Shown: positions 1-32,266 of the stretch, one piece after another | How positions within the stretch are numbered: position 1 is the stretch's first letter | Layout of the letters: every line of letters starts with the position of its first letter | From: Bacteroidota bacterium | GTDB taxonomy: Bacteria; Bacteroidota; Bacteroidia; Chitinophagales; Chitinophagaceae | Assembly (NCBI GenBank): GCA_013288445.1 | Contig: JABDBX010000019.1 | Coordinates: 1 to 32,266, forward strand | Length of the DNA: 32,266 bases | Direction: 5' to 3' | The notes under the pieces: generated by a model | Seen by the model: only the letters and a program-made list of their open reading frames with translations | Told to the model about the DNA's origin: nothing | Database searches by the model: none | Program-made: the position numbers and the translations under genes

Positions 1-2290
1 CAACAGTTATCCCCATTGTAATGAAACAGCCAGAGGCCGCCGTATAGGTGATAGTAGAAGTACCAGATGTTATCCCTGACACAGAACCTGTAGCCGAACC
101 CACTGTAGCATTGGAATTGCTGCTGGCCCATATGCCAGTGCCGTCTGTCAGTGAAATTGACGAGCCTACACATACGTCGGCAGGGCCTGAAATAGAAGAT
201 GGCAGTGCGCTAATTGTGATCCCGGTTGTTGTAAAACAGCCGGTGGGCAGTGTATAAGTGATAACAGATGAGCCAGCGGTTATCCCGGTTACCAAACCTG
301 ATGAACCAATAGTGGCATTTGAATTGCTGCACGACCAGGTGCCGCCTGCATCGGAGAGAGTAGTGGTGTACCCCACACAAACGTTAAATATCCCCGTGAT
401 AGAGCCCGGCGCCGGGTGGACTGTTACAGTAGTTGTGGCTTTACACCCGGTAGAAAGCATATAGGTGATCACAGACGTCCCCGATGAAACACCGGTAACT
501 ATACCTGTAGAACCTATTGTAACATTTGAGCTGCTGCAACTCCACGCCCCACCTGATGGTCCATCGCTTAGATTTGTTGTAGTACCGGGGCAAACGTTAA
601 GGGAGCCGGAAATAGCAGAAGGAAGCGGGTTGACTGTAAATGTTTCGGCACGAACGCACCCAGCGACAGACGTGTAGGTGATGACAGGTAAGCCCGTGCT
701 AACGCCGGTTACTGCACCTGTTGACCCTACCGATGCACTCCCACTGCTACTGCTCCAGGTGCCGCCCGAAGGAGAAGACCCCAAAGAAGTTGTAGCACCA
801 ACGCATACATCTAATGTTCCGGTAAATGAACTGGGTAATGCGTTTACGGTTACCTGTGCAGTTGCATAACAGCCAGTACCGATCGTGAACGTTATTATTG
901 CTGTGCCTGCCGTTACTCCTGCGACGATTCCGGTTGATCCTACAGTTGCATTTGAACTACTACTGCTCCAGGCGCCGCTTCCCGATGGATCACTCAGGGA
1001 AGTTGTCGAACCAACGCAGACTGTCAACGTGCCGGTAATGGCGGATGGCACGGGGTTTACAGTAATGGCCGCAGTCGCAAAACAACTGGTCCCGATCGTA
1101 TAAGTAATTATAGAGCTCCCGGAAGCCGCCCCGGTTACGGTGCCCGAACCAACGGTAGCATTTGAGTTACTGCACGTCCAGGTTCCGCCACCCGGCGAAC
1201 CACTTATCGCCGTGGTTTCACCAACGCAGACACTTCCTGTTACAGTAATAGTTGGCAATGAATTCACAGTCACAATCGTGGATGCGCTGCACCCGCCTAT
1301 GGTGTACGAAATTGTTGCGGTTCCTGCCGTTACACCGGTAACTATTCCCGTGGATCCAACTGTAGCATTCGAACTGCTGCTGCTCCATGAGCCCCCTGTG
1401 GAAGACTCCGTAAGTGTTGTAGTTGATCCGACACAAACATTTGCGGTCCCTGTAATAGTAGCCGGGGATGTATTGACTGTCACCGGTATAGTTGTTTTAT
1501 TATTACATCCTGTACTTGTAGTTCCGGTTACTGTATATACCGTGGTAACTGTAGGCGTTGCGGTAACCGAAGCCCCTGTTGTGGCAGACAATCCCGCAGC
1601 AGGAGACCAAATGTATGAGCCGCCGGTACCCGCGCCCGAAGAAGTTATTGAAAGACCACCAGCGCCGGTGCAGATGCTACCTGACGTAGGAGACGTGACA
1701 ATCGTAGGGACCGTGCCGCAATTGGCCTGGAAATAGAAATCAACCGCCTGGCCATAGGTCCCGGTACATGGGGCGCTAACAGTGCCACTCGAACAAGAAC
1801 TGGACAGCTCCGAAATAAAAACGCGCATGTGCAGGTGGGTACCAGTGACTACGCCAGTTGTTGGAACAGCAAAACTAAGCGTATGTGTGGAAACACCAGG
1901 AGCATAGGAAATCGCAGTGGTAACAAGTTCTGTAGTCTCATACGTCCCGTTGTTGTTCCAGTCAATAAATACGTAAAGCGAACCTGTGTAGCTTGACAAC
2001 GCGCGGGCAACGCTCATGTTTACCGTACCGCCTGTAGAAGCTGTAATACCCTGCGATGCATAATCATTATAATAGGTTGTACCGGTGCAACTTGTACCTG
2101 AATAAGTAATGGTTGAGGTAACCCCGGTTCCTGATGCAGATATAGATGTAAGGAACTCGAAAGAACAGGAACACGAAAAAGACGGAGTACCGGTTACTGA
2201 ACACTGGGCAAACCCTTTATCTGCTGATAAAACAGAAAAGCTAAATAAAATAAATAAAGAGATTATTCTTGTCAGTTTTTTGAAGGGCAT
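1..2290 (-). CDS. Partial (3' end outside window) secreted GEVED-domain / BIG2-like Ig-repeat protein
   Basis: Not in the ORF track because no stop lies within the window. Reverse-strand reading from the ATG at 2290 is open to base 1: MPFKKLTRIISLFILFSFSVLSADKGFAQCSVTGTPS (signal peptide), then ...ARALSSYTGSLYVFIDWNNNGTYETTEL...THLHMRVFISE...GTYGQAVDFYFQ (GEVED-like), then repeats of the type ITGTxxVCVGSTTTLxDxxGGTWSSSNxxATVGSTGxVTGVxxGTxxITYTxxxGC. Confidence 0.9.
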   Translation of the reverse strand, partial: MPFKKLTRIISLFILFSFSVLSADKGFAQCSVTGTPSFSCSCSFEFLTSISASGTGVTSTITYSGTSCTGTTYYNDYASQGITASTGGTVNMSVARALSSYTGSLYVFIDWNNNGTYETTELVTTAISYAPGVSTHTLSFAVPTTGVVTGTHLHMRVFISELSSSCSSGTVSAPCTGTYGQAVDFYFQANCGTVPTIVTSPTSGSICTGAGGLSITSSGAGTGGSYIWSPAAGLSATTGASVTATPTVTTVYTVTGTTSTGCNNKTTIPVTVNTSPATITGTANVCVGSTTTLTESSTGGSWSSSSSNATVGSTGIVTGVTAGTATISYTIGGCSASTIVTVNSLPTITVTGSVCVGETTAISGSPGGGTWTCSNSNATVGSGTVTGAASGSSIITYTIGTSCFATAAITVNPVPSAITGTLTVCVGSTTSLSDPSGSGAWSSSSSNATVGSTGIVAGVTAGTAIITFTIGTGCYATAQVTVNALPSSFTGTLDVCVGATTSLGSSPSGGTWSSSSGSASVGSTGAVTGVSTGLPVITYTSVAGCVRAETFTVNPLPSAISGSLNVCPGTTTNLSDGPSGGAWSCSSSNVTIGSTGIVTGVSSGTSVITYMLSTGCKATTTVTVHPAPGSITGIFNVCVGYTTTLSDAGGTWSCSNSNATIGSSGLVTGITAGSSVITYTLPTGCFTTTGITISALPSSISGPADVCVGSSISLTDGTGIWASSNSNATVGSATGSVSGITSGTSTITYTAASGCFITMGITV

Positions 2291-2368
2291 AACCATACTT
2301 TTTAGTGCAGATCACTATGAAATGAGGAAAATTTTCACAGAGAATTTACATTGCAAATGTGGCAAAGG

Positions 2369-2420
2369 AATGTTATCACAAGACTATTGCCACATTAAGT
2401 GCATTTAAAGAAATTGTTAC
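2369..2420 (-). promoter_or_regulatory. Upstream element shared with the giant adhesin gene (copy upstream of the 1..2290 gene)
   Basis: 52 nt ungapped, 43/52 identical to 19541-19592; both lie upstream of minus-strand Ig-repeat genes. Confidence 0.6.
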
Positions 2421-2427
2421 CAAATGC

Positions 2428-2466
2428 AAAAAAAGAGGTGAATTACCATTACTGATAATTCACCTC
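2428..2466 (-). terminator. Intrinsic terminator for the giant adhesin gene
   Basis: Perfect 11-bp stem GAGGTGAATTA (2435-2445) / TAATTCACCTC (2456-2466), 10-nt loop, followed on the minus strand by a run of seven T (complement of A2428-2434); 33 bp past the stop codon. Confidence 0.85.
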
Positions 2467-2498
2467 TCACCTATCTCATTCCAAATCCGGTTAAAAAC

Positions 2499-5400
2499 TT
2501 ACCGCTCAATAACCATATGGAATACTTTATTTTCTGTTTCGGTACGCAAATTCAATAGATACATACCATTGGCAATGTTACTTCCAAGCTGCACCTGCTC
2601 ATTTATAATACCATTGTGTGCTAAAACCTTCTGATGATAAATTGCCTGCCCGAGTACATCTGTTACCTCCAGCGACACTTCCACATCTGCGCCAACGCTT
2701 GCTACCAGGCTACCCTTCACAGTAAATATACCCTTGTTAGGGTTTGGTATTACCTGTACATCGCTGACGGATGAAGAAACCTGTTGTACTCCCACATTGT
2801 TTCTTACATGTACCGTAACAGCCGCAGACCCCTGTTCGCCAGAACAGCCGCCATTGCTCGTCACCTGGCAGGTAACCACATCAAGATCGCTGAAATCACT
2901 TCCGGTAAATATCTGGGAATTAGCCCCCGGCACCGCATTTCCATTCACAAACCACTGAACCGAAGGCGTAGGCCCAGCGTTGGAAATTGTGGCTGATAAA
3001 GTTAATGTTTGCCCGCTGACAATATTCAATCCGGGGAATGCGCTTATGCTGACCGTTGGCGTACCTGGCACGTCCACCTCCATATGCAAATGATTGCTGG
3101 TTGCCGTTGGAGACAGGCGGCAGCGATAGTCGCTCGTCATCACGCAGGAAATATCGTCACCATTCGCGGGGACATAACTATAAGTGGACGCTGAGCCGAC
3201 CGCTATGCCATTCTTTACCCAACTATATGTTGGCGTAGAACCGCCATATGTTATCGAAGAGGTGTAATTGACGGCTGTCCCCTGGCAAACAATTGTTCCC
3301 GGGTTTGCATAAACAAGGATCGATGGCGCCTGGTTTGCAAATACGGTCATCGTCACATTGCCACTGATCACGGCTGGCGTTGCACAAGCCATGCTGCTCG
3401 TCATTGCCACACCTACAACATCCCCATTACTTGGTACGTAACTGTAAGACGCCCCTGCTGAAACTACAGAACCATTGACGGACCATTCATAGGATGGCGA
3501 TGTTCCGCCATTCACCGGTGCAGGAGTAAATGTTACGGTAGATCCAGAGCAAACCGTGTCCCCCGCCACCGTTGACACTGCAACATAGGTAGGCGCTAAA
3601 GGATTCACGGTTACCACAGCACTGCCGGCCATTGTGTTTGAACAGGCGGTTGACGCATTAGTGGCAATCACCGTATAAGTACCGGGCGCTGTCTGCAATC
3701 CAAGATCAAGAGGGCCGCCAGTGCTTGGCACAGCAACACCCATTGTAGTAAATCCGTTATATAGTTGGTAATGAACACCGGCAGTAGAGTTGTTTACCCC
3801 TACGTGTACACCGATACCACCTGCACAGTAACTACCGCCACCAACAACATTATAAACTGTTGGAGAAGGATTAACCACAATCGTTGCACTCCCGGACATA
3901 TTACCGGCGCAAGACGTTGCCGTATTGGTCGCTATTACCGTATAAGTGCCGGCCGCCGCTTCCGCGCCGAAATCAAGCGGGGAACCGGTTCCGATCAAAG
4001 CGGAACCAACGGCAGTGCCCGAATTGAATAAACTATAAGAAATACCCGTATTAGATCCTCCGAGGCCAACATGAGGACCTGCGCCGCCGGCACAATAGTT
4101 GCCGCCACCGGTAACGCTAAATGAAGACGGGAGCGGGTTGATACTCACCGTTGCAGTACCCGACATATTGTTGGTGCAGGATGTTAAAATATTAATTGCC
4201 ACAACCGTGTAGCTTCCTGCAATTGTTTGCAGACCAAGGTCAACTGCAAAACCAGTGCCACTAACCGGGCTACCAACTAATGTTGTACCCCTCATCAGTT
4301 GATAACTTGTTCCCGGCGTTGAGCCCAGCGTACCTACATGCACACCGGCGCTACCAGAACAGTAATTACCACCGCCTGTTACAGAATAGACCGCAGGGAG
4401 CGGATTAACAGAAACCGGTAGTGTTCCGGCCATATTATTTGTACAACCCGTAGCTACACTCGTTGCAACGACAGTATAAGAACCTGTGATGGTTTGCAGG
4501 CCAAAATCTAAGGCTGCACCTGAGCCTGTTACCGGGCTGCCCGCAAGAGCGCCGGAATTATAAAGCTGGTACGTGACACCAATATTGGAGCCACTCATAC
4601 CAATATGAACGCCTGCACCACCACTACAGTAACCACCGCCGCCAGTGACAGCAAAAACTGGTGGAAGTGGATTAACCGTTATCGGAGCGCTGCCTGCCAT
4701 ACTACGGCTACAGCCTGTAGTTGGGTCAACAGCAACAACAGTATAAGTTCCGCCAGCCGTATGGTCGCCAAAATCAACCGTGCTGCCGGTACCTGAAACC
4801 GGAGCGCCAGCCATCGCACCTACGTTGTACAATTGGTAGCTAACCCCTAACCCTGACCCACCCAATGTAATATCCACACCTGCGCCACCGGCACAATAGT
4901 TAGAAGCCGAACCCGAAACGGTAAACGAAACCGGTAATGGGTTGATCGCTACCGGAATTGTACCGGACATATTTCCTGTACATGTTGTAGATGTATTTGT
5001 GGCCACAATTGTATAGCTGCCTGCGACAGTTTGCAAACCGAAGTCGAGCGCGAAGCCAGTACCGGGAATTGCAGAACCTGCTGGTGCCCCACCGTTAATT
5101 AATTGGTAGGAGATACCCGTACCAGAGCCAGATAAAGTGATGTGTACACCAGTTCCGCCAGCGCAATAATTGCCACCGCCGCCGGCTGAGTAAACTGTTG
5201 GGGCAGGGCTTATCCCAACAACTGCACTACCGGTCATGGTATTGCTGCACGTAGTGCTGGTACTTGACGCCACGATCGTATAAGTTCCTACGCCGGATTC
5301 CGTTCCGAAATCAATTGGTGCGCCGGTACCTGCCAATGGGCTCTCTATCGCCGACCCACTGTTGAACAATTGGTAATTTACACCGGTGGCTGAACCGCTA

Positions 5401-8400
5401 AGCGAAATGTCTGAACCGGCGCCACCGGCACAATAATTACCACCTCCTGTAACTGCGTAAGCATGTGGCAAGGAATTAATTGTTATTGTTTGGCTACCAG
5501 GCATTGTATTCACACACGACGTTGCAGTATTTGTACCAATTACAGTATAAGTACCTGCGGCAAATTGCAAGCCGAAGTCAATAACGGAACCCGTTCCACC
5601 TTCGGGGCTGCCAACCGGCGAAGTGCCTAAGTATAGCTGATAGGTAGTACCAGAGTTAGAACCGTCAAGGCCAATATGCAGGCCAGCGCCGCCTGCGCAA
5701 TAACCGCCGCCACCAATTACTGCATGAGCAACGGGTAAAGGACTGATTGCTATAGTAACGGCGCCTGACATATTACCAGAGCAGGTTGTGGCGGCACTTG
5801 TAGCTACTATCATATAAGTACCGACCACTGTCTGCACACCGAAATCAATAGCAGAGCCAGTGCCTGCTATCGTTAGACCTGTGGCAACACTACTGTTGTA
5901 CAAAGAATAAGTTACGCCGAGGCTGGAACCGCTAAGACCGACATGAAGGCCAGCGCCACCAGGACAATAATTACCACCACCCGTAACGGTGTAGCTGGTA
6001 GGAAGCGGACTGAGGCCAACCGTTACGCTACCAGTCATAGAACCGGTACAACCTGAGCCTGGAGTATGAGCTACGACAGTATAAGATCCAACCGCAGTCT
6101 GCGGCCCAAAACTCAATGGAGCTCCCGTACCGGTTATTGCAGCCCCTACAGGGGTTGCGCCATCATACAATTGGTAGCTAATGCCGGCATCTGAGCCGTT
6201 AATGCCTACAGCAATACCCGTGCCACCTGGGCAATAATTCCCGCCGCCTGTTACTATATGTGGCGTTGGTAAAGTATTTACTGTCACAGAGGCAATACCG
6301 GTCATAGTATTTGTGCAACCTGTAGTAGTGTTTGTAGCAACAACGGTGTAAGAACCGCCAATAGTTTGCAAACCAAAGTCAATGGCGATACCCGTACCGG
6401 CTACCGGTACGCCGGCTGGCGTGCTGCCAGCATATAACTGGTAATTTACACCGATTGCAGAACCGCTAAGCCCAACATGAACGCCAGACCCACCGCTGCA
6501 GAAATTGCCACCACCCGTAATCGTGTAAAGACCGGGAAGCAGATTAATATTTATCGAAGGACTGCCCGACATAGTATTTGTACAGCCCGTTGCAGGATTC
6601 GTTGCCAAAACAGTGTATGTTCCCGAAGCAGTTTGTGCACCAAAATCAGCAGCGGAGCCAACGCCCAGCACTGAATCGCCAGTTACTGGTGCAGTGCCAT
6701 TGTAAAGTTGGTATTTCACGCCAATAGCAGATCCGCTCAGGCCAATATGGACACCTGTGCCACCCGCACAATAGTTACCACCACCTGTTGTTGGGAATGC
6801 AACGGGTAATGGAGTAATCCCGATTGTTGCACTGCCCGTCATGACATTCGTACAACCCGAAGTTCCGGCAGTCGCCAAAACATTGTAAGTACCCGCAGCA
6901 GTTTGTGACCCAAACCCGATTGCCGAACCTGTACCAGTTACAGCGCTCCCAACAGCAGTAGTGCCGAGGTACAATTGATAATTCACACCGGTTGCAGAAT
7001 TAAGCAGGCTAACAGGCATACCCGTACCGCCCGCACAATAATTACCACCACCACTAACCGGATAGGCCAATGGCAAACCGCTAACACTTACAGTTGCGCT
7101 GCCAGACATAGTGGTTGTACAGGAAGTAGATGTGTTAGTGGCAATCACTGTGTAAGTCCCCGTAGCCGTTTCTGCGCCAAAGTCGAGCGCCGTCCCCGTA
7201 CCGCTAACAGGACCTCCAATGGCGCTGCCATTAAATAACTGGTAGTTTACGCCTATATCAGAAGCGCCCAGGCCAATATGAACACCGGTTGTCCCGGTAC
7301 AATATCCGCCTCCGCCAGTTACCAGGTAACCAGTCGGTAATGGAAGTATGCCTACAGTTGCAGTACCTGTCATATTGCTGCTGCAACCCGTGGTGGTGTT
7401 AGTTGCAACTATGGTGTAAGCACCTGCTGTAGGTGTTGCTCCAAAACTGATTGGGCTGCCTGTACCTGTTACCGCAGAACCGGTAGCTACGCCTGTTTTG
7501 AATAGCTGGTAGCTAATGCCATTCGTGGAACCGCTCAAGCCAATTGCAGGCGCTGTTGCACCGCTGCAATAATTGCCACCACCTGAAACTGGGAACACAG
7601 CAGGCAACGCGTTTACAGTCACGATAACATTGCCCGTCATGGTTGCCTGGCAAAGTGTAGCAGTGTTTACGCCAACGACCGTATAAGTGCCACCCGCAAG
7701 CATGGCGCCAAAATCAATAGGCGCACCAAGCCCTGGGGCTGCGCTGGCCAATGATGTGCCATTATATAAAAAGTAATTGACACCGGAAACAGACCCACCG
7801 AGCGTAATGTGTACGCCGCTGCCGCCTGCGCAATAACTTGTTGCGCTGCTGCCAATTGCAAAAGCCGTAGGTAACGGATTGATAGCAACCGAGGCGCTGC
7901 CAAACAGATTTATTGTGCAGCCAGTAGTTGGGTTTGTAGCCACCACCGTATAAGCGCCCGCAGTCGTAAACGATGAACCGAAACTGATTGCCGAACCTGT
8001 ACCAGGCGCAGCCGAACCCAAAGTAGATGTGCCTATGTACAATTGATAATTAACGCCGGTCTGCGATGCATTTAAACCAACGCCTACACCCGTACCTCCT
8101 GCACAATAAGAGCCACCGCCAGTAACAGTAAAGACCGAGGGAAGCGGGTTAACCGAAACAGTTATAGCACCCGTCATATTATTGGTGCAACCTGTAGAAG
8201 TATTCGTTGCAATTACGGTATAAGAACCCGCTGCGGTTTGGGCACCAAAACTGACTGCGCTACCTGTGCCGGAAACCGGCGCACCAACTGCCGAACCGCC
8301 AAGATATAGCTGGTAACTAATGCCTGTAGCAGAAGTAAATAAACCTACAGCCAGACCGGTACCACCTGCGCAATAGCTACCGCCACCAGACATAGTAACC

Positions 8401-11400
8401 GGCGTGGGCAATGGATTTGTAGTTACCGTTACACTCCCTGTCATAGAACCTATACAACCGGTTGCCGGGTTGGTACCGGTAATTGTGTAGGTACCTAATG
8501 ACGTTTGCAAACCAAAGTCGAGAATTGTGCCGGTGCCCGGAACTGAAGTACCAGCAATAGTGGAACCGTTAAACAATTGGTAGTTAATACCCGTTGTAGA
8601 ATTACTTAGGGAAACATGAACGCCCGAACCACCGCTGCAAAATGTGCCGCCACCCGATTCCACATAAGCCGTGGGTAATGGGTTAACGGTTACAGCAGCG
8701 CTGCCAGACATGGTGATGGCGCATCCGGTGGATACGTTGGTTGCAATAACCGAATAAGAACCACCTAAAGTTTCCGGGCCGAAATCAAATGCTCCGCCTG
8801 TACCGGCTACCGCAGCGCCAACTGTTGTACCAGCGTTATAAAGCTGGTAGCTGATACCCGTGTTTGAAAAGCCCATCCCGATATGTACGCCTGTGCCACC
8901 AGCACAATAACTGCCACCACCGGAAATAGAATACACCGTTGGGAATGCATTTACAGTAACGGTAACGCTACCGGTCATATTATTACCACACGAGGTAATG
9001 GTCCTTGTTCCCACGACTGAATAGGAACCCGCGCCTGAACGTAATCCAAAATCAATTGCGGCTCCGGTACCGGCAACCGAACTGCCGCTTGCAGATGTAC
9101 CTATAAATAATTGATAACTCACACCTGTGTCAGACCCACTTAAACCAATGTGAACCCCGGAACCCCCAGTGCAATAACCACCACCACCAGTAACCGTATA
9201 GGCCGTGGGTAGGGCATTTACCGTAAGTACAGCAGTAGATGAACAACCAGTTGACAGGCTGTAACTGATAACGGGATTACCACCCGAAACGCCTGTAACC
9301 ACACCACCAGTGCCAACTGTAGCAATAGCGGTGCTGCCACTACTCCAGGCGCCACCGGTAGTTGTATTGGACAACAAGGCTGTCGCTCCCTGGCAAAGTA
9401 TCATTGTACCTGTAATTGAAGCAGGAGAAGCATTCACTGTTACCGGCTTAATTATGTAACAGCCTGTTGCAAGTGTATAAGTAATTGTATCTGATCCCAG
9501 CGCAACACCATTCACAATACCCGACGCGGACCCAATTGTGGTCACCGAAGTATTACTGCTGCTCCATGCCCCGCCGCTTATAGCATCGCTCAGTGTAGTT
9601 GACGCGCCTACGCAAACGTTCATAGTGCTGCTGATCGTGGAAGGTAAAGGATTCACCGTAGTTACAATGGTAGCAATACATCCGGTTGGTAACGTATAAG
9701 TAATAACCGGGTTGCCCGACGCAACACCTGAAACTGTACCGGAACTGGTACCTACAGTTGCCAATGAGGTATTGCTGCTTGTCCATGACCCGCCAGACGA
9801 AGCATCGGTTAATGTTGTTGTCAAACCAACACAAACGTTAAGGGTTCCGCTAATGGAAGATGGTAAACTATTCACCGTTACTGGCGTTGATATCATACAG
9901 CCAGTAGGTAAAACAAAAGTAATGACCGGAACTCCCGCTGCAATGCCCGAAACAATCCCCGAGCCAGAACCGATAGTCGCAAATGAAGTATTGCTGCTGC
10001 TCCAGGTACCTGTGCCTGAAGCATCATTTAGCGTTGTTGTTGAGCCGATGCAGACATTTGTAGTCCCTGATATAGCAGCAGGCAACGGATTCACAGTAAC
10101 AGGTATCGTGGCGATACAACCCACCGCTGATGTATATGTTATAGAGGGTGTGCCAGCAGATGCACCGGTTACAACGCCCGTAGCTGAACCGACTGTGGCC
10201 ATTGAAACATTACTGCTGCTCCAGGTGCCGCTGCCGGTATCGCTCAATGTTGTTGTCGCTGCAACACATACATTTAAGGTGCCGGCTATTGCAGCAGGCA
10301 CCGGATTTACAGTAACCTTAGCAGTTGTAAAGCAACCTGTGCTCACCATGTAAGTTATTGCAGCCGCACCTACAGCTACGCCAGTTGCAACACCGGAGGT
10401 AGAACCTACAGTTGCAATAGTCATATCGCTGCTGCTCCATGTGCCGCCTGTTGTAGCGCTGCCTAAAGTGCTGGTAAATCCTACGCACACATTTGCACTA
10501 CCAGTTATGGAAGATGGTGAGGGATTAACGCTTACAACAGCCGTTGACGTTGAAGTACATGCACCATTCGCTGCGGTAACTGTATAAGTAGATGTTGCTG
10601 ATGGCAATGCATAGACCGGATTTGCAGCGCTACCTGTATAGGCGGTAGTAGCTGCCGAATCTGTATAAAGACCGGTAGCAGATGACCACGTTGTTGCGGC
10701 TGGCGTTGTATAATTAATAGTCAATGACCACGAACCGATGGCTGATGATCCAGATGTAAATGTGTATGCGCCAAGCAGATTCCAGGTCCCGTTAAGCGAA
10801 CCTGTACTGAACAATGAACTCCATGTTGTGCTATCTGAGGCATAACCCGTAGCGCCCGTACCCAGCACGGTATCGCCTGCGTAGGTACCGGTATATGGTG
10901 CGCCTGTAGCAGGTATCGGGGTTGTACCCGCCGAGCTGATCGTTGTGTTCACAAAACCCTGGGTACTGCCACTGCCGCCTTTTAAGCTTACGAGATTCAG
11001 TATGTGGCTATTCGCACCTTCCAGATTGTAAATATTATCAGCGTCCCACCCACCACTAAACTGCGATGCATTGAAGGTTACAGAGATACCGGTTATCGTT
11101 GCATTGGTAGGAATGCCGCTCACAGTAACAGGAGAAATACCCTCCACACTCGGCCCGAAAGTTGTAACGCTGGTCGTAGAAAATGTTGCAGAACTTGCAA
11201 CGGCGCCACCTGTGGCGGTGAGCTTTGCAGCAGGGCCGGAAGAACATATGGTAGATGATGCAGGAGAAACGGCTACTGAAGAAGGAGTATTCAATGAATT
11301 AACGGTTGCCAATGCAATATTTGTACAGGTACCGTTAAAGAAAGAATACGATATGGTAGCACTGCCTACGCTAACAGGACTAACTATACCTGTAGAACCT

Positions 11401-14400
11401 ATCGTGGCAACGGCTGGAGCACCAGAGGTCCAGCTGCCGCCAGATGTAGCATCCGTCAGATTAATTGTAGTGCCACTGCACACAGTTCCTGGGCCTGCTA
11501 TGGCCGCAACAGTTGGCAATCCGTTCACAGCAATTGTCTTCGTTGCAAAACCAGAGCAGGAACCACTGTTATAAGTATAGGTAATATTTGGAGTACCCGC
11601 TGCAACGCCGGTAACAGCGCCTGTAGCCGATGCTACGGTAGCTAAAGCTGTATTGCTGCTTGTCCATACCCCTCCGACTATTGAATCAGCTAAAATAATT
11701 ACAGACCCGGCGCATACACTTGATGAACCAGTTACTACCGGAACATAGAGGGTTGAATTTACGTCAACATTCACATTGGCAGAATTGGTGCAGGCGCCAT
11801 TTGTAGCAGTGACCGTATAAGTAATAGTCGCCGAAGGTTTTGCATACACCGTGTCTGTCAAAGATCCGGTATAGGCTGTTGTAGCGCCAGTATTAGTATA
11901 TAATCCTGTAGCAGATGACCATGTCACCGATGCCTGGTAATTATAAAATATAGTTATTGACCACGAGGTAAGTGTTGCGGTGTTGCCGCTGAAATTCGTC
12001 CTGCCCACCAACGTCCAGGTGCCATTAGGGTTGGCTGCCTCAAGCGCTCCCCACGTGGATGTCGTTGGCGGAGTTGTAGAAGAACCTACCGTTGGGCTGA
12101 TCGAGGCATTGGCAGCCCATGTACCTGTCCATGGGAAACCAGGGCCGGCGTTAGGGATTGGAGTTGAGCCTGCCGAACTGATCGTTGTATTTACAAAATT
12201 TGCCCCACTATTGCTGGTGCCAGAACTGAACAAATTAATAACGCTGGTATTTGGCGCTTTCAGGTTTAGTTCCAGGTCCCCGTCAAATGATTCAGTAGCA
12301 TTATAATTTACAGATATTCCCGTCACTGTTGCTCCGGTAGGCACTCCGCTTACTGTGAGCGAGTTAGTAACGCCGCCCGCTGTGTTTGGAATAGAGAACG
12401 AAATAGTTCCTGATGCCGCTGTTGAAGACCCTGGTATAATACCACCTGATGCAACCAGCATCTGTGCAGAACTGGAAGGGCACAAACTGGCAAGCAAAGG
12501 AGAAACAGAAACAGATGTAGGTGAATTAGCTACAGTCAATGTAGTGGTAGTAGTGTTACTACATACCCCATTATTATAAGTATAAGTGATCACTGATGTG
12601 CCGGCAGTTACCCCAGTTACTGTACCGGATGAAGAGCCAATTGTAGCCACTGCTGTATTACTGCTGCTCCAGGAAGTTGTTCCTGTCGTTGCATCGGTAA
12701 GTGTCGCGGTTGGCGATGCGCTTAAACACAGATTAGTAGTACCGGTAATTGCTGATACTGTTGGCAGGGCATTGACCGTAATAGCTTTTGTAGCGAATCC
12801 TGAACATGACCCACTTGTATAAGTATAAGTAATGTTAGGGCTACCTGCTGCTACCCCGGTAACGACACCCGAAGAGGAGCCTACTGTAGCCAATGCAGTA
12901 TTGCTGCTCGTCCATACACCGCCGGTCGTAGAATCCGTTAATGCGATAGTTGTAGCAGGGCAAAGATTGTTAGCGCCGGTTATTACAGGAACATACAAAG
13001 TAGAGTTTACGGTGACCGGAACGGTAGCTGTCCTGGAACAGGAGCCAATAGTTGCCGTAGCAGTATAAGATGTTGAAGAAGTCGGCAGCGCATATACCGA
13101 ACTGGCAGAAGCGCCGGTATAAGCAGTTGTAGCGCCCGAATTGGTATATAACCCAGTCACGGATGACCACGCAACTGTTGGATTGATCACATAGTTAATG
13201 GTAACAGACCAGCTTTTCAGCGTGTCTTCGGTAGCATTAAAGGTATTGTCTGTGATCAAAGTCCATTGGCCATTTGGGGCCGAGGACAAAATAGATGACC
13301 ATACCGTTGTATTTGAACGGTAAGATGTTGGGGTAAACGCAGCTGAGGTAGGCGCTCCTGAAACCAAACTGGCGATGTAGGAAACACCGGAAGTCAGGGC
13401 AGTTGTTGACATTGCAACGGTACCGGCAGAACTGAAACTAACATTTGCAAATCCAAGTCCCGCTACTGAACTTCCCTTACCGTTATCTAAGTTAATAATA
13501 CTTCCGTTAGGCGCTCTGAGGTTATAAATATTGTCCCTCTGCTCTCCCGATGATTTCGCTGTAACGTTTATAGCAACAGAAATGCTTGTAACAACAGCAC
13601 CCGAAGGTATCCCGGATACTGATACAGAACTTGTATCGGCAGTATTCTCAGGCTCCACAAAAGTAGTAGTGTTGTTTGTCATTGTTACAGACCCGATAAT
13701 AGTATCGCCAACTGCCGTGATCAATTGAGCAGGGCTGCTCGGGCAAAGACTTACCAACGCAGGAGTGATAGTAAATGAAGGTGGCGCTATATTAACAGTC
13801 ACAGGGAAAATTGCTGAGTTTGCACCGCAGGTATTTGTAACAGAATATATAATAGTATCCACACCGGACGCAACACCAGTTACAATACCCGATGCGCTGT
13901 TTATTGTAGCAAATGATGTATTGCTGCTGCTCCAAACCCCGCCGGTTACGGTATCGCTAAGTGTGTTCGTCCCGCCTATACATGCATTTGACGACCCTGT
14001 TATAACACCGGCTGAGGTAGCGTTAACCGTCACCACCTTGGTAGCGATACAGCCCGTTGGTAATGTATAGGTAATAACCGGAGTACCGAAAGCCACCCCC
14101 GATACAATACCTGATGAAGAACCTACCGTAGCCTTGGTAATATCGCTGCTGCTCCACGTACCGCTTCCACCGTCACTTAAAGTAGTGGTTGCGGCCACGC
14201 ATACGTTGGCAGTCCCTGTTATGGAAGACGGCAATGGGTTTACCGTAACTATTGCTGTTGTCGAAGTGTTCCCACAGCTATTGGTAGCCGTATAGCTTAT
14301 TGTCACTGTATTTGAAAATACCCCTGTCACTGTGCCTGATGTCCCAACTGTTGCTATTGTGCCGTCCCCGCTACTCCACGCGCCACCGGCAGTTGCATCG

Positions 14401-17400
14401 CCAAGTGTGGTTGTGCTGCCTACGCAAACGCTCAAAGTACCCGTTATAGAAGATGGTGTCGCAGGAACAGTATTCACCGTCACAATGGCTGTTGCAGATG
14501 CATTCCCACAACTATTTGAGGCGGTATAGCTTATGGTTGCAGTACCGGTAGCTACCCCTGTTACAATACCAGATGTACCTACAGTTGCCGTAGCAGTAGC
14601 GCCACTGGTCCATGCCCCACCTGTTGTTCCGTCATTCAAAGTCGTTGTGCTTCCTATGCATACATTCAAAGTGCCGGTAATGGACGCTGGTGTGGCCGGT
14701 AGCGGATTGACCGTTACAATTGCCGTTGCCGCCGCGCTCCCGCAGCCATTAGTATTGGTGTAACTGATTGTTGTTGTTCCTGCTGATATCCCTGTTACAA
14801 TCCCTGTCGTGCCTACCGTGCCGGTACCTGTCGTAACGCTACTCCATGTACCACCCGTTGATGTCTCGCCCAATGAAGTTGTACTTCCTGCACAAACATT
14901 TAAAGTACCCGTTATAGACGCGGGCGTCGCTGGTAATGGATTTACGGTTACAATAACGGATGCCGCCGCACTGCCGCAACTATTGGTATTTGTATAGCTA
15001 ACAGTAGTGGTGCCCGCCGATATACCGGCTACGATACCAGTTGTACCTACAGTGCCTGTAGCAGTTGTAACACTGCTCCAAGTACCACCGGTTGACGTTT
15101 CATTCAAAGTCGTGGTGCTTCCGGCGCATACATTTAGTGTTCCTGTTATAGACGCCGGTGTTGTTGGTAATGGATTTACAGTTACGATTGCTGTGCCAGA
15201 AGTATTGCCGCAGCCGTTGGTCAATGTATAGCTAATTGTGGCTGTCCCAGAAGATGCGCCGCTAACTATACCTGTTGAGCCAACTGTTGCAACGGACGTT
15301 GAGCCACTGCTCCATGCCCCTCCCGATGTTGTGTTGCCAAGGGTAGTTGTACTGGCCACACAAACCGTCAAAGTACCTGTTATTGACGCCGGAGCTGCCG
15401 GTACTGTATTCACAGTTACTGGAGCCGTCACAAAACCGCATGGCAATGTATATGTGATATTTACCGTGCCGCTGGCTACGCCGCTTACTATCCCGTTTGC
15501 CGAACCAACAGTTGCAGTAGCCGTATTGCTGCTGGTCCATACGCCGCCAGTTGCGGTGTTGCTCAGAGTTGTTGTTGAACCGGTACATACATTTGTAGTT
15601 CCGGTAATAGTTGCCGGTACTGGGTTAACGGTAACCGTGGCGCTTCCTGACAATGTCACCGATGAACAAGCTGTTGTGGATATGCTCAACAGGTTATAGG
15701 TGGTATTTGCTGTCAGTGTACCGGTACTCAAAACCACTTTGCCATTGACGCCAATAGTTGCCGTTGTTGTTGAACCGCCATTAATATTATAAGATACAGT
15801 TGCAGTCGGATTACCGGTTATCGTCACAGATGTTCCGGTACCACTGCATATAGAAGATGAACCTGATACCGCTATACTTGCAAAGCAGGAAGGCGAAAAC
15901 TGCACTGCACGGAACACCGTATTCGTCGGAGCAGTTGCAATAGTAGAAGAAGAAGATCCGGAACCTGCGTCCGTTATTTTTGTTATTGTTGTACCGGTCG
16001 CCGGTGTAGCATAGATCACTGGGCTTGAACCAGAGTAATCTACTGCTATGCCTCTAACCGGCGTTGCATTTACCGTATAGGCAAATGCATAGGAACCACC
16101 GCTAAGTGTATATTTGAGCAACCCTGCTGCATCGTCCGCAATATACATAATAGTGCTGTCCGGACTGATGGAGAAGCCATAAGCGCTGCCCGCATCAGTG
16201 GTATTGATTTCGGTCGCTGTCTGGCCACTCGTGGTGGGTATTCCTGTTCCCATGGTCATTACTCCCTTGTAGGGCGAGCTGGATGCTGAAAAATAAAGCT
16301 GGCCGTTAAATATCTGCGCTACCCTGGTGTTGGTGGGCGCCGTTGAAAGCGCAGTACTGCTGTTAAGATATTGTATGCCGCTTGGTGTGCCAGCGCTAAA
16401 AAAATTGGAGCCGGAAGCAGTGCCTGAACGGATATTGTTGGCAGAATAGGCCGAAGTTGAAGACGCGCCAAGAGAATAAGTGCCCGCTGAATTTATTGCA
16501 AATAACTCCCTGGGAACAGTAGCGGAAGAAGTGCCTGCAATGCTGGCTGTGCCTGCAACTGCATTATATCCTTCAATAACCAGCCGGTCCCTTTCAGCGG
16601 ACATAGTCATCTGGCCTTCTGATGTTGCCGAGCCGCTCATGGTAATAGGCGGAACACCGGAAACCGTTGTTGTAGGAAGCGCCACACTAAACCCTGTTGC
16701 AGAGCCTGATGTAGAATACTCGATCGCAAATATTGGCGCACTCGTGCCCGACAAAGTACCCGAGCCATCACCTGCACGCAAAACAACTATATTGCCTCTA
16801 GTAAAGGTTGGAGAAGCAACAGTTACGGACACCGTTGCAGCAAGCGTGCCACAACCATTGGTAACGGTATAAGATATAATAGTTGAACCTACGGCAACAC
16901 TGGTAACAAGACCCGCCGTGCCCACAGTAGCCACAGAAGTATTCGTGCTGCTCCAGCTACCGCCGGATGAACCATCAGACAATGATGTCGTACCTCCTAA
17001 CGTAACTGTTGTCGTTCCTGTTATTGTGCCGGGAACCGGTAGCGGATTGACCGTTACGGAGACAGAAGCTGTACTACTACAGCCCGAAGTAGTACCGGTT
17101 ACCGTATAGGTTGTTGTTGAAGTTGGGTTAGCAGTCACACTTGTTCCGGTAGTGGCAGACAACCCGGTCGATGGCGACCATGAATAAGTTGTGCCACCTG
17201 ACGCGCTGAGGCTGGTTGACGAACCGGCGCAAATGCTCACCCCGGAACCTGCGCTAATGGAAGGTATTGAATTTACCGTTACCGCCACCGTGGCAACATT
17301 GCTGCAACCAGAGGTGGTACCGGTCACGGTATATATAATTGTACTTGATGGATTAGCGCTAACACTTGTTCCCGTAGTTGCTGATAACCCCGTTGATGGA

Positions 17401-19505
17401 GACCAGGAATAAGTGGCACCGCCAGACGCGGTAAGCGTGGTGGACGAACCGGCGCAAATAGCCACACCCGATCCGGCCCCTACAGATGGTATTGAATTTA
17501 CCGTTACCGCAACAATGGCTGTATTACTGCAACCCGTCGTTGTTCCGGTTACAGTATAAGTAGTTGTTGACGATGGGTTAGCCGTAACACTCGTTCCTGT
17601 AGTTGCTGATAACCCAGTTGATGGCAGCCAGGAATAAGTGGTGCCACCTGATGCCGTAAGCGTAGTAGGCGAACCGGAGCAAATAGCTATTCCTGAACCT
17701 GCGCTTACCGTTGGCAGGGCTGTTACCGTGACAGTAACAGTCGCCACATTACTACAACCTGAGCCTATTCCCGTAACGGTATAAGTGGTTGTGGACGATG
17801 GATTGGCGCTAACGCTGCTACCAACTGTTGATGATAACCCGGTTGATGGAGACCATGAATAGGTATCTCCGCCTGACGCCGTAAGTGTTGTAGATGAACC
17901 GGCGCATATAGCTACACTAGCACCACCACCGATCGTTGGCAATGCATTTACACTTACAGTTACCGTACCTGTGTTGCTGCAACCGGCAGACGACGTTCCG
18001 GTTACTGTGTAGGCAGTGGTGGATGTTGGATTGGCGGTAACACTCGTGCCGGTTGTTGCGGATAGCGCAGTTGATGGCGACCACGAATAAGTTACTCCGC
18101 CAGATGCTGTAAGCATCGTAGAGGAGCCGGAACAAATAGCCACTCCCGAACCTCCGCTGATTGTTGGTATTGAATTTACACTTACTGTTACGGTTGAAGT
18201 GTTGCTGCAGCTACTCGCATTTGTTCCGGTTACCGTATAGGTCGTGGTTGATGTTGGATTGGCAGTAACGCTTGTTCCCGTCGTCGCGGATAACCCGGTT
18301 GACGGCGACCAGGAATAGGTAACACCGCCCGAAGCCGTGAGTGTAGTAGAAGATCCGGAACATATGCCCACATTGGAACCGCCGCTTATTGTTGGTGAAG
18401 AATTTACAGTTACAGTAACGGTAGCAGTATTACTGCATCCCGATGTTGTGCCTGTTACCGTATAGGTAGTAGTTGATGATGGATTAGCTGTAACACTTGT
18501 GCCTGTTGTTGCAGATAACCCAGTGGACGGGGACCATGAATACGTGGTGCCACCTGAGCCGGTTAACGTTGTGGACGAACCAGAGCATATAGCAACGCCA
18601 CTTCCACCGCTTATGGTAGGTATAGCATTAACCGTAACCGATACTGTAGATGCACCTACGCAGATACCGCTCGTTCCCGTTATAGTATAGGTAGTCGCTG
18701 ATGATGGATTGGCTGTAACGCTTGACCCTGTCGTAGCAGACAAGCCTGTTGAAGGAGACCAGGTATATGTAGTGCCACCTGTAGCCGTAAGGGTAGTAGA
18801 AGAACCAGTGCATATCCCAACTCCGGACCCTCCGCTGATCAAAAAACCGGGCGAAGACGCGCTATTCCTCGGGCTGGGGCTTACTGCGGAAAAATCAGAG
18901 CTGTTGTTACCGGCATTTGTACAGCCAGATCCAGCCCTCAGTTCGGCAGTTGTGTTTGATGGTGCCGGGGCAACGGCTGTAAGAAAGGTATTCCCGGTAC
19001 CATATCCTATAAAATCAATAATACCGTATGTTGACATTGTGCCGCTTGACAAAGCTCCCGTGCCTAACGCTGAAGTAAGAGCAGTAGTAGTATTTAACAA
19101 AGCTACCTTCCCGGTTGTGGCGCTCATATTAATAGAGCCCGTAGCATCAGGTGTAGGCAATGAAGTTGCCGTGCCCGTACCCGCCGCTTCCTGTATAAGG
19201 AAATACTGCCCTGGAGCCACGGAGCCCGAAAGCGTTGTAACCTGCCAGGTAGTTCCGGAAGATGATGCATACTGAACCGACCAGCCCGACAAAGACACGG
19301 AAGTGGTACCCGGGTTAAATATCTCTATAAAGTCATTCGTATAAGGAGCGCCTGAGTTACCTCCGCCGCCATAAACCTGGCTTAACACAAGTGTTTGCGC
19401 GGAAATACTACCGGGCGCCACCAATGATAAAACAGCAATACAAACGGAGAGAAATGATTTAACAACTAGCGGCTTGACTGACTTTAAAGATAACGTTCTT
19501 GACAT
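2499..19505 (-). CDS. Giant (5,668 aa) T9SS-secreted multi-repeat adhesin-like protein: lamin-tail domain, PKD/Ig repeats, propeller-like domain, BIG2-like arrays, P-domain-like modules, 21x GGGxYC repeats, type A C-terminal sorting domain
   Basis: Uninterrupted 17-kb ORF. N-terminal signal peptide MSRTLSLKSVKPLVVKSFLSVCIAVLSLVAPGSISAQ; LTD signature LVLSQVYGGGGNSGAPYTNDFIEIFNPG; C-terminal VIPNPNKGIFTVKGS...VTDVLGQAIYHQKV...NIANGMYLLNLRTETENKVFHMVIER typical of a T9SS type A sorting domain. Confidence 0.95.
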   Translation of the reverse strand: MSRTLSLKSVKPLVVKSFLSVCIAVLSLVAPGSISAQTLVLSQVYGGGGNSGAPYTNDFIEIFNPGTTSVSLSGWSVQYASSSGTTWQVTTLSGSVAPGQYFLIQEAAGTGTATSLPTPDATGSINMSATTGKVALLNTTTALTSALGTGALSSGTMSTYGIIDFIGYGTGNTFLTAVAPAPSNTTAELRAGSGCTNAGNNSSDFSAVSPSPRNSASSPGFLISGGSGVGICTGSSTTLTATGGTTYTWSPSTGLSATTGSSVTANPSSATTYTITGTSGICVGASTVSVTVNAIPTISGGSGVAICSGSSTTLTGSGGTTYSWSPSTGLSATTGTSVTANPSSTTTYTVTGTTSGCSNTATVTVTVNSSPTISGGSNVGICSGSSTTLTASGGVTYSWSPSTGLSATTGTSVTANPTSTTTYTVTGTNASSCSNTSTVTVSVNSIPTISGGSGVAICSGSSTMLTASGGVTYSWSPSTALSATTGTSVTANPTSTTAYTVTGTSSAGCSNTGTVTVSVNALPTIGGGASVAICAGSSTTLTASGGDTYSWSPSTGLSSTVGSSVSANPSSTTTYTVTGIGSGCSNVATVTVTVTALPTVSAGSGIAICSGSPTTLTASGGTTYSWLPSTGLSATTGTSVTANPSSTTTYTVTGTTTGCSNTAIVAVTVNSIPSVGAGSGVAICAGSSTTLTASGGATYSWSPSTGLSATTGTSVSANPSSTIIYTVTGTTSGCSNVATVAVTVNSIPSISAGSGVSICAGSSTSLSASGGTTYSWSPSTGLSATTGTSVTANPTSTTTYTVTGTTSGCSSTASVSVTVNPLPVPGTITGTTTVTLGGTTSLSDGSSGGSWSSTNTSVATVGTAGLVTSVAVGSTIISYTVTNGCGTLAATVSVTVASPTFTRGNIVVLRAGDGSGTLSGTSAPIFAIEYSTSGSATGFSVALPTTTVSGVPPITMSGSATSEGQMTMSAERDRLVIEGYNAVAGTASIAGTSSATVPRELFAINSAGTYSLGASSTSAYSANNIRSGTASGSNFFSAGTPSGIQYLNSSTALSTAPTNTRVAQIFNGQLYFSASSSPYKGVMTMGTGIPTTSGQTATEINTTDAGSAYGFSISPDSTIMYIADDAAGLLKYTLSGGSYAFAYTVNATPVRGIAVDYSGSSPVIYATPATGTTITKITDAGSGSSSSTIATAPTNTVFRAVQFSPSCFASIAVSGSSSICSGTGTSVTITGNPTATVSYNINGGSTTTATIGVNGKVVLSTGTLTANTTYNLLSISTTACSSVTLSGSATVTVNPVPATITGTTNVCTGSTTTLSNTATGGVWTSSNTATATVGSANGIVSGVASGTVNITYTLPCGFVTAPVTVNTVPAAPASITGTLTVCVASTTTLGNTTSGGAWSSGSTSVATVGSTGIVSGASSGTATISYTLTNGCGNTSGTAIVTVNPLPTTPASITGTLNVCAGSTTTLNETSTGGTWSSVTTATGTVGTTGIVAGISAGTTTVSYTNTNSCGSAAASVIVTVNPLPATPASITGTLNVCAGSTTSLGETSTGGTWSSVTTGTGTVGTTGIVTGISAGTTTISYTNTNGCGSAAATAIVTVNPLPATPASITGTLNVCIGSTTTLNDGTTGGAWTSGATATATVGTSGIVTGVATGTATISYTASNSCGNASATAIVTVNTVPATPSSITGTLSVCVGSTTTLGDATAGGAWSSGDGTIATVGTSGTVTGVFSNTVTISYTATNSCGNTSTTAIVTVNPLPSSITGTANVCVAATTTLSDGGSGTWSSSDITKATVGSSSGIVSGVAFGTPVITYTLPTGCIATKVVTVNATSAGVITGSSNACIGGTNTLSDTVTGGVWSSSNTSFATINSASGIVTGVASGVDTIIYSVTNTCGANSAIFPVTVNIAPPSFTITPALVSLCPSSPAQLITAVGDTIIGSVTMTNNTTTFVEPENTADTSSVSVSGIPSGAVVTSISVAINVTAKSSGEQRDNIYNLRAPNGSIINLDNGKGSSVAGLGFANVSFSSAGTVAMSTTALTSGVSYIASLVSGAPTSAAFTPTSYRSNTTVWSSILSSAPNGQWTLITDNTFNATEDTLKSWSVTINYVINPTVAWSSVTGLYTNSGATTAYTGASASSVYALPTSSTSYTATATIGSCSRTATVPVTVNSTLYVPVITGANNLCPATTIALTDSTTGGVWTSSNTALATVGSSSGVVTGVAAGSPNITYTYTSGSCSGFATKAITVNALPTVSAITGTTNLCLSASPTATLTDATTGTTSWSSSNTAVATIGSSSGTVTGVTAGTSVITYTYNNGVCSNTTTTTLTVANSPTSVSVSPLLASLCPSSSAQMLVASGGIIPGSSTAASGTISFSIPNTAGGVTNSLTVSGVPTGATVTGISVNYNATESFDGDLELNLKAPNTSVINLFSSGTSNSGANFVNTTISSAGSTPIPNAGPGFPWTGTWAANASISPTVGSSTTPPTTSTWGALEAANPNGTWTLVGRTNFSGNTATLTSWSITIFYNYQASVTWSSATGLYTNTGATTAYTGSLTDTVYAKPSATITYTVTATNGACTNSANVNVDVNSTLYVPVVTGSSSVCAGSVIILADSIVGGVWTSSNTALATVASATGAVTGVAAGTPNITYTYNSGSCSGFATKTIAVNGLPTVAAIAGPGTVCSGTTINLTDATSGGSWTSGAPAVATIGSTGIVSPVSVGSATISYSFFNGTCTNIALATVNSLNTPSSVAVSPASSTICSSGPAAKLTATGGAVASSATFSTTSVTTFGPSVEGISPVTVSGIPTNATITGISVTFNASQFSGGWDADNIYNLEGANSHILNLVSLKGGSGSTQGFVNTTISSAGTTPIPATGAPYTGTYAGDTVLGTGATGYASDSTTWSSLFSTGSLNGTWNLLGAYTFTSGSSAIGSWSLTINYTTPAATTWSSATGLYTDSAATTAYTGSAANPVYALPSATSTYTVTAANGACTSTSTAVVSVNPSPSSITGSANVCVGFTSTLGSATTGGTWSSSDMTIATVGSTSGVATGVAVGAAAITYMVSTGCFTTAKVTVNPVPAAIAGTLNVCVAATTTLSDTGSGTWSSSNVSMATVGSATGVVTGASAGTPSITYTSAVGCIATIPVTVNPLPAAISGTTNVCIGSTTTLNDASGTGTWSSSNTSFATIGSGSGIVSGIAAGVPVITFVLPTGCMISTPVTVNSLPSSISGTLNVCVGLTTTLTDASSGGSWTSSNTSLATVGTSSGTVSGVASGNPVITYTLPTGCIATIVTTVNPLPSTISSTMNVCVGASTTLSDAISGGAWSSSNTSVTTIGSASGIVNGVALGSDTITYTLATGCYIIKPVTVNASPASITGTMILCQGATALLSNTTTGGAWSSGSTAIATVGTGGVVTGVSGGNPVISYSLSTGCSSTAVLTVNALPTAYTVTGGGGYCTGGSGVHIGLSGSDTGVSYQLFIGTSASGSSVAGTGAAIDFGLRSGAGSYSVVGTRTITSCGNNMTGSVTVTVNAFPTVYSISGGGSYCAGGTGVHIGMGFSNTGISYQLYNAGTTVGAAVAGTGGAFDFGPETLGGSYSVIATNVSTGCAITMSGSAAVTVNPLPTAYVESGGGTFCSGGSGVHVSLSNSTTGINYQLFNGSTIAGTSVPGTGTILDFGLQTSLGTYTITGTNPATGCIGSMTGSVTVTTNPLPTPVTMSGGGSYCAGGTGLAVGLFTSATGISYQLYLGGSAVGAPVSGTGSAVSFGAQTAAGSYTVIATNTSTGCTNNMTGAITVSVNPLPSVFTVTGGGSYCAGGTGVGVGLNASQTGVNYQLYIGTSTLGSAAPGTGSAISFGSSFTTAGAYTVVATNPTTGCTINLFGSASVAINPLPTAFAIGSSATSYCAGGSGVHITLGGSVSGVNYFLYNGTSLASAAPGLGAPIDFGAMLAGGTYTVVGVNTATLCQATMTGNVIVTVNALPAVFPVSGGGNYCSGATAPAIGLSGSTNGISYQLFKTGVATGSAVTGTGSPISFGATPTAGAYTIVATNTTTGCSSNMTGTATVGILPLPTGYLVTGGGGYCTGTTGVHIGLGASDIGVNYQLFNGSAIGGPVSGTGTALDFGAETATGTYTVIATNTSTSCTTTMSGSATVSVSGLPLAYPVSGGGNYCAGGTGMPVSLLNSATGVNYQLYLGTTAVGSAVTGTGSAIGFGSQTAAGTYNVLATAGTSGCTNVMTGSATIGITPLPVAFPTTGGGNYCAGGTGVHIGLSGSAIGVKYQLYNGTAPVTGDSVLGVGSAADFGAQTASGTYTVLATNPATGCTNTMSGSPSININLLPGLYTITGGGNFCSGGSGVHVGLSGSAIGVNYQLYAGSTPAGVPVAGTGIAIDFGLQTIGGSYTVVATNTTTGCTNTMTGIASVTVNTLPTPHIVTGGGNYCPGGTGIAVGINGSDAGISYQLYDGATPVGAAITGTGAPLSFGPQTAVGSYTVVAHTPGSGCTGSMTGSVTVGLSPLPTSYTVTGGGNYCPGGAGLHVGLSGSSLGVTYSLYNSSVATGLTIAGTGSAIDFGVQTVVGTYMIVATSAATTCSGNMSGAVTIAISPLPVAHAVIGGGGYCAGGAGLHIGLDGSNSGTTYQLYLGTSPVGSPEGGTGSVIDFGLQFAAGTYTVIGTNTATSCVNTMPGSQTITINSLPHAYAVTGGGNYCAGGAGSDISLSGSATGVNYQLFNSGSAIESPLAGTGAPIDFGTESGVGTYTIVASSTSTTCSNTMTGSAVVGISPAPTVYSAGGGGNYCAGGTGVHITLSGSGTGISYQLINGGAPAGSAIPGTGFALDFGLQTVAGSYTIVATNTSTTCTGNMSGTIPVAINPLPVSFTVSGSASNYCAGGAGVDITLGGSGLGVSYQLYNVGAMAGAPVSGTGSTVDFGDHTAGGTYTVVAVDPTTGCSRSMAGSAPITVNPLPPVFAVTGGGGYCSGGAGVHIGMSGSNIGVTYQLYNSGALAGSPVTGSGAALDFGLQTITGSYTVVATSVATGCTNNMAGTLPVSVNPLPAVYSVTGGGNYCSGSAGVHVGTLGSTPGTSYQLMRGTTLVGSPVSGTGFAVDLGLQTIAGSYTVVAINILTSCTNNMSGTATVSINPLPSSFSVTGGGNYCAGGAGPHVGLGGSNTGISYSLFNSGTAVGSALIGTGSPLDFGAEAAAGTYTVIATNTATSCAGNMSGSATIVVNPSPTVYNVVGGGSYCAGGIGVHVGVNNSTAGVHYQLYNGFTTMGVAVPSTGGPLDLGLQTAPGTYTVIATNASTACSNTMAGSAVVTVNPLAPTYVAVSTVAGDTVCSGSTVTFTPAPVNGGTSPSYEWSVNGSVVSAGASYSYVPSNGDVVGVAMTSSMACATPAVISGNVTMTVFANQAPSILVYANPGTIVCQGTAVNYTSSITYGGSTPTYSWVKNGIAVGSASTYSYVPANGDDISCVMTSDYRCRLSPTATSNHLHMEVDVPGTPTVSISAFPGLNIVSGQTLTLSATISNAGPTPSVQWFVNGNAVPGANSQIFTGSDFSDLDVVTCQVTSNGGCSGEQGSAAVTVHVRNNVGVQQVSSSVSDVQVIPNPNKGIFTVKGSLVASVGADVEVSLEVTDVLGQAIYHQKVLAHNGIINEQVQLGSNIANGMYLLNLRTETENKVFHMVIER
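3600..9230 (-). repeat. 21 tandem ~267-bp coding repeats (~89 aa each, GGGxYCxGGxGxHIGLxGSxxGVxYQLYxG...GTGxxxDFGxQTxxGTYTVVATNxxTGCxxxMxGxxxVxVNPLP)
   Basis: The YC-codon motif recurs on the + strand near 3830, 4091, 4356, 4624, 4891, 5161, 5428, 5695, 5962, 6230, 6497, 6767, 7034, 7298, 7564, 7827, 8101, 8370, 8635, 8901, 9170 (spacing about 261-274 bp). Confidence 0.9.
10520..13780 (-). repeat. Three copies of a compound unit (Cys-Ig strand + P-domain-like module + WSSATGLYTNTGATTAYTG module), two followed by TLYVPV-type BIG2-like modules
   Basis: P-domain-like stretches near 13190-13720, 11935-12390 and 10700-11240, e.g. VSGVPTGATVTGISVNYNATESFDGDLELNLKAPNTSVINLFSSG...GTWTLVGRTNFSGNTATLTSWSITIFY; TLYVPV modules recur at about 12990 and 11740. 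Confidence 0.75.
17040..18850 (-). repeat. 8 tandem ~225-bp coding repeats (PKD/Ig-like, SGGSGVxICSGSSTTLTASGGTTYSWSPSTGLSATTGTSVTANPSSTTTYTVTGTTSGCSNTATVTVTVNxxPTI)
   Basis: Eight near-identical units counted in the translated giant ORF directly after the lamin-tail domain; boundaries approximate. Confidence 0.9.
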
Positions 19506-19540
19506 GACACGGGATTTTGAGGTAGCAAAAATCCCTTTCC

Positions 19541-19592
19541 AATGTTATCGAAAAACTACTGCCATGTTAACTGTGTTTAAAGAAATTGTTAC
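19541..19592 (-). promoter_or_regulatory. Upstream element shared with the neighbouring adhesin gene (copy upstream of 2499..19505)
   Basis: aatgttatcgaaaaactactgccatgttaactgtgtttaaagaaattgttac; 43/52 identical, no gaps, to 2369-2420; starts 36 bp upstream of the ATG at 19505. Confidence 0.6.
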
Positions 19593-19880
19593 TGCAAAAA
19601 ATAAAGCTCCCAATGTCAAATTCTTAAAACACCGCATTCAATTCATAAACATAATTTTGTGAAACAAAAAGATACAACAAGCTTCATTATTATCGCGGCC
19701 ACATGTTAAACAAGCATGAACTTAATCTTGTCAATGCATCAATTTTAGGTTAAACAATAATTACCTTTTTGCAACACGGATTCTTGTCCCATACCCTAAC
19801 TTACTTTCGCAAACGTTGCCGATACGCCATTCAAAAGCGCATTGCGTAATTTTTAACAACAAAATTCATATTTTACCTTA

Positions 19881-20657
19881 ATGAAAAAAACATCATCAAT
19901 ATTATTAGCCGCCGCGATACTGGTATCGCTTCCACACAATTTATTTGCCTGGGGCAAGAAAGGCCACGGCATAGTTGCCGAGATAGCTTTCACTATGCTT
20001 GATAGCAACACTAAGACCGCTGTTTACAAGTACCTGGGAGCAACAACTATTGAGCAAGCCAGCACCTGGATGGATGAAGTACGCAGCGACCACAGATATG
20101 ATTACATGAAAACATGGCATTACGTAAATGTGGAAAAAGGCAGCGAATATATACCCAATAAGGACGCTAATGTGATAAACGCGCTTAACAATGCAATTGA
20201 TGAACTGGGGCATAAGGACAAACTCCCTGATAGCGTTATTAAGACAGATCTCATGGTTATTTTCCACCTTGTCGGCGATATGCACCAGCCGCTTCATGTG
20301 GGTTATGGCACAGATAAAGGAGGTAACGATATACGTGCGAATTACCTCACGCACCCAAGTAACCTCCATAAAATATGGGACACAGAAATAATAGAAAGCG
20401 AAGCCATTACCACCGATCAGTGCCTGGCCCTGTATAAAGATCTCAGCAAAAAAGAAATAGCAAAACTAAAAGACGTGAACATAGAAGTGTGGATGCAGGA
20501 GCCCCGCGCACTGCTGCCAAACGTATATGATTTCAATACACAGGAAAACAACATAGACCAGGCATACATCGACAAAAATAAAAAGATCATTGAGCAGCAA
20601 TTGCTTATAGCCGGGATAAGGTTATCTGCGGTACTTGAAAAAGTTTTTAAATCGTAA
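19881..20657 (+). CDS. S1/P1-family nuclease (secreted)
   Basis: Signal peptide ending ...HNLFA followed by WGKKGHGIVAEIA (mature N-terminal Trp and WGxxGH metal-ligand motif), WMDEVRSDH, TWHYVNV, HLVGDMHQPLHVG, NLHKIWDTEII: the ordered Zn-ligand motifs of S1/P1 nucleases. Confidence 0.93.
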   Translation: MKKTSSILLAAAILVSLPHNLFAWGKKGHGIVAEIAFTMLDSNTKTAVYKYLGATTIEQASTWMDEVRSDHRYDYMKTWHYVNVEKGSEYIPNKDANVINALNNAIDELGHKDKLPDSVIKTDLMVIFHLVGDMHQPLHVGYGTDKGGNDIRANYLTHPSNLHKIWDTEIIESEAITTDQCLALYKDLSKKEIAKLKDVNIEVWMQEPRALLPNVYDFNTQENNIDQAYIDKNKKIIEQQLLIAGIRLSAVLEKVFKS

Positions 20658-20715
20658 ACCGCCGTTATCATACATCCGGATCGCCAACGTTTGAGACAAT
20701 CAAAATAGTAAAACC

Positions 20716-22167
20716 ATGCAATATTCTAAAGCAAGATCATTCAAAATATCAACCCTTCTTTTCCCTCTATTCCTAATTGCCGGCACAATAAACGCAACAG
20801 CGGGCGGAAAGATCAAAGCCTACTTCAATAACCCGGTTAACAATGCTGTTGCGACCATTGAAAATGCTGTTTACCTGCCAAACGGAACTATGGGAGATAC
20901 TATTGTTGCCTACATTAACCGTGCAAAATATACAATAGACATTGCCCAATACGATTACACCCAGGATACCTATGACGGGGCCTACGCAAATATTGCGGCG
21001 GCTGTGGATAGTGCCCACGCACGCGGCGTAACCGTGCGCTGGATATATGACGGGAGCTCTTCAAACTCCGGCCTGCATTCGTTAGATACAACTATACCTA
21101 CACTTGGCAGGCCGGTAAGCTCCGGCATCATGCACAATAAGTTCATCATCATTGATGCATACACTCCCAATGCCGGCGACGCCATACTTTGCACGGGCTC
21201 AGAAGACTGGAGCAGCGAGATGATCCATAAAGACTTTAATAACATCCTCTTTATCCAGGACTCGGCGTTGGCCCACGCTTACACCGACGAATTTAACCTG
21301 ATGTGGGGTAGTACAACAGACACACCTAACGTCGCAAATTCAAAATTTGGCCCCGCAAAAACTGATCTTGGCCGCCACACATTCTATATCGATGGCAGCC
21401 TGGTAGAATTATATTTCAGCCCAACTGATAATACTACTAACCACATCCTTACCTCAATAGCCAGCGCAAATACCGATCTTTATGCGGGTGTCTATTGCAT
21501 GACGCAGTCTGCAATGGCTACCAATATTGTCGCTAAAAAAACAAGCGGTGTTTATACACTCGTTATAGTGGACGAATATACCTACACGGCGTCCCCCGGC
21601 GTCTATAGCATTTTGACTGCGGGCCTCGGCGCCGGCTTTAAGACGTACAGTGGCGCATACATCTACCACAACAAAATGATGATTGTTGACCCTTCCGATA
21701 CATGCTCTGATCCACAGGTGCTTACCGGCTCTCACAACTGGACATCCTCTGCAAACGATGATAATGATGAGAATACGCTCATCATCCACAACCCGGCAAT
21801 AGCAAACGATTACTACCAATCCTTTTATGCCAATTTCACATCACTCAGCGGCACACTCAATTCTGTCAATGGTTGTGGCACCACCGGCATACAACAACCA
21901 ACTGCAGGTGGTGAGACCGTTGCCATCTATCCCAATCCTTCAAACGGTGAAATCTCCATTGGCTACCAGTTAACTGCAACACTAAATATCGCGGTAGAGA
22001 TATTCAATATCATCGGCAGTAAGATTGCCCAGGTAACAGAAAATGAATTGCAAAATCCAGGACTACATACATACAATTTAAGTCTTGATAAGCCAGGCAT
22101 TTATTTTGCCCGCTTTACCTTTGGCAACGAACAATACACAAAGAAAATCGTGGTTACAGGAAACTAA
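20716..22167 (+). CDS. Secreted phospholipase D-like (PLDc) nuclease-type protein with T9SS type A sorting domain
   Basis: Two HKD motifs: MHNKFIIIDAYTPNAGDAILCTGSEDWS and YHNKMMIVDPSDTCSDPQVLTGSHNWTSSANDDNDEN; C-terminal VAIYPNPSNGEISIGY...FNIIGSKIAQVTE...KPGIYFARFTFGNEQYTKKIVVTGN. Confidence 0.9.
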   Translation: MQYSKARSFKISTLLFPLFLIAGTINATAGGKIKAYFNNPVNNAVATIENAVYLPNGTMGDTIVAYINRAKYTIDIAQYDYTQDTYDGAYANIAAAVDSAHARGVTVRWIYDGSSSNSGLHSLDTTIPTLGRPVSSGIMHNKFIIIDAYTPNAGDAILCTGSEDWSSEMIHKDFNNILFIQDSALAHAYTDEFNLMWGSTTDTPNVANSKFGPAKTDLGRHTFYIDGSLVELYFSPTDNTTNHILTSIASANTDLYAGVYCMTQSAMATNIVAKKTSGVYTLVIVDEYTYTASPGVYSILTAGLGAGFKTYSGAYIYHNKMMIVDPSDTCSDPQVLTGSHNWTSSANDDNDENTLIIHNPAIANDYYQSFYANFTSLSGTLNSVNGCGTTGIQQPTAGGETVAIYPNPSNGEISIGYQLTATLNIAVEIFNIIGSKIAQVTENELQNPGLHTYNLSLDKPGIYFARFTFGNEQYTKKIVVTGN

Positions 22168-22263
22168 ATAAACCGCCTGAAAGTAGCCTTGTTACTAAAC
22201 TTTCATACTGCCGTAATGTTGCGATAACATGGTTTTAAGTCCTTTGCAAAAAAGGAACTTACC

Positions 22264-24636
22264 ATGAACAATTACCGATTTATCTACTCTATATCATTAG
22301 CCATTTTATCCTTGTTTTCCACTGCCGGCTTCTCCCAGCTTACAGTGACGCCGGGCCAGCCGGCAGCCATATTGGCTGCCAAACTCGCCGGGCCGGGAAT
22401 CACGATCTTGTCGCCGACCCTCACCTGCCCCACGGTTGCAAACGGCACATTTGTTTCCGTTGCCACACCACTCACCATAGATAGTGGCATACTCCTTACC
22501 ACTGGCAAAGCTGTGCTTGCAAGCGGGGCTGAATCATACCTTGCCAGCACAAACAACAGCGCTCCCGGCGACCCGGCGCTCGCAACACTAGCGTTGACAG
22601 CTACCTTATTTGACGCCTGCACACTCCAGTTCGACTTTGTACCCAAGGGAGATACAGTAAGCTTCAATTATCAATTCGGTTCTGAAGAGTATAACCACTC
22701 CACGTGTGGGCCATACAACGATGCGTTCGCGTTCTTTATTTCGGGGCCAGGAATCGTGGGTACCCAGAACATGGCCCTCATTCCGGGAACAACCATCCCC
22801 GTAACAGTAAACAGCGTAAATAGCGGCATCCCAGGCCCTGGCTATACGCTTGCCAACTGCACAGCCATGGGCGCCGGTTCGCCTTTTACTGCTTACTATT
22901 ACGACAATACAGGTGGCACACAACTGACCTATAAAGGTTACACCAATAAAATGACGGCCTTCCATAGCGTAGCACCTTGCGATACCTATCATTTGAAAAT
23001 AAGCATTTGCGACGCAGGTAATGCCCTCTATGATTCCGGCGTTTTTATTGAAGCCGGAAGTCTGAAGACCAACTCATTCGCTTTCGATCACACCAGCGTT
23101 GTCGGAACTACCGTTAACGGCGTTCCTAATACTATTGTAAAAGGTTGCTCGCCCGCCACTATTAAGGTAATAAGCGCCCACGCTACAACCAGCGCACAAA
23201 CCGTTCATTTTATTTTTGGCGGAACAGCCATCCACGGCACAGACTTTACAGCGCCAGATAGCGCCACAATAGCAACTGGCGCCGACAGTGTGGTCTTTAC
23301 GATCTCCGGCCTGTCAACCACTACAACGGGATCCAAAACAGTATCAGTATATTTATTGTCATCGTTTAGTTGTGGTATTGCCGATAGTATAACCCTAAAT
23401 ATCATGGACACCCCGTCCGCCCACATCCTTACCCCCGATACCACTATCTGCAGCGGAGTATCTTTCCCCTTGCGCACTACGGGTACGCCAGGTCTTGCCT
23501 ATAGCTGGTCGCCGGCAACCGGGTTAAGCAGCGCCGCAATTGCAGAGCCCACTGCCTCACCCACCGCCACCGCCACTTACATAATGAATGCTGCCCTTAC
23601 CGGCTCTGGCTGCCCCACCATTACGTCAGCCGTAACCGTGGTTGTGGACAACGCCGTGATAACCCTGCTTACTGCTGATACCTCGCTGTGTGGCAGCGCC
23701 TCCGTATCCATGCTGGTAACCGGCGACCCGGCGCTTAGCTATAGTTGGTCACCTGCAGCCGGTCTTAGCAATCCCTTTATACAAGACCCAATTGCAACAC
23801 CAGATACTACAACCGACTACACAGTTACCGCAACATCTATTGATGGGCGTTGTTCATCCTCGGCCTCTGTATTAATAACTGTTGCCAACCCAGGTGTATC
23901 TGTAGCCTTTAAGGACACAACCATTTGCCTCAATTCATCAATGCAACTATTGGTCCATGGCCCTACCTGGCTTTCATACAACTGGTCCCCTTCCACCGGT
24001 TTATCTAACCCCTATACCCGGCAGCCAATCGCCTCCCCCACAACTACCACTACCTACACAATAACCGCTACTGTTGCAGGTTCCAGTTGTATCACTACTG
24101 GTGAGGTGACCGTGCATGTAGCCAGTGCCTCCATCAAAAATATCACTGCCAACCACACCATTCCTTATGGCAGCAGTATTCAACTCAATGCGGATAGCGT
24201 ACTCTACTATATGTGGACGCCAGATAACGGTTCGCTTAACAACACCAACATTAATGACCCGGTTGCAACCCCGTTGGCGCCTACCACATATGTAGTTCAT
24301 GGCCTTGATAAATATGGTTGCCCTGCATCAGACTCGGTTAAAATAGACCTGACCTACGACAATATCTTTATACCCGATGCCTTCACACCCAACAATGACG
24401 GACGGAATGACTTCTTCCGCATCGCAAATCTTGGGTACTACAAGCTGGTAAATATGAGCGTATATAACCGTTGGGGCGCATTAGTTTATCACGTTACTGA
24501 TGGCGATAACAAAGGTTGGGATGGCACCTACTACGGCGCGCCGCAGGATATGGGCACTTACAACTATCTCGTCATTATCGAAAGTCCGGAAGGAATCACC
24601 CAAACCTTTAAAGGCAATGTTACATTGATCAGATAA
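22264..24636 (+). CDS. Choice-of-anchor L domain protein with PKD-like repeats and gliding-motility-associated (CHU_C, T9SS type B) C-terminal domain
   Basis: N-terminal ...PTVANGTFVSVATPLTIDSGILLTTGKA...CTLQFDFVPKGDTVSFNYQFGSEEYNHSTCGPYNDAFAFFISGPG; repeats YSWSPATGLSxxxxxxPxAxPxxTTTYTVTA; C-term NIFIPDAFTPNNDGRNDFFRIANLGYYKLVNMSVYNRWGALVYHV...WDGTYYGAPQDMGTYNYLVII. Confidence 0.92.
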   Translation: MNNYRFIYSISLAILSLFSTAGFSQLTVTPGQPAAILAAKLAGPGITILSPTLTCPTVANGTFVSVATPLTIDSGILLTTGKAVLASGAESYLASTNNSAPGDPALATLALTATLFDACTLQFDFVPKGDTVSFNYQFGSEEYNHSTCGPYNDAFAFFISGPGIVGTQNMALIPGTTIPVTVNSVNSGIPGPGYTLANCTAMGAGSPFTAYYYDNTGGTQLTYKGYTNKMTAFHSVAPCDTYHLKISICDAGNALYDSGVFIEAGSLKTNSFAFDHTSVVGTTVNGVPNTIVKGCSPATIKVISAHATTSAQTVHFIFGGTAIHGTDFTAPDSATIATGADSVVFTISGLSTTTTGSKTVSVYLLSSFSCGIADSITLNIMDTPSAHILTPDTTICSGVSFPLRTTGTPGLAYSWSPATGLSSAAIAEPTASPTATATYIMNAALTGSGCPTITSAVTVVVDNAVITLLTADTSLCGSASVSMLVTGDPALSYSWSPAAGLSNPFIQDPIATPDTTTDYTVTATSIDGRCSSSASVLITVANPGVSVAFKDTTICLNSSMQLLVHGPTWLSYNWSPSTGLSNPYTRQPIASPTTTTTYTITATVAGSSCITTGEVTVHVASASIKNITANHTIPYGSSIQLNADSVLYYMWTPDNGSLNNTNINDPVATPLAPTTYVVHGLDKYGCPASDSVKIDLTYDNIFIPDAFTPNNDGRNDFFRIANLGYYKLVNMSVYNRWGALVYHVTDGDNKGWDGTYYGAPQDMGTYNYLVIIESPEGITQTFKGNVTLIR

Positions 24637-24689
24637 TGGTTGGGAGAACCAATACACTGAATCCTTAACATTCCAATCAATAATATACC

Positions 24690-24723
24690 TTTATATTAGA
24701 GCATCTTAATGCACTAATATAAA
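24690..24723. promoter_or_regulatory. 34-bp inverted repeat abutting the nucleoside transporter start codon
   Basis: tttatattagagcat (24690-24704) ctta atgcactaatataaa (24709-24723): 14/15 arm positions complementary, 4-nt loop; ATG begins at 24724. Confidence 0.7.
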
Positions 24724-25956
24724 ATGGAACGTTTTACCGGCATCATCGGCATACTGCTGATACTTGGAATTGCTTTTGCTTTTTCCAACAACAGGAAACG
24801 CATAAATAAGCGCCTTGTGCTGAGCGGGCTGGGCTTGCAGGCGCTCATTGCCGTGCTGGTGTTGAAAGTGCCTGCCATAAACTTCTTCTTCCAATACCTG
24901 GGGCATGGGATGCAGAAATTAGAGAGCTTCGCAAAACAAGGCGCAGGCTTTATATATGGCGGCATCGGCGTGTACGATCATGCCGGTAATGTTGTGAATT
25001 ACCGCACTGCGCCGGTATTTGTTTTTGCGTTCAATCTCACAGCCGTTATTATATTGGTTTGCATACTGGTGGCTATGCTTTACCACCTGCGCATTATGCA
25101 GTTCATTGTTTCCATCATTGCAAGGGCTATGAATTTTGTAATGCGGGTAAGCGGGGCTGAGGCGTTAAGCAATATTGCCAGCGCATTTGTGGGCCAGGTA
25201 GAGGCACAGGTAATGATACGTGGTTACCTGCCTACAATGACCAGCAGTGAGCTGCTTGCATCCATGAGTGGCAGTCTTGCCTGTATCTCGGGCGGCATCC
25301 TCATTGTATATGCCAATATGGGCGCCCGGCCCGATTATCTTATAGCAGCAAGCCTCATGGCGGCACCTGGCGCACTGGTCATTTCCAAAATAGTTTTCCC
25401 GGAAACTGAAGAATCGCAAACAATGGGCAAAGTGAAACTGGATGTAAAAAGCACCTACGCCAATCTGCTAGATGCCATAACTCACGGCGCCGCCGATGGT
25501 TTTAAAATAGCAATGAATGTAATGGCCATGCTAATGGGCTTCATCGCCCTGATAGCTATGACCAACTGGATACTGGGGCATGTAGTCCACGGACTCTCGC
25601 TCGATGTTATTTTCGCAAAACTCTTTTACCCGTTCGCCTGGGCTATGGGTGTGCCCTCCGCTGATGTTAACAACGCAGCAACCCTGCTCGGACAAAAGCT
25701 CAGTATCAATGAATTTGTGGCCTTCTCAAATCTTACAGCCAACACCTTACCTGTGACCACACCGAAGGGGTTTACCATAATTACCATAGCTATTTGCGGC
25801 TTCGCCAATTTCAGTAGCGTAGGAATGCAGATAGGCAGCATCGGCGAACTCGCCCCCGGCCGTAAAACAGACCTTGCCCGCCTGGGCATGAAAGCGCTGC
25901 TATGCGGCACATTAGCTTCTTACCTCTCCGCAACCATAGCTGGTATGCTGATGTAG
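24724..25956 (+). CDS. Concentrative nucleoside transporter (NupC/CNT family)
   Basis: Polytopic membrane protein with CNT signatures SGAEALSNIASAFVGQVEAQVMIRGYLPTMTSSELLASMSGSLACISGGILIVYANMGA, KIVFPETEES, AADGFKIAMNVMAMLMGFIALIAMTNWILG, GFANFSSVGMQIGSIGELAPGRKTDLARLGMKALL. Confidence 0.94.
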   Translation: MERFTGIIGILLILGIAFAFSNNRKRINKRLVLSGLGLQALIAVLVLKVPAINFFFQYLGHGMQKLESFAKQGAGFIYGGIGVYDHAGNVVNYRTAPVFVFAFNLTAVIILVCILVAMLYHLRIMQFIVSIIARAMNFVMRVSGAEALSNIASAFVGQVEAQVMIRGYLPTMTSSELLASMSGSLACISGGILIVYANMGARPDYLIAASLMAAPGALVISKIVFPETEESQTMGKVKLDVKSTYANLLDAITHGAADGFKIAMNVMAMLMGFIALIAMTNWILGHVVHGLSLDVIFAKLFYPFAWAMGVPSADVNNAATLLGQKLSINEFVAFSNLTANTLPVTTPKGFTIITIAICGFANFSSVGMQIGSIGELAPGRKTDLARLGMKALLCGTLASYLSATIAGMLM

Positions 25957-26076
25957 GTAATATCACTATTAAATCACCTCGCGAATCGAACTGCCCTCAC
26001 TGCAGGCAAAAAAATTGATACGCCAAAGCTGTTTGAAAATGACATTGTTACTCGTCCTGCCCACCACACCAACTCG

Positions 26077-26118
26077 CGTCATTGCGAGGAACGAAGCAAC
26101 CTCACGAAATTCAGAACA
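26077..26118. repeat. Probable dispersed-repeat remnant (cgtcattgcgaggaacgaagcaacctcacgaaattcagaaca)
   Basis: Resembles the CGTCATTGCGAGGAACGAAGCAATCTC-type intergenic repeat I recall from many bacterial genomes; noncoding here. Copy number not checkable in this window. Confidence 0.4.
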
Positions 26119-26261
26119 CCTTATCCGCATCAATAGAATCAAGAGTTTTGAAGGGCTCGTTCGCAAATTGAAATAATCGAGATAACTCGCGTTTTACATA
26201 GCATCTCCATTCAGGGCTCTACCGCGTACCCACATCTATATTACTGTATTTCATGCCACGA

Positions 26262-26419
26262 TATGCCCCAGCGGGGCTACCTTTTTGTAGCCAAATATTG
26301 AACAACTTGGGATGTGCCCCGTTGGGGCTAACACCAATTGCGATTGATGTTAGCCCCAACGGGGCATTTACATGTTTTTTTGTCTTGATGCTACAAAAAG
26401 GTAGCCCCGCTGGGGCATA
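26262..26419. repeat. Nested palindromic (REP/BIME- or MITE-like) element with 29-bp perfect terminal arms
   Basis: Outer arms tatgccccagcggggctacctttttgtag (26262-26290) and its exact reverse complement (26391-26419); inner 18-bp perfect arms tgccccgttggggctaac (26315-26332) / gttagccccaacggggca (26349-26366). Each arm holds a GCCCC-nnn-GGGGC sub-palindrome. Confidence 0.85.
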
Positions 26420-26572
26420 CTATATTATCAATAAACACTTGTGGGTACACGGCTGCTCAGGGCCGGGGGGGCTTGCGAATATGCTAGCCAAATGCCGCAT
26501 ACCAAATTGCGAGGTGCAAGGAGTTCTGAAATTGATACAGTAACCATTTGCATCAACACTTCTCACGAAAGC

Positions 26573-26605
26573 AAAAAAGGCCGCCTCGATTGAGACGGCC
26601 TTTTT
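26573..26605 (-). terminator. Bidirectional-looking intrinsic terminator
   Basis: aaaaaaGGCCGcCTCgattGAGaCGGCCttttt; GC-rich stem flanked by A and T tracts, 22 bp beyond the stop of the 26628..27521 gene. Confidence 0.85.
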
Positions 26606-26627
26606 CAAGTTAGTAAAAATGATGTTG

Positions 26628-27521
26628 TTACTGCACTACAAACTTCGTAACGCCATAACTGTTTTCATTCCCGATCTTTAGAACATACATACCAGTTGCA
26701 AGTCCAGGATTATTAACAGGCAACATCTCATAGCTGCCGTTTGAAGTAATATTTTGGGCATAAACCTTTTTACCCAAAAGGTCAAATATCACAAGTGTGT
26801 ATTGTCCTTCGGCTGCTTGATATCCTACGGTGATCTCATTTGCAGTGGCCTGGCCTATCACCGAAACAGGAAGCTGAGCAACGCTGATCTCCTTAACACC
26901 TGTGGTGGGATAAGTTCCCAACGCAATAGTAGATGTTGCAACGCTGTCTATATTCCACCTGCTGCCGTCTGTATCAGACGAAGTGTATTTAAACCCAACG
27001 TAAAGCGGCGTTGATTTGTAAGAGGTAAGATTTACCTGGAATTTTTTAAATGCAAGTGCACCGGTATCGTCAAACATCGTTGTATGCGGATGAGCAAGCT
27101 CATGCCATGTTGCTGCTGTAGGAGACCCTGTACCAGTATAATTATTAGACACCATAATGTGCAACGAGTCGCCTGCAAATTTATACAGTGCGTAGAAATT
27201 CAGGTAAATATTTGTGTAGCTGCTCAACGTCAGTTGCGGGGTTATCAGCCAGTCTTCGTTGGCATAGTTGCTGCCTGCGGCGTATCCGTTCATTTCCATG
27301 CAGGCAGAATTAAGAAAGCCATATTCCGAATAGCCTTCCCATACCTGGTCGCCGGTTACGCTGTAGTTATACCAGTTCGGTGGAAAATAAGCTTTTGGAG
27401 ATCCTCCTGGCCCTGGAGAAATACTGTCACACACGTCAAAATTCTCAACCAGTGAAGTTACCTGGGCATTCGCACATGTGCAGAAAACTGCGAACAAGGA
27501 AAGTAAAATTGTCTTTTTCAT
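26628..27521 (-). CDS. Choice-of-anchor J domain protein with T9SS type A sorting domain
   Basis: Start at MKKTILLSLFAVFCTCANAQ (27521) preferred over the ORF-track Met at 27539. LVENFDVCDSISPGPGGSPKAYFPPNWYNYS...NEDWLITPQLTLSSYTNIYLNFYA...WNIDSV; C-term LVIFDLLGKKVYAQNITSNGSYEMLPVNNPGLATGMYVLKIGNENSYGVTKFVVQ. Confidence 0.88.
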   Translation of the reverse strand: MKKTILLSLFAVFCTCANAQVTSLVENFDVCDSISPGPGGSPKAYFPPNWYNYSVTGDQVWEGYSEYGFLNSACMEMNGYAAGSNYANEDWLITPQLTLSSYTNIYLNFYALYKFAGDSLHIMVSNNYTGTGSPTAATWHELAHPHTTMFDDTGALAFKKFQVNLTSYKSTPLYVGFKYTSSDTDGSRWNIDSVATSTIALGTYPTTGVKEISVAQLPVSVIGQATANEITVGYQAAEGQYTLVIFDLLGKKVYAQNITSNGSYEMLPVNNPGLATGMYVLKIGNENSYGVTKFVVQ

Positions 27522-27611
27522 AAAAATTTGTTTCGGCAAAAGTCAATGAAGCGTGTTATTAAAATATTAAGCCGGCACTAAGAAATTCTAACCAAATTGT
27601 AAACGAAAGGG

Positions 27612-30600
27612 TTAAAAATTATACCGCAAACCAAGTTGCATACTCCATGTGCTGCCAGTAGAGACTGTGTTCATAAATGTGCTTGTTGGCAATACAGTTT
27701 GCCCCTGATCGTTTATCATCGTTGCCATTTGATAGGTGGTAACGCCTTTTGTAGTTGAGCCGCTAAGGATAGAACCATAAGGAATGGTCAGCGTCTTCTC
27801 TATTCCCCAATTCTTGTTTATCAAGTTCGGGAGGTTCAGAATATCTGCGGTGAACTGCAATGAATTATTCCGTTTACCGATCTTTGTAAACACATCTTCG
27901 ATGAATTTAAGATTAAGGCTATTATAAAAAGGATAATGCGCACCATTACGCTGCATATACTGCCCCCTGTGGCTGTTCAGGTATTTATCCTGGCTTATAA
28001 AGGCATTGAACGCTGCCGCTTCCTGTGCTGCTGAAAATAAAACCTTCCCAGTATTCCTGTCCACTATTGATTTCCATTTCAGTTCATTGGCATCATGGGG
28101 TATGTATATAAGTTGCCCATAAATACCATCTCCGTTTACATCATCGTAATAAGTAAAATCGAAATTGCCTGCGGTCGATCCGCTGTAGTAAAGGGATAAC
28201 GTACTTGCAAGGTGCTTCAGGTACTCATAACGATAAGATACAGTGGCGACAATGCGGTTGGGCGTGTAATATGCCGATGGAGCCAGCATATTTTCATTTG
28301 GTGTATTCAAATGGTCTAAGCCTTCCCAGGCCGAGCTTGCCTGTGAACCGGGATTGGCAGAAACTTCTGCCGCATAAGAACGGGTATAATAGATGGAACC
28401 ATAAAAGCCCTTTTTAGCCGGTATTGCCGCCCCTATTGTCTCGGAGTACGAGTAGCCGGGTTTGGAATTGGCAAGTATATATACGCCGCTTATGCCAGAG
28501 TATATTCTTGACCCGGGATAAGTCGGTCTGTGGTCGTTCGAATCGACCATGTCTCCGGTAGGGTTAGGCTGATTTGCATTGAACTGGTAAACGGCATAGA
28601 TCTCTTTAGTATAGATAAATTCCGACGTCGCTATTATCCCCAGCCAGGGTAGTTTGTAGTCTGCAGCAAGGTCAGAACGCCACACTTCCGGCATCTTGAA
28701 ATCAGGGGCTACTATGGATACCAATCCGGGAACGGCATTGCCGCTCTGCTGCGGAAAATACTGGTTGCGTATTGCCGTGGGCAGGTGTGCTATCGCAGAA
28801 TCAGGATTGGGCTGGAAAGTTAGGTACTTTAGAACCGTAGGATCGGTAACCTGCACATTGTTGGAAACAACACCCGAGTTTGCCGGTGCATTGGTGAACC
28901 ATACAAACGGTATCTGGCCTAAAAACACGCCGGTACCGCCGCGTATCTGTAATTTTCTGCTATCGAATGGCGACCAGTTAAACCCAAAGCGGGGAGCAAT
29001 AACTGGCTTTTCTTTCGGCCATTGGTTGGCATTGTAGTGAGTCGTGTTATACGCAGTCCCGTAGCCATTATTATATGCCGAATTTGGGTTAAGCAGGTTA
29101 AGCGTATCAATGTATTTGTTTTGCGGTATGGTATTCAGGTACAGTGGCATATCCACCCTTACACCACCAGTAAGCATAAGATGGTTGTTTAGCAGGTTTA
29201 CCTTGTCCTGAACATATGCTCCCGGCAGGCCGTAGTGAACAGTGGAATACCCACTCTGTCCCTGGTAAGGATATGTGTAGCCAAATACCGTAGGCGCATT
29301 ACCACTCATGAAATCCTGTGTGGAAGCAAATCGATAGTAGGAAGTACCATACGGAAAGTAACCATTGGCAAAGGTCAGGTATTGGTAAGAAACGCCGCCC
29401 GTGAAATTGTTAATACCAGCACGCACAGTAACGTTATCGTAAAGCGTAAGGGTGTTTTGCTTCACATCGTTTTGGTAAGTAAACAATTCGTAGCCAAGGC
29501 TCATAATATTGTCCGTTGGACTTCCTGACTGAGGGTCAAGAATATCAATAAATGGGAACTGGGTACTAGGGCTGCTACGTGTGTCTCTTGCCTGCGTGTA
29601 AGTGGTAAGTACCTGGTTAGAAACGTTGCTGCTTATTGCGCTCACCCATTCAAGGCTATACGAATTTACGGTATGAACGGTACTGTAATCAGTATTTGCA
29701 AATGACAGCGCATTTTGGCCGTCGCGGCCATTAGAGACGCTTCCCCCGGCAGCACTGGTAGAATTTACAAGACTCGGGATACTGGCATTATAATGTGTAA
29801 AGCTCGCGTCAAGCTTATTTTTATCATCAAGATTATAGTCAAGGCGGGCTATGAAACGGGTATAGGTGCTGGTAAAGGTATTGTCGTAACCTGGGCCGCC
29901 AGGATATGCGCCGGTATTATACTGGTATTGTTTCTTTACAAAATCAGATACGTCCTGCATGCTATCTGCGTTAGCCCTGGAAATGGTCGGCCCTGTTGCC
30001 CCATTAGTATTAGCCGTATAAGCGGGACTCATTGCAGGGTGAACATTTCGTTCATATTCCCCGTTCACAAAAAAGAAAAGTTTGTTCTTAATGATCGGGC
30101 CGCCAAGCCTTGCGCCAAAAACATTATTGATTGATTTTGTAGCGGGCGGCAAATTGTCGGATCCGACATGGGTACCGTTAAAACTCTGGTCGCGATAATA
30201 GGTATAGGCCGACCCAGTAAACTCATTAGTGCCGCTACGCGTTACCAGGTTGATGTTTGCCCCTGTAAAATCACTTTGGCGTACATCAAAATCCGATAAT
30301 GCTACTTGTATTTCCTGGACAGCGTCCAATGGGATAGGCATCCCGCCACCGGCAAATCCAGAACTCAACCCAAATGAACTATTAAAATTAGCGCCATTGA
30401 TCTGCACATTATTGTACAAATTGTTCCTACCCGCAAAATTAGTGCCACTGCTTTGCGGTGTAAGGCTGGTAAAATCTAATGCGCTTCGGGATATATTTGG
30501 AATAGTAGCTATTTCGTCTGCCGTGATGATGGTCGATGCGCCCGTACGTTGGCTATTTAAAATGGCGCTTTTTTTGGCCTTTACAGATACTCCCTCTAAT

Positions 30601-30944
30601 TGCTGTGTGGTATTAATTTTACTCGCAACCAATTGATACGTTTCACCAAGCTCCAGGGTAATATTATCATAAGAACGCACTACATCCAGCCCAAAGCTTA
30701 TAGTAACTTTATAAGGGCCACCCACACGCATATTCTGCAAATTGAAACTCCCATCGCTTTTCACATCCGTGCCATATACGGTACCTGATGGCAGGTGCGT
30801 GGCGCGCACTATTGCTCCCACCAGTGATTTGTCGGAATCATCTTTTACAAACCCCACCATACTTGCCGATGTAACCTGCGCAGCTACATGGAAACCCAAC
30901 AATACATTAATAAACAAAAGAACCAAAATAGCTTTCAACCGCAT
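27612..30944 (-). CDS. TonB-dependent receptor with carboxypeptidase-regulatory-like N-terminal domain (Oar-like)
   Basis: Start at MRLKAILVLLFINVLLGFHVAAQ (30944) preferred over 30965. SASMVGFVKDDSDKSLVGAIVRATHLPSGTVYGTDVKSDGSFNLQNMRVGGPYKVTISF; plug region NISRSALDFTSLTPQSSGTNFAGRNNLYNNVQINGANFNSSFGLS; DVRQSDFTGANINLVTRSGTNEFTGSAYTYYRDQSFNG; C-terminal Phe of an outer-membrane barrel. Confidence 0.93.
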   Translation of the reverse strand: MRLKAILVLLFINVLLGFHVAAQVTSASMVGFVKDDSDKSLVGAIVRATHLPSGTVYGTDVKSDGSFNLQNMRVGGPYKVTISFGLDVVRSYDNITLELGETYQLVASKINTTQQLEGVSVKAKKSAILNSQRTGASTIITADEIATIPNISRSALDFTSLTPQSSGTNFAGRNNLYNNVQINGANFNSSFGLSSGFAGGGMPIPLDAVQEIQVALSDFDVRQSDFTGANINLVTRSGTNEFTGSAYTYYRDQSFNGTHVGSDNLPPATKSINNVFGARLGGPIIKNKLFFFVNGEYERNVHPAMSPAYTANTNGATGPTISRANADSMQDVSDFVKKQYQYNTGAYPGGPGYDNTFTSTYTRFIARLDYNLDDKNKLDASFTHYNASIPSLVNSTSAAGGSVSNGRDGQNALSFANTDYSTVHTVNSYSLEWVSAISSNVSNQVLTTYTQARDTRSSPSTQFPFIDILDPQSGSPTDNIMSLGYELFTYQNDVKQNTLTLYDNVTVRAGINNFTGGVSYQYLTFANGYFPYGTSYYRFASTQDFMSGNAPTVFGYTYPYQGQSGYSTVHYGLPGAYVQDKVNLLNNHLMLTGGVRVDMPLYLNTIPQNKYIDTLNLLNPNSAYNNGYGTAYNTTHYNANQWPKEKPVIAPRFGFNWSPFDSRKLQIRGGTGVFLGQIPFVWFTNAPANSGVVSNNVQVTDPTVLKYLTFQPNPDSAIAHLPTAIRNQYFPQQSGNAVPGLVSIVAPDFKMPEVWRSDLAADYKLPWLGIIATSEFIYTKEIYAVYQFNANQPNPTGDMVDSNDHRPTYPGSRIYSGISGVYILANSKPGYSYSETIGAAIPAKKGFYGSIYYTRSYAAEVSANPGSQASSAWEGLDHLNTPNENMLAPSAYYTPNRIVATVSYRYEYLKHLASTLSLYYSGSTAGNFDFTYYDDVNGDGIYGQLIYIPHDANELKWKSIVDRNTGKVLFSAAQEAAAFNAFISQDKYLNSHRGQYMQRNGAHYPFYNSLNLKFIEDVFTKIGKRNNSLQFTADILNLPNLINKNWGIEKTLTIPYGSILSGSTTKGVTTYQMATMINDQGQTVLPTSTFMNTVSTGSTWSMQLGLRYNF

Positions 30945-31039
30945 GATCTGTGAATTTTGTTGCAAAACAACAACTCGCGTTTCAATACGGTTTTACCGGA
31001 ACGTTACTATTTTATTATCGTAAAATTGTCTTTTCGTTA

Positions 31040-31198
31040 AGTGACGTTGACAAAATAAATGCCACTATATGATGATGTTATTTTTCTTTTATGCGAGGTG
31101 CAAAATCCGCGAATAGTGCGCTATTTAAGGACTTTTGCAACGAAGCAGAAATGAAAAAGAACGAGTCAGATGGTGGTATTTATTTTGCAATCGTCACT
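31040..31198. repeat. Degenerate long palindrome (MITE-like or structured intergenic element)
   Basis: Outer arms gtgacgttgacaaaataaatgccactat (31041-31068) vs reverse complement of 31170-31197 (23/28 match); internal tgcaaaatcc/ggacttttgca and aatag-tgcg-ctatt arms share the same centre near 31119. Confidence 0.55.
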
Positions 31199-31300
31199 GA
31201 CTATCAGTAAAAATGAAAATGCAGAAGAAACACCGATTCCTCAATACCATCTCCATACCGAAAAAGACCGCTTATTAAACCAGGTTTGGGCTATAACAAC

Positions 31301-31336
31301 GATCCCTCAAAAAACCGACTTGGCTTTTTGAGGGAT
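31301..31336 (-). terminator. Hairpin terminator downstream of the right-end Ig-repeat gene
   Basis: gatccctcaaaaaaccgacttggctttttgagggatc: 13-bp perfect outer arms GATCCCTCAAAAA/TTTTTGAGGGATC plus CC/GG near the loop; 19 bp past the stop of the minus-strand gene ending at 31355. Confidence 0.75.
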
Positions 31337-31354
31337 CACCGGGTTCTTTAAAAA

Positions 31355-32011
31355 TTAATGACAGGCAAACGGTATCACCACAGGATTCACCGTAAAGCTG
31401 GCTACATTGCCGCTTGATAAAGCGCTGATACAACCCGTAGTCGTGTTCTTAATCGAATTGATCGTTACTATAGTAATGCCCGGAGAACCAATCGGAGCAC
31501 TGGTTAAAAAGCTGGCTGATGGACCGGTAAACGCCAATGGAGCAGCAATTGCAATTCCCGACGACGTGTTAGCACCGCTTATAGTGTAGCTTATGGTGTA
31601 AGTTGCCGATGGCAGTGTTGTGGAACTGAAATGCACTACCTCAAATCCGCCTGCATACATATAGGGGGTCGATGTGCTGAACATACTTACATTAGGGCCA
31701 GCATCAACCGTTACCGTTACAAAGCTGGAACAGCCGCCAGATAAGCTATATTCTATCACTGCCGTTCCCTGTGCAACTCCCGTCCAGGAACCAGATGATG
31801 GATCCACCGTGGCTATCGCTGTATTGCTGCTGCTGAATGTACCGCCACCCGTAGCAGGGTGAAGCGTAGTTGACGCGCCGGGGCACTCCTCTGTTGTGCC
31901 GGTAAGCGATGCGCCACCTGCACCAACGACTACGGGTGTAGTATAGGCTGTAGTTGATAAACAACCCGATCCGCCCGTACTTACCGTTACCGAATATACT
32001 GCCGTACTGTA
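31355..32011 (-). CDS. 3' fragment of an Ig-like repeat protein, N-terminus missing at a strand-flip junction
   Basis: Coherent minus-strand reading STAVYSVTVSTGGSGCLSTTAYTTPVVVGAGGASLTGTTEECPGASTTLHPATGGGTFSSSNTAIATVDPSSGSWTGVAQGTAVIEYSLSGGC...ASFTVNPVVIPFACH*. The ORF-track start at 31807 is an internal GTG; the frame continues upstream, loses Ig-like character past about 32011 and meets a stop near 32097. Confidence 0.75.
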   Translation of the reverse strand, partial: YSTAVYSVTVSTGGSGCLSTTAYTTPVVVGAGGASLTGTTEECPGASTTLHPATGGGTFSSSNTAIATVDPSSGSWTGVAQGTAVIEYSLSGGCSSFVTVTVDAGPNVSMFSTSTPYMYAGGFEVVHFSSTTLPSATYTISYTISGANTSSGIAIAAPLAFTGPSASFLTSAPIGSPGITIVTINSIKNTTTGCISALSSGNVASFTVNPVVIPFACH

Positions 32012-32266
32012 GCGGCAAGCAGCCTTGTAGGCGGCACTGCTCCATATTCTGTGGTATATGGCCTCAGCGGTGCAAATACAACCGGAGGATCGGCTTCAAT
32101 GGATGGAAGCGGTGTATTCACTATACCGTCAGGTTCGCTTGCAGGTGTAGGCGTTACAACCGTAACGGTAACATCGGTATTCTATACCTCGGGTACAATG
32201 TGCAGCACCCCGGTTACGACCACCAATACGGCAGGCTTCACGGTTAAGCCTGACGCAACACTTGCC
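32012..32266 (+). CDS. Internal fragment of an Ig-like repeat protein on the opposite strand, open at the right window edge, no start codon or signal peptide
   Basis: 85 codons open to the window end: AASSLVGGTAPYSVVYGLSGANTTGGSASMDGSGVFTIPSGSLAGVGVTTVTVTSVFYTSGTMCSTPVTTTNTAGFTVKPDATLA. Frame differs from the ORF-track call 31954..32247. Confidence 0.7.

Follow-up and report, generated by a model that had tools for sequence, protein, structure and literature searches.

An apparent strand flip within an Ig-repeat gene at a contig end is very probably a fold-back amplification chimera

The window, by which we mean the whole 32,266-nucleotide stretch analysed here, is an entire contig (C19) of an assembly of 215 contigs with an estimated completeness of 65.2%, and its coding sequence changes strand about 260 bases short of the contig end (Table 1). 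On the left, the minus strand from around position 32007 encodes the C-terminal part of an Ig-like repeat protein, which runs to a stop at 31355 and gives a weak match to Big_2, below the cut-off. On the right, from around position 32005 up to the contig end at 32266, the plus strand codes for an internal stretch of a gene of the same type, in inverted orientation. Both pieces have homologous counterparts in paralogues elsewhere in the genome, confirming that the strand flip described in the first-pass annotation is present in the sequence. The same annotation had reported that neither side of the flip carries a start codon or a signal peptide, and this agrees with the paralogues, in which both pieces are internal. 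A terminator-like hairpin (31301-31337), whose arms of 16 are 94% complementary, follows shortly after the stop at 31355.

Table 1 Features at the strand flip, in its paralogues and at other contig or gap edges of the assembly
Feature	Contig	Position	Strand	Remarks
C-terminal part of Ig-like repeat protein, 217 aa + stop	C19	31355..32007	-	76% nt identity to C196:1002-1651, 71% to C74:9454-10118
Internal stretch of an Ig-repeat gene of the same type, inverted, reaching the contig end	C19	32005..32266	+	83% nt identity to C74:8786-9046
Junction, TAC microhomology common to left and right homology blocks	C19	32005..32007	.	C74 alignment, query positions 708 and 706
Imperfect palindrome gccgtactgtagcggc	C19	32001-32016	.	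16-mer flagged by the first-pass annotation
409-base segment	C74	9045-9453
409-base segment	C196	593-1001
10-N gap followed by 53-nt inverted repeat	C74	10204-10266		Perfect inverted copy of 5700-5752
Inverted repeat at edge, 89 nt	C113			Perfect
Inverted repeat at edge, 62 nt	C138			Perfect
Inverted repeat at edge, 38 nt	C158			Perfect
Fold-back arms, 2273 nt	C139	1-2273 and 5199-7471		Perfect inverted copies at contig ends, 2.9 kb between
Fold-back arms, 1549 nt	C148	1-1549 and 4907-6455		Perfect inverted copies at contig ends, 3.4 kb between

Two paralogous genes in the same assembly show a collinear arrangement of these blocks. In C74, the homologues of both pieces lie on one strand within a single 3169-residue frame, with the right-piece homologue upstream of the left-piece homologue. 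The block order is identical in a 549-residue open frame of C196, with 73% identity over the end of the right piece. The interior and C-terminal blocks are separated in both paralogues by a 409-base segment, whose copies in C74 and C196 share 93% identity, whereas the adjoining blocks are only 63% and 70% identical. Such near-identity between diverged flanks suggests gene conversion or shared selection. The window does not contain this segment: the start of the C-terminal block abuts the start of the interior block head to head, so that the second block is inverted relative to both paralogues, in which the two blocks share a strand. Thus, the proposal that the two sides belong to "one family or even one gene" is borne out by the paralogue comparison as far as the family is concerned; the two sides probably also come from one gene.

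A search of the incomplete assembly for further copies of the blocks, or for a reciprocal junction, found none. Nor was the right-hand piece assembled anywhere in collinear form: the head-to-head join is its sole assembled version in a genome that is 65% complete. Among the genomes of named species, which possibly leave out the window's own genome, we found neither relatives of the C196 protein nor an exact match to a 30-mer of the window. Genus-wide DNA and protein searches gave matches that were short or approximately 50% identical, all of them to the common Ig-like domain, and therefore provided no close orthologue revealing the true layout of the gene.

The two homology blocks overlap slightly at the junction. 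In the alignment with C74, the left block extends to 32007 and the right block is matched from 32005 onwards, leaving an overlap of three bases, TAC, which was deduced by way of the paralogues and not from the sequence of the true gene. In the alignment with C196, the left block can be traced to 32013 with a one-base gap, indicating that both sides share up to approximately 10 similar bases. The coding strands begin alike on the left and the right (GTACGGC and GTAGCGGC, respectively), and the imperfect palindrome arises because these similar starts are joined head to head. The first-pass annotation had stated that the breakpoint coincides with a hairpin: the 16-mer is indeed located there, but nothing sets it apart as a hairpin, since the DNA fold of 31990-32030 has a z-score of -0.69 (52 of 200 shuffles fold equally well or better) and 62 sites in the window can form hairpins of at least 7 pairs with loops of 3-6. 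The copies of the 16-mer that the annotation had proposed to look for were not found either, as the genome holds no second copy with up to 2 mismatches. The hairpin was considered as a recombination site and rejected, as its fold energy is ordinary and it is single-copy.

We then considered whether the flip reflects a genuine inversion, of the kind that underlies phase or antigenic variation. Invertible phase-variation loci in Bacteroidota combine a tyrosine or serine recombinase with flanking inverted repeats. The window resembles these loci in that a surface-type repeat protein is affected and a segment lies in the opposite orientation. Moreover, inverting a segment of approximately 0.67 kb, composed of the right block and the 409-base segment, within the adhesin-like gene would yield the same order as observed, with the left block on the minus strand, the right block on the plus strand and the contig end at the start of the 409-base segment. 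The lack of an assembled collinear copy of the right block also fits an inversion, the near-identical segment amid otherwise diverged paralogues suggests that some gene conversion has taken place, and the missing reciprocal junction carries little weight given the incomplete assembly. However, the segment is not flanked by inverted repeats: none was found at its two ends, where the boundaries in the paralogues match over only a few bases in inverted orientation, and the 16-mer is single-copy as described above. The nearby recombinase that the annotation had suggested searching for did not turn up, as matches to PF00589 and PF00239 (tyrosine and serine recombinases, respectively) are absent from C19, C74 and C196 and present on other contigs only, which leaves room for an enzyme acting in trans. 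In addition, both C74 and C196 are uninverted, the flip is located only at a contig end, and a mutY-like housekeeping gene is affected by the same flaw, as shown below. Taken together, an inverting segment that generates phase or antigenic variation is very improbable, and we give equally little credence to the version in which a trans-acting recombinase or a microhomology-driven event in the living cell inverts 0.67 kb in the 3' region of the Ig-repeat surface protein gene, thereby swapping or turning off the C-terminal part.

Similar junctions occur at unrelated places in the assembly. We scanned 121 contigs or contig parts (1.05 Mb) for perfect self-inverted pairs of at least 36 nt, and found 10 pairs, approximately 8 of them distinct. 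In six of the pairs, an arm terminated precisely at a contig end or at the edge of an N-gap, as compared with approximately 0.01 edge-aligned cases expected by chance (our own calculation, with 287 edges in 1.05 Mb). One of these cases, in C74, lies behind the paralogous Ig gene itself, where the sequence beyond the gap is an inverted copy from inside that gene. The two longest repeats occupy both ends of their contigs. C139 contains an intact adenine-glycosylase (MutY-like) gene and, 2.9 kb further on, a folded-back copy that breaks off at residue 182; at 5198/5199 this copy adjoins a PDDEXK_2 gene, which is itself cut at that point. The inverted ends of C139 and C148 are likely to be fold-back chimeras. 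Phase variation cannot account for this pattern, because a housekeeping repair gene, which encodes no antigen, is also affected.

The assembly carries signatures of the procedure by which it was produced. Perfect direct repeats, exactly 95 bases long, border three 100-N gaps and point to a de Bruijn assembly with k = 95 by SPAdes. The shortest contig has 2523 bases, in keeping with the usual 2.5-kb cut of a binning program. A JGI protocol for sorted soil cells amplified by multiple displacement amplification (MDA) employs SPAdes with the options -sc -k 25,55,95, followed by binning with MetaBAT2 (PMC7065516). From these signatures, we infer that MDA was used to prepare the DNA of this genome. 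Inverted joins make up 85% of the chimeras formed during MDA, most of them link segments separated by less than 10 kb, and in 76.8% of the chimeras the junction shows a complementarity of at least 2 bp (Lasken and Stockwell 2007, PMC1855051). The junction in the window agrees with all three traits, as it is inverted, has at least 2 complementary bases (TAC), and would join segments within 10 kb, provided that the layout of the gene matches that of C74, where the block starts are 668 bases apart. It further resembles the published chimeras in that the DNA between the joined segments is skipped and several such joins occur in one assembly. It differs from them in that the join is known from an assembled contig, whereas theirs were identified in raw reads, and in that the amplification is itself deduced here. 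That the contig ends where the 409-base segment starts was set aside as support for a chimera, since the matching protocol trims 200 bases off contig ends (PMC7065516).

A misjoin by the assembler that involved no chimeric molecule would look much the same at this single site: short inverted similarity between near-identical paralogues could have caused pieces to be linked in the wrong orientation. The paralogues have the 409-base segment at 93% identity in common, the contig stops where this segment begins, and repeats of this kind are sites of assembly breaks and misjoins. However, the similarity at the junction, approximately 3-10 bases, falls far short of the 95-base k-mer, and a join in the assembly graph would therefore require a read that already contained the junction. 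In addition, the fold-backs of C139 and C148 extend over 1.5-2.3 kb and lie in unrelated genes, which indicates chimeric molecules. An assembly error of this kind is thus an unlikely source of the flip.

The collinear paralogues, the position at a contig end, the three-base microhomology and the like flaws elsewhere in the assembly all argue for an inverted (fold-back) chimera that arose during MDA and was retained by the assembler at the end of C19, and we consider this to be very probably the correct explanation. Among the three readings originally put forward, the fold-back amplification chimera is therefore favoured, with the assembly folding back at contig ends and gap edges in unrelated genes as well, and the DNA inversion is disfavoured by the lack of flanking repeats, of a further 16-mer copy and of a local recombinase. 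Accepting the chimera, a phi29 product strand growing towards the 5' end of the gene would have halted near the start of the C-terminal block, and its displaced 3' end would have annealed to the opposite displaced strand through a few bases (TAC), at a point in the gene approximately 0.66 kb further upstream. Extension from the annealed 3' end would then have run back in the opposite direction. The true gene would be collinear on the minus strand of the window, with the interior block, the 409-base segment and the C-terminal block in this order, and its N-terminal part would be among the sequences missing from the incomplete assembly. Judging from the sequence, the minus-strand piece represents the end of the gene and keeps the true orientation, and the plus-strand piece is almost certainly a chimeric tail. 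The flip thus exists in the sequence and almost certainly not in the organism.

Had the inversion been real, the gene would have been a switchable adhesin. Contigs assembled from amplified low-input DNA may bear fold-back tails that mimic gene inversions, and these tails mislead above all in genes for repeat proteins, where assemblies end. The minus strand of the window also carries a single open frame of 5668 residues with many similar repeats (2499-19505), the C-terminal end of which, by eye, resembles a secretion-sorting tail.
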